A stretch of DNA of 41,615 bases from a virus, in the IMG/VR virus record IMGVR_UViG_3300037156_000432, positions 1-41,615 of that record; one strand, written 5' to 3'. Within the stretch, counting starts at the first letter, position 1; each line of letters begins with the position of its first letter. Of the stretch, positions 1-41,615 are shown one piece after another. The translations under genes were made by a program, and so were the position numbers. The notes under the pieces are model-generated. The model saw only the letters and a list, made by a program, of their open reading frames with translations, made no database searches and had not been told where the DNA came from.

Positions 1-44
1 TCATAACCCACAGGTCGGCGGTTCGATCCCGCCCCCAGCTACCA
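1..44 (+). tRNA. tRNA-Met (CAU anticodon), 3' half only
   Basis: The first bases read as the anticodon loop T-CAT-AA, followed by the 3' side of the anticodon stem (7-11), a five-base variable loop (12-16), a T arm with GGCGG/CCGCC stem around TTCGATC (17-33), the 3' acceptor strand (34-40), discriminator A41 and an encoded CCA (42-44). The 5' half lies outside the window. CAU could also belong to an Ile2 or initiator tRNA; the 5' half would decide. Confidence 0.85.
1..44. other. putative prophage attachment site (attL) in the tRNA 3' end
   Basis: The integrase gene converges on the tRNA 3' end with no space between them, the classical layout of an element inserted into the 3' part of a tRNA gene. 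The phage-side copy of the tRNA tail would keep the tRNA functional. The core length cannot be set without attR, which lies beyond the right end of the window. Confidence 0.6.
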
Positions 45-1641
45 GCACGCTCCCACATCGGGACGCGCTTTGTTCCGCCGGCGGCTCCATGAAGCGGGCG
101 AGGTCGCCGTGAAGGGTGATGTCCAGGTCGGCGGCGCGGTCCTGGGACACCGGCGTGATGTCGATGCGGGTGATCAGGCGGCGCACGGCGTCGATCAGGG
201 CGCGCGCCTGGGGCGCCTTGGGGTTGGCCGAGGCTTCGGCCAGGGTGGCCTGGAGCTGGGCGACCAGCTGGGCGTAGTGGTCGGCGCTGCCGGGGTGGAG
301 GGTGATGGCCCGGGCGGCGCGCGCGGCGGCGATGGCGGCCAGCTCGGCCTTGATCCGGTCCAGATCGGCGGACTGGGCGTTGAGGCGGTCGCGCAGGCGG
401 TCGACGTTGTCGCCGGCGCGGGTCTGGATCATCAGGTCCAGTGTGCGTTCCACACCTCGGCTCAGCTCAGCCGCGCGGGCCTCCAGCGGCCGGCGGCGAT
501 CGTGCTGGCCGGCCGTCGCCTCGGCCCAGGCGGCGTGATAGGCGCGGACGTAGCCGGCGACCAGCTCTGGCGCCAGCAGGCGGGTGCGCAGGCCGTCCAG
601 CACCCTGGCCTCGACGACGGCGCGGCTGACGGTGCGGCGGTTGGTGCAGGCGGCGTCGCCGCGCTCGCGGTGGCCGGCGCAGATCAGCCGGCCGGCGTTG
701 TAGACGGTGTAGCCGGAGCCGCAGACACCGCATTTGAGCAGGCCGGAGAAGACGCCGGGCCTGCGCCGGTTGCCCAGCTCGTGCGGCCTGAATTCGGCCT
801 CCGCGCCTTTGCGGTCACGCGCCGCCCGCCACAGCTCATCCGGGACGATGCGCAGATCGGTCACGGCCGTGCGCCGCCAGTCGGCGGGCGGCTTCATCGC
901 CGGGGTGCGCCGGCCGCTCACCGGGTCCTTGCGCACGGTCATCCGGTTCCAGGTCTTCACCCCGGCATAGAGTTCGGTGTTGAGGACGCCGTTGCCGCGC
1001 TGGCGGCTGCCGTTGATCGAGCTGGCGTTCCAGGCGCCGCCGCGCGGGCCGGGTATGGCGTCGCGGTTCAGGCCGGCGGCGATGTCCCGGCCGCTCGCGC
1101 CGGCGGCGTATTCGGTGAACACCCGGACGATGATCTTGGCCTCGGCCGGCACGATGGCCATCGCGCCGCCGGGTTCGCTGCGGTAGCCGTAGAGGCGCGA
1201 GCCGGTGGCGCGGCCGGCCTCGGCGTTGGCGCGCATGCCGCGGCTGGTCTTCTGGCTCAGATTGACCAGATAGAGTTCGTTCATCAGCCCCTTGAAGGTG
1301 CTTTCCAGCACCGTCACCACGTCCGTGGTCAGGGTCGAGAGGATGACGCCGGCGTGGGTCAGGCGCTTGAAGATGTGGGCGTCATGCTCGCGGTCGCGCG
1401 CCAGGCGGTCCGTATCCTCGACCAGCAGCCGGTCGAAATCGCCCGCGCCTGCGGACTCGAGCATGGCCAGCAGTCCGGGGCGGTTGGCCATGGCGGCGCC
1501 GCTGATCGCCGCGTCGCACCAGGTGGCGACGATGCTCCAGCCGCGCGCCTCGGCGTGGGCGCGGCAGACGGCGAACTGATCCTCGATCGAGCGTTCGTTC
1601 TGGCGATCGGAGCTGTAGCGGGCGTAGAGCGCGACGCGCAT
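1..1641 (-). CDS. int: large serine recombinase (phage integrase), 546 aa
   Basis: Catalyses site-specific integration and excision through a serine-DNA covalent intermediate. The N-terminal resolvase domain (about 3-150) carries YARYSSDRQ with the likely nucleophile S10 and the DRLARD motif near residue 80. A recombinase domain follows (about 150-290), then a zinc ribbon with Cys304, 307, 322 and 332, and a long helical, probably coiled-coil, stretch (about 380-445). The ATG at 1641 lies 2 bases past the previous gene's stop and puts the resolvase motif at the very N-terminus; the frame is open further upstream but has no protein-like sequence there. The last 13 residues (VAGGGIEPPTCGL) are antisense to the tRNA, so the C-terminus is supplied by the attachment site. 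Serine integrases using tRNA targets are less common than tyrosine ones. Confidence 0.95.
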   Translation of the reverse strand: MRVALYARYSSDRQNERSIEDQFAVCRAHAEARGWSIVATWCDAAISGAAMANRPGLLAMLESAGAGDFDRLLVEDTDRLARDREHDAHIFKRLTHAGVILSTLTTDVVTVLESTFKGLMNELYLVNLSQKTSRGMRANAEAGRATGSRLYGYRSEPGGAMAIVPAEAKIIVRVFTEYAAGASGRDIAAGLNRDAIPGPRGGAWNASSINGSRQRGNGVLNTELYAGVKTWNRMTVRKDPVSGRRTPAMKPPADWRRTAVTDLRIVPDELWRAARDRKGAEAEFRPHELGNRRRPGVFSGLLKCGVCGSGYTVYNAGRLICAGHRERGDAACTNRRTVSRAVVEARVLDGLRTRLLAPELVAGYVRAYHAAWAEATAGQHDRRRPLEARAAELSRGVERTLDLMIQTRAGDNVDRLRDRLNAQSADLDRIKAELAAIAAARAARAITLHPGSADHYAQLVAQLQATLAEASANPKAPQARALIDAVRRLITRIDITPVSQDRAADLDITLHGDLARFMEPPAEQSASRCGSVLVAGGGIEPPTCGL

Positions 1642-1643
1642 GG

Positions 1644-1808
1644 TCAGCCTTCGGGGTCGGCCTGCGCGGGCGTGGCGGCCTGGGAACGGGCGGCATAGTC
1701 CATGGCGGCCTGATAGCGCGCAAGAGCCTCCACGAGGGCGAGCAGCGGCGGGTGAACTCCGTCGATGCCCGGGCGCGGCTGGCGCTGGGTTTGGCGCTCC
1801 ACGGACAT
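1644..1808 (-). CDS. small hypothetical protein, 54 aa
   Basis: Not recognised. Begins MSVERQTQRQ, has a short hydrophobic-helical middle (LLALVEALARYQAAMDYAAR) and an Ala/Pro tail. The ATG at 1808 follows the stop of the upstream gene (1811) after two bases, and its own stop lies two bases before the integrase ATG, so it appears translated as part of the integrase operon. Its position immediately before int is where many temperate phages carry an excision factor or other small regulator, but no helix-turn-helix or other signature supports that, and none is claimed. Confidence 0.6.
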   Translation of the reverse strand: MSVERQTQRQPRPGIDGVHPPLLALVEALARYQAAMDYAARSQAATPAQADPEG

Positions 1809-1810
1809 CG

Positions 1811-1981
1811 TCAAAAACAGGCTCCAGACCGGTAATGCGTCTTGATTGATCGAAAGCGGCCATTGTCGATGACCGCCGCGCGCCAATACTGTTCACCTGG
1901 CCAGATGCGCGTTTCGCAGCGGGTGCAGACGTGGATCGCCCGCGCCACGGCATATCCCTGTGAAAGCGCGCGATCTTCCAT
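1811..1981 (-). CDS. small zinc-ribbon-like protein, 56 aa
   Basis: A CxxC pair (HVCTRCETRIWPGEQYWRA) is followed by a His and a Cys near the C-terminus (THYRSGACF), suggesting a small metal-binding fold. The pattern CxxC-x3-I-x2-GEQY also occurs, partly degraded, in the protein encoded at 2426-2902, so the two look like relatives. Start chosen at ATG 1981 because it overlaps the preceding stop by one base (TGATG), the coupling pattern used throughout this operon. Upstream in-frame sequence is Arg/Pro-rich antisense noise. Function unknown. Confidence 0.65.
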   Translation of the reverse strand: MEDRALSQGYAVARAIHVCTRCETRIWPGEQYWRAAVIDNGRFRSIKTHYRSGACF

Positions 1982-2115
1982 CAGAACGGCCTGTGGCGCG
2001 GGGCTTTGCCGCCGCGAATGATCGGAGGCGGTCCGTCTTCGGGGGTGCGGATCGGTGAGCCCTGTTCGGGCGTGCGGGGCTGGAGCGCGGGTTTGGGTTT
2101 TGGAGGCTTTCCCAT
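1981..2115 (-). CDS. very small Pro/Lys-rich protein, 44 aa
   Basis: An open frame of 45 codons starts at ATG 2115, which shares its A with the TGA of the upstream gene. It ends with a TGA whose last base is the first base of the ATG of the next gene (1981). Both junctions are TGATG, as elsewhere in this operon. The product begins MGKPPKPKPALQPRTPEQ, is rich in Pro, Lys and Arg, has no Cys and is probably disordered. It is short enough to be missed by usual length cut-offs. Coding status rests on the double coupling and on filling the only gap in the chain; function unknown. Confidence 0.5.
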   Translation of the reverse strand: MGKPPKPKPALQPRTPEQGSPIRTPEDGPPPIIRGGKAPRHRPF

Positions 2116-2426
2116 CACGCGCCGCCCTTCGGCGCCGCGAAAAGATCGTCCGGGGCCGGTCGCTGTTGGGTAGCGATCCAGGCCTCGGCCTCGCGCGCGG
2201 CGTCGATGTATTCACGCGAGGGCGTTTGCGTGACTTCCTGGCCGGGCTGGTAGCAACGCCAGATGCGACGACGGATCGCCAGCGGGAGCTTGTACCAGTG
2301 CGTCTTGCAGCCCCACATGGCCGGAGGAACCTGACGAGTGCAGCCGGTCCAGTGGCAGGTGTGGGTCCGGCTCTGACCCTGGGATTTGACGTAGGCAACC
2401 TTGTCGCTGATCGGCGTATCGGCCAT
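2115..2426 (-). CDS. Cys/Trp-rich phage protein, 103 aa
   Basis: The conserved-looking core has Cys and His pairs embedded in aromatic residues (HTCHWTGC, PPAMWGCKTHWYKLP) followed by IRRRIWRCYQPGQE. Similar short proteins with C-W-GC, PPAMWGCK-HW and PGQE signatures occur in other temperate phages of proteobacteria (recalled, not searched). Probably binds one zinc. Start at ATG 2426 (MADTPISDKV), which overlaps the upstream stop as TGATG; a longer frame adds only eight residues. The C-terminal third is acidic and helical. Role unknown; it belongs to the integrase-proximal operon. Confidence 0.75.
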   Translation of the reverse strand: MADTPISDKVAYVKSQGQSRTHTCHWTGCTRQVPPAMWGCKTHWYKLPLAIRRRIWRCYQPGQEVTQTPSREYIDAAREAEAWIATQQRPAPDDLFAAPKGGA

Positions 2427-2902
2427 CACAGAACCCCTTCCGGCGGACACTTCGCGGCCTCGATCGCCATGAAGCCCGGGCAGCGATCATCCAGGGCGGC
2501 GGTGCATGCCGTTCCATAGGTAGCCAGGGTAGCTTGGCACCGGTCACAGATCGTCGCGGCGCCCAGGGCGGCGACACGCCGGTTTCTTTGTTCAGTGGCC
2601 TCACGGGCCTTGGCCTGGGCGTCCTGAACAGTCGCCAGCCATGCGTCGATGTCAGCGACGCCGTGTTCCTCGCGAAGCGTCTGACGCAATTCGCCTAGCG
2701 GAAAACCCTCTTCATCGAAGGCGCTGCAGTAGGCCGCGGCCAGCGCCGCGCACCTCATGCAAAGCCGATAGCATTCGAAATGGCCTTCGACGCTGCCGGC
2801 CGTGTAGCTGTATTGCTCGCCCTTGGCGATTTCGCCGCCGCCTTCGGCGCAGGTGTAGGGCTTGGCCGCTTTGCGCGCCGAAATATTGATCCAGTCCCAC
2901 AT
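2426..2902 (-). CDS. Cys-rich phage protein with a broken zinc motif, 158 aa
   Basis: The N-terminus has YTCAEGGGEIAKGEQYSY. In related phage proteins I would expect CxxCGGxI-KGE-Y here, but the second Cys is Gly, which a single TGC to GGC change would explain. More Cys follow (HFECYRLCMRCA and a C-terminal CDRCQATL...CPGF), so the protein may still bind metal through other residues. A helical, charged middle spans about 70-115. ATG 2902 shares a base with the upstream TGA; a GTG directly before it (2905) is an alternative. Paralogue-like to the small protein at 1811-1981 by the GEQY pattern. Function unknown. Confidence 0.7.
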   Translation of the reverse strand: MWDWINISARKAAKPYTCAEGGGEIAKGEQYSYTAGSVEGHFECYRLCMRCAALAAAYCSAFDEEGFPLGELRQTLREEHGVADIDAWLATVQDAQAKAREATEQRNRRVAALGAATICDRCQATLATYGTACTAALDDRCPGFMAIEAAKCPPEGVL

Positions 2903-3315
2903 CACGCCGCCTCCAGCGTGGTCCGCGCCTCGGCCAGGGCGGCGGCGAGGCGTTCGCGGTCGGCGCCGCGCAGCCAGGCCCAGCCGAGCGGGCGCCAGCG
3001 GTCGGATGTCTCGTTGTGGGCGTAGACCTTGACCACGGCCAGGGGCTCGGCGCTCCCGCGCACCATCATGCGGTCGTTGCGCAGCTCCAGGGCGTCGTCG
3101 CCGCGGTCGCGGTGGATGCGCTCGGCCAGGGCCTTGAGGCTGGGGTAGGCCGTCGGCTTCTGGCCCGGCCGCGCGCTCGGCCCGAACAGGGCGTAGTCGG
3201 TTTTGATCATGGTTGGTCTCCCAAGGTTGGTGATGGCGGCCGTGCAGACCGGGCCGAGGCGTTCGGCGACGAAGGGGTTGAGGGGATGTGGGCCGACGAT
3301 CGGCGTGTTGGGCAT
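2902..3315 (-). CDS. hypothetical phage protein, 137 aa (or 102 aa from an internal start)
   Basis: Not recognised. Two starts are plausible. ATG 3315 is coupled to the preceding stop as TGATG and gives an extra N-terminal segment (HPLNPFVAERLGPVC) that looks protein-like. ATG 3210 (MIKTDYALFG) has a good GGAG ribosome site seven bases upstream. I chose the longer form because every other junction in this operon uses the coupled pattern; both may be used. The body has mixed alpha/beta composition, with KVYAHNETSDRWRPLGWAWL in the middle and a helical C-terminus. No catalytic motif seen. Confidence 0.55.
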   Translation of the reverse strand: MPNTPIVGPHPLNPFVAERLGPVCTAAITNLGRPTMIKTDYALFGPSARPGQKPTAYPSLKALAERIHRDRGDDALELRNDRMMVRGSAEPLAVVKVYAHNETSDRWRPLGWAWLRGADRERLAAALAEARTTLEAA

Positions 3316-3812
3316 CACGCCCAGCCGATCTGTCGGGCGCATTCGGCGTGGTTCAGGACGCCGCGAAGCCGCGACTCCAGATCTTCCGGTGGCGTCCAGT
3401 TGAACAGGCGCTGACGGCCCAGGGCGGCGATCGGCGGCGCGAGCGGGCGCACCTTGTCGATCGTCCAGGCGAAGCGGCCGGCGGTGAAGTTTCCGCTGGC
3501 GAGGTCGGCAGCCGTCGAGCCGGCCGCGGCGCGCGCGGCGTCGGCGCAGCCGGTCAGTTCGCCGATGGCGACGATGGCGCCCAGCGGCATGGCGTCCGGC
3601 CAATGTTTGCCCCAAAGCGCGATGCAGAGTTTTTCGGGCGCGCCGGCAAGGTCCAGCTGCTTGGATGCCTGGATCGCGATGGGGCCGCGATAAGACGTCG
3701 CCCAGTGGCGCGTTTCATGGCGCTTGACGCCGAAAGCGATCAGCGATGCCCAGGGCTGCCAAAGCGAAATCGCCTTCATCTGTGTCGCGGTGTGTCCAAA
3801 GAGGTCGTTCAA
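3315..3812 (-). CDS. ASCH-domain protein, 165 aa
   Basis: The motif MKAISLWQPWASLIAFG, then KRHETRHW and YRGPIAIQASK, are the hallmarks of phage ASCH-domain proteins, a PUA-like fold proposed to bind RNA. GAIVAIGELTGC and the C-terminal FNWTPPEDL also fit. The likely start is TTG 3812, with GGAG six bases upstream, giving MNDLFGHTATQ before the core; the ATG at 3779 (154 aa) lacks a clear ribosome site. It is the first gene after the strong terminator at 3843-3901, so it probably heads the integrase-proximal operon. The exact substrate is unknown. Confidence 0.8.
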   Translation of the reverse strand: MNDLFGHTATQMKAISLWQPWASLIAFGVKRHETRHWATSYRGPIAIQASKQLDLAGAPEKLCIALWGKHWPDAMPLGAIVAIGELTGCADAARAAAGSTAADLASGNFTAGRFAWTIDKVRPLAPPIAALGRQRLFNWTPPEDLESRLRGVLNHAECARQIGWA

Positions 3813-3842
3813 AACAAGCTCCGAAGCCCGGGGTTGATCAGG

Positions 3843-3901
3843 AAAAGAGGGCCGCTCGGCGGGTGCGAGACCGGAGGCCACGAGCCCCGCCGAGCGGCCC
3901 T
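3843..3901 (-). terminator. rho-independent terminator after the Xaa-Gly repeat gene
   Basis: A perfect 16-bp inverted repeat (3848-3863 against 3886-3901) encloses a 22-base loop. On the minus strand it is followed by a CTTTTCC tract. It begins only a few bases past the stop of the gene at 3905 and sits just upstream of the ASCH gene, so it separates the two left-arm blocks. Readthrough or antitermination here would control int expression. Confidence 0.8.
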
Positions 3902-3904
3902 TAG

Positions 3905-4244
<340 letters not shown>

Positions 4245-4252
<8 letters not shown>

Positions 4253-4586
4253 GGACCGCCTCGAACGTCTCGCGGGCGGCCTCCGTCGTCGGGATGACCT
4301 CGATCGCCTCAGTGAGTTCGATCATGGGGAGGGCGACGGCGATGCGGCTGCCGGCCTTGGTCACGCCTTTGGTGGCGACTTCCGAGAGGGTGAAAGCGCC
4401 GTTCCACTTCCAGAGACGGCGGGCGTCCTTCAGCAGGGCGTGCTTGCCGTTGAGCGAGACCAGCTCGCCCAGGTGCACGCCAGCCGAGAAGGTCCGAACC
4501 ACGACGTGCTGGCCGACGAAGGGCGAGCCGTCGGGATTGACGGCCAGCGCCGGCTTTGACGCGTGTTCGACTGCAGATTCGACCAT
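4245..4586 (-). CDS. DUF6948-like phage protein, 113 aa
   Basis: The sequence HVVVRTFSAGVHLGEL, then NGKHALLKDARRLWKWNGAF and TEAIEVIPTTEAA, matches my memory of the DUF6948 family, small phage proteins of unknown function with an anti-parallel beta core. The start ATG 4586 has an AGGAG ribosome site seven bases upstream, one of the best in the left arm, so this gene may be strongly translated. It is 35 bases downstream of the ParB-like gene and overlaps the Xaa-Gly repeat gene at its 3' end. The family name is from memory and needs a profile search. Confidence 0.7.
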
Positions 4587-4621
4587 GGAAATCTCCTGTG
4601 TTGGTCGGTGGGTAAAGGGGT

Positions 4622-6292
4622 TCAGGCTGGGTCAGCCTGGGCCTCGCCGAGGTCGAAGCCGCAGGCGTAGTTGACCGCGTAGGCGATCAGTAGGCCGATG
4701 GCCTCGGCGCGGGCGTCGCTGTTGTCGCGATGCACGTCGACGGTGCAGATTTCCTCGCCATTGGCGTCGTACACGCCGCCAGCGTTGTCGCCGGATCGCG
4801 CGGTCCATCGTCCGCCAGCGCCAAGTGTGGCCAGGACAACCCGAAGTTCCTCGCGGTCCGTGATGGGCGCTTCGATCAGCGCGCGCATGGCCTCAAGCGC
4901 CTTGGCGTCTTCGGCGGCTTGCGGATCTTCGTCGTCCTCAGCCTGAGCGCCGGCCGGCTTCACGGCCGGTTCGTCGGGGTTGAGGAACCTGGTCGCGTAG
5001 CGGCCGGTCAGGTTGACGATGTGGGCGGCCTGCCGCGCCTGCCACAGATCGTCGGCGTCGACGGCGTTCGGCGAGACGTTCCAGAGCCTCAGCCATTCGC
5101 GCCCGGCTTCGGTGATCGTGCCCAGCCAGCCGAGGCCGGCGCCCGGGTTGATGAAGGCGGTCAGGCGCGCGTCGTTCAGGGCCGAGCATTCGGCGGCCAG
5201 CCAGTATTGGCCGACGCGGGCGCCGCGGTAATCCTTGCCCGGGACGTCCACGCCGTCGTGGCAAATCTTGTGCGCCAGTTCGATCAGGACCAGGCGTTCC
5301 TTGGGGCTCAGGTCGGCCATGTCGCCGCTGAGCTTCGCCGCCAGGGCCTCGCTGAACGTCGCCTTGGGCCTCTCGGCCGGCGCGCGCTCGACCACTTCGG
5401 GCTTGCCTTCGCCGTCCAATGCCAGTTCCGCCGCCGGTTCCGGCGTCTTCACCGTCGGTATCAGCTTCAACGCGTCGTGAAGGGTCAGCTGGCCACTGGC
5501 GACCCAGCGTTGCGTATCGTCGTCCAGGCGCAGCAGGCGCCGGTGCTGCTGGACATAGGTCACCGACCGGCCGGCCAGCGCGGCGATCTCTTCGTTGCTG
5601 CGGCCGAGGTCGGCGAGGCGGTCGTAGCCGCGCCCGCGCTGGATGTGGTTCAGGTCGACGCGCTGTTCGTTCTCGATCAGCCCGGCCTCGATCGCGCGAG
5701 CTTCGTCGGTCACGGCCACGACCTGCAGGCGTTCGGTGTGGTCGGCGCTCCAGCGGCCGTCCAAGATCAAGAGGTCCCACGCGCGCCAGCGCCGCTCGCC
5801 GAACAGCAGTTGGTACTGGCCGCTCGCGTCCGGCTGGCGGACCTGGGGTTTGGACTGCAGGCCGTGCTCGAAGATGGAATCGGCCAGCCCCTCCAGTTCG
5901 GCCCGGTCGAAGCTGTCGCGGGCGTTGGCCGGATCGGGGACGATCTGGTCCCAGCGCAGGTTGGCGTAGCCGGCTTCCGCCTTCGCCGAGGCTTCGGCGG
6001 ACGCGTCCGCTTTCGGGGCGATGTTGTCCGCGCGGTCCAGGGCCGCGACCGCGTCATGCCCAACATCGGTCAATGCCGGAAAGGCGGTCGGCTCGCCGTC
6101 CGGCTTGCCGATCAGGCCGGCGGCCTCCAGCAGCTTGAGCGACTTGCCGGTGTTGGAATCGTCGCGGCCGATGGCGAGCGACAGACCCTTGATCGTGGTG
6201 TGAGAGCCGCCGCGCAAGGCGCGCAGCAGGTCGGCATTGAGCACGACAAGGGCGGTCAGCGACGTCGTCTTGGGAAACGCTTGGGCGTTCAT
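4622..6292 (-). CDS. ParB/Srx-fold nuclease-like protein, 556 aa
   Basis: The N-terminal region (about 1-85) looks like a winged-helix of MarR type. From about 112 a ParB N-terminal domain starts (LRWDQIVPDPANARDSFD) with the family box GERRWRA at 165-171 and ENEQRVDLNHI at about 207-217. A helix-turn-helix follows (NEEIAALAGRSVTYVQQHRR, about 233-252). The C-terminal 280 residues are a long variable extension. No ParA gene is visible, so plasmid-type partition is unlikely; phage relatives are usually annotated as ParB-like DNA-binding or nuclease proteins. The start is ATG 6292, overlapping the upstream stop as ATGA, with GGAG nine bases before it. It is the largest gene of the left operon. 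Confidence 0.85.
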   Translation of the reverse strand: MNAQAFPKTTSLTALVVLNADLLRALRGGSHTTIKGLSLAIGRDDSNTGKSLKLLEAAGLIGKPDGEPTAFPALTDVGHDAVAALDRADNIAPKADASAEASAKAEAGYANLRWDQIVPDPANARDSFDRAELEGLADSIFEHGLQSKPQVRQPDASGQYQLLFGERRWRAWDLLILDGRWSADHTERLQVVAVTDEARAIEAGLIENEQRVDLNHIQRGRGYDRLADLGRSNEEIAALAGRSVTYVQQHRRLLRLDDDTQRWVASGQLTLHDALKLIPTVKTPEPAAELALDGEGKPEVVERAPAERPKATFSEALAAKLSGDMADLSPKERLVLIELAHKICHDGVDVPGKDYRGARVGQYWLAAECSALNDARLTAFINPGAGLGWLGTITEAGREWLRLWNVSPNAVDADDLWQARQAAHIVNLTGRYATRFLNPDEPAVKPAGAQAEDDEDPQAAEDAKALEAMRALIEAPITDREELRVVLATLGAGGRWTARSGDNAGGVYDANGEEICTVDVHRDNSDARAEAIGLLIAYAVNYACGFDLGEAQADPA

Positions 6293-6477
6293 CGTTGCAG
6301 TCTCCGATGGGGTGAGGGCAGGCGGGGGTCGGCCAGGACGTCGGACGTGAAGCCGCCCACGCCGTCACAGAGGGCGCACTCGGGGCCGTCCGCGTCGCAC
6401 AGCGGGCAGTCGGTCCAGAGGCCGACCACGTCGTCGGTCAGGGCGTCGGGTGCGTCGAGGGCGATGGCGAGGCTCAC
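6289..6477 (-). CDS. small Cys-rich protein, 62 aa
   Basis: Starts at GTG 6477, which overlaps the upstream TGA as GTGA, and ends with an ATGA overlap into the ParB-like gene. The core CPLCDADGPECALCDGVGG contains two CxxC pairs with the Gly-rich spacing of a zinc-binding DnaJ-like zinc-ribbon repeat. The C-terminal tail is short and basic. Probably a small metal-binding adaptor; partner unknown. The coupling into the ParB-like gene suggests co-translation with it. Confidence 0.65.
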   Translation of the reverse strand: MSLAIALDAPDALTDDVVGLWTDCPLCDADGPECALCDGVGGFTSDVLADPRLPSPHRRLQR

Positions 6478-6779
6478 GACCCCGCCTCCGCCGCCAGCTT
6501 GGCCAGCCCGGCGCCGATCTCGGCCGCCGTCAGCCCCTGCCAGACGACGGCGAGGCAGACGGTCGCGCCCGGCGCGCGGGTTTCGCTGATCGACACGCGG
6601 CCCAGGTCCAGCGCCTCGGCGAACACCTGATGCGCTTCGCGACGCACCTGGCGCAGGATTTCGCCCAGCGCCTGGCGCAGGGTCGGGCCATACAGGGTCT
6701 GTCCGCCCAACTCGCGGGCGCTGACCATGGCGGTGTAGCGGACGCTGATGACGCGGCCGGGTCGGACATGGCCGGTCAT
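6474..6779 (-). CDS. hypothetical phage protein, 101 aa
   Basis: Not recognised. Begins MTGHVRPGRVISVRYTAMVS, predicted beta strands, then amphipathic helices (LRQALGEILRQVRREAHQVF) and a strand-turn-helix end with CLAVVWQGLTAAEIGAGLAKL. The alternating strand-helix composition suggests a small globular domain. ATG 6779 is coupled as TGATG to the preceding gene and its stop overlaps the GTG of the next one. No catalytic or metal-binding residues stand out. Confidence 0.7.
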   Translation of the reverse strand: MTGHVRPGRVISVRYTAMVSARELGGQTLYGPTLRQALGEILRQVRREAHQVFAEALDLGRVSISETRAPGATVCLAVVWQGLTAAEIGAGLAKLAAEAGS

Positions 6780-7030
6780 CAGGCTTGGCCTTCCGGCTCG
6801 ACGTCGCCAAGCCTCAATTCGGCGAGCCGCGCCTTGGCGCCGGCGAGCATGACGTCCAGCACCGCTTCGTCGCCGCCGAGGCGTATGCAGAGAAGGGCCA
6901 CGCCTACGATCAAGCTTTCGGCGGCGATCATCAGTTCGACGCCGCCGCCGCCTGCCAGCAGGATCGGCCCGGCGAGCGCCTTAAGCGCCGGCGTCATGGC
7001 TGCGTTGTGGGCTTCGGCGGGAGTAACCAT
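6779..7030 (-). CDS. hypothetical Ala/Leu-rich protein, 83 aa
   Basis: Not recognised. Begins MVTPAEAHNAAMTPALKALAG. Two apolar stretches (AGPILLAGGGGVELMIAAES and LIVGVALLCIRLGG) could be a buried helical hairpin or weak membrane segments, followed by a helical end (DVMLAGAKARLAELRLGD). Start ATG 7030 shares its A with the stop of the upstream membrane protein (TGATG). Part of the promoter-proximal end of the left operon. Confidence 0.65.
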   Translation of the reverse strand: MVTPAEAHNAAMTPALKALAGPILLAGGGGVELMIAAESLIVGVALLCIRLGGDEAVLDVMLAGAKARLAELRLGDVEPEGQA

Positions 7031-7230
7031 CACAGCTTCTGGGCCGCAGCCCAGACGATCACCGCGCCGATGATCAAGGCCAGCGCAAGGCCGATCAGGA
7101 GGCCTTCGAAGGCGGCGCTGGCGGCGTCGCGGACGGGGGAGAACGCGCCGCGGGGGGCGTTCCAGTGGCGGACGGTCCGGCGGTCCGGGACGCACGGCGT
7201 GCGTGGGGATTGAGGGGTGTTCGGGGGCAC
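7030..7230 (-). CDS. small single-pass membrane protein, 66 aa, GTG start
   Basis: The first 40 residues are Pro/Arg-rich and soluble; residues about 42-63 (AFEGLLIGLALALIIGAVIV) form one clear transmembrane helix ending in WAAAQKL. The start is GTG 7230, chosen because AGGAG lies six bases upstream; the frame is open to an ATG further up (7293) but without a ribosome site. It is the first gene of the left operon, placed where lambda-like phages carry superinfection or host-modulating proteins; this is inference from position only. The dispersed 15-bp palindrome lies inside this gene and encodes RTPCV. Confidence 0.6.
   Translation of the reverse strand: MPPNTPQSPRTPCVPDRRTVRHWNAPRGAFSPVRDAASAAFEGLLIGLALALIIGAVIVWAAAQKL
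7190..7204. repeat. dispersed 15-bp palindrome, copy 1
   Basis: ACGCACGGCGTGCGT on the plus strand; on the coding (minus) strand it reads ACGCACGCCGTGCGT. Two 7-bp arms flank a one-base centre. It lies in the reading frame of the membrane-protein gene at 7030-7230, in its variable N-terminal part. Confidence 0.85.
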
Positions 7231-7286
7231 TTGACGCTCCTGATCCGGTCCGGCGCGAGTCGCCGTGCGTCGCAAGAGGTGGTCAG

Positions 7287-7347
7287 TTTGCAAATATCGT
7301 CAATAGCCGATTTGCATATATCGTTATCTCGCCGATTTGGTTTTGCA
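7287..7347. promoter_or_regulatory. left operator/promoter region with TTTGCA half-sites
   Basis: Three copies of TTTGCA (7287-7292, 7311-7316, and TTTTGCA at 7341-7347) lie in the AT-richer gap between the left operon (start 7230) and the plus-strand gene at 7394. They match the half-sites of the palindromes between cI and cro, so the CI-like repressor probably binds here too. Two of them are followed by near-identical AATATCG/TATATCG. No clean -35/-10 pair could be assigned. Confidence 0.5.
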
Positions 7348-7393
7348 CCTCGAACGTGCCAGCATTCCGTTACCTGATAGGGGATTGGCCGCC

Positions 7394-7732
7394 ATGGAAT
7401 GCGAGTTCTGCAAGGAGCCTATGAACGACGACGCTGTGATCTGCCCACACTGTAGGCGCGAACCATCGGCCATCTTGGCTGCAAAACGGCAACGTCGGGT
7501 CGGCTGCGGTTTCGTCGTTGTTGGCGTTGTCGCCGCGGCGCTAATCGGTTTGGTTGCCTTGGGCAATGCAGACCAACGAACCCCGAGCCAGCGCGCCAAG
7601 GCGGCGTGCGACGAACAGTTTCCCTATGACACCGAAGCCTCGCAGACGTGTCAGATCAAGCTGTTGGCCGGATCGCTTTTGCGCCAACAGGATGAACAGC
7701 AGGAAGCCGCAAAGCGGGCCGCCGGCCTTTAG
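7394..7732 (+). CDS. zinc-ribbon membrane protein, 112 aa
   Basis: The N-terminus MECEFCKEPMNDDAVICPHC is a double-CxxC zinc ribbon. A basic linker (AAKRQRR) leads to one transmembrane helix at about 38-60 (GCGFVVVGVVAAALIGLVAL), and the rest is a polar, probably periplasmic domain with two Cys that could form a disulfide. ATG 7394 places the ribbon at the extreme N-terminus. The gene is alone on the plus strand between left-operon promoter and cI, and its stop overlaps the cI stop tail-to-tail by a few bases. A gene in this slot is probably expressed from the prophage, perhaps as an accessory (moron) gene; function unknown. Confidence 0.75.
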   Translation: MECEFCKEPMNDDAVICPHCRREPSAILAAKRQRRVGCGFVVVGVVAAALIGLVALGNADQRTPSQRAKAACDEQFPYDTEASQTCQIKLLAGSLLRQQDEQQEAAKRAAGL

Positions 7733-8376
7733 CCGACGCCAAATGTCGACCCGACCACGGCGTCCAGCCCCGCGGCTTCCCGGAGCGGAACGCGGATGTC
7801 GGTTTTTTCCTTCGGGTTCAGCTGGGTCAGGAACAAGGTCTGTTCGTCCTGGCCCGCGTAGAACTTGACGATGGCCTCACCGCTGGTCAGGCGGATGACG
7901 CACAGTTGCCCCTTCAACGGTCTCCGGTTGCGGATGGCATAGCCGACCTCGCCGTCGTTCAGGCGCGGTGACACGCTGTCGCCGAAACAGATGAAGGCGT
8001 AGGCCTGCCGCGATCCGCGTTGCGCCGGGTGGATCGGAACGACGCCGACCCGCGCATCCTCGTTGATCCGCAGCGATGCTCCGGCGGCGTTGGCGTATCC
8101 GAACAGTGGGACCGAATCGGCCGTGTCCGTCAGGTTAGGCGCGACAGGATCTTCGCTCGGGTGCGCAGCCACCAGTTCGCGCAGGGCGTCCATTTCATCG
8201 CTGATCACCTTGCGGCTGCCGGTGCTCATGCGGCTCACGTCGTAGTGCTGGTACGAGCGGCCGAGCCGCCGCGTCAGATAGTCCGCAACTTCTTTTTGGG
8301 TGCGTCCGGATGCCTCAAGGAGGGCGATCACCTCCTTATTGGGGGTCGTTTTTCCGGGTTTTGGAGCGCGCGTCAT
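7729..8376 (-). CDS. CI-like phage repressor with S24 peptidase domain, 215 aa
   Basis: An N-terminal helix-turn-helix (NKEVIALLEASGRTQKEVAD, then DVSRMSTGSRKV, about 13-57) is followed by a linker and a LexA/CI-type S24 domain. FICFGDSVSPRLNDGE supplies the likely catalytic Ser134, and GEAIVKFY the Lys172; an Ala-Gly pair in NAAGAS (about 96-100) is a candidate self-cleavage site. Such repressors keep the prophage silent and are inactivated by RecA after DNA damage. ATG 8376 was chosen at the start of the conserved region; GGAGG is only one base upstream, so the exact start is not certain. A palindromic operator begins ten bases upstream, consistent with autoregulation. Confidence 0.88.
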   Translation of the reverse strand: MTRAPKPGKTTPNKEVIALLEASGRTQKEVADYLTRRLGRSYQHYDVSRMSTGSRKVISDEMDALRELVAAHPSEDPVAPNLTDTADSVPLFGYANAAGASLRINEDARVGVVPIHPAQRGSRQAYAFICFGDSVSPRLNDGEVGYAIRNRRPLKGQLCVIRLTSGEAIVKFYAGQDEQTLFLTQLNPKEKTDIRVPLREAAGLDAVVGSTFGVG

Positions 8377-8385
8377 GCCTCCACT

Positions 8386-8462
8386 TTTTGCAGGGAATGC
8401 AAAACTTGACGATTGACGGGTTTTGCAAATCAGCGGAACCGGGTTTTGCATAGTCTGCAAAT
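8386..8462. promoter_or_regulatory. right operator region between cI and cro (TTTTGCA palindromes)
   Basis: TTTTGCA-GGGAA-TGCAAAA (8386-8404) is a perfect interrupted palindrome. TTTTGCA-TAGTC-TGCAAAT (8444-8462) is a second with the same five-base spacer. A single half-site, TTTTGCA (8421-8427), lies between. Three sites between divergent cI and cro genes mirror lambda OR1-3. TTGACG occurs twice at 8406-8418 but no convincing -10 at 17 bp follows. Confidence 0.7.
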
Positions 8463-8476
8463 GGCCAAGGTTGGCG

Positions 8477-8728
8477 ATGAACGCAACGAAAAAGATGGAC
8501 GCCTTCGGGATGAAGGCTCTGGAAGCGGCGACGGGGCGCAACCTGGTCACGCTCTATCGTTGGCGGCGGGCGTTGCTGGACGGCGGCTCGATCAGCGACC
8601 GCAACAAGCGCGCCCTGATCGACGCGACCCGTCAAGCCGACCAGCCGCTGAGCCTCGCCGACTTTTATCCGCAGGAACTTAGCGGGGCGCCGGCGAACGG
8701 CGCGCAAACATCGGAGCCGGTGCAATGA
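8477..8728 (+). CDS. Cro-like DNA-binding protein, 83 aa
   Basis: A small protein with a helix-turn-helix of the form MKALEAATGRNLVTLYRWRR (about 12-31), as in Cro/YdaS-type regulators. It is divergent from the repressor, directly downstream of three operator sites, and first in the early right operon, the position of cro. The ATG at 8477 has AAGG six bases upstream. Its stop overlaps the next start as ATGA. Expected to bind the same operators and reduce cI transcription; this role is inferred from position and fold. Confidence 0.75.
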   Translation: MNATKKMDAFGMKALEAATGRNLVTLYRWRRALLDGGSISDRNKRALIDATRQADQPLSLADFYPQELSGAPANGAQTSEPVQ

Positions 8729-9156
8729 GCGCTTTTACGCACTATGGGCCACGCCCTTGCGGTGATCAGGGTGACCGCCAGCCGACGTCCGACGAAGACC
8801 TTCAGGTCACCTGTCCGCAATGTCGGCGAGTGAACGGATTTGCGCTGAAAACGCTGACCGATGGAACGCAAATCTATCCGGGCCACACTGAGAAGCGCCC
8901 GGACGGCCAGCAGAAGGACTACGTCGTCCTTTCTGAGAGCGAGCGCGCCAAGGGCTTTGTGCGACCCTACCGCGACGCCTACAGGCATCTGAAATGCGGC
9001 GGTGTCACAACGATGGGCCGCGCACTCTCTGAGACCTACGCCCGCGATCCAGACTTCTACAGCGGGACCTTCTGTTGCGATTGCGGCGCGCACTTCCCCG
9101 TCGGAGATGATGGCGAGTTCGTCTGGATAGCTGACGGCCAACGGGTGGGAACATGA
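8725..9156 (+). CDS. early protein with two zinc ribbons, 143 aa
   Basis: One CxxC occurs near the N-terminus (VTCPQCRRVNGF) and a CxC-type cluster near the end (GTFCCDCGAHFPVGDDGEF). The middle is polar and mixed. ATG 8725 overlaps the cro-like stop as ATGA, so the two are co-translated. The C-terminal CDCGAHFPV box resembles metal-binding boxes in other phage early proteins, but I do not recognise a named family. Function unknown. Confidence 0.7.
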   Translation: MSAFTHYGPRPCGDQGDRQPTSDEDLQVTCPQCRRVNGFALKTLTDGTQIYPGHTEKRPDGQQKDYVVLSESERAKGFVRPYRDAYRHLKCGGVTTMGRALSETYARDPDFYSGTFCCDCGAHFPVGDDGEFVWIADGQRVGT

Positions 9157-9431
9157 CCACCAAGCGCTCCCCGCTCAGTCAACTAAAGGCGCAGGCCGAC
9201 CGAATCGCCGCCACGATCAAGGCTGCCGAGCGAGGCGACAAGATAGACGCGCCGTTCGCACGGAAGATTGCCGAGGCCAGAACCAGGGAGAGTTTCAAAG
9301 TCGGCGTGGTGATGGACGACAAAGTCATCACCATCGACATGCCGTGGACGACAATCCGCTGCACGACCGAAGCGGGGCTTGCCGAATGGGTGCTCGACCA
9401 GATGCGAGAGGCCCGCGATGTCTCCAACTGA
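9153..9431 (+). CDS. hypothetical early protein, 92 aa
   Basis: Not recognised. The N-terminal half is helical and charged (LSQLKAQADRIAATIKAAER), the second half a strand-rich unit (FKVGVVMDDKVITIDMPWTT) followed by a helix (EAGLAEWVLDQMREAR). Start ATG 9153 overlaps the previous stop as ATGA and the 3' end overlaps the next gene by 14 bases. The composition is that of a real soluble protein; no motif identifies its role. Confidence 0.7.
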   Translation: MTTKRSPLSQLKAQADRIAATIKAAERGDKIDAPFARKIAEARTRESFKVGVVMDDKVITIDMPWTTIRCTTEAGLAEWVLDQMREARDVSN

Positions 9432-9786
9432 TCACCGCCAACATCATGCTCGCAACCGCACGCCGGTTCCGACCGACAAGGACCTGGAGCTGTGGCGGCG
9501 GCTGATCGCGCGGGCCAACAAGATGGCGCGGGCGCCGTTGAGCAACGCGCTCGCGCTGGACGGTGCGGCGCGCAGGGCGGCCAAGGCCGTCATGCCTGTC
9601 GGGCATCAGACCGTCGACAGCCCGTTTCACCAGCTCGTGCTGTTGGCCGGCGCATGGCTGGTCATGCCGCTTGATGCTGCCCGCGAGCTAGGCGCGGCGC
9701 GCCTGCAGCGCCTCGCCGCCGAGTGCCAGGCGATCCTGACCGCGCCGCCGCCTGAGCGGCGAACGCGCGCCGATATCGACGGGTGA
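9418..9786 (+). CDS. hypothetical early protein, 122 aa
   Basis: Not recognised. Starts MSPTDHRQHH at ATG 9418, inside the end of the previous gene. A helix-rich protein: KDLELWRRLIARANKMARA, then FHQLVLLAGAWLVMPLDAAR and LGAARLQRLAAECQAIL. One helix is apolar enough to be buried but not clearly membrane-spanning. Its stop overlaps the next GTG start as GTGA. No catalytic signature seen. Confidence 0.65.
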   Translation: MSPTDHRQHHARNRTPVPTDKDLELWRRLIARANKMARAPLSNALALDGAARRAAKAVMPVGHQTVDSPFHQLVLLAGAWLVMPLDAARELGAARLQRLAAECQAILTAPPPERRTRADIDG

Positions 9787-9974
9787 GCAGCATGCGGGGG
9801 GAACAGATCAGATTGGGCGGCGAGCGGCCCAAGCGCATCGACCTGGATGCGGGTGACCGGGGGGGGCTGCGGGAGTGGCTCGAATACGTCGTGGAAACGG
9901 CGATCGCGGCGCTGGACTACCTCGACGAGCCGTTCACGGATCTTGAAGACGGCGACGATGAGGGCGCGCGATGA
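9783..9974 (+). CDS. small acidic protein, 63 aa
   Basis: Not recognised. GTG 9783 overlaps the upstream TGA as GTGA; an ATG three codons later (9792) is an alternative. The C-terminal half is strongly acidic (TAIAALDYLDEPFTDLEDGD), which suggests interaction with a basic partner or DNA mimicry, though the evidence is composition only. The stop overlaps the next ATG as ATGA, so it is part of the coupled early chain. Confidence 0.6.
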   Translation: MSSMRGEQIRLGGERPKRIDLDAGDRGGLREWLEYVVETAIAALDYLDEPFTDLEDGDDEGAR

Positions 9975-10231
9975 GTGACCTTCGCAAGGGCCTCGGCGCC
10001 CAGAGCGGCCATCACCGGATCGAGATCGGCGCATGCGTCGTCCTTGGCGCTGGATGGCGGGTCGCGCTGCTGTTCGAGGGCCAGCTGATCAGCATGTCGC
10101 CGGCCAAGGCGCGGCGGTTGGCGCGGGGCTTCGAAACCCCGGAGGCGGCCGTCGCCGGCGTCGGCTGGGTCGCCGACTCGCTGCGCCAGTTCGCCGACCA
10201 GGTCGAGGCCGCGACGGCGGTGAAGCACTGA
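9971..10231 (+). CDS. hypothetical early protein, 86 aa
   Basis: Not recognised. An N-terminal beta-like unit (HRIEIGACVVLGAGWRVALL, EGQLISMSPAKARRLARGF) is followed by a helical part (VGWVADSLRQFADQVEAATA). The stretch SMSPAKARRLARGF recalls small phage proteins in which a strand leads into an 'AxxLAxxL' helix, but no family name can be given. ATG 9971 overlaps the preceding stop (ATGA); its TGA shares a base with the ATG of the next gene. Confidence 0.65.
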   Translation: MSDLRKGLGAQSGHHRIEIGACVVLGAGWRVALLFEGQLISMSPAKARRLARGFETPEAAVAGVGWVADSLRQFADQVEAATAVKH

Positions 10232-10587
10232 TGCCGACAGAGAAGGACGATCCCATCATGTTCTACAGCGGCATTAAGGTCGCTGATCGGCCTGCCACCG
10301 CGCCTAGGTTCGTTCGCCCGGATTTGCTGGAAGGCGATATCCAGGAATGTCCGCGGAGTGGTCGCCGAGACGTTCGGAACCCCGTGCTTGGGCTTAGCGC
10401 CGCCAAGCGCATCCTGGCGCTTTCACCTGACGTTCGCGACCTCCTGGCCGACCTATTGTTTGAGCTGGCGCGGGACTGTCAGGAGCGCGCGCAAAAGTGC
10501 TGGCGCACGCACAAGGCTCCGATGGCCGTCTATTGGAAGGCGGTCGGCGTCTACGCCAAGCACATCGGCCGAGCGGTGCGGGCGTGA
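10231..10587 (+). CDS. hypothetical early protein, 118 aa
   Basis: Not recognised. The start ATG 10231 (MPTEKDDPIMFYSGIKVADR) is coupled as TGATG. The N-terminal third is extended and polar; the C-terminal part is a helical domain (SAAKRILALSPDVRDLLADL, then FELARDCQERAQKC and a Trp/Tyr-rich helix ending HIGRAVRA). That helical pattern suggests a nucleic-acid or protein-binding bundle. Its stop overlaps the GTG of the sulfotransferase-like gene, so the two are translated together. Confidence 0.65.
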   Translation: MPTEKDDPIMFYSGIKVADRPATAPRFVRPDLLEGDIQECPRSGRRDVRNPVLGLSAAKRILALSPDVRDLLADLLFELARDCQERAQKCWRTHKAPMAVYWKAVGVYAKHIGRAVRA

Positions 10588-11201
10588 TCCTGATCCCCGA
10601 AATCAAAACCGTTCTGATTCTCGTCCCGCGCACCGGCAGCGGATCGCTGCGGCGCGCAGTCATGGCGGCTTATCCCGAGGCGATGCTGATCTATCGGCAC
10701 ATGGAGGCCGATGGCGTTCCGCACGGCTATGACCATTGGGCCAAGGTTGGCGTGATCAGGAATCCCGTCGAGCGGCTGTGGTCGCTCTACAAGTTTCTGC
10801 GCAACTTCGGCGGCGACCATGATCCCGCCTATATCGCGGCAATGCGGGCGTCCGCGCGGCGATCCTTCAGTAGCTGGGTCACCGAAAACGAGGTGGTTTT
10901 CACAAGCCCCTATGACCGGAGCGGGCGCGGGCGGTTTTTCCCTGGCTTCACCGTGCGGCATCCGCTGCCAGAGAATCGCAAAAGCCAGCAAATCTATCTG
11001 CGCCCCGATCTCGGGACCGAGATCATTGCCTATGAAGATTTGGAATTATTGGCCGATCGGCTGTCCGTGGTCCTGGATTCGAACCGCAGCAATGTCACGC
11101 CGACCGACGCCGCGCCGGACCTCGACGCCGACGCCGCGCGATATCTCCAGACATGGTTTGCCTGGGATTTCGAGACGCACGCGCGGACGTGGTATCGCTG
11201 A
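10584..11201 (+). CDS. sulfotransferase-like P-loop protein, 205 aa
   Basis: The N-terminus LILVPRTGSGSLRRAV (about 11-26) fits the 5'-phosphosulfate-binding loop of PAPS-dependent sulfotransferases (PK/RTGSTS-type). VIRNPVERLWSLYKFL (57-72) fits the 3'-phosphate-binding motif with Arg59 and Ser67. These two motifs in this spacing define the sulfotransferase fold. The C-terminal half keeps an IIAYEDLELLADRL box, similar to the helix following the fold core. It is short for the family, and the second residue of the loop region differs from the usual Thr/Ser pattern, so activity is not assured. GTG 10584 overlaps the upstream stop as GTGA and its stop overlaps the methylase ATG. The substrate is unknown; cell-surface sugar or a small molecule are possible. 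Confidence 0.75.
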   Translation: MILIPEIKTVLILVPRTGSGSLRRAVMAAYPEAMLIYRHMEADGVPHGYDHWAKVGVIRNPVERLWSLYKFLRNFGGDHDPAYIAAMRASARRSFSSWVTENEVVFTSPYDRSGRGRFFPGFTVRHPLPENRKSQQIYLRPDLGTEIIAYEDLELLADRLSVVLDSNRSNVTPTDAAPDLDADAARYLQTWFAWDFETHARTWYR

Positions 11202-11857
11202 TGCGCTCCCCCGACCACAAGGCGATCATGGCGTCGCGCCTGGCGCCCGACGATGACACCGACTTTTTCCCGACGCCGCCCTGGGGCGCGCGCGCGGGCG
11301 CCGAGATCATCCGGCGGATCGATCCGGCGGCGCGGACGGTGTGGGAGCCGGCTTGCGGGGCCGGCCACATGGTCCACGGGCTGAGCGACTATTTCGAGCG
11401 CGTCTATGCGTCCGACGCCTATGATTACCAGTGGGGCCATCGGCTGTTCGACTTCATCGATCCAAGCCTGCGGGCGCCGATCGTCGCCGACTGGATCATG
11501 ACCAATCCGCCGTTCGACACGAAGGTCGAGCCGTTCATTCGGCTGGCCTATGCCCGCGCGCGGCGCGGGGTGGCCGTGCTGTTGCAGTTGCGGGCGCTGG
11601 AGGGGCAAAAGCGCTTCCGGCTGTTCGACGAAATCAAGCTGACCGCCTTCGCGCCCTTCGCCGAGCGGCTGGTGATCCTGAAAGGCCGCTACGATCCGAC
11701 CCGGACCACGGCGACGGCCTACGCCTGGTACTTCATCCGCAAGCCGGTAGCCGGGTTCGAACTGCCGGACCATGAAGGCCTGCGCATGCCGATCCCGCCG
11801 GGAACCCAGGCGCGACTGACGCGCGCGAGTGATGCGCGGTTCGCGGTGTCGGCATGA
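11201..11857 (+). CDS. DNA adenine-type methyltransferase, 218 aa
   Basis: An SAM-dependent methylase of the N6-adenine class. The order is FFPTPPWG (about 22-29), the SAM-binding motif WEPACGAGHM (48-57), an acidic strand end SDAYDY (71-76) and catalytic motif IV TNPPF (101-105). The C-terminal part (RARRGVAVLLQLRALEGQKR) contains the usual strand after motif IV, and the protein is compact with no visible restriction partner. ATG 11201 shares its A with the sulfotransferase-like stop. Probably an orphan methylase protecting phage DNA or altering regulation; target sequence unknown. Motif IV could in principle act on other substrates. Confidence 0.82.
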   Translation: MRSPDHKAIMASRLAPDDDTDFFPTPPWGARAGAEIIRRIDPAARTVWEPACGAGHMVHGLSDYFERVYASDAYDYQWGHRLFDFIDPSLRAPIVADWIMTNPPFDTKVEPFIRLAYARARRGVAVLLQLRALEGQKRFRLFDEIKLTAFAPFAERLVILKGRYDPTRTTATAYAWYFIRKPVAGFELPDHEGLRMPIPPGTQARLTRASDARFAVSA

Positions 11858-12246
11858 GGAGTTGGACGGTCGCGGCGTTGACGGACGGCGAGCGCACCTG
11901 GGGGCTTGCCGATGTCCTGGCGCTTGAGGCCGAGAACGCGCGCCTTCGGGGCCTGATTGGCGCGCCGGAACTGGCCGACTTCACAACCGGCGTGGTGCTT
12001 GAGGCGGCCCATCAGCGGCTGCGCTGGGGATCGGAACATGACGCGGGTAAGACGGCGGCGGACTGGTTTTGGCTGCTGGGTTATCTGGCCGGCAAAGCCC
12101 TCGCCTCGGCGATGTCTGGCGACACGGACAAATTGCTTCACCACTGCATTTCCAGCGGCGCCGTCCTTGCGAACTGGCACGCCCAGGCGAGCGGGCGAAA
12201 CCCCGCAATGCGCCCCGGAATCGATACGCCGGAGGTCGATGTATGA
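11854..12246 (+). CDS. conserved phage protein, 130 aa
   Basis: The central block (VVLEAAHQRLRWGSEHDAGK, ADWFWLLGYLAGKALASA, DKLLHHCISSGAVLANWHAQ) is one I have seen in many temperate phages. It is all-helical and resembles MazG-type nucleotide-binding helices in pattern (E-x-H-Q-R and E-H-D), but the MazG ExxE signature is incomplete. I do not assign an activity. An N-terminal segment of about 45 residues contains a short coiled-coil-like helix. ATG 11854 overlaps the methylase stop as ATGA, and its stop overlaps the primase ATG. Confidence 0.7.
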   Translation: MRSWTVAALTDGERTWGLADVLALEAENARLRGLIGAPELADFTTGVVLEAAHQRLRWGSEHDAGKTAADWFWLLGYLAGKALASAMSGDTDKLLHHCISSGAVLANWHAQASGRNPAMRPGIDTPEVDV

Positions 12247-13430
12247 CCTTGCGCCCGAATCTTGGCCCGCTGTTCGACAAGGCGCGCGCCGACGCCGATC
12301 TGGAGAAGGTCGGGGGTGTGAAGCTGTATGGCGGTGGCCAGCAGCGGCGCGGGGAATGCCCAATCTGTCACGCCTCCAAGGGCAAGAAGGCCGGCGGGGC
12401 GTTCGCGGCTTGGCCGAAAACCGCACGCTGGCATTGCTACAGCTGCGAGCGGTCCGGCGACGTTGTCGACCTGGAACACATCCTGCGCAGCCGCGGCGAT
12501 GAGACGCTGAAGGATGCGGCCGAACGGCTGGTCGGGACGAACTGGGCCAATCAGCCGGCGCCCGTCGCCGGGCCGCGCGTGTCGTCGTCGGCGCCCGATC
12601 CCGCCGACACATGGAAGCTCGATCTGGCCCGCGCGCTGTGGCTGGACAGCCGCCGAGCGCCGGGAACGCCGGTGGAGACCTATCTGCGCGCGCGCGGGAT
12701 CGCCGGGTGGGTGCTGGACAAGGCGCTGGGGCGGCTGCGCTACCATCCGGCGGCCTATCACCATGGCGGACCCGGGCGCGAGGTCTGTGCGCCGGCGATG
12801 ATCGGCCTGGTCAAGGTCGGGGCGGGCGCGACGGGCGGCGTGCATGTGACCTATCTGCGGCCGGATGGACGCGGCAAATCGGCGCTTGATCCGGCAAAAA
12901 AGATGTGGGGTCCGCAAGGGCTGGACGGCGCGCCCGGCGGCGTCTGGCTGACCTCGGTGAACGACAATGCCGGCCCGTTGATCGTGGCCGAGGGGATCGA
13001 AAGCGCGCTGTCGGCGGCGATGCTGATCGGCGGCGAATGCCGGATCGCCGCGGCGCTGTCGCTGGGGCATCTGCAGGGCGGATGGGTGCTGGACGCCTAT
13101 GGCCGGCTCGATCCGGACTGTGTGCGCGGCGATCCGGAACGGCCGCCGTTCCTGTGGGCCGCGCCGGCGGATCGGCCATGGAAGAGCGTCGTGATCGCCG
13201 TCGACCGCGACATGAAGCCGGTCAGGGTCAAATGCCGCAAAGCCGCCGGCGGCACATACCAGCGCGCCCTGACGGCGGACGAGCGGGCGCGGATCTGCGC
13301 CGCCCTGGCCGAAGACGCCTGGCGCCGGATCGGCACGCACGCCGTGCGTTCGATCGCGCCGGCGGCAGGGCGGGATTTCAACGATGAACTGTGCGCGCGG
13401 ATTCGCGACGGGTGGAGTGTCGCGGCGTGA
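12243..13430 (+). CDS. DNA primase (CHC2 zinc finger plus Toprim), 395 aa
   Basis: Makes RNA primers for phage replication. The N-terminal zinc finger uses Cys39, Cys42, Cys65 and Cys68 (CPICHASKG ... WHCYSC). A central linker domain follows (about 110-230, DTWKLDLARALWLDS, ETYLRARGI). The Toprim domain has the motif LIVAEGIESALSAAML (about 245-260) and the metal-binding SVVIAVDRDMKP (about 318-329), and the C-terminus ends RDFNDEL, typical of Toprim_3 phage primases. ATG 12243 overlaps the preceding stop as ATGA. It lies directly before the SF3 helicase gene, so together they form the replication module. Contains one copy of the dispersed palindrome (encoding THAVR). Confidence 0.9.
   Translation: MTLRPNLGPLFDKARADADLEKVGGVKLYGGGQQRRGECPICHASKGKKAGGAFAAWPKTARWHCYSCERSGDVVDLEHILRSRGDETLKDAAERLVGTNWANQPAPVAGPRVSSSAPDPADTWKLDLARALWLDSRRAPGTPVETYLRARGIAGWVLDKALGRLRYHPAAYHHGGPGREVCAPAMIGLVKVGAGATGGVHVTYLRPDGRGKSALDPAKKMWGPQGLDGAPGGVWLTSVNDNAGPLIVAEGIESALSAAMLIGGECRIAAALSLGHLQGGWVLDAYGRLDPDCVRGDPERPPFLWAAPADRPWKSVVIAVDRDMKPVRVKCRKAAGGTYQRALTADERARICAALAEDAWRRIGTHAVRSIAPAAGRDFNDELCARIRDGWSVAA
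13335..13349. repeat. dispersed 15-bp palindrome, copy 2
   Basis: ACGCACGCCGTGCGT inside the primase gene near its 3' end, read as THAVR. Perfect 7-bp arms. Confidence 0.85.
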
Positions 13431-13813
13431 GCGTTTGGCCACTTTTTGAATATTCGATCGACGAGTTCGACGGCGTGACAACGGCCGCGACCCGCCAGAA
13501 GGCGGTATGGGCCTTGTTTCAGGGCTATCGGGAGTCGGTCTGGCGCATCGATTTCGGCGAGTTTCTGCGGGTGCTGAAGATCAAGCGCCGCGTCAAGCCG
13601 CTGTTTGACGACGGCTATGGGTCAGTGCGCCGGCAGTACGGGGTGAATCCGCACATCGGGCAGCGCATCCGCCTGATCAACGAAGGCTCTCAGCCCGGCA
13701 AGGAAGGCAACGTCATCTATCCGGGACGGAGCACATGCATGGTGCACGTCGCCTATGATGACAGCCCTCATTCGGTGATCGTTCACCCGATGAATGTGGA
13801 GCTGCTGCCTTGA
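13427..13813 (+). CDS. hypothetical protein between primase and helicase, 128 aa
   Basis: Not recognised. GTG 13427 overlaps the primase stop as GTGA, and its stop overlaps the TTG start of the helicase. Begins MSVWPLFEYSIDEFDGVTTA and contains an N-terminal helical segment, a basic strand (FLRVLKIKRRVKPLFDD) and a beta-rich C-terminus (VIYPGRSTCMVHVAYDDSPH). Its sandwiching between the replication genes suggests a helper such as a loader or single-strand-binding accessory, but no signature supports one. Confidence 0.65.
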   Translation: MSVWPLFEYSIDEFDGVTTAATRQKAVWALFQGYRESVWRIDFGEFLRVLKIKRRVKPLFDDGYGSVRRQYGVNPHIGQRIRLINEGSQPGKEGNVIYPGRSTCMVHVAYDDSPHSVIVHPMNVELLP

Positions 13814-15408
13814 GCGCGGACGGTTCCTTCGATTTCGCGCCATCGGTCACGCCGGAAGAGCTGGCCAAGTTCGATCTGAACGACTTCGGCAACGCCATGC
13901 GGCTGATCCGGCTGATGGGCGGGATTATCGACGATGATGGGACAGTCAATGTCGCGCGCTCGACGCTGCTCTACCAGCTCGGCCTGGGGTGGGTCGGCTA
14001 CAACGGCCGGTTCTGGGACCGCAAGTTCGGCGAGCAGCTGGCGCGGCGCGCGGCGCACCAGGTGGGGCAAAAGGTCCGCGGGCTGCTCGACCTGATCAAG
14101 GACAAGGGACTGACGCCGAAAGACGCGATGAAGTTCATCGACGGGTGCGGCTCGCGCGGCGGGACCTCGGCGATGCTGGGGCAGGCCGAACCCTATCTGA
14201 CGGTGGAAATCGACGATTTCGACGGCCAGCCGATGACGCTGAATTGCCGCAACGGGACCGTCTGGTTGTTGAACGACGCTGGCGGCTTTCGCGCGGATCT
14301 TCGCCCGCACGACCCGGCCGACCGGATCACCCGCTATATCGACGTGGATTTCGACCCGGCGGCTGTGGCGCCGCTGTTCGTGGCGACGGTGGAAACCTCG
14401 CTGCCCGACCCGGAGCGCCGCGGTTTCTTTCATCGCGGGCAGGGCTATTCGACCACGGGCCATGTGCACGAGCAGGTGATGTTCATCTGTCAGGGCCTCG
14501 GCCGCGACGGCAAGTCGACGATCCTGGACGCCATCCGCGAGACCGTGGGCGGCTATGGCGCGGTCGGCAGCGTGGCGACCTTCCTGGACACCGGCCAGCG
14601 CAGCGCCGGCGACGCCTCGACCGATATCGTCAAGCTGGCCGGCGACATGCGCATGGTGGTGCTGAGCGAGCCGCCGCGCGGATCGAAGCTGAACGAGGGG
14701 CTGCTGAAGGCCTGGACGTCGGGTTCGCCGATCACCGCGCGCGAGCTGCGGGAAAAGCCGTTCGATTTTCGCCCTTGCGGCAAGCTGTGGATGGAATGCA
14801 ACGCGCTGCCGGTGGCGCGCGGCGACGATGACGGTCTGTGGCGGCGGATTCACCCGATCGTGTTCGATCACCAGATGGACGTCGCCGACGTCGACAAGCT
14901 GTTGCCGAAGAAGCTGCTGGCCGAGCGCGCCGGGATTCTCAATTGGCTGATCGCCGGCGTCGGCGACTGGTTGGCCCAGGGGCTGAAACCGCCGGAAAGC
15001 GTCACCCAGGCGCTGGATCAGTACCGCAAACTGTCCAGCCCGTTCGGCGACTGGCTTACCGAGCGCTGTCTGTTCGGACGGTCGGCCGAGGGCGAGCGGA
15101 CGCTCGTGAAGGAGCTTTACGCCGACTACAAGGCCTGGGCCGAGGATCAGGGCCACGACAAGCCGATGAGCCAGCGCTCCTTCGGCGACGCGCTGCATCA
15201 GCGCCAGGTGATCCTGGCGGGCAAGAATTCGGTCGGGCTGAAGTATCGCGGGCCGATCCGGCTGAAGACCATCAACGAACGCATGGCCGACCAGGAAGCC
15301 GCCGAATTGCAGGCTGTGCGCGCCGGCGGCTTCAAGGTCGGGCTCGATCTGGACGCGGCGCTGGAGCCTGGAAGTTACGAGCCGGACGAAGACGAGGGCG
15401 GCGCGTGA
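13810..15408 (+). CDS. D5-like superfamily 3 helicase / P4-family primase-helicase, 532 aa
   Basis: Unwinds DNA at the phage origin. The Walker A loop is GLGRDGKST (Gly231 to Thr237, Lys235 catalytic), preceded by the D5_N-type region (about 20-190, with LGWVGYNGRFWD and LTLNCRNGTVWLLND-like sequence). Walker B/motif C follow (IVKLAGDMRMVVLSEPPRGS and LWMECNALPVARGDDDGLWR). The C-terminal winged-helix region (about 395-500, LVKELYADYKAWAEDQ) is typical of phage/plasmid primase P4 family proteins. The start is TTG 13810, overlapping the upstream TGA as TTGA; no better start exists near. Downstream lies a repeat-rich region that may be its origin. Confidence 0.9.
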   Translation: MSADGSFDFAPSVTPEELAKFDLNDFGNAMRLIRLMGGIIDDDGTVNVARSTLLYQLGLGWVGYNGRFWDRKFGEQLARRAAHQVGQKVRGLLDLIKDKGLTPKDAMKFIDGCGSRGGTSAMLGQAEPYLTVEIDDFDGQPMTLNCRNGTVWLLNDAGGFRADLRPHDPADRITRYIDVDFDPAAVAPLFVATVETSLPDPERRGFFHRGQGYSTTGHVHEQVMFICQGLGRDGKSTILDAIRETVGGYGAVGSVATFLDTGQRSAGDASTDIVKLAGDMRMVVLSEPPRGSKLNEGLLKAWTSGSPITARELREKPFDFRPCGKLWMECNALPVARGDDDGLWRRIHPIVFDHQMDVADVDKLLPKKLLAERAGILNWLIAGVGDWLAQGLKPPESVTQALDQYRKLSSPFGDWLTERCLFGRSAEGERTLVKELYADYKAWAEDQGHDKPMSQRSFGDALHQRQVILAGKNSVGLKYRGPIRLKTINERMADQEAAELQAVRAGGFKVGLDLDAALEPGSYEPDEDEGGA

Positions 15409-15611
15409 TGGGCGTGCAACTTCGTGCAACGGACATTGACGGACAGACGGACATTCGGCGTCCGGGTTTCACCCCGCGCGCGCCTGACCGGCGGCGAAAA
15501 CGGACGGTGGATTGTCCGTGGCCGCGCCAGTGTCCGTCCGCCAAGCCTTTGACTTTACAGCGGGAACGGACAGTCCGGACAGTACGGACACTGTTCCGGT
15601 GTGGAGGATGA
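15408..15611 (+). CDS. possible small ORF over the repeat region, 67 aa
   Basis: An ATG at 15408 overlaps the helicase stop as TGATG and opens 68 codons ending in CGG-ACA-rich sequence (ERTVRTVRTLFRCGG). The product is basic and low in hydrophobic residues and is dictated by the CGGACA repeats. It is probably not a functional protein; the coupled start is the only argument for it. Kept as a low-confidence call because it fills most of the gap. Confidence 0.2.
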   Translation: MGVQLRATDIDGQTDIRRPGFTPRAPDRRRKRTVDCPWPRQCPSAKPLTLQRERTVRTVRTLFRCGG

Positions 15612-15661
15612 AGGCGGCCGTCATGCACGAAGTATGCGGGGCGTCATTGTCCGTTTGTCCG
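15430..15661. repeat. ten CGGACA/TGTCCG repeats, candidate replication origin or operator
   Basis: CGGACA occurs at 15430, 15440, 15448, 15567, 15576 and 15585; the inverse TGTCCG occurs at 15513, 15531, 15648 and 15656. They form clusters of three, two, three and two, with alternating orientation and 8-10-base spacing in most clusters, close to one helical turn. The region follows the helicase gene. Iteron arrays of this kind serve as initiator-binding origins or operators; which one applies is not shown. Confidence 0.6.
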
Positions 15662-15685
15662 TTGGGTATGGTTGGGGGTTAGGTG

Positions 15686-16372
15686 ATGGGTTTTGTTGAA
15701 AGACAAAAAGAAGAATCCCTTACGGATCACTTGATCCGCAATGCCGATGCGTTGGGGCTGGACGACGCACAGCGTGCGCGGCTGGATGAGGCGTGGCGGC
15801 TGCAGCATGCGGTCGGCGGCCATTGGGATCGCCACGCCGCCAGCGTGATCGCGCTGGAAGTCCAGCAAGGCTTGGACGCAGGCGTAGACGCTGCCGCCAA
15901 GGCCCGCGGCGAAAAGGTGGCGCGCTTCAACGACGCCGGCGCGCGGCGGATCAAGTCCCGCGACGGTCTGGCGGCGCTGTTCGAGAGCGGCGCGTTGACG
16001 TCGTCGGCCTACTTTGCTGGCCACGCCTATCGCCTGCTGTTCGAAACCGCCGGCACAGGCGCTGGCCTGGGCTCGCAATTGGAGGAACGCGTTCGCGCGC
16101 CCAGTGGCTCAACGCATGGCGCTGTGGCTGCCGGCCTGTTCCGCGCCTATGCCGGCGTTCGCCTGACCGCCTTCGACCGTGCGATCGTGCGGGCGGACAA
16201 GACCGGCCGTGCGCTGACCGCTGTGCGTCTGATCGCTGGCGAAGGCCAGACGCTGAGCAGCCTCGCGCCGGGCGGGACGGTCAAGCAACGCTGGCGTGGT
16301 GCGCTGATCCTCGGCCTGGGCGTGGTTGCCGCGGGCGTCGCCGATCCAAGGTGCTTGCGAATCAGGGACTGA
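15686..16372 (+). CDS. unrecognised protein, possible late regulator, 228 aa
   Basis: The N-terminal half is helical (ESLTDHLIRNADALGLDDAQ, then ASVIALEVQQGLDAGVDAAA). From about 85 to 125 it has a basic segment and a pattern RDGLAALFESGALTSSAYFAGHAYRLLFE, which resembles small alphaproteobacterial DNA-binding domains of the 'GxLT-xQ-xAG-RYR' type (weak, from memory). The C-terminus contains AFDRAIVRADKTGRALTAVR and a hydrophobic end. ATG 15686 was chosen over the adjacent GTG 15683. It is the last early gene, followed by a terminator and then the terminase genes, which is the position of lambda Q. A late-gene activator or antiterminator is a reasonable but unproven guess. Confidence 0.6.
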   Translation: MGFVERQKEESLTDHLIRNADALGLDDAQRARLDEAWRLQHAVGGHWDRHAASVIALEVQQGLDAGVDAAAKARGEKVARFNDAGARRIKSRDGLAALFESGALTSSAYFAGHAYRLLFETAGTGAGLGSQLEERVRAPSGSTHGAVAAGLFRAYAGVRLTAFDRAIVRADKTGRALTAVRLIAGEGQTLSSLAPGGTVKQRWRGALILGLGVVAAGVADPRCLRIRD

Positions 16373-16413
16373 TGAGTTCATACAAAGGACCAAGCGTTGA
16401 ACTGCGCCCGACA

Positions 16414-16445
16414 ACCCGCCCGACCCCAGGTCGCGGCGGGTTTTT
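16414..16445 (+). terminator. rho-independent terminator between early and late genes
   Basis: ACCCGCC (16414-16420) pairs with GGCGGGT (16435-16441), with further pairing of GACC and GGTC inside; the stem is followed by TTTTT (16441-16445). It lies between the last early gene and terminase, where antitermination control of the late operon would act. The 108 bases from 16446 to the terminase start hold no other clear element. Confidence 0.75.
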
Positions 16446-16553
16446 CGTGCCCGATCAACCCCTTAGCGGCTGAAAAGGGTCCTTACCAGGCACCCCGGCG
16501 CCATGCGGTGGGGCAGAGCGCTCAATCGGTTTGGTCTGAGCGGTTCAAGCATT

Positions 16554-17147
16554 ATGAACGCCGTGAACTCGCTGATGAGCCAATCGGAGTTCGCGGCGCA
16601 TCGCGGCGTGGGCAAGTCGGCCGTCAGCAACTGGAAAAAGGCGGGACTGGTCGTTTTCGCGGAAGGGGAGGGCGGCCTTCTGCTGGTCGACGTCCAGCGG
16701 ACGAACGCCAAGCTGAACGCCAAGCTCGATCCGACGCGGGGACGGCCGGCGCTGGGCGCGAAGCAGCCCGGGCTGGAATTTGACGCGCGGCCAGATCGCG
16801 GCGACCAGCTGGGCGACGTGCGGCTTGAGCTGATCAAGGCTCAGACCACGTCCAAGCAACTGGACAACGCCCGGCGGGCCGGGGACCTGGTCCCGCTGGC
16901 CGAGGCCGAGCGGAAAATGGCCGAGATGGGACGCCTGGCGCGCGAGCGCATGCATTCCGTCGCCCGCTCCCTGGCCGAGCGCCTGGCGGCGGTCAGCGAA
17001 CCGCGGGTGATCGCCTCGCTGCTGGGCGCCGAGATCGATCAGGCGTTCGGAGAATTGGCCGACCAGGTGGACGGCGGCGCGCTGGACGACGGCGAAGACG
17101 CCGCCGAAACCACCCTGGAGGCCGACGCAGGCCCGGACGAGACGTGA
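16554..17147 (+). CDS. terS: terminase small subunit (Nu1-like), 197 aa
   Basis: Recognises the packaging site and recruits the large subunit. The N-terminal helix-turn-helix (MSQSEFAAHRGVGKSAVSNW, about 8-27) is the lambda Nu1-type winged helix, followed by a linker and long helices (VRLELIKAQTTSKQLDNARR ... LAERLAAVSEPRVIASLL), the oligomerisation part, and an acidic tail. ATG 16554 is used; ATG 16575 (MSQSEF) is equally possible because neither has a strong ribosome site. The stop overlaps the large-subunit GTG as GTGA. Position and fold agree. Confidence 0.85.
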   Translation: MNAVNSLMSQSEFAAHRGVGKSAVSNWKKAGLVVFAEGEGGLLLVDVQRTNAKLNAKLDPTRGRPALGAKQPGLEFDARPDRGDQLGDVRLELIKAQTTSKQLDNARRAGDLVPLAEAERKMAEMGRLARERMHSVARSLAERLAAVSEPRVIASLLGAEIDQAFGELADQVDGGALDDGEDAAETTLEADAGPDET

Positions 17148-19282
17148 AGCCCTTCGATTACGCGGCGTTCGGCTCAGCCGCACCCGCGCTCGAAACCAAC
17201 ACCCGGCGTCTGAACCACGCCGCGTCGTCCGGCCTGCGTCCACCACCCCGCATCAGCGTCGCCGAGTGGGCGGCCAAGCATCGCCGCTTTCCCGACGACA
17301 GCGCCTATCCGGGCCGCTGGCGGCACGAAACCGCGCCCTACCTGGTCGAGATGATGGAGGCCCTCTCCGAATTCGACCCCTGCGAAGAGCTGGACTGCAT
17401 GAAATGCTCCCAATCCGGGGGCACAGCAGCCATCGAAAACTGGCTGGGATCGATCGGAGACGTCGCGCCGGGGCCGGCCATGTACGTCCAGGCGACCTTC
17501 CGCGCGGCCCTGGACTGGGCGGCGGAGAAGTTCTGGCCGATGGTCGAGGCCACGCCGCGGCTCGATCCGTCCCGCAACGGCCTGGTCAACCCGCAATCGG
17601 GCGGCGATCCGAACCGGTCGACCAAGTTCAAGGTCAATTTCCGCCGCGGCGGCTTCCTTCTGCTGGCCGGCGCCAACTCGGCGGCGTCGCTTCGCCAGCG
17701 CACGGTGCGCTATGCGGTCGAAGACGATCTTGACCAGCACCCGGACGACCTGGACGGCCAGGGCTCCCCGGAATCGATGATCGACAGCCGGCTGAAGGTC
17801 TACCGCCGCAAGGGCCTGTCGAAACGGGCGAAGATCTCCACGCCGACCATCAAGGGCGCATCCAAGATCGCCGCCGCGGTCGAAACCAGCGACAAACGGC
17901 GGTTCTACCTCAAATGCCCGGGCTGCAGCGGCCGTTTCGACCCCGTCTGGAGCGACATCATCTGGCCCGAAGGCCGTCCCCAGGACGCCTATCTGACCGC
18001 CCCGTGCTGCGGGAGCGTGATCGAGCACTGGCAAAAGGGTGATCTGTCCCTCTCGGACGGCTGGCTGAGCACCGAAATCGAGGGCGAAAGCGCCCCGCGC
18101 CACCTGTCCGAAACTGATTTTAAGGCCTGGCGCGCCCGCATGCCGCTCAGCCGCAAGCGCGGTTTCGTCATCACCGGCCTGATCAGCGCCTTCCAGACCT
18201 GGGCCGACATGGCGCTGGCCTTCAAGGCGGCCCAGGGCGACCTGAACAAGCTGCGCGCCTGGACCAACCTGGACCTGGGCGAACCGTTCGAACTCAAGGG
18301 CTCGACGCCCGATTACGACAAGCTGAAGGGCCTCAAGGAACAGCACTGGGGACGCGCCCAGCCGCCGGTCGGCCCGCTGGCCGCCACCATGGGCGTCGAT
18401 GTCCAGGGCGACGGCCTCTATTACGAAAAAGTCGGCTGGGGCGAGAACGCCGAGAGCTGGTCGCTCGACGCGGGCTTCCTGCCCGGCCACACCGACGTCC
18501 CCGGCGAGGGCGCCTGGACCCAGCTGGAACAGGTCGCGCGCGCCCCGGTCACCTATCCCGGCGGACGCACCTATCCGCTGGACTGGATTTGCGTCGACGC
18601 CGGCTATCACACGGCCGCGTCAGAGGCGTTCTGCAAGGCGCATCCGAACCGTCTGGCCGTGTTTGGCCGCGCCGGATGGACCCTCCCGGTGCTCGGCCGC
18701 GGCGAAAACCTGCGGTATGAGCAACAGGGCAAGAAAACCGGTCAGGCGTCGAAGAAGAGCCAGGACAAGGCCTACATCGTCGGCACCTACGGCGTGAAAC
18801 TGGCCTTCTACGGCTATCTGCGCTCGACCATCGCGGCTTGCGCCGAGGAACTGGCCAACCAGAGCGCGGTCCACGCGCGCGGTCGCTGCCACTTCAGCCG
18901 CGACGCGCCGGACGACTGGTTCGAACAGATCACCGCCGAAACCATCCAGGTCACGACGGTCAACGGCTATCCGCGGCGCGAGTGGAAGCCCCTGCCGGGC
19001 CGTCAGAACCACTGGCTCGACTGCCGGGTCTACAATCACGCCGCGGCTGAGCGTCTGTTGCTCGAAACCCTGACCGAAAACCAGTGGGCCGCGCTTCGAA
19101 CCGAACGCTACGGTCCGGCCGACCCGGTCCAGGGCGACCTTCTTAGCTCCCTCGACGCGCTCGGATCTTCGATCGCGCCGCCGGCGTCCCAGGCCACGCA
19201 CGCCGTGCGTGAAGAAACACCCGATCCCGCCGCCGTTCCCGCCCGCGAAGGCTGGATCGACGCCGGTGAAGACTGGATTTGA
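17144..19282 (+). CDS. terL: terminase large subunit (GpA family), 712 aa
   Basis: Packages DNA into the prohead using an N-terminal ATPase and a C-terminal nuclease. The N-terminus has ISVAEWAAKHRRFPDDSAYP and the adenine/P-loop-like box CMKCSQSGGT (about 85-94); a Walker-B-like VEDDLDQHPDDL lies near 190. The nuclease part has MGVDVQGDGLYYEKVGWG, then WICVDAGYHT and NHWLDCRVYNHAA near the end, as in lambda gpA relatives. GTG 17144 overlaps the small-subunit stop. Length is in the usual range. The C-terminal end carries a copy of the dispersed palindrome (THAVRE). Confidence 0.93.
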   Translation: MKPFDYAAFGSAAPALETNTRRLNHAASSGLRPPPRISVAEWAAKHRRFPDDSAYPGRWRHETAPYLVEMMEALSEFDPCEELDCMKCSQSGGTAAIENWLGSIGDVAPGPAMYVQATFRAALDWAAEKFWPMVEATPRLDPSRNGLVNPQSGGDPNRSTKFKVNFRRGGFLLLAGANSAASLRQRTVRYAVEDDLDQHPDDLDGQGSPESMIDSRLKVYRRKGLSKRAKISTPTIKGASKIAAAVETSDKRRFYLKCPGCSGRFDPVWSDIIWPEGRPQDAYLTAPCCGSVIEHWQKGDLSLSDGWLSTEIEGESAPRHLSETDFKAWRARMPLSRKRGFVITGLISAFQTWADMALAFKAAQGDLNKLRAWTNLDLGEPFELKGSTPDYDKLKGLKEQHWGRAQPPVGPLAATMGVDVQGDGLYYEKVGWGENAESWSLDAGFLPGHTDVPGEGAWTQLEQVARAPVTYPGGRTYPLDWICVDAGYHTAASEAFCKAHPNRLAVFGRAGWTLPVLGRGENLRYEQQGKKTGQASKKSQDKAYIVGTYGVKLAFYGYLRSTIAACAEELANQSAVHARGRCHFSRDAPDDWFEQITAETIQVTTVNGYPRREWKPLPGRQNHWLDCRVYNHAAAERLLLETLTENQWAALRTERYGPADPVQGDLLSSLDALGSSIAPPASQATHAVREETPDPAAVPAREGWIDAGEDWI
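19196..19210. repeat. dispersed 15-bp palindrome, copy 3
   Basis: ACGCACGCCGTGCGT within the 3' end of the terminase large subunit gene, read THAVR, in the non-conserved tail after the nuclease domain. Confidence 0.85.
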
Positions 19283-19291
19283 GGGCTCACC

Positions 19292-19507
19292 ATGCCGGCT
19301 CCGGACTATGCCGTCGAAATCGCCGCGCTCGAGGACGCCGCGGCGTCCGGCGAGCTGCGCGTGCAGACCAATGGCGACATCGTCATCTATCGCAAGATGG
19401 AAGAACTGCTGCGCAGCCTTGACTACTACAAGGCCAAGGCCACGGCCGCGCTGCCGGCCTGTCAGTCGCCGTCCAACGTGACGGTCGCCGCCTTCAGCCA
19501 CGACTGA
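19292..19507 (+). CDS. gpW-like head-tail joining protein, 71 aa
   Basis: A 71-residue protein between terminase and portal, where lambda carries W. The sequence IAALEDAAASGELRVQTNGD followed by IVIYRKMEELLRSLDYYKAK has the helix-beta hairpin-helix plan of gpW, which closes the portal and supports tail attachment. ATG 19292 has GAGG seven bases upstream. The alternative of a gpD-independent stabiliser cannot be excluded, but position and fold agree. Confidence 0.8.
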   Translation: MPAPDYAVEIAALEDAAASGELRVQTNGDIVIYRKMEELLRSLDYYKAKATAALPACQSPSNVTVAAFSHD

Positions 19508-19518
19508 CCCGAATTCCC

Positions 19519-21039
19519 ATGGCCACAGACCTGTCGGGAGACCTTGGGCGCTGGATCGACAGCCTGATCGAGCCGTTTTCGCCCGCCCTGGCGCGGCGCA
19601 GGCTGGCCGAACGGCTGGCCCTGACCACGGTGCGCCAGTACGACGCCGCCGATTCCGGCCGGCGCACGAACGGCTGGCGCCGCCCGGCGACCTCCGCCGA
19701 CCGAGAAATCCGCGTCGCGCTGGTCCGCTTGCGCAACGGCGCCCGCGAACTGGTCCGAAACAACCCCGTCGCCTCGGCCACGGTCAAACAGATCGTCGCC
19801 AACATGGTCGGCGACGGCATCACCATCACGGCCAAGCATGCCGACCCGGTCATCGCCCAAAAGGCGCAGGCCGCGTGGGACGGCTGGGCCGAAAGCAAGG
19901 TCGACGGCGTACAGGATTTCTACGGCGTCCAGAAAATGACCGCCCGTTCGGTGATCGAGGGCGGCGATACGCTGTTGTCCTGGGGTCCCGACGCGGACGG
20001 TCCGGACGGCTTCATTCGCGGCCTGGAGGGCGATTTTCTCGACCATCTGCGCATGGATGAGCGCCTGGGCGCGGGCCGCACGGTGCAGGGCGTCCGTTTT
20101 GACGCCAACGGCGTGCCGGACGCTTTCTGGCTCTACGACCGCCATCCCGGCGACTATGGCGGCTATGGCCAGTCGCGGCTACATCCCGCCGCCGACATCG
20201 ACCACGTGTTCGAGCGTCTGCGCTGGGGCCAGACCCGGGGCGTATCCTGGTTTGCGCCGGTCGCCCTGGCCATGCGCGACATCGGCGACTACGAAGACGC
20301 CATCCGCATGAAGCGCAAGGTGGAAGCCTGCCTTGCGCTGGTGTTGACGCCGCAGGACGGCAACCCGGGCTCGCCGCTCGCCGCCCAGGAAACCAATCCC
20401 GACGATCCCAAGCGCCCGGCGATCGAGACGCTTCGCCCCGGCATGATCTTCCGCACCCGGCCGGGCGAGACCGTCAGCACCATGAACCCGTCGTCCGCCG
20501 GCGGCGAGAGTGAGTTCCTGCGCCAGTCCCTGATGCAGGTTTCCGCCGGGCTGGCGCCCTATCACATGATCTCCGGCGACGCCCTGGGGACCAACTACAC
20601 CACCCTGCGCGCGGTCCAGCTGGCCTTTTGGTCGAACCTGGACGACTGGCAGCAGAACATGATGATCCCGCAGGCCTGCGCGCCGGCCTTCATGCGCCGA
20701 ATGCGCCGCCTGGCGCTGGAAACCGGCGAGCGGCGCTTCCTGCAGGTGACCGCCGACTACGCCGTCCCGGCGCGGCGGCTGCTGGACCCGGCCAAAGATC
20801 TGCTCGGCGAGGAAATCGAGGTCCGCGCCGGCTTCAAGACGATGAAGAAGGCGCTGTCCGAACGCGGCGTGAACTGGCGCGACCAACTCGACGACATCGC
20901 TGAGTTCAACCAATACGCCGACGGCAAGGAAGTCATCCTCGATACCGACCCGCGCAAGATCACCGATCTTGGCGTCCTGCAGCTCGGCGCCGCCGCCCAA
21001 ACGGCAGGAACCGCCGACCAGACCTCCAACAAGGGCTGA
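19519..21039 (+). CDS. portal protein (lambda gpB family), 506 aa
   Basis: Forms the dodecameric DNA channel at the capsid vertex. The N-terminal region (about 25-90) has RQYDAADSGRRTNGWRRP and ELVRNNPVASATVKQIVANM, and the core has FEGDFLDHLR-type and DIDHVFERLRWGQTRGVSWF blocks (about 200-250) with DYEDAIRMKRKVEACLALV typical of lambda-type portals. The C-terminal third has the usual VTADYAVPARRLLDPAKDL and FKTMKKALSERGVNWRDQL segments. It follows gpW and precedes the protease-capsid gene, as expected. Confidence 0.93.
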   Translation: MATDLSGDLGRWIDSLIEPFSPALARRRLAERLALTTVRQYDAADSGRRTNGWRRPATSADREIRVALVRLRNGARELVRNNPVASATVKQIVANMVGDGITITAKHADPVIAQKAQAAWDGWAESKVDGVQDFYGVQKMTARSVIEGGDTLLSWGPDADGPDGFIRGLEGDFLDHLRMDERLGAGRTVQGVRFDANGVPDAFWLYDRHPGDYGGYGQSRLHPAADIDHVFERLRWGQTRGVSWFAPVALAMRDIGDYEDAIRMKRKVEACLALVLTPQDGNPGSPLAAQETNPDDPKRPAIETLRPGMIFRTRPGETVSTMNPSSAGGESEFLRQSLMQVSAGLAPYHMISGDALGTNYTTLRAVQLAFWSNLDDWQQNMMIPQACAPAFMRRMRRLALETGERRFLQVTADYAVPARRLLDPAKDLLGEEIEVRAGFKTMKKALSERGVNWRDQLDDIAEFNQYADGKEVILDTDPRKITDLGVLQLGAAAQTAGTADQTSNKG

Positions 21040-21044
21040 TTTTC

Positions 21045-23030
21045 ATGACCAGAGCCATGCCAGCCGCGACGGGCGACCGTCGCGGCCCTCCGGATTCGCG
21101 CGGAAACCGCGCCGTCGATTTCAGCATCACGCCGGACAGCTACGACGCCGAAAAACATACCGTCGACGTCGTCATGTCGATGGGCTCCCCGGTCCAGCGC
21201 TGGTTCGGCATCGAACAGCTGTCGATGGACCCAAAGACGGTCGATCTGTCCCGCGTCGTCATGGGCCAGTGCAAGGTTCTCGACACGCACGATGGCTCAA
21301 CCATCGGCTCGATCATCGGCAAGGTTCTCACTGCGTCCATCAAGTCCGGCGAACTCGGCGGAACGCTCCAGTTCGCCCAGACCACGATCGGCCAGGAAGC
21401 CGAAGGCATGGTCGCCCGCGGCGAACTGAGCGGCATTTCCATCGGCTACCTGGTCGCCGTTTGGCGGCTGATCGCCATGGACGACGTCGGCAACGAAACC
21501 TGGGAGGCGGCCGAATGGTCGCTCCTGGAAGTCAGCTTCTGTTCCACTCCCGCCGACCCGAACGCCGGGGTTCGGTCTGCGGTCACAGCTATTGCTCCCG
21601 CGCTCACCCCTGAACCTGAGGACCCCGACATGAATCGGAATCTGCCTGCCGGGGCGCCCGCCCCCGCCGTTGTTGAACCCGCGCCGGCGCCTGCCGTCCG
21701 CGCTGCCGAGCCCGCTCCGGCTGCCATTGCGGCTGTCCCCGCAGTCATCGATCCGGCCGCCGTCCGCATGGATGCGGCCGAAACCCTGACCTTCGCCGAG
21801 GACGCCGCCACCTTCGGCATCCCCGCCGACCAGGTCCGCACCATGGTCACCACCATGACCCCAGTCGACGCCCGCGGCGCCCTGCTTCGCGCCGCGGGCG
21901 ACAGGCAACGCGCGACCTCGCCCAACCCCGCCGCGCTCAGCTCGGTCCAGATCACCCGGGACGAACGCGACACCGCGCGCGACTTGATCAGCTCCGCGCT
22001 GTTGCACCGCTTCCGGCCCAAGAACGAGCTGATCGCGGGCGCCGGCGACTGGCGCGGCATGTCCCTGCTGGAAATGGGCCGCGCCAACATGGAGGCCAAC
22101 GGTGAGAAAACCCGCGGCCTCGGCCGGCGCGAACTGGCCGGCATGATGATGTCCCGCGCGTCGTCCACGTCCGACTTCCCGGCCATCCTGGCCAATGTCG
22201 CCAACAAGACCCTGCGCCAGGGCTATGACTCATCGCCCCAGACCTTCAAGGCCTGGCAGCGTCAGGTCACCGCCTCCGATTTCAAGCCGGTCAACCGGGT
22301 CCAGCTCGGCGGCGCACCGTCGTTCCTGCTGATCCCGGAAGGCGGCGAATTCAAGACGGGCGCGGTCGGCGACGCCAAGGAAGTCTATTCGCTGGCCACC
22401 TACGGACGGCGTTTCGCCATCACCCGTCAGGCCCTGATCAACGATGACCTGGACGCCTTCACCCGCCTCCCGGAAATGATGGGCCGGGCGGCGGCGGACT
22501 TCGAATCCGACGCGGCCTATGTCCCGCTGATCACCAACCCCAACATGGGCGACGGCAACGCCATCTTCTCCAGCGCCCACGGCAATCTCGCCGGGTCCGG
22601 CGGGGCCATCGTCCAGGCCACCGTCCAGGCCGGCGAAATCGCCATGTCCAAACAGGTCGGCCTGGAAGGGCGTCTGATCAACGTGCGCCCGGCCTTCATG
22701 ATCGTGTCGTCCAAGAACAAGGTCCCCGGCCAACAGCTGCTGACCGCGATCCAGGCTACGGCGACCGGCAACGTCAACGTCTACGCCGCCGCCTTCAGCC
22801 TGGTTGTCGAGCCGCGCCTTAACCGCGCGTCCGGCGCCGAGCCGTGGTGGCTGGTCGCCGACTACAACGCCGTGGACACCGTCGAATACGCCTATCTCGA
22901 AGGCGAAGACGGCGTCTTCCTCGACGAGCGCATCGGCTTCGAAGTCGATGGCATGGAGTTCAAGGCCCGGCTGGATTTCGCCACCAAGGCCATCGACTGG
23001 CGCGGCATGTACCAGGACCCCGGCGTCTAA
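21045..23030 (+). CDS. fused prohead protease and major capsid protein, 661 aa
   Basis: The N-terminal 180 residues form an HK97-type prohead protease (RFSITPDSYD-like start) with likely catalytic His82 (VLDTHDGSTIG) and Ser132 (GISIGY), and an acidic LLEVS box near 162. An Ala/Pro linker (about 185-240) is followed by a scaffold-like helical segment and the major capsid domain (about 330-661), which has YSLATYGRRFAITRQALIND and EGEDGVFLDERIGFEVDGME. So protease, scaffold and capsid are one reading frame. An in-frame ATG at 21630 (MNRNLPAG) has GAGG eight bases upstream and may give a separate capsid product. ATG 21045 has AAGGG nine bases upstream. Confidence 0.9.
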   Translation: MTRAMPAATGDRRGPPDSRGNRAVDFSITPDSYDAEKHTVDVVMSMGSPVQRWFGIEQLSMDPKTVDLSRVVMGQCKVLDTHDGSTIGSIIGKVLTASIKSGELGGTLQFAQTTIGQEAEGMVARGELSGISIGYLVAVWRLIAMDDVGNETWEAAEWSLLEVSFCSTPADPNAGVRSAVTAIAPALTPEPEDPDMNRNLPAGAPAPAVVEPAPAPAVRAAEPAPAAIAAVPAVIDPAAVRMDAAETLTFAEDAATFGIPADQVRTMVTTMTPVDARGALLRAAGDRQRATSPNPAALSSVQITRDERDTARDLISSALLHRFRPKNELIAGAGDWRGMSLLEMGRANMEANGEKTRGLGRRELAGMMMSRASSTSDFPAILANVANKTLRQGYDSSPQTFKAWQRQVTASDFKPVNRVQLGGAPSFLLIPEGGEFKTGAVGDAKEVYSLATYGRRFAITRQALINDDLDAFTRLPEMMGRAAADFESDAAYVPLITNPNMGDGNAIFSSAHGNLAGSGGAIVQATVQAGEIAMSKQVGLEGRLINVRPAFMIVSSKNKVPGQQLLTAIQATATGNVNVYAAAFSLVVEPRLNRASGAEPWWLVADYNAVDTVEYAYLEGEDGVFLDERIGFEVDGMEFKARLDFATKAIDWRGMYQDPGV

Positions 23031-23056
23031 CCCTCCCCCCGGACGCCGTCACTGGC

Positions 23057-23083
23057 GGCCAGCGCGTCCCCAACGCGCCGGCC
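23057..23083. repeat. hairpin after the capsid gene
   Basis: GGCC-A-GCGCGT (23057-23067) pairs with ACGCGC-C-GGCC (23073-23083) around a five-base loop, with one mismatch. It sits 27 bases past the capsid stop in a 93-base gap. No T tract follows, so RNA processing or partial attenuation is more likely than termination. Confidence 0.5.
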
Positions 23084-23123
23084 GCGCTTTCCCCCTCAAA
23101 ATTTCATCTGAAGGCACAAGGCC

Positions 23124-23468
23124 ATGCAAAACAAATTCGGCAGCGGCGAAAAGGTATCCGTCGTCGTCCCCTCCGGCGGCTGCACCACGGGTGTCGGACT
23201 GCTGATCGGCTCCCTGTTCGGGATCGCCAACACCACCCAGGTCGCCGGCGACACCGTGTCGCTGGATACCGAGGGCGAGTTCGACCACATCGCGGCCGGC
23301 GCCGGTTCCGGCCAGGCCTGGGCGGTCGGCGATACCATCTACTGGGACAACACCGCCAAGCAGATGACCAAGACGTCGACCAGCAACACCAAGGTCGGCT
23401 ACGCCACCGCGGTCAAGCTGACCACGGATGTCGTCGGCAAGATCAACCTGGTTCCCTTCGTCCTCTGA
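23124..23468 (+). CDS. DUF2190 capsid decoration (cement) protein, 114 aa
   Basis: A beta-rich small protein with GEKVSVVVPSGGCTTGVGLL, then GSGQAWAVGDTIYWDNTAKQ and TKVGYATAVK, the pattern of DUF2190 proteins. These lie directly after major capsid genes and are thought to decorate and strengthen the shell. ATG 23124 has AAGG upstream. The gene is 93 bases past the capsid gene across a short hairpin, consistent with a high expression level. Confidence 0.85.
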   Translation: MQNKFGSGEKVSVVVPSGGCTTGVGLLIGSLFGIANTTQVAGDTVSLDTEGEFDHIAAGAGSGQAWAVGDTIYWDNTAKQMTKTSTSNTKVGYATAVKLTTDVVGKINLVPFVL

Positions 23469-23475
23469 TCGCTTC

Positions 23476-23500
23476 GCCTGACGCACGGTGTGCGTCAGGC
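23476..23500. repeat. dispersed palindrome, copy 4, within a 25-base hairpin
   Basis: The 15-base core ACGCACGGTGTGCGT (23481-23495) has one change from the consensus when read on the minus strand. It is extended by CCTG/CAGG-type flanks into an 11-bp stem with a three-base loop. It lies 8 bases after the decoration-protein stop. No T tract follows. Confidence 0.8.
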
Positions 23501-23534
23501 GTCTGGCTCAATCCCCATCCTTTAGGAGGCCGCA

Positions 23535-23894
23535 ATGGCCGACGCTTCCGATCCTGTCGCGGCGCAAGCCGAAGCTGAAGCCGCTGCAAAGGCTGCAGCC
23601 GACCAGGCTGCAGCCGATGCCGCCGACAAAGCCGCCGCCGACAAAGCCGCCGCCGACAAAGCCGCCGCCGACAAAGCCGCCGCCGACAAAGCCGCCGCCA
23701 AGGCAGCGAAAACCGCCGCGCCGACCCTGATTATCTGGGGCGAACCGGGCCATGAAAAGCTGCGCTGCGGCGATGCGATCAAGGTTCCCGCCGACATCGC
23801 CGAAAACCTGCGCGCCGCCGGCCGCGCCCGCATCGCCTCCGCCGCCGAGATCAAGGCGCTGGGCGACGATGCGCCGGTCTACGACAGCTTCTAG
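23535..23894 (+). CDS. Ala/Asp/Lys-repeat phage head protein, 119 aa
   Basis: The first half is low complexity: Ala-rich with five exact copies of the DKAAA pentapeptide, probably a long helix. The second half is a small domain (APTLIIWGEPGHEKLRCGDA, then VPADIAENLRAAGRARIASA). ATG 23535 follows a strong AGGAGG ribosome site. The gene lies between the decoration protein and the head-tail joining protein, the usual position of a head-completion or connector component. Function unproven. Confidence 0.7.
   Translation: MADASDPVAAQAEAEAAAKAAADQAAADAADKAAADKAAADKAAADKAAADKAAAKAAKTAAPTLIIWGEPGHEKLRCGDAIKVPADIAENLRAAGRARIASAAEIKALGDDAPVYDSF
23625..23699 (+). repeat. five tandem 15-bp repeats (GACAAAGCCGCCGCC)
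   Basis: Five identical contiguous 15-base units encode DKAAA within the head protein at 23535. Perfect identity suggests recent expansion, and copy number may differ in related phages. Confidence 0.9.
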
Positions 23895-23897
23895 GCC

Positions 23898-24221
23898 ATG
23901 ACCTTCGCCGCCGCGCTGGCGCGCCAGCGCGCGGCGATCTTCACGCGCATGGGCGAGGCCGCCACATGGACCCTGGCCGCCGGCGGCTCGCCGCTGCCGG
24001 CCCTGGTCCTGCGCCGGTCTCCGGATCAGATCTCCGATTTCGGAACCGGCGGCCGTGTCGTCGTCGGCACGGTGATGATCCGGGTCCGAAAGGTCGATGT
24101 CGCCGAGGCCAGCAAGGGCGACATGGTCGCCCTCGGCGCGGCCAACTTCAAGATCATCGGCACGCCGCTGATCGACGAACACGGCCTGGTCTGGGACTGC
24201 GAAGCGCAACCCACAAGCTGA
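23898..24221 (+). CDS. head-tail joining protein (gpFII-like), 107 aa
   Basis: A small protein with a helical start (FAAALARQRAAIFTRMGEAA) and a beta-sandwich body (VVVGTVMIRVRKVDVAEASK, FKIIGTPLIDEHGLVWDCEA), a plan shared with lambda FII-type joining proteins. Position between capsid and tail genes agrees. ATG 23898; its stop shares a base with the next ATG as TGATG. The exact family is uncertain, since joining proteins are diverse. Confidence 0.65.
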   Translation: MTFAAALARQRAAIFTRMGEAATWTLAAGGSPLPALVLRRSPDQISDFGTGGRVVVGTVMIRVRKVDVAEASKGDMVALGAANFKIIGTPLIDEHGLVWDCEAQPTS

Positions 24222-24868
24222 TGCGCATCAACGTCAAGGTTCCCGACATCGGCATCGTCTACGACGGCTCGCAAGAGCAGCTCGGCCAGGTGATGACCGG
24301 CGCCATGGGCGATGCGCTCACCGGGCTCAAGGGCGAACTGCGGGGGCAGGTGACCGGCGCGGGCCTTGGAACCCGGCTGGCCAATACCTGGCAGGGGCGG
24401 CTCTATCCGCAAGGCCGACCGTCGTTCGACCCGTCCGCCTATGTCTGGAGCAAGGCGCCCAAGCTGATCGACGCCTTTTCATCCGGCGCGGCGATCGTCC
24501 CCCTGGCCGGGCGCTTCTATCTGGCCATACCGACGAAAAATGTCCCGATGAAGGGCCGCAAGCGGATGACGCCGCTGGATGTGGAGACATCTTTCAACCA
24601 GGACCTGATCATCCGCCGCAACGGCAATGGCAACCTGCTCGCCTTCATCGACATCGCCCTGGGCCGCTACGCCAAGGCCGCCAGCGCCGCCTATGGCGCG
24701 CGCGGGCGCGGCCGCAAGCTGGGCCAGGGCAAACGGCCCAAGCCCAAGCTGGTTCTCATGTTCACGCTCGTGCGCGGCGTGCGCCCGCCCAGGCTGCTCG
24801 ATCTGCCGGCGGCGGCCAACAAATGGGCCGACCGCATCCCGTCTCTTGTCGCCCAGCGGTGGACCTGA
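24221..24868 (+). CDS. DUF6441-like minor head/tail connection protein, 215 aa
   Basis: Begins MRINVKVPDIGIVYDGSQEQ; the body has LKGELRGQVTGAGLGTRLAN and YVWSKAPKLIDAFSSGAAIV, then FYLAIPTKNVPMKGRKRMTP. I associate these blocks with the DUF6441 family of phage proteins placed before the tail terminator. The C-terminal part is basic (RGRGRKLGQGKRPKPKLV), which suggests contact with DNA or an acidic partner. ATG 24221 is coupled as TGATG. Function by position: completing the head-tail connector, comparable to HK97 gp10-type proteins. Confidence 0.65.
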   Translation: MRINVKVPDIGIVYDGSQEQLGQVMTGAMGDALTGLKGELRGQVTGAGLGTRLANTWQGRLYPQGRPSFDPSAYVWSKAPKLIDAFSSGAAIVPLAGRFYLAIPTKNVPMKGRKRMTPLDVETSFNQDLIIRRNGNGNLLAFIDIALGRYAKAASAAYGARGRGRKLGQGKRPKPKLVLMFTLVRGVRPPRLLDLPAAANKWADRIPSLVAQRWT

Positions 24869-24871
24869 TCC

Positions 24872-25309
24872 ATGTCGAAAAGGTTGGACGTCCTGATCGC
24901 CGTCAAGGCGCTGATCACGGCGGCGCTCCCCTTCGCCACGGTGCTCGGCCTGGACGCCGACGACGCCAAGCCCGAGGCGATTCCTGCGGGAGGGTTGGTC
25001 ATCATCCGCGCCGGCGATCCCGGCCAACCGACCGTCGATCTGTCGCCGCTGGCCTACAACTACGAACACGTGATCCCGCTGGAGTTCGCCGCCTATCAGT
25101 CGTCCAGCCTGACCTCCGAACAGGTGCTTGACGCGATGATGGCCGCCGTGGGCGCGGCCGTCGCCGCCAACCGGACCCTGTCGGGAACCTGCGATTTTCT
25201 TGAGACCCAGGCGGCCAACACCGCCGACCTGGAAACCCAGGGCGCCGTCGCCGCGCGCTGGGGCGATGCGGCCCTGGTCGCCGCCTACAACACCCAAAAC
25301 CCGCTCTGA
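24872..25309 (+). CDS. tail terminator protein (gpU-like), 145 aa
   Basis: A compact alpha/beta protein directly before the tail tube gene, where lambda has U. Its pattern LDVLIAVKALITAALPFATV, then LVIIRAGDPGQPTVDLSPLA and an N-terminal helix, fits proteins that cap the growing tail and join it to the head. The C-terminus (LETQGAVAARWGDAALVAAY) is helical. No motif proves function; call is from position, size and fold pattern. Confidence 0.65.
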   Translation: MSKRLDVLIAVKALITAALPFATVLGLDADDAKPEAIPAGGLVIIRAGDPGQPTVDLSPLAYNYEHVIPLEFAAYQSSSLTSEQVLDAMMAAVGAAVAANRTLSGTCDFLETQAANTADLETQGAVAARWGDAALVAAYNTQNPL

Positions 25310-25321
25310 AGGAGAACTGCC

Positions 25322-26581
25322 ATGGCTCGCGCGCGTGGGGCGAACGCCCTTTTGGCCGGCGTCTACGAATCCGGCTACGGCACGGTTCCGGGCTCCGGCT
25401 TCTTCAAGCTGCCCTTCGTCTCCTCGCAACTGGGCGAGGAACAGGCGCTGCTGGCCAGCAACCTGCTGGGCCTGGGCCGCGAGCCGCAGGACCCCAGTAG
25501 CGACGTCATCAACAACGACGGCGACGTGGTCGTGCCGGTGGATCTTCGCAACATCGGCTACTGGCTCAAGCTGGCCTTCGGCGCGCCGGTCACCGCCGCG
25601 GCGCTGGCCGCCACCGAGGTCTGGACCTTCACCGCCCAGCCGGCGGCCAACTCGACCATCACCGTCAACGGCACGGTGTTCACCTTCGTCAGCGGCGCGC
25701 CCAGCGGCAATCAGATTCAGATCGGGGCCAACCTCGCCGCGACCCTGACCGCCGCGGCGGTCGCGCTCAACGCCAGCGTCGTCACCGGCGTCGCCCAGGC
25801 TGCCTACGCCGGCGCGGCGACCACCCTGACGGCGACCTTCAAGACCCTCGGGCCGTCCGGCAACGCCTTCACCGGCGCCGCCCAGGCCGCGGCCAACGCC
25901 ACCTGCCCGGCCACGGCCAGCGGCGGGGCCAACACCCACACCTTCACGTCCGGCGCGACCGCCCTGCCGTCCATGTCGCTGGAAGTCGGCCTGCCGGAAA
26001 TCCCCAGCTTCGGGATGAACTTCGGCGCCCGGCTGGACAAGATGAAGATCGCCATGGCCCGCTCCGGCCTGCTCGACGCGACCATCAGCCTGGTTTGCCA
26101 AGGCGAGACCACGGCCGCCGCCACCCTGGCCGGAACGCCCTCGACCCAGGTCGTACAGCGCTTCATCCAGGCCACCGGCCAGGTGCGGCGCGGCGCGGTC
26201 CAACTGGCCAGCGTGGTCAGCGCCGACTTCACCTACATGAACAACATCGACAAGGTGGACACCATCCGCCCCGATGGCCGGATCGAGGACGCCGACCCGG
26301 GCATGGTCGGCATGGTCGGGGCGATCACCACCCGCTTCCGCGACACGACCCTGCTCGACCAGGCGACGTCGGAGACGCCCTGCGAACTGGACTTCGGCTG
26401 GACCATCGGCGCCGGAAAGTCCCTGCTGTTCACCGCCAACCGGGTCTTCCTGCCCAAGGTCAAGCGGCCGGTCACCGGCCCGGGCGGCATTCAGACCACC
26501 TTCAACTTCCAGGCGGCGTTCGACAGCGTGTCCGGGTCGAGCTGCATCGCCGTCCTGACCAATGACGTGACCAGCTACTAG
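25322..26581 (+). CDS. tail tube protein with an inserted domain, 419 aa
   Basis: The major tail tube protein. The N-terminal part (about 1-95: GYGTVPGSGFFKLPFVSSQL, then VINNDGDVVVPVDLRNIGYW) and the C-terminal part (about 210-419) resemble siphophage tail tube proteins. Between them (about 97-205) lies a Thr/Ala-rich insertion that begins VWTFTAQPAANSTITVNGTV, likely a surface beta domain. Length is far above the usual size of a bare tube subunit, so the insertion projects from the tail. ATG 25322 has AAGGAG seven bases upstream. Tape measure and chaperone genes follow, which supports the call. Confidence 0.82.
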   Translation: MARARGANALLAGVYESGYGTVPGSGFFKLPFVSSQLGEEQALLASNLLGLGREPQDPSSDVINNDGDVVVPVDLRNIGYWLKLAFGAPVTAAALAATEVWTFTAQPAANSTITVNGTVFTFVSGAPSGNQIQIGANLAATLTAAAVALNASVVTGVAQAAYAGAATTLTATFKTLGPSGNAFTGAAQAAANATCPATASGGANTHTFTSGATALPSMSLEVGLPEIPSFGMNFGARLDKMKIAMARSGLLDATISLVCQGETTAAATLAGTPSTQVVQRFIQATGQVRRGAVQLASVVSADFTYMNNIDKVDTIRPDGRIEDADPGMVGMVGAITTRFRDTTLLDQATSETPCELDFGWTIGAGKSLLFTANRVFLPKVKRPVTGPGGIQTTFNFQAAFDSVSGSSCIAVLTNDVTSY

Positions 26582-26599
26582 GCCGAGCCACGCGAACCG

Positions 26600-26614
26600 A
26601 CGCACGCCGTGCGT
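26600..26614. repeat. dispersed 15-bp palindrome, copy 5
   Basis: ACGCACGCCGTGCGT in the 47-base gap between the tail tube stop and the tail chaperone start, immediately before the chaperone ribosome site. As RNA it forms a small hairpin. Confidence 0.85.
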
Positions 26615-26628
26615 TAAAGGGGTTTTCC

Positions 26629-27111
26629 ATGATGCGTTTGCTGGTCGAGCCGGTCTGGCTCGAACTGATCCCGGGCGTGCGCGCCCAGCTGCAGCCGATC
26701 ACCCGCTTTGCCGTGCGCCACGCCCGCGCGGCGGCGGCCAAGGCCCTGGCCGACGACGGTGAGGACCGCGAGGGCGCGGGCGATGCGCTCAGCGAAGAGC
26801 TGATCCGTCAGGGCCTGATCGGCTGGGAAGGCATCGGCGACGAAGCCGGCGAGGTGCTGGCCTTCACCCCCGCCAACGTCGAGCACGTGCTGAAAAACGA
26901 CTCCCTGTTCTCGGCCCTGGACGCTCAGTACGTCATGCCCTGGGTTCTGGCGGAAAACGAAAAAAACGCATCTGCGCTCTCGCGGCTTGGCACTTCGGGG
27001 GCGACGATTCCGGCCAAGCCTATTGCCGAAACTGCCCGGCCCAGTGCGAAGACTGCCCGTACACGGCCAACGCGCTCGAAACCGACGCCGCCGAAGACGC
27101 CTGGGAAGTAA
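26629..27111 (+). CDS. tail assembly chaperone, short (gpG-like) product, 160 aa
   Basis: The gene between tail tube and tape measure, where lambda has G. Residues 1-110 are a real-looking domain (LELIPGVRAQLQPITRFAVR, then LSEELIRQGLIGWEGIGDEA). After about residue 113 the sequence becomes Pro/Lys/Thr-rich (TARTRPTRSKPTPPKTPGK), the look of an out-of-frame tail. That is explained by the -1 frameshift site at 26961-26967, which gives the longer product. ATG 26629 has AGGGG six bases upstream. The short form is expected to be the major one. Confidence 0.8.
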   Translation: MMRLLVEPVWLELIPGVRAQLQPITRFAVRHARAAAAKALADDGEDREGAGDALSEELIRQGLIGWEGIGDEAGEVLAFTPANVEHVLKNDSLFSALDAQYVMPWVLAENEKNASALSRLGTSGATIPAKPIAETARPSAKTARTRPTRSKPTPPKTPGK

Positions 27112-27296
27112 TCCAGGCCTGCGGGCGCCAGCTGCGCGCCGGCATGGGCGGCGTCTACGGCCTGGACTTCGGGGCCATCCTGGCCTTCGCCCAGGCGCGC
27201 GGCGCCGACCCTGAGCTGATCGCCGACCTTCTCCCCCGGATCGAACCCCTGATCGTGGCGCGCCACGGAAAGGATGTCGACGATGCCGACTCCTAA
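26629..27296 (+). CDS. tail assembly chaperone, frameshifted (gpGT-like) product, 222 aa
   Basis: A -1 shift at the A AAA AAC heptamer (26961-26967) joins 113 codons of the first frame to an open frame running to the TAA at 27294-27296, with 109 further residues. The added part looks real: it contains YCRNCPAQCEDCPY, a Cys cluster likely to bind zinc, and FGAILAFAQARGADPELIAD. In lambda the G and GT products hold the tape measure during tail assembly. The frame overlaps the tape measure start by 23 bases, as in lambda T and H. The stop codons and reading frame were checked by hand. Confidence 0.78.
26961..26967 (+). promoter_or_regulatory. -1 ribosomal frameshift site A AAA AAC
   Basis: Codons AAA (26962-26964) and AAC (26965-26967) preceded by A26961 form the classical X XXY YYZ heptamer. 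An 8-bp inverted repeat (GGCTTGGC, 26984-26991, with GCCAAGCC, 27013-27020) starts 16 bases downstream and could act as a stimulatory stem, though the spacing is longer than usual. Confidence 0.8.
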
Positions 27297-30200
27297 CGTC
27301 TCCATCCGCCTGAGCACGGACGGCAAGGCCGAGGTCAAGAACGACTTCGCCGAGGTCCGCGCCAGTGGCGAGTCCGCGTTCGCCGGCGTCGCCGACGCCG
27401 CCAACCAGGCGGCCGACGCCACCGACCGCGCCGCCGCGCGCCAGCGCGCGACCTGGGCGGCCCAGGCCCAGGCGGCCAAGGCCTCGGCGGCCCAGATGGA
27501 GGCGCAGGCCGCCAGCACGGCCATGCTGGAACGCAACCTGGCCAACCGGCCCGGCGTCGTCCCGCTCGCGCCCTCCGTTGGCGGATCTTCGGCCAAGGAC
27601 AGCGCAGCCGTCTTCGAAGCCTTCGCCGCGTCCGAAGCCGACGCCGCCGCCCGCGCCGCAGCGCTTCGCGCGGCGATCGACCCGCTGAGCGTGGCGCAAA
27701 CCACCCTCGGCAAGGCGACTGCCAACGCCGACAGCCTGCTGGCCGCCGGGGTCATCACCACGGCCGAGCACGCCGCCGCCGTGAAGGTCGCCGAGGCCGC
27801 CTACAAGGACGCGGCCCACGCCATCAACGCCATGGGCGGCGCGTCATCGACCACGATCCGCGAAATGCTGGTCCTGACCCGCGAAGCCTCGCGCGGCAAC
27901 TTCACCCGCATGGCCGGTTCGGCTTCGATCCTGGTCGGAAGCCTGGGCCTGCTGGAGGCGATCCTGTCGCCGGTCGGCCTGTCCATCATCGCCGTGACCT
28001 CGGCGCTGATCGCCGGAACCGTCGCCTCGGCGATGTATGAGGCGGCGCAAAAGAAACTGACGGCCACGCTGATCGGCGTCGGCGCCGCGTCCGGCCTGTC
28101 CAGCGCCCAGATCACCGAATCCGCCGACGCCGCCGCCGCCGCGGCCGGAAAATCCGGCGCCAGCGCCCTGGCCAGCGCCGAGGCCTTCGCGGGCGCCGGC
28201 ATCAAGACGCAGTCGACAGTCCAGGACCTGACGTCCATCGTCGGCATCTACGCGGCCCTGACCGGCGAGAAGGCGGCCGACGCCCAGACCAAGCTTGCGG
28301 CGGCCATGGCCGACCCGGCCCACGGCGCGGAAACCCTCAACGCCCAACTGCACATCCTCGACGCGGCGACGCTGGATCATATCCGCTCGCTGGAGGCGCT
28401 GGGCGACAAGGAAGGCGCGGTCACCCTGCTCATGCAGGCCCTGACCCGGCGCACCGACGAAGCCAAGGCCGCCGGCGTCGGCCTGACCGGCCAGTTCGGC
28501 CAGTTGGCGGCCGGCGCGGTCAACCTCTGGACCGAACTTGGCAAGGTCAACGGCCAGCTCGCGCTGTTCGGGACCTTCGGGTTCAACAGCGGCGCGGTGC
28601 AGGCGCGGTTTGCCGCGACGAAGGCCGCGGCCGTCGCGGCGGCGCAGAGCGACGCGCGATATAGCGCCGCGACCTCGGCGGCCGGCGCTGTCGCGGACCA
28701 GACGCCCGAAGGACGGGACGCTCAGGCGCGGCTTGTTCTTCAGGCCCAGGTCGCCGCCTCCGCGCGGGGCGCAGCCGCAGCCGCCCTCGCGGGAAACCTC
28801 GCGGACGCTGCACGGTTCAATGGCGCCCTTCTGGAAAGTCAGAGGGCGCTTTCCACATTCATCCCGGCGGCCGAGAAGGCGCACCAGATCAAGGTTCTGG
28901 ACGCGCAGATCGAATCCGCGCGTTCGCCGGCGCTGAAGGCCTCGCTGACCGCCCAGCGCGAACAGCTCAATCTTTCCGGACAGGTCATGTCGGCCGAGGA
29001 AGCCCGGCAAAAGGCGACCGACGCCGGCGCCGTGGCCCAGGCCAAGGCCGCCAAGTCCGGCGAGAAACACGCCGAAACCCTGGCCCGCGATGCGGCGTCC
29101 ATGGAAGTGGACGCCCGGCAGACGCTGGACCTCGCCGCCGCCTACCTGGTCAGCGACGGCGCGGCGCTGCAGGCCGAGGCGCGGCGCAAGGCCCTGACCG
29201 AAGCGACCAAGAAGGGCATTGACGTCGACGCCCAGGCCGCGCGCCAGCTGGCCCTGAACATCGCCACCGAAGTCGAGGCCGGGGCCAAGTCGGTCGCCCA
29301 CATGCGCGACGAGATCGCCGCGCGCGAGGCCGTCAATGCCAAGGTCGCCGCCGGCAAGCTGGACGTGGACGGCATGGCCCAGGCCCTGTCGGACGAAGCG
29401 GCCATGCGCTCGCTGCTGACCCTGCGCACCGTCGCCCATGGCGTGGCCCTGGACCAGGTCAACAAGACGATCGACGCCGCGCGCGAGGCGCTGGAGAAGC
29501 TGCACGCCGCCGAAGCGCACAGCGCGGCGCTGAAGGCGACCGACGGCCTGAACGATCAGCTTTCCGACGCGCAGCTGAAGCTGAAATATGCCGGCGACAC
29601 GACGGGCGCGGGCGCTCGCGCACTGGCTCTGGCCCAGGCGCGCCGGACGGCGGCGAAGGGCCACTTTTCAGACGCCGACACGGCGACGTTCGTCGGAGCG
29701 AAGGGCAACCTCACCGCCGCCGACCAGGCCGCCGCCCGCGCAAAGTTCATCGCCGACCAGAACCGCGCAGCGACCGACGCCAACCAGCTTGCGGCGGCGG
29801 AACTGTCGCTGATCGGCAAGTCGGTCCTGGAACACGACACGGTCATCGCGCGGCTGAAAGAGGAGCAGGCGCTTCGGCTCCAGGGCATCGACGCGACGTC
29901 GAAGGAAGGCCAGCTGCTGGTCCAGCAGGCTGCCAAGGAAGCCGCGATCAATGTCCAACTGGCCCAGGCCCAGGCCCGTCACGCCGACCTGAACGCCGCC
30001 AAGGCCCAGGTGATCGACGATCTGGGGCAGGCCCTGACCGTCGACGGCTGGGGCAAGTGGGCCGACGCCGGCCGCGCGGCCCTGAACGACATCGAAAAGG
30101 AGTTCCTCAAGCTCGCCCTGCTCAATCCGCTCAAGAACATGCTGCTCGGCGACAACCTGCCGACCCTCGGCGGCTCCAGCGGCGGCGCCGGCAGCCTGCT

Positions 30201-30609
30201 CGGCAGTCTCGGCAGCCTGTTCGGCTTCGGCGGCGGCGGCGGCGGCGGCGCGAGCGCCAACCTGTCCGCCGGCAAGGTCGCCGGCTTCGCCAACGGCACC
30301 GATGCCGCGCCGGCGGGCCTCGCCTGGGTCGGAGAGAACGGCCCGGAGCTGATGCGGCTGCCGGGCGGCACGGGGATCATCCCGCACGACGACTCCGTCC
30401 GCGACGTTCGCCGCGCGACGTCCGGCGGCGTGTCCGTGGTGCAGCCGCTCACCCTCGACCTGCGCGGCGCAGTGATGACCCAGGACCTGCTGGCGCACAT
30501 GAACAAGATCGCCTCGGCCCACGCCAACAAGGCGGCGCTGACGGCGGTCAAGACGACGCACTCGGCGCAAGCCGCCTGGAACCTGCAGAACACGCTTGAA
30601 CGGGGCTGA
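27274..30609 (+). CDS. tail length tape measure protein, 1111 aa
   Basis: Spans the tail interior and sets its length. Mostly helical and Ala-rich, with coiled-coil-like stretches (about 25-130, 620-860). A hydrophobic segment at about 210-255 (ILVGSLGLLEAILSPVGLSI and AVTSALIAGTVASAMYEAA) resembles the membrane-inserting part of tape measures. The C-terminus has a Gly-rich region and GTDAAPAGLAWVGENGPELM, the typical end of lambda-type tape measures. ATG 27274 overlaps the frameshifted chaperone end; ATG 27283 has AAGG nine bases upstream and may be the true start. The length predicts a long flexible siphophage tail. Confidence 0.92.
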   Translation: MSTMPTPNVSIRLSTDGKAEVKNDFAEVRASGESAFAGVADAANQAADATDRAAARQRATWAAQAQAAKASAAQMEAQAASTAMLERNLANRPGVVPLAPSVGGSSAKDSAAVFEAFAASEADAAARAAALRAAIDPLSVAQTTLGKATANADSLLAAGVITTAEHAAAVKVAEAAYKDAAHAINAMGGASSTTIREMLVLTREASRGNFTRMAGSASILVGSLGLLEAILSPVGLSIIAVTSALIAGTVASAMYEAAQKKLTATLIGVGAASGLSSAQITESADAAAAAAGKSGASALASAEAFAGAGIKTQSTVQDLTSIVGIYAALTGEKAADAQTKLAAAMADPAHGAETLNAQLHILDAATLDHIRSLEALGDKEGAVTLLMQALTRRTDEAKAAGVGLTGQFGQLAAGAVNLWTELGKVNGQLALFGTFGFNSGAVQARFAATKAAAVAAAQSDARYSAATSAAGAVADQTPEGRDAQARLVLQAQVAASARGAAAAALAGNLADAARFNGALLESQRALSTFIPAAEKAHQIKVLDAQIESARSPALKASLTAQREQLNLSGQVMSAEEARQKATDAGAVAQAKAAKSGEKHAETLARDAASMEVDARQTLDLAAAYLVSDGAALQAEARRKALTEATKKGIDVDAQAARQLALNIATEVEAGAKSVAHMRDEIAAREAVNAKVAAGKLDVDGMAQALSDEAAMRSLLTLRTVAHGVALDQVNKTIDAAREALEKLHAAEAHSAALKATDGLNDQLSDAQLKLKYAGDTTGAGARALALAQARRTAAKGHFSDADTATFVGAKGNLTAADQAAARAKFIADQNRAATDANQLAAAELSLIGKSVLEHDTVIARLKEEQALRLQGIDATSKEGQLLVQQAAKEAAINVQLAQAQARHADLNAAKAQVIDDLGQALTVDGWGKWADAGRAALNDIEKEFLKLALLNPLKNMLLGDNLPTLGGSSGGAGSLLGSLGSLFGFGGGGGGGASANLSAGKVAGFANGTDAAPAGLAWVGENGPELMRLPGGTGIIPHDDSVRDVRRATSGGVSVVQPLTLDLRGAVMTQDLLAHMNKIASAHANKAALTAVKTTHSAQAAWNLQNTLERG

Positions 30610-30611
30610 CC

Positions 30612-31328
30612 TTGGACACCTTCCCGTCCCTGATCTTTCCCCCGCAAAAGCTGCGCTGGCGGATCGGCGGTTCGCCGATTTCCGGCGGCCAGCCGATCAG
30701 CGGCCCGGCGTCCACCGGCGATCTTTCCGGCGGCGGATGGTGGATCGCCGAAATGACCAATGTGCAGCTGACCAAGCTGCCGCAGGTGCTCGCCTGGCGC
30801 GCGCTGGCCGGGCGCCTGCGCAACGGCGCGGTGGCGATGACGCTGCAATGCCTGGACTATGGCGCGCCCTATCCGACCGGCGTGTCGCTGGATCAGCCGC
30901 CCGCGCCGCCGTCCGCGCCGTTCGTGCCGCACGCGGACGGCTCGCCGTTCGATGACGGCAGCCTCTATCGCTCGGGCTCGATCAGCTCCGCCCTGGTCTT
31001 CAACGCGGCCTTGCGGTCGACCACGATCGTCATCGGTTTCTATTACGGCGGCCCGCTGCGCGGCGGAGAATTGTTCTCCATCACCGGCGCGCTCTACGGC
31101 AAGCGCATGCACCTGGTGACCCGCGTCACCGACGACGGCAGCGGCCTCTTCACCGTCGATATTATCCCGCCGCTGCGCGAGGACCATCTGTCCGGCGACG
31201 TGATCGAATTCGAGGACCTGGGCTGCGTCATGAAGCTGAGCCAGAGCGCGATCGACAGCGTCTGGCCGACCATGGAGCCGCCGTTCAAGGCCTCGCCATC
31301 GGTCGTTTTCGAGGAAAGCTTCTCATGA
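30612..31328 (+). CDS. distal tail protein, 238 aa (TTG start)
   Basis: Follows the tape measure and begins TTG 30612 with GGGG six bases upstream. Beta-rich composition (SPISGGQPISGPASTGDLSG, FNAALRSTTIVIGFYYGGPL, GKRMHLVTRVTDDGSGLFTV) fits a distal tail hub component. The end overlaps the next gene as ATGA. I do not recognise a named family; position is the main evidence. Alternatives include a gpM/gpL-like tail tip protein. Confidence 0.65.
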   Translation: MDTFPSLIFPPQKLRWRIGGSPISGGQPISGPASTGDLSGGGWWIAEMTNVQLTKLPQVLAWRALAGRLRNGAVAMTLQCLDYGAPYPTGVSLDQPPAPPSAPFVPHADGSPFDDGSLYRSGSISSALVFNAALRSTTIVIGFYYGGPLRGGELFSITGALYGKRMHLVTRVTDDGSGLFTVDIIPPLREDHLSGDVIEFEDLGCVMKLSQSAIDSVWPTMEPPFKASPSVVFEESFS

Positions 31329-31912
31329 TCCCGGTGGATCAGACGGGGCTGCAATCCGACCGCCGCGGCCCGAACTGGTTTTTCTACATGGAGTGCACGC
31401 CGATCCTTCGGATCTGGAGCGGGGTCGGGGATTTCCGCTTGCCGCCGGACGGCGTCGACACGGCGGGCGGCATCTACAAGGGGATCGGCGCGGTGATCAC
31501 CATGCCGTCGCTGCGCATTCCCATCAACGGGGCCATGGTGCGCCACGAATTCGTGCTGGCCGGCGTGACGGCCGACCAGATGAACCTGATCAACGCGGAC
31601 CGCGCGACGGTGCGCGGCGCGCGGCTGTTCCTGGGACTGATGCAGCTGACCGAGGCGCTGCAGCCGGCCGCCGCCGTGGTCTGGCTGTGGCCGGCCATCG
31701 CCGACACGCCCAAGGTCCAGCGCGTGGGCGGCAAGGATGGCGCCGTCACGCGGACCGTCTCGCTGTCGGTTGGCGCCGGGGAAGTCAGCCGGCGAAACCG
31801 CAAGCTGGGCCGCTGGACCGGCGTCGATCAGCGCAAGCGCTCGGCCGACGACAGTTTCTGTGACCGCGCGTCGCTCTACAGTAGCCAGACCACGGAACGA
31901 TGGCCGACCTAG
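31325..31912 (+). CDS. tail tip protein, 195 aa
   Basis: ATG 31325 overlaps the previous stop (ATGA). The protein is beta-rich with IWSGVGDFRLPPDGVDTAGG and AVITMPSLRIPINGAMVRHE, and has a helix-rich centre. It lies between the distal tail protein and the NlpC-like position, which corresponds to the DUF2163-type or gpL-like tail tip proteins of alphaproteobacterial siphophages. No metal-binding Cys cluster as in lambda gpL is visible, so the assignment stays general. Confidence 0.6.
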   Translation: MIPVDQTGLQSDRRGPNWFFYMECTPILRIWSGVGDFRLPPDGVDTAGGIYKGIGAVITMPSLRIPINGAMVRHEFVLAGVTADQMNLINADRATVRGARLFLGLMQLTEALQPAAAVVWLWPAIADTPKVQRVGGKDGAVTRTVSLSVGAGEVSRRNRKLGRWTGVDQRKRSADDSFCDRASLYSSQTTERWPT

Positions 31913-32304
31913 GAAGATTCTTGAGCCGCGCGGCACGCACGCCGTGCGTCCTGGGAACCTTCGACTGCTGTCTGTGGCTGGCCGACTGGGTGATGGAATG
32001 CCGTGGCGGCCCGGACCCAGTCGCCCGCTGGCGCGGCCACTATTCGACCGAACTGGGCTGCGCGCGCCTGCTCAAACGCGAAGGCGGCATGGTCGCCCTC
32101 GTTCATTCCGCGGCGGCGACAGCAATGCTGGCGGCGACGAACGATCCGCGCCCGGGCGACATCGGCCTGGTCTGGGGCATGACGCCGCGCGGCCTCGGCG
32201 ACATTGGCGCGATCAAGACGGCGAACGGGTGGGCGATGCTCAAGCACGGCGGGGGACTGGCCATGACGCCGCGGGTGTTCGTCAAGGCGTCCTGGGCGGT
32301 CTGA
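31900..32304 (+). CDS. DUF6950-like tail tip protein (NlpC/P60 position), 134 aa
   Basis: A small protein with LGTFDCCLWLADWVMECRGG near the N-terminus: the FDC-x-L-x3-W pattern resembles DUF6950 proteins, which stand in the place of lambda K (NlpC/P60 peptidase). The candidate catalytic Cys in FDCC and the His in KHGGGLAMTP would be the pair in such a fold; a third residue is not obvious. It overlaps the previous gene by 13 bases. A copy of the dispersed palindrome sits in the first codons (RTPCV), just before the FDCC box. Confidence 0.65.
   Translation: MADLGRFLSRAARTPCVLGTFDCCLWLADWVMECRGGPDPVARWRGHYSTELGCARLLKREGGMVALVHSAAATAMLAATNDPRPGDIGLVWGMTPRGLGDIGAIKTANGWAMLKHGGGLAMTPRVFVKASWAV
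31935..31949. repeat. dispersed 15-bp palindrome, copy 6
   Basis: ACGCACGCCGTGCGT near the start of the DUF6950-like gene, read RTPCV, the same peptide as copy 1 in the left arm. Confidence 0.85.
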
Positions 32305-32305
32305 C

Positions 32306-34726
32306 GTGCCTCAGTTCATTGTCGCCTTCATCGCCGAAGCGCTGATCGAGGCGTTGCCGGTCCTTTCGGATGTCGCGATCACGGTCATCGCCAATGTCGT
32401 CGGCTATGGCATTACTGGACTGGCCCTGACGGCGATCGGGCGCGCGCTGGCGCCCGGCATTCCCTCGCCGGCGGCGGGGGCGCAAGCCGTGCTGCAACCC
32501 ATCCCGCCGCGCATCCGCGGCTATGGCGTGGCGCGCCTTGCGGGCGCCTTCATGTTCGACGAGGCCAAGAACAACTTTCTATATCTCGTCTTCGCCCTGC
32601 ACGACGGCCGCATCGACAGTTTCGGTCAGTGGTACATGAACGATGACCGGGTGGCGATGAACCCGGCCTACGATAGCGGTCCGCCGGCCGTCGTCACCCT
32701 GCCGGACCAGGCCTACAGCAATGGCCGAATTCGGGTGCAGACGCGGCTGGGCCTGCCCACGGAAACCGCCTACGCCTCCCTGGTCGCCAACGCGGACATG
32801 GGGCCGATCTGGGACTCCACCGCCCGCGGCGACGGCATCGCCAGCTACTACATGGCCTGCGAAGGCGGGCGGCTGCAGGACTTTCCGACCAGCTATCCGA
32901 ACGGCAAGCCGCAGCCGTCCAACGCCGCGCGGCTGGCCTGCGTCTACGACTGGCGCGACGTCGCCCAGTCGCCGACCGATGAGACCACCTGGAAATGGTC
33001 GGCCAATCCCATCGTCTGCCTGATCAACGATCTGTGGACGGAGCACGCCTACGACTGGGACCGCGAGATCGCGCCCAACCTGGCCAGCCACACTGCCGAG
33101 GCCGACGTCTGCGACCAGACCTTTGCGATCCTCAACAAATGCACCCGGGTCAACCAGGCCGCCAACGCGACCCAGACCAACATCGTGCTGGAGGATGTGA
33201 CCGGCCTTTCCATCGGCATGACCTTCTATGTCGACAGCCAGGCCTTCGTCGTCACCAGCTTCACGTCCGACCCGCCGCTGGGGACCAATGTCGGCTGGAG
33301 CGGAACTGGCCTCGCCGCGGCCGTCGGCGTCGGCGCGGTGGCGCGGTGGAAGGCCGATCCGGGTTCGCCGGGGTCTGAGCCGCGCTACCAGGTCAACGGC
33401 TTCTACAACCAGGACAACGCCCTCTCCGACATCGTCACCAGCTTCCTGCAGACGTGCGATGGCTGGATGAGCCGCGACGGCGCCGGCGCGATCGTCGTCC
33501 GCGCCGGCCACTATTACGACCCGACCGTCACCCTGACTGCGGCCGACATCACCGACTACGCCTGGCAGTCCTATGTGGTGGAGGAACAGGCCTGCAACAC
33601 CCTGCGCGTCCAGTTCTGCTCGCCGGCCAATGACTATAGCGTTGTCGATACCGACGACTGGGCCGACGAAGATGATATCGCCGCGCGCGGCGGCGAGGCG
33701 ATCCCGCAGCCGTTCACCCTGAACTGGGTCCAGTCCAATGGGCAGGCCCGGCGGCTGGCCAAGCGCGAGATGTCGCGCCGGCTGGCCGCGACCGGCACCA
33801 TCAAATGCAAGCTGTCGGGCCTGCGCGCGCTGGGCGAACGCTATATCCGCGTCCAGCTGGGCGCGGGCGAGATCGACGAACTGGCCGAGGCCGTGGTCGA
33901 GGTAACCGACGCGCCGGAGATCGGCGACGACGGCATGTCGATCACCTTCACCGTCCGCACGGCCGACCCCAACATCGACGCCTGGAACGCGGCGACCGAA
34001 GAAGGCGACGGCCCGTCCACCGGAACCCGGATCGTCGGCGAGGCCCTGATTGCGCCGACCGTGACATCCGCCGCAATCTTTTTCGACGGCTCGACGCTCG
34101 GCGTGCGCTTGCGCCTTGTCGTCGTTGGCCCGGCGCGCAACGATCTGACCTGGGCGGCGCGCTGGCGGATTTCCGGCGGGGTGAGCTGGAACGAGGCGAA
34201 CTACAGCGACGCCGATCCCGGCGGCGGCGTGACACTGGAGACCGGCTTCGTCGCCCCGGACACGACGGTGGAATACGAGGTCGCCTATCTGACCGGCGCG
34301 GGCTCGCTATCGCCCTGGAGCACGCTGGCCTCGATCTCCACGTCCACCGCGGCCGAACCGCCGTCCGTGCCGACCGGCATCACCGCGACCGGCGGCGAGG
34401 ATTCGGCGACCATCGGCTGGCGCAACCCGTCGTCGTTCAACTTCTCCACCGCGCGGGTCTATCGCGCGGCGTCGGGCGCGGGCTTCGGCGCGGCCGTGGC
34501 CATCGGAACCGACCTGGTCGGGGCCTTGGGCGCAATCATGGCTTACGTCGACGCCGGCATCGGCGCGGGCGCCTATGACTATTTCGTGGTGGGCAAGAAC
34601 GCCGCCGGCGTCGCGTCCAGTCCGGACGGCCCGGCCACCGCGACCGTCGTTCCGCGCCACATCACGACGGAGGCGGGCGACCGCCTGACCGACGAAAACG
34701 GCAACGAAATCACCGGAGAGACCTGA
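32306..34726 (+). CDS. tail tip / host-specificity protein (J-like), 806 aa
   Basis: GTG 32306 follows the previous stop by one base. The N-terminus has a hydrophobic stretch (about 2-50) common in such phage hub proteins, followed by PPRIRGYGVARLAGAFMFDE and YLVFALHDGRIDSFGQWYMN, which match siphophage central tail hub proteins. The C-terminal third contains fibronectin type III-like repeats (SVPTGITATGGEDSATIGWR, about 690-770). Such proteins form the tail tip and bind the host receptor or the fibres. The next two genes are fibres, which supports the call. Confidence 0.82.
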   Translation: MPQFIVAFIAEALIEALPVLSDVAITVIANVVGYGITGLALTAIGRALAPGIPSPAAGAQAVLQPIPPRIRGYGVARLAGAFMFDEAKNNFLYLVFALHDGRIDSFGQWYMNDDRVAMNPAYDSGPPAVVTLPDQAYSNGRIRVQTRLGLPTETAYASLVANADMGPIWDSTARGDGIASYYMACEGGRLQDFPTSYPNGKPQPSNAARLACVYDWRDVAQSPTDETTWKWSANPIVCLINDLWTEHAYDWDREIAPNLASHTAEADVCDQTFAILNKCTRVNQAANATQTNIVLEDVTGLSIGMTFYVDSQAFVVTSFTSDPPLGTNVGWSGTGLAAAVGVGAVARWKADPGSPGSEPRYQVNGFYNQDNALSDIVTSFLQTCDGWMSRDGAGAIVVRAGHYYDPTVTLTAADITDYAWQSYVVEEQACNTLRVQFCSPANDYSVVDTDDWADEDDIAARGGEAIPQPFTLNWVQSNGQARRLAKREMSRRLAATGTIKCKLSGLRALGERYIRVQLGAGEIDELAEAVVEVTDAPEIGDDGMSITFTVRTADPNIDAWNAATEEGDGPSTGTRIVGEALIAPTVTSAAIFFDGSTLGVRLRLVVVGPARNDLTWAARWRISGGVSWNEANYSDADPGGGVTLETGFVAPDTTVEYEVAYLTGAGSLSPWSTLASISTSTAAEPPSVPTGITATGGEDSATIGWRNPSSFNFSTARVYRAASGAGFGAAVAIGTDLVGALGAIMAYVDAGIGAGAYDYFVVGKNAAGVASSPDGPATATVVPRHITTEAGDRLTDENGNEITGET

Positions 34727-34729
34727 ACC

Positions 34730-36055
34730 ATGCGACCTGTGCGAAACAGCGTCTCGGCGCTGGCGCTATGCGCCCTGCTGTGCGCCAACGTCGCGCCTTC
34801 GGCGTCTTGGGCGGCGGATGTAAAACCTTCGGCCCTCCCGGCCGGCATTGCCGTGACCAACAGCGACCTGATCATCGCCGACCAGGTGGTAAGCGGCGTC
34901 CTGACCACGGTAACCATCACGCCGCTGCAGATCGAAAACCTGCTCGCCCCGGCGACGATCGCGCGCAGCGGTTCGGCTTCGGATCTTGGCAGCGGCACGC
35001 TGCCCTGCGGGCGCCATCCGGCGCTGACCGGCGACGTCACTGCCGCGGCCAATGGCTGCGTCACCGCTCTCGCCAACATCCCGGCGCTCAGCGGCGTCAA
35101 CCTGACCAACCTGAACGCGTCCAATCTCGCATCCGGCACGATGCCCTGCGGGCGCCATCCGGCCCTCACCGGCGATGTGACGGCGCTGGCCAATGGCTGC
35201 GTCACGGTGCTTGCCAACATCCCCGCGCTCAGCGGGGTCAATCTGACCAATCTGAACGCCTCCAATCTCGCGTCCGGTACGATACCCGCGGCCCGGTTGC
35301 CCAATCCGACCGCATCTACGCTGGGCGGCGTCGAGAGCCTGGCGTCAACCACCCACCAGTTCCTGACCTCGATTTCCACCCTCGGCGTGCCCGGCGCGGC
35401 CCAGCCCGCCGCTGGCGACGTCAGCGGCCTTGCCGCGTCGGCCACCACCGACACCACCAACGCCTCGAACATCAGTTCCGGAACCCTGGGCGCCGCACGG
35501 CTTCCCAATCCAAGCGCCTCGACCCTGGGCGGCGTCGAGAGCATCGCCGCCGCCTCGCACACCTGGATCAATGCGATCTCGACCTCTGGCGTCCCGTCGC
35601 AGACCCAGCCGACCGCGAGCGATGTCTTGGGCGTCTCAGGGTCAGGCGTCGCGGCGGCCGGCTATATTGGCGAGCACATCAGCACCACCGCCGTCGCCTG
35701 CACCACCAACACCGGCGCCACCAATCTCGGAACGGCCAACATCGCCTCCGTCAGCTTCACGGCGGGCAGCTGGGAAATCTGGGGTGTTGTCGGCATCGAC
35801 CCGGCTGGGACCACTGTCGTGTCCGCCCTGCAAGGGTCGATCTCCACCACCTCCGCGACCCAGGGCGGCTCGCTCGGATCGGTCGGCGTCGGCCAGCTCG
35901 CTTCGCCGGAGACCGGGTCCACCGAGACGCTGACGGTGCCTCCGCAGGTGTTCCATTTCTCCGGCGCGACAACCGTCTACCTGGTCGGAACGGCGGTGTT
36001 CTCGACGTCCACGGCCGGCCTGTGCGGCCAGCTCATGTCGACCCGCGTCGGCTGA
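34730..36055 (+). CDS. tail fibre protein with an N-terminal signal peptide, 441 aa
   Basis: The first 29 residues look like a Sec signal peptide: basic MRPVRNS, a hydrophobic core ALALCALLCANVAP and a cleavage region SASWAAD. The body is Ser/Thr/Ala/Gly-rich and beta-repetitive. It includes a 47-residue unit repeated twice and a block NPxASTLGGVES occurring twice (LPNPTASTLGGVESLAS and LPNPSASTLGGVESIAA). The C-terminal 120 residues (SFTAGSWEIWGVVGIDPAGT) look like a receptor-binding beta domain. ATG 34730 has GGAGAG nine bases upstream. A signal peptide in a phage fibre is unexpected: it may be a relic or support adhesion through membrane transit. Confidence 0.75.
   Translation: MRPVRNSVSALALCALLCANVAPSASWAADVKPSALPAGIAVTNSDLIIADQVVSGVLTTVTITPLQIENLLAPATIARSGSASDLGSGTLPCGRHPALTGDVTAAANGCVTALANIPALSGVNLTNLNASNLASGTMPCGRHPALTGDVTALANGCVTVLANIPALSGVNLTNLNASNLASGTIPAARLPNPTASTLGGVESLASTTHQFLTSISTLGVPGAAQPAAGDVSGLAASATTDTTNASNISSGTLGAARLPNPSASTLGGVESIAAASHTWINAISTSGVPSQTQPTASDVLGVSGSGVAAAGYIGEHISTTAVACTTNTGATNLGTANIASVSFTAGSWEIWGVVGIDPAGTTVVSALQGSISTTSATQGGSLGSVGVGQLASPETGSTETLTVPPQVFHFSGATTVYLVGTAVFSTSTAGLCGQLMSTRVG
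34995..35276 (+). repeat. two copies of a 141-bp (47-codon) direct repeat
   Basis: The unit begins near TGPCGRHPALTGDV-type codons (PCGRHPALTGDVT) and ends NLTNLNASNLA; the second copy starts 141 bases after the first. The DNA copies differ at scattered third positions, so the duplication is not new. It lies inside the fibre gene. Confidence 0.8.
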
Positions 36056-36082
36056 TCCAAAGCTCTTTCAAAGGACGGCCCC

Positions 36083-38170
36083 ATGGGTATCACCGCCGAC
36101 GCCGTCGCCGCGTACGACGACTTCAACACGTCCGGGCTTCCGGTCACCGGCTACAAGGAGCCGGACAAAGCCGCGATCCGCGCCCTGTTCGGCGAGATCG
36201 ACGCGGCGATCGGCTTCATCGGCGCCGGCGCGATGCTGGCGGCCGGCAACATCTTCACCACCTTGGCCGCGCTCAACGCGGCGATCTCCACCTCGCCGGC
36301 CGCCCCGGCCATGGCCATCGTCTGGCAGGACACGGCCGCCAATAACGGCGTCTATTTCAAGGTCGACGGCCTGCACACCGGCTCATGGGTGCTCAGCCCG
36401 TTCACCCTGCCGGGCGCCCTGACGGCGGCGCTCAACAACCTGCTGATCAATGCCGAGGCCTCCGCCACGGCGGCGGCGGCCTCGGCCACGCAGGCGGCCA
36501 CAAACACGTTTCAGACGGCGATCAACGCCATCGTCGCCGGCAACTGGGCGTCGGCCGCGTCCGTCAGCGCCGCTGCCGCGGCGACCGCGGAGGCCGGCGC
36601 TCAGGTCGCCCAGGCCAACGCGGTGTCCATAGCCTCGGCCTCGGGGATATCCGGCTTCTACGACACCTACGCCGCGGCCAGCGCCGCGCTGGGCTCGATC
36701 GCCGCCAATGCCGTGATCCAGGTGTTCGTCGACGAAACCCAGGGTGGCTCGACCACCATCTATCGCAAGGTATCCGGCGTCCTCGTTCTCAAGATCTCCA
36801 CGTCCCAGATCAACAGCGTCCCGTTCCCGGGGCCTAACCTGTGCGCCCTGGGCGACTCGATCACCGTCGAGTCCAGCGGCTACGCCGGCGCCCTGGGTCC
36901 CCTGGCCAACGCCGACTTCGGCTATCTTAGCCACCTGAACGCCCTGCTGGGCCACCGCTTCAACTTCCCCAAATCCAACATCTTCGCGACCGACGGCTTC
37001 ACCCTTGCGCAGATCGCCTCGACCCATGTCGCCAACTGCATCGCTGCCAAGCCGGACGTGGTGATCATCCACGGCGGCCACAACGATCTGTTCTTCGCGC
37101 GCACCGCGGCCCAGATGCTCAGCGACCTGATCACCGGCATTCTGGCGCCCCTGCAGGCGGCCGGCATCCGCAACATCATCGTCGTGCCAGTGCTCCCGTT
37201 CACTGGCGCGACCGGCATCCAGGAAGGCACGCGGCTTTCCTTCAACCGCGCCGTGCTGGAACTGGGCATGGGCAGCGCCACCATCATGGGCGCGCTCAAG
37301 TGGCCGCCGCTGGTGATCGACGGCGTCGACGACTTCTGGGAAGCCCGCGCCAACGCTCTGGGCGGCCCGACCACTTCACTGGCGATCAGCGATGGGACCC
37401 ACCCGAACAACTGCGGCGCCTACTATATGGCGCTGGCCGTCTTCAACGTCGTCGACCGGATCATCCCCAAGCGCTGCAGCCTGCAGTCCAACGTGCTGGA
37501 CATCTACAGCGCCAGCAATGGCAACCTGCGCGGCAGCCTGCTCAATATCGGCACGGGCGCCACGTCAAACTTCGGGCTGATGAAGGGGACTGGCGGCAGC
37601 CTGACCACCTTCGTCGGCGGCATCACGCCCACCGGAACCCTGGCCGACCATTGGGCGGTCTGGCGATCGACCAATGGCGGAACGACCGCGTCCATCGTTG
37701 CAGCCAAGGAAAATCCGCGCACGGATGGTCCGCTGACAGGCGAGCGCCAGAAGATCACCTATACCTGCACCAGCTCGGGAACCGGCGCGGACGTGATCAC
37801 CCTATCGCCCAACCAGGATCTGGGCGTCGGCTTCCTGACGGCCGGCGACAAGGTCTATCTGGAAGCCAAGGTCGAAATCCTGAGCGGCCACATCGGCATG
37901 ATTGGCGTGCAGAGCAATCTTTGGGAGATCGGCCCGGGCTCGCCCCAGTCGGCCCAGGACATGGCGCTGACCCTCAGCGGCAACGGCGCACCCTTCCCGA
38001 TCAGCCTCTTCGGCGGCCCGGACATCGTCTACGTCCACCGCACCCAGCCGATCACCCTGCAGGCCGGCATCACGGCCCTGCGCTGTTCGTTCGACCTCGG
38101 CATGATGGGCGTCAACGGCAACGTTTGCACCTTCGTCGTGTCCGACGTGAGCATCCGCAAGGTCCTCTAG
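36083..38170 (+). CDS. tail fibre/spike with SGNH (GDSL) hydrolase domain, 695 aa
   Basis: The N-terminal 220 residues are Ala-rich and coiled, typical of a fibre anchor. A SGNH esterase fold follows: block I LCALGDSITVES with Ser259, block III GGHND with Asn334, and block V DGTHPNN with Asp437 and His440. All catalytic blocks are present in order. Such domains in phage tails remove acetyl groups from surface polysaccharide. The remaining C-terminal part (about 480-695) is beta-rich, with FLTAGDKVYLEAKVEILSGH, likely the receptor-binding end. ATG 36083 has AAGGA seven bases upstream. Confidence 0.88.
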   Translation: MGITADAVAAYDDFNTSGLPVTGYKEPDKAAIRALFGEIDAAIGFIGAGAMLAAGNIFTTLAALNAAISTSPAAPAMAIVWQDTAANNGVYFKVDGLHTGSWVLSPFTLPGALTAALNNLLINAEASATAAAASATQAATNTFQTAINAIVAGNWASAASVSAAAAATAEAGAQVAQANAVSIASASGISGFYDTYAAASAALGSIAANAVIQVFVDETQGGSTTIYRKVSGVLVLKISTSQINSVPFPGPNLCALGDSITVESSGYAGALGPLANADFGYLSHLNALLGHRFNFPKSNIFATDGFTLAQIASTHVANCIAAKPDVVIIHGGHNDLFFARTAAQMLSDLITGILAPLQAAGIRNIIVVPVLPFTGATGIQEGTRLSFNRAVLELGMGSATIMGALKWPPLVIDGVDDFWEARANALGGPTTSLAISDGTHPNNCGAYYMALAVFNVVDRIIPKRCSLQSNVLDIYSASNGNLRGSLLNIGTGATSNFGLMKGTGGSLTTFVGGITPTGTLADHWAVWRSTNGGTTASIVAAKENPRTDGPLTGERQKITYTCTSSGTGADVITLSPNQDLGVGFLTAGDKVYLEAKVEILSGHIGMIGVQSNLWEIGPGSPQSAQDMALTLSGNGAPFPISLFGGPDIVYVHRTQPITLQAGITALRCSFDLGMMGVNGNVCTFVVSDVSIRKVL

Positions 38171-38176
38171 TTCTCG

Positions 38177-38191
38177 ACGCACGCCGTGCGT
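38177..38191. repeat. dispersed 15-bp palindrome, copy 7
   Basis: ACGCACGCCGTGCGT seven bases after the fibre-gene stop in the 51-base gap before the next gene. Perfect arms. Confidence 0.85.
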
Positions 38192-38221
38192 TCCCCGAAT
38201 TCACGAAAAGTAGGAGTTCAC

Positions 38222-38569
38222 ATGGCCGCCACCCGGTTCGTGAAGAAGACCAATCCGACCAACGCGGATCTTCAGCACCAGATCGCCGAAACCCACGAAT
38301 GCCTGCACAACGTCGACGAAAAGGTCGATCGCCAGTCTCTGCAGGTGGCGATGCTGGCCAGCGCCATGGGCATCAAGTTGCCGACAGACGAGGAACTGGA
38401 AGCCGGCGCGGAGCCGCGCAAGGTGACCCGCCGCGTCGGCGGCCTGCACCCGGCCCAGGCGGCGGCCATCCTGGTCCCCGCCGTGGCCAGCGGCGTCGGC
38501 CTCTACAAGTTCCTGGAGCCGGCCTTCATCGCCTTCTTCGTCACCCTGCATCACTCGCTGATGCGGTAG
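38222..38569 (+). CDS. small membrane protein of the lysis region, 115 aa
   Basis: ATG 38222 has AGGAG five bases upstream. The N-terminal half is polar and helical (NADLQHQIAETHECLHNVDE), and the C-terminus (about 85-112) has a hydrophobic segment (AAAILVPAVASGVGLYKFLE followed by AFIAFFVTLHH). It stands first in the lysis region between the tail fibre and the HNH gene. It may be an antiholin or holin-like component, but no family signature is visible. Confidence 0.65.
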   Translation: MAATRFVKKTNPTNADLQHQIAETHECLHNVDEKVDRQSLQVAMLASAMGIKLPTDEELEAGAEPRKVTRRVGGLHPAQAAAILVPAVASGVGLYKFLEPAFIAFFVTLHHSLMR

Positions 38570-38579
38570 GATTCCAGCC

Positions 38580-39062
38580 ATGCTCGCTCTTCTTCTTGCC
38601 GCCCAGATCGCCGGCGCCGCGCTGACGCCGCCCCTGCGTCCGGACCCGGCCCTGACGCCCGGCGCCAACGATCCGGCCGTCCTGTCCCATGTCGATCTGG
38701 CCACCCTCTGCACGCCCGGCTACACCGCGCGGCCCGGCGTGCGCCACGTGACGCCTGCCACCAAGGCGGCCGTGTTCGCGGCCTACCGCATCGACCCCAG
38801 GGTCGGCGGTCCGTACGAGATCGATCACCTCTGCTCGCTGGAGCTGGGCTGCACCAACGATCCGAAAAACCTGTGGCCGCAGAGCTATGTGACGCGGCCC
38901 TGGAACGCGCATCTGAAGGACGCCCTGGAGGACCGCCTGCACGCCCTGGTCTGCCCATCCAGGACCAACCCGGAGCCGATCCCGCTGGCGCAGGCGCAAG
39001 CGGCGATCTCCACCGACTGGACGGCGGCCTACGTCCGCTACATCGGCCCGGCGCCGCAATGA
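38580..39062 (+). CDS. secreted HNH-like nuclease, 160 aa
   Basis: The N-terminus (MLALLLAAQIAGAALTPP) resembles a signal peptide. The core EIDHLCSLELGCTNDPKNLW contains the HNH metal-binding elements, with His83 in the D-H pair and Asn97 in NLWPQ, as in the HNH family that uses 'DHxxPLxxGGxxxxxNLWP'. The usual Gly-Gly is replaced by Gly-Cys, so Cys-rich pairs may form disulfides outside the cytoplasm. AGGA lies eight bases before ATG 38580. Its stop overlaps the endolysin ATG. It may degrade DNA in the periplasm, perhaps against superinfecting phage or released host DNA. Confidence 0.72.
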   Translation: MLALLLAAQIAGAALTPPLRPDPALTPGANDPAVLSHVDLATLCTPGYTARPGVRHVTPATKAAVFAAYRIDPRVGGPYEIDHLCSLELGCTNDPKNLWPQSYVTRPWNAHLKDALEDRLHALVCPSRTNPEPIPLAQAQAAISTDWTAAYVRYIGPAPQ

Positions 39063-39742
39063 CCGGCTCCCCCTCGCTGTCCCCGCCGGCGGACATCACC
39101 GCCGCGCGGCTGCAGATCTTCGCGCCGCAGTCGGATTACATGGCCCTGGCGCCCAGGCTGGACGCCGCGGCCAAGGCCCAGGCCATCGTCACCCCGCGCA
39201 GGGTGCGGCACTTCATGGCCCAGATGCACGTCGAGAGCCTGGGTTTCACCCGGTTTTCGGAAGGCCTCTACTACACCACGGCCCTGCGCCTGTGCGAGGT
39301 ATGGCCGACCCGGTTCCCGGACGTCGCCAGCGCCACGCCCTATCTGCGCAACCCGGAAAAGCTGGCCAACCAGGTCTATGGCGGCCGGATGGGCAACACC
39401 GCGCCTGGCGACGGCTTCCTCTATCGCGGCCGCGGCCTGATGCAGCTCACCGGCCGGGCCAACTATGACGCCGCGTCCAAGTGGTCGGGCCTGGACCTGG
39501 TCGGCCATCCGGACATGGCGGCTGATCCCGGGCCGGCCGCGCAGATCGCGGCCAGTTTCTGGAACGCCCACGGCTGCAACCAGATCGCCGACGCCGACCC
39601 AAACGTGGATGCCGGCGTCTCGATCGCCAACCTGATCGACAGCGCCCTGCGCGCCGAAACCCGCATCGTCAACGGCGGCGAGACCGGCCTGTCCGACCGC
39701 CAGCGCCAGCTGATGCGGGCTTCAACCATTTGGGTAGGATGA
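39059..39742 (+). CDS. GH19 chitinase-like endolysin, 227 aa
   Basis: Cleaves peptidoglycan at lysis. The catalytic region has QMHVESLGFTRFSEGLYY, with likely catalytic Glu59 and Glu68, then NQVYGGRMGNTAPGDGFLYR and GRGLMQLTGRANYDAASKWS, which are typical of phage GH19 lysozymes. The C-terminal part (IAASFWNAHGCNQIADADPN) completes the domain. No signal peptide is seen, so export depends on a holin. ATG 39059 overlaps the HNH stop as ATGA. Confidence 0.93.
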   Translation: MTGSPSLSPPADITAARLQIFAPQSDYMALAPRLDAAAKAQAIVTPRRVRHFMAQMHVESLGFTRFSEGLYYTTALRLCEVWPTRFPDVASATPYLRNPEKLANQVYGGRMGNTAPGDGFLYRGRGLMQLTGRANYDAASKWSGLDLVGHPDMAADPGPAAQIAASFWNAHGCNQIADADPNVDAGVSIANLIDSALRAETRIVNGGETGLSDRQRQLMRASTIWVG

Positions 39743-39745
39743 AAC

Positions 39746-40378
39746 ATGGCGACGATACCTGTCTTCTTCTGTGAAGAGACCGACAAGCTGGAACGCCGGC
39801 TGAGGCGCTACAGCGCTGACGCCAAGGCGAAATGCGGCGTCAACAGCTGGGGCTGCGACGCGAGCGCGCCTTTGGATACAGTCATCCAGCCGGTCGGAAC
39901 CTACGTTCGGGTCGGCGGCGACGAGCGCATCGCTCACGACGATCCGCGCTGGCCGACCAAGTGCGACGCTTGCGGCCAGCCCTTCGGCGACCGGGATCAT
40001 TTTCAGGTGTTCCGGGAACGCATCCTACGCCGCACCGATACGGGAGAGGAGTTCTCCGGCCGGAGACTTCCGGTCGGCGCAGTGATCGATTGTTGGTGGC
40101 ACCATGACGACAAATATCTCTGCGGATACGACGGCCGCTCGCTACAGGTCGAAACGCCGGATGGCCCCTGGTTAATCGATAGTCGCGCGTCCAATTGCAC
40201 GATGCCAGACGACAAGCAGCACAGGTGCTGGCTCAGGCACGGCCGACCGGAAGACGGTACGCTGCACGTCGACAAGTGTCCGGAGCCCGGACAGAGCACA
40301 TGCGCCGCAGGCGCTGGTTCCATCGTGATGCGGACCTATCACGGCTTCCTGCACAACGGCGCACTCAGGGACTGCTAA
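39746..40378 (+). CDS. Cys-rich phage protein of the lysis region, 210 aa
   Basis: Not recognised. ATG 39746 follows AGGATGAAAC. A first domain (VFFCEETDKLERRLRRYSAD, then CGVNSWGC) has paired Cys and a CDACGQPFGDRDHF zinc-ribbon block near 75-90. The C-terminal half is Trp- and Cys-rich (AVIDCWWHHDDKYLCGYDGR, CWLRHGRPEDGT, CPEPGQSTC). The number of Cys suggests zinc binding or disulfides. Similar proteins occur next to DUF6527 genes in other phages (recalled). Function unknown. Confidence 0.65.
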   Translation: MATIPVFFCEETDKLERRLRRYSADAKAKCGVNSWGCDASAPLDTVIQPVGTYVRVGGDERIAHDDPRWPTKCDACGQPFGDRDHFQVFRERILRRTDTGEEFSGRRLPVGAVIDCWWHHDDKYLCGYDGRSLQVETPDGPWLIDSRASNCTMPDDKQHRCWLRHGRPEDGTLHVDKCPEPGQSTCAAGAGSIVMRTYHGFLHNGALRDC

Positions 40379-40380
40379 CC

Positions 40381-40701
40381 ATGTCCGAAGTCTCGAAAAT
40401 CCTGCGCCGCACCGAAACCGGCTATGTCCATTGGTGCGCCGCGTGTGAAAGCGGCCACTTCGTCCAGGTCCATGGCGGCGTGACCCGCTGGGGGTTTAAC
40501 GGCGATGTGGAGCGCCCGACCTTCACGCCCAGCGTCAAGATCACCTACAGCGGCCCCGACGCCGGCGTCGACGACGCACCCCCGGCGTGTTGCCACTATT
40601 TCATCACCGACGGCCGTATCGCCTACTGCCCCGACAGCACCCACGATCTGGCCGGGCAGACCGTCGACCTGACGGAAATTCCCGCCGACTACTGCACGTA
40701 G
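40381..40701 (+). CDS. DUF6527-like phage protein, 106 aa
   Basis: The core VHWCAACESGHFVQVHGGVT, RWGFNGDVERPTFTPSVKI and CCHYFITDGRIAYCPDSTHD follow the pattern of DUF6527: an N-terminal zinc ribbon and a C-terminal CHYFI...CPDSTH-LAGQTVDL block. These are seen in lysis or tail regions of siphophages, with no known activity. ATG 40381 lies two bases after the previous stop. The family name is from memory. Confidence 0.75.
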   Translation: MSEVSKILRRTETGYVHWCAACESGHFVQVHGGVTRWGFNGDVERPTFTPSVKITYSGPDAGVDDAPPACCHYFITDGRIAYCPDSTHDLAGQTVDLTEIPADYCT

Positions 40702-40719
40702 CGTCAACCCCCCTTTTCA

Positions 40720-40759
40720 TCGCCGCGCCCCAACGCTGCCGGAAACCCCGGCGCGGCGA
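40720..40759. repeat. 10-bp stem inverted repeat
   Basis: TCGCCGCGCC (40720-40729) pairs with GGCGCGGCGA (40750-40759) across a 20-base loop, in the 101-base gap after the DUF6527-like gene. No T tract follows on the plus strand, so termination is doubtful. Confidence 0.5.
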
Positions 40760-40802
40760 CTCATGCCCGGTATCCTGCCCACGCACCAAGGAACCCATCA
40801 CC

Positions 40803-41213
40803 ATGACCGAAGCCGCCCTCGACCCGACCGCGCCGCCCATGCCCGGCGCCGCCGCCACGGCCCAGCCCGAAACCCTCGCCACGCTCGGCCTGCGCACCGC
40901 TGAGGCCACGGCGGGGGACCTGGTGTCCGGCATCGGCCGCGCCAATGTCGCCGCTGCGCTGGCCGGCGACCCCACGGCCCTGGTCGGCGAGCTGATCACC
41001 GACACCAAGCCGTTCTGGCAGTCCAAGACGCTGCTGGCCCTGGGCGTCTCGGCGATCGGGGGCGTCGCGTCCCACTACGGCCACCCGCTCAGCGCCGGCG
41101 TCCAGGCCAGCGTCGGCGCGGTGATCGCCGACGCCATCCCGCACGTGCTGGAATTCGGCGGCCTCGGCCTCGCCGCCATCTTCCACGCCATCGGCGGCAA
41201 GAAGCTGGTCTAG
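40803..41213 (+). CDS. putative holin or membrane protein, 136 aa
   Basis: ATG 40803 has AAGGAA nine bases upstream. The N-terminal half is polar, Ala/Pro-rich. From about 75 the sequence has a hydrophobic helix (TLLALGVSAIGGVASHYGHP) and a second (AGVQASVGAVIADAIPHVLE, then GLGLAAIFHAIGGKKLV), a two-helix membrane plan. It directly precedes Rz, and the GH19 endolysin needs a pore, so a holin is the best guess. No named holin family is recognised. Confidence 0.6.
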   Translation: MTEAALDPTAPPMPGAAATAQPETLATLGLRTAEATAGDLVSGIGRANVAAALAGDPTALVGELITDTKPFWQSKTLLALGVSAIGGVASHYGHPLSAGVQASVGAVIADAIPHVLEFGGLGLAAIFHAIGGKKLV

Positions 41214-41216
41214 GCC

Positions 41217-41615
41217 ATGCTCGAATCCTTCGCCGCCAAGCTGGGCGTCGGCGCGTCCGTCCTGGCCATCCTCACGGCCATCATCGGCATCGACGTCGCC
41301 TGGCACAAACAGACCACGGCCGAGCTGGAAACCTGGAAAGCCGCCGCCCTCGGCTCAGAGGCGGCTTTCGGGGTCGAGCGCGGCGTCCTGCTGGCGGACA
41401 GGCGCAGCCGCGACACGGAACGCGGCGCGGACATCGCGGCCGTCAGCGGCGACGCCGCGGCCTGCGATGCCCGCATCGCCAAGGTCCGCGCATCCGACGC
41501 CGCCATCACCACGCTGCTGGAGAAGCCCCATGCGACCGACCCTAAGACTGGCTGCCCTGTTCCTGGCCTCTATAGCGCTGGCGAGCTGTGGAACGCCATC
41601 GCTCCCCCACCCTGA
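41217..41615 (+). CDS. Rz-like inner-membrane spanin, 132 aa
   Basis: The N-terminus has one transmembrane helix (about 10-27, LGVGASVLAILTAIIGIDVA) followed by a periplasmic helical domain (ELETWKAAALGSEAAFGVER and CDARIAKVRASDAAITTLLE), the layout of i-spanins. It connects inner and outer membrane with Rz1 to fuse them at lysis. The final 85 bases also encode Rz1 in another frame. ATG 41217 lies a few bases after the preceding stop. The stop is the last base of the window. Confidence 0.8.
   Translation: MLESFAAKLGVGASVLAILTAIIGIDVAWHKQTTAELETWKAAALGSEAAFGVERGVLLADRRSRDTERGADIAAVSGDAAACDARIAKVRASDAAITTLLEKPHATDPKTGCPVPGLYSAGELWNAIAPPP
41531..41615 (+). CDS. Rz1-like outer-membrane lipoprotein (embedded, cut by window end)
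   Basis: An ATG at 41531 in a different frame inside Rz gives MRPTLRLAALFLASIALASC, a lipoprotein signal peptide with lipobox LASC and lipidated Cys20, followed by Gly-Thr-Pro-Ser. Rz1 proteins are typically short, Pro-rich and embedded in Rz, as here. The open frame runs past the window end, so the C-terminus is missing. Processing by Lsp is expected. Confidence 0.75.

Follow-up and report, generated by a model that had tools for sequence, protein, structure and literature searches.

In the window, by which we mean the whole virus record of 41,615 bases analyzed here, an array of short repeats directly follows the gene for a 532-aa SF3 helicase of the D5/P4 family (13810..15408, plus strand), the proposed origin-binding initiator. 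The classification of this upstream gene as a P4-family/D5 helicase is based on profile as well as structure matches: the NCBIfam model TIGR01613 ("phage/plasmid primase, P4 family") was matched with 182 bits against a cut-off of 108.7, the Pfam matches comprised D5_N (E = 2.7e-18), DUF5906 and Pox_D5, the PHROG matches were to primase/helicase families, and the best Foldseek matches of the helicase model were to D5-like folds, namely the ASFV PrimPol and poxvirus D5/E5. Upstream of the helicase lies a separate primase-like gene (DUF7146 + Toprim; 12069..13430, plus strand), which was matched by Pfam DUF7146 (E = 2.3e-23) and a PHROG DNA primase family, while its Toprim_3 match fell under the cut-off. 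On the other side of the array, a plus-strand gene at 15683..16372 (ATG at 15686) encodes a 229-aa protein of unassigned function that showed no match in Pfam, PHROG or NCBIfam; its one distant match is a protein of sewage phage sp. 438212 (MW091528), likewise encoded upstream of terminase genes. The genes for the small terminase (16503-17147) and the large terminase, both assigned by Pfam and PHROG, start approximately 0.8 and 1.5 kb downstream of the array; beyond them, numerous long ORFs share their strand.

Helicases closely related to this one were found in genomes of Caulobacter, Phenylobacterium and Brevundimonas, which suggests a host among the Caulobacterales. A large serine recombinase (Resolvase + Recombinase + zinc ribbon) encoded on the minus strand at the left contig end (1-1953) suggests a temperate phage, and a ParB-like gene (4622-6292, minus strand) may serve partition or a ParB-type regulatory function. 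A hexanucleotide repeat at 3907-4241 (55.8 copies of AGCCGT, 86% match) was considered as a second origin or parS; it lies inside a small minus-strand ORF (3905-4252), whose putative product is a glycine-rich peptide also containing Tyr, Ser and Asp, and was read as a coding repeat instead. Further tandem repeats are located to the right of the terminase genes, at 23619-23699 (15 bp × 5.4, 100% match) and 34993-35291 (141 bp × 2.1).

A motif search of the window placed ten exact copies of CGGACA or its complement TGTCCG within 15430-15661 (15430+, 15440+, 15448+, 15513-, 15531-, 15567+, 15576+, 15585+, 15648- and 15656-). This confirmed the ten repeats of the preliminary description, as well as their grouping into clusters of three, two, three and two that switch orientation. 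An eleventh, degenerate forward copy, ACGGACG at 15500-15506 (core CGGACG from 15501), had been overlooked there. In the aligned origin of one relative (L014), the counterpart of this copy is an exact CGGACA. The array starts about 20 bp past the helicase stop and, including the degenerate copy, has the layout +++ / +-- / +++ / --. Its first cluster, kept in relatives, comprises three forward copies of ACGGACA (15429..15453; copies at 15429, 15439 and 15447), the second the degenerate forward copy (15500) together with two reverse copies of TGTCCGT at 15513 and 15531 (15500..15537, mixed orientation). The third, a conserved block of the aligned origins, holds three forward copies exactly 9 bp apart (15566..15590; 15566, 15575 and 15584), and the fourth two reverse copies of TGTCCGT 8 bp apart (15648..15662; 15648 and 15656), of which relatives keep one or two. 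Start-to-start spacings within the clusters are 10, 8, 18, 9, 9 and 8, so that the previously described spacing of 8-10 bases holds with 18 as the sole outlier; the three tandem 9-base units described at 15567-15593 are also present.

Based on the density of CGGACA in the rest of the window, 0.19 copies would be expected in these 232 bp (Poisson P(≥10) = 1.5e-14; approximately 3e-12 once corrected for the choice of window), and no second cluster comparable in CGGACA was found elsewhere in the 41,615 bases. Within the 400 bp 3′ of the helicase, the commonest 7-mer is ACGGACA with nine copies, compared to a mean of 2.3 and a maximum of 4 in 100 dinucleotide-preserving shuffles; ACGGACA is the better notation for the core than CGGACA. 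Between the second and third clusters (~15541-15552), a conserved non-iteron box appeared promising in eight aligned origins and was rejected, since its consensus pattern was absent from the wider set of loci.

Next, we investigated the conservation of the array among relatives, which were found by profile searches; single-protein searches for close relatives returned none, and a DNA-level search of phage records gave no match to the window. In the set of closest relatives (L013-L019, n = 7, helicase identity 43-67%), all seven carry an array of similar general layout right 3′ of the helicase stop, with a more degenerate form in L018. The preliminary description had chosen as a test of its reading whether relatives exist that share the replication genes without the repeats; the result among these seven speaks in its favor. 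In L019, nearly all sites read CGGACG rather than CGGACA over approximately 240 bp, a concerted change as expected with one DNA-binding protein reading all sites.

A wider survey covered 68 non-redundant loci, comprising the window and helicase relatives 29-67% identical, in which the 400 bp 3′ of the helicase were scored. At least five copies of some 7-mer were present in 50/68 loci, in every one of the 50 on both strands, compared to shuffle controls with means of 2.1-2.7 and a maximum of 4. For 49/68 loci, no other 400-bp stretch of the same locus matched this 7-mer count. The motif itself varies widely between the surveyed loci. The remaining 18/68 loci, with fewer than five copies of any 7-mer, may carry degenerate arrays or none. 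Arrays were also found 3′ of distant helicase relatives in Lactobacillus phage A2, Methanoculleus virus Blf4 and mycobacteriophage QuincyRose, as well as in Bordetella phage BPP-1, where one gene separates helicase and repeats; the neighboring genes differ between these four phages. Multiple short repeats directly 3′ of the gene are thus conserved together with the helicase.

As the array sits in the gap ahead of the 15686 gene and the structural operon, the copies of ACGGACA could alternatively represent an operator bound by a regulator, possibly the 15686 product, controlling this gene and the late genes. A homologue of the 15686 gene is indeed located behind the array in six of the seven closest relatives (L013-L017 and L019). 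However, L018 keeps its array without a detectable homologue, so that the repeats are not confined to loci with this gene. In its place, L018 has an RfaH/NusG-like gene (5849-6406; matches below the curated cut-off). An operator is further disfavored by the lack of a match between the 15683 protein and known DNA-binding families, by the many phages in which an array follows the helicase gene among other neighbors, and by the covariation of the motif with helicase residues described below. We therefore regard an operator as very unlikely.

The second neighbor to be considered is the terminase. A cosB- or pac-like site for the small terminase, marking the start of packaging, would fit the short distance to the terminase genes and a change in the sign of the GC skew at approximately 17.1 kb, and lambda-type cosB indeed consists of repeated small-terminase sites. 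The repeat sequence, however, does not track the terminase. In L016, L017 and L019, TerL is strongly diverged (28-31%), yet the CGGACA/CGGACG array is kept; conversely, L034 and L061 share 48-50% identity in TerS and 57-65% in TerL, but only 31-32% in the helicase, and their array motifs differ. Moreover, the array of phage A2 is located approximately 10 kb away from the nearest annotated terminase gene, and a packaging site can hardly account for the repeats. This double dissociation, together with L018, shows that the array is associated with the helicase rather than with the terminase or with the 15683 gene. Both the operator of 15686 and the terminase site are largely excluded as explanations, whereas a secondary regulatory effect of helicase bound at the array is still conceivable.

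In order to gain insights into how the helicase might recognize the repeats, each well-filled helicase column was compared with each iteron base across 57 non-redundant loci with a callable motif. The proposed iteron reader is a winged-helix-like domain near the C-terminus (approximately residues 411-490; 15040..15279, plus strand), for which AlphaFold2 predicted helices at 411-419, 433-446 and 455-470, followed by a strand at 483-485. Confidence in this model was modest (mean pLDDT 60; C-terminal block approximately 65-87); the predicted helix 455-470 and the strand after it would form the winged-helix-like arrangement, and a weak Pox_D5 match covers residues 423-464. For base 6 of the iteron, the top column by shuffle z-score among all columns was residue 456 (z = 12.1; mutual information 0.71 of 1.05 bits), which is Arg456 in the window (codon 15175..15177, plus strand) and lies at the start of the predicted recognition helix. 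Residue 472, just past this helix (Lys472; codon 15223..15225, plus strand), was the top column for both base 1 (z = 15.2) and base 3 (z = 9.0). Lys456 occurred with G or C at base 6 in 12/12 cases and non-Lys residues with A in 42/45, while Arg472 occurred with "GA" at bases 2-3 in 5/5, although the corresponding Fisher tests ignore relatedness.

To account for common descent, independent pairs were drawn from a tree built without the C-terminal domain. The pairs followed the predicted direction in 5-6 of 6 cases for residue 456 and in 4 of 4 for residue 472, with none opposite; the sign test per trait was underpowered and short of significance (median p = 0.06 for 456 and 0.125 for 472), and pooling the pairs gave 10/10 (p = 0.002, ignoring possible shared branches). 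Two further viral scans and 390 Caulobacter-family genomes yielded mostly loci already in the discovery set and eight that were new for the code test (L287, L295, L297, L301, L298, L299, L334 and L335). All eight agreed at both 456 and 472, with the residues placed by pattern and by eye and with near-identical helices in L297/L301 and L298/L299. Six relatives (L331, L316, L289, L290, L285 and L300) have other motif types and no CGGACA-type array and were excluded from the test of the code. A clear exception is L236, which combines T456 with G at base 6, and two very divergent rows fail as well. For base 2 alone, no helicase column dominated, and Lys472 was seen with both GG and AG.

On balance, these comparisons of sequences favor a two-residue recognition code for origin iterons across the phage family, which we consider somewhat more probable than its absence, with residue 456 setting base 6 and residue 472 setting bases 2-3. 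Under this code, Lys456 would correspond to G or C and Arg, Thr, Ser or Ala to A at base 6, while Arg472 would correspond to GA, Met or Leu to AG and Lys mostly to GG. No such residue-to-base covariation was found in the literature searched; it is the new part of the finding, the kind of origin being already known.

The array that directly follows the helicase gene, conserved with it and covarying in sequence with two of its residues, is very probably an iteron-type replication origin recognized by the adjacent helicase. The preliminary description had left the choice between such an origin and an operator of the 15686 gene; its first option is now strongly supported by the conservation of the array with the helicase and by the covariation, and the second is not, as L018 keeps its array without a detectable homologue of that gene. 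Putative binding of the iterons by the C-terminal domain of the helicase is supported by the same covariation, while the later steps proposed here, i.e. two hexamers, a melting site and origin firing, are inferred by analogy. As a first step, the C-terminal winged-helix domain would bind ACGGACA; base 6 would be read by residue 456, where the recognition helix starts, and bases 2-3 by residue 472. The eleven sites, which may be viewed as two similar half-arrays of converging sites, would then position helicase subunits, perhaps as two hexamers. Finally, the assembled helicases would melt the weak segment 15680-15725, load and proceed with unwinding in the outward direction, with the upstream primase making the primers.

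This candidate DNA-unwinding element (15680..15725, neither strand specified) is easily melted and lies to the right of the array. Among the separate 30-mers of the window, the one at 15693 (-35.0 kcal/mol), located approximately 30 bp right of the last cluster, ranks second weakest. Across 47 loci including the window, the weakest 30-mer within the 450 bp 3′ of the helicase mostly begins between +250 and +310 and typically ranks among the weakest 0.2% of its own locus. The assignment as melting site is only suggestive, because the segment extends into the beginning of the next gene, and a high A+T content is common around gene starts. A clearly AT-rich core between two sets of iterons, as in the origins of PICIs, is absent in the window.

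The proposed arrangement is in line with known systems. The origins of SaPIs and PICIs, in which rep is followed by ori, are located directly 3′ of the initiator gene and made of iterons (PMC6092414; Ubeda et al. 2007 as cited in PMC7581432), an organization that PMC6092414 describes as found in "no other known bacterial replicon". In the helicases SaPI Rep and SCCmec Cch2, the C-terminal domain mediates binding to iterons that are located downstream of the respective gene (PMC7581432). As in SaPIs and PICIs, the putative origin of the window is immediately 3′ of the gene for a self-loading initiator helicase and has short iterons in several sets, and the same reading of the iterons by the helicase C-terminal domain is proposed. 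Unlike these satellites, the window represents a phage with its own terminase genes, its iterons are arranged in four clusters of alternating orientation, and its least stable DNA lies right of all clusters (15680-15725) and not between two iteron sets. The array therefore fits the broad kind, an iteron origin 3′ of a P4-family/D5 helicase, and not the strict PICI description. For SCCmec Cch2, the isolated C-terminal domain binds a putative origin downstream of the gene and requires the direct repeats (PMC7581432). Cch2 resembles the window protein as a D5-type helicase with priming encoded separately, but its site comprises just three iterons of 5 nt, and its replication in vivo is unproven (PMC7581432), compared to eleven 7-nt sites in the window. 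For plasmid pRN1, the essential origin region is also directly downstream of the replication gene (PMC4234260), with a stem-loop instead of an iteron array.

Among phages, Lactobacillus phage A2 has an annotated origin (NC_004112, rep_origin 32208-32717), a helicase approximately 32% identical and, like the window, repeats in both orientations directly 3′ of it. A2 differs by its ACGGGAG-type motif, by a centre that is clearly AT-rich and by its primase-annotated gene, which at 2.3 kb is longer and includes the helicase portion. In the phage contigs surveyed, arrays 3′ of the helicase are widespread, and the A2 annotation had already implied one case. Phage P4 alpha is a primase/helicase of the P4 family, the family matched by the window protein with TIGR01613, and binds short iterons through its C-terminus. 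TGAACA variants of the iteron in this survey presumably resemble the P4 repeat. In contrast to the window, P4 alpha combines primase and helicase in one fused protein, and the P4 copy-control site is separate from the origin.

The GC skew gives no support for an origin at the array. The cumulative skew of the window is lowest at the contig ends and peaks at 17.1 kb; a minimum away from the array had been named in the preliminary description as evidence against its reading, and this result formally counts against an origin here. Since the annotated origin of A2 is approximately 1.7 kb from its detrended skew minimum, whereas the BPP-1 array, like that of the window, is near the detrended maximum, skew appears to be a poor guide and is not decisive here. 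The change from positive to negative skew near the terminase genes (~17,100) occurs whatever the gene strand, and the third-position skew of the top strand falls from +0.2 to +0.3 at the far left to about -0.15 to -0.3 at the right; the switch is possibly linked to the direction of packaging or replication.

A skew that does not point to the array would also be compatible with a second, regulatory helicase site resembling a copy-control element, with the firing origin elsewhere in the genome, and phage P4 does have a copy-control site besides its origin. Nevertheless, the window contains no other CGGACA cluster, the equivalent array of A2 lies within the annotated rep_origin, and the equivalent place in SaPIs and PICIs is the origin (PMC6092414, PMC7581432), which makes a purely regulatory site improbable.

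Overall, these findings assign a probable replication origin to phages related to prophages of Caulobacter, Phenylobacterium and Brevundimonas, and they show that phages with this helicase commonly carry repeat arrays directly behind the helicase gene, an origin layout once considered specific to phage satellites. They further provide a sequence-based hypothesis for origin recognition by D5/P4-family helicases, a step known for few members, which yields single-residue predictions that can be checked by gel shift. If the code is true, the helicase and all sites of the array switch specificity together, and the replication specificity of these phages would be predictable from the protein sequence alone.
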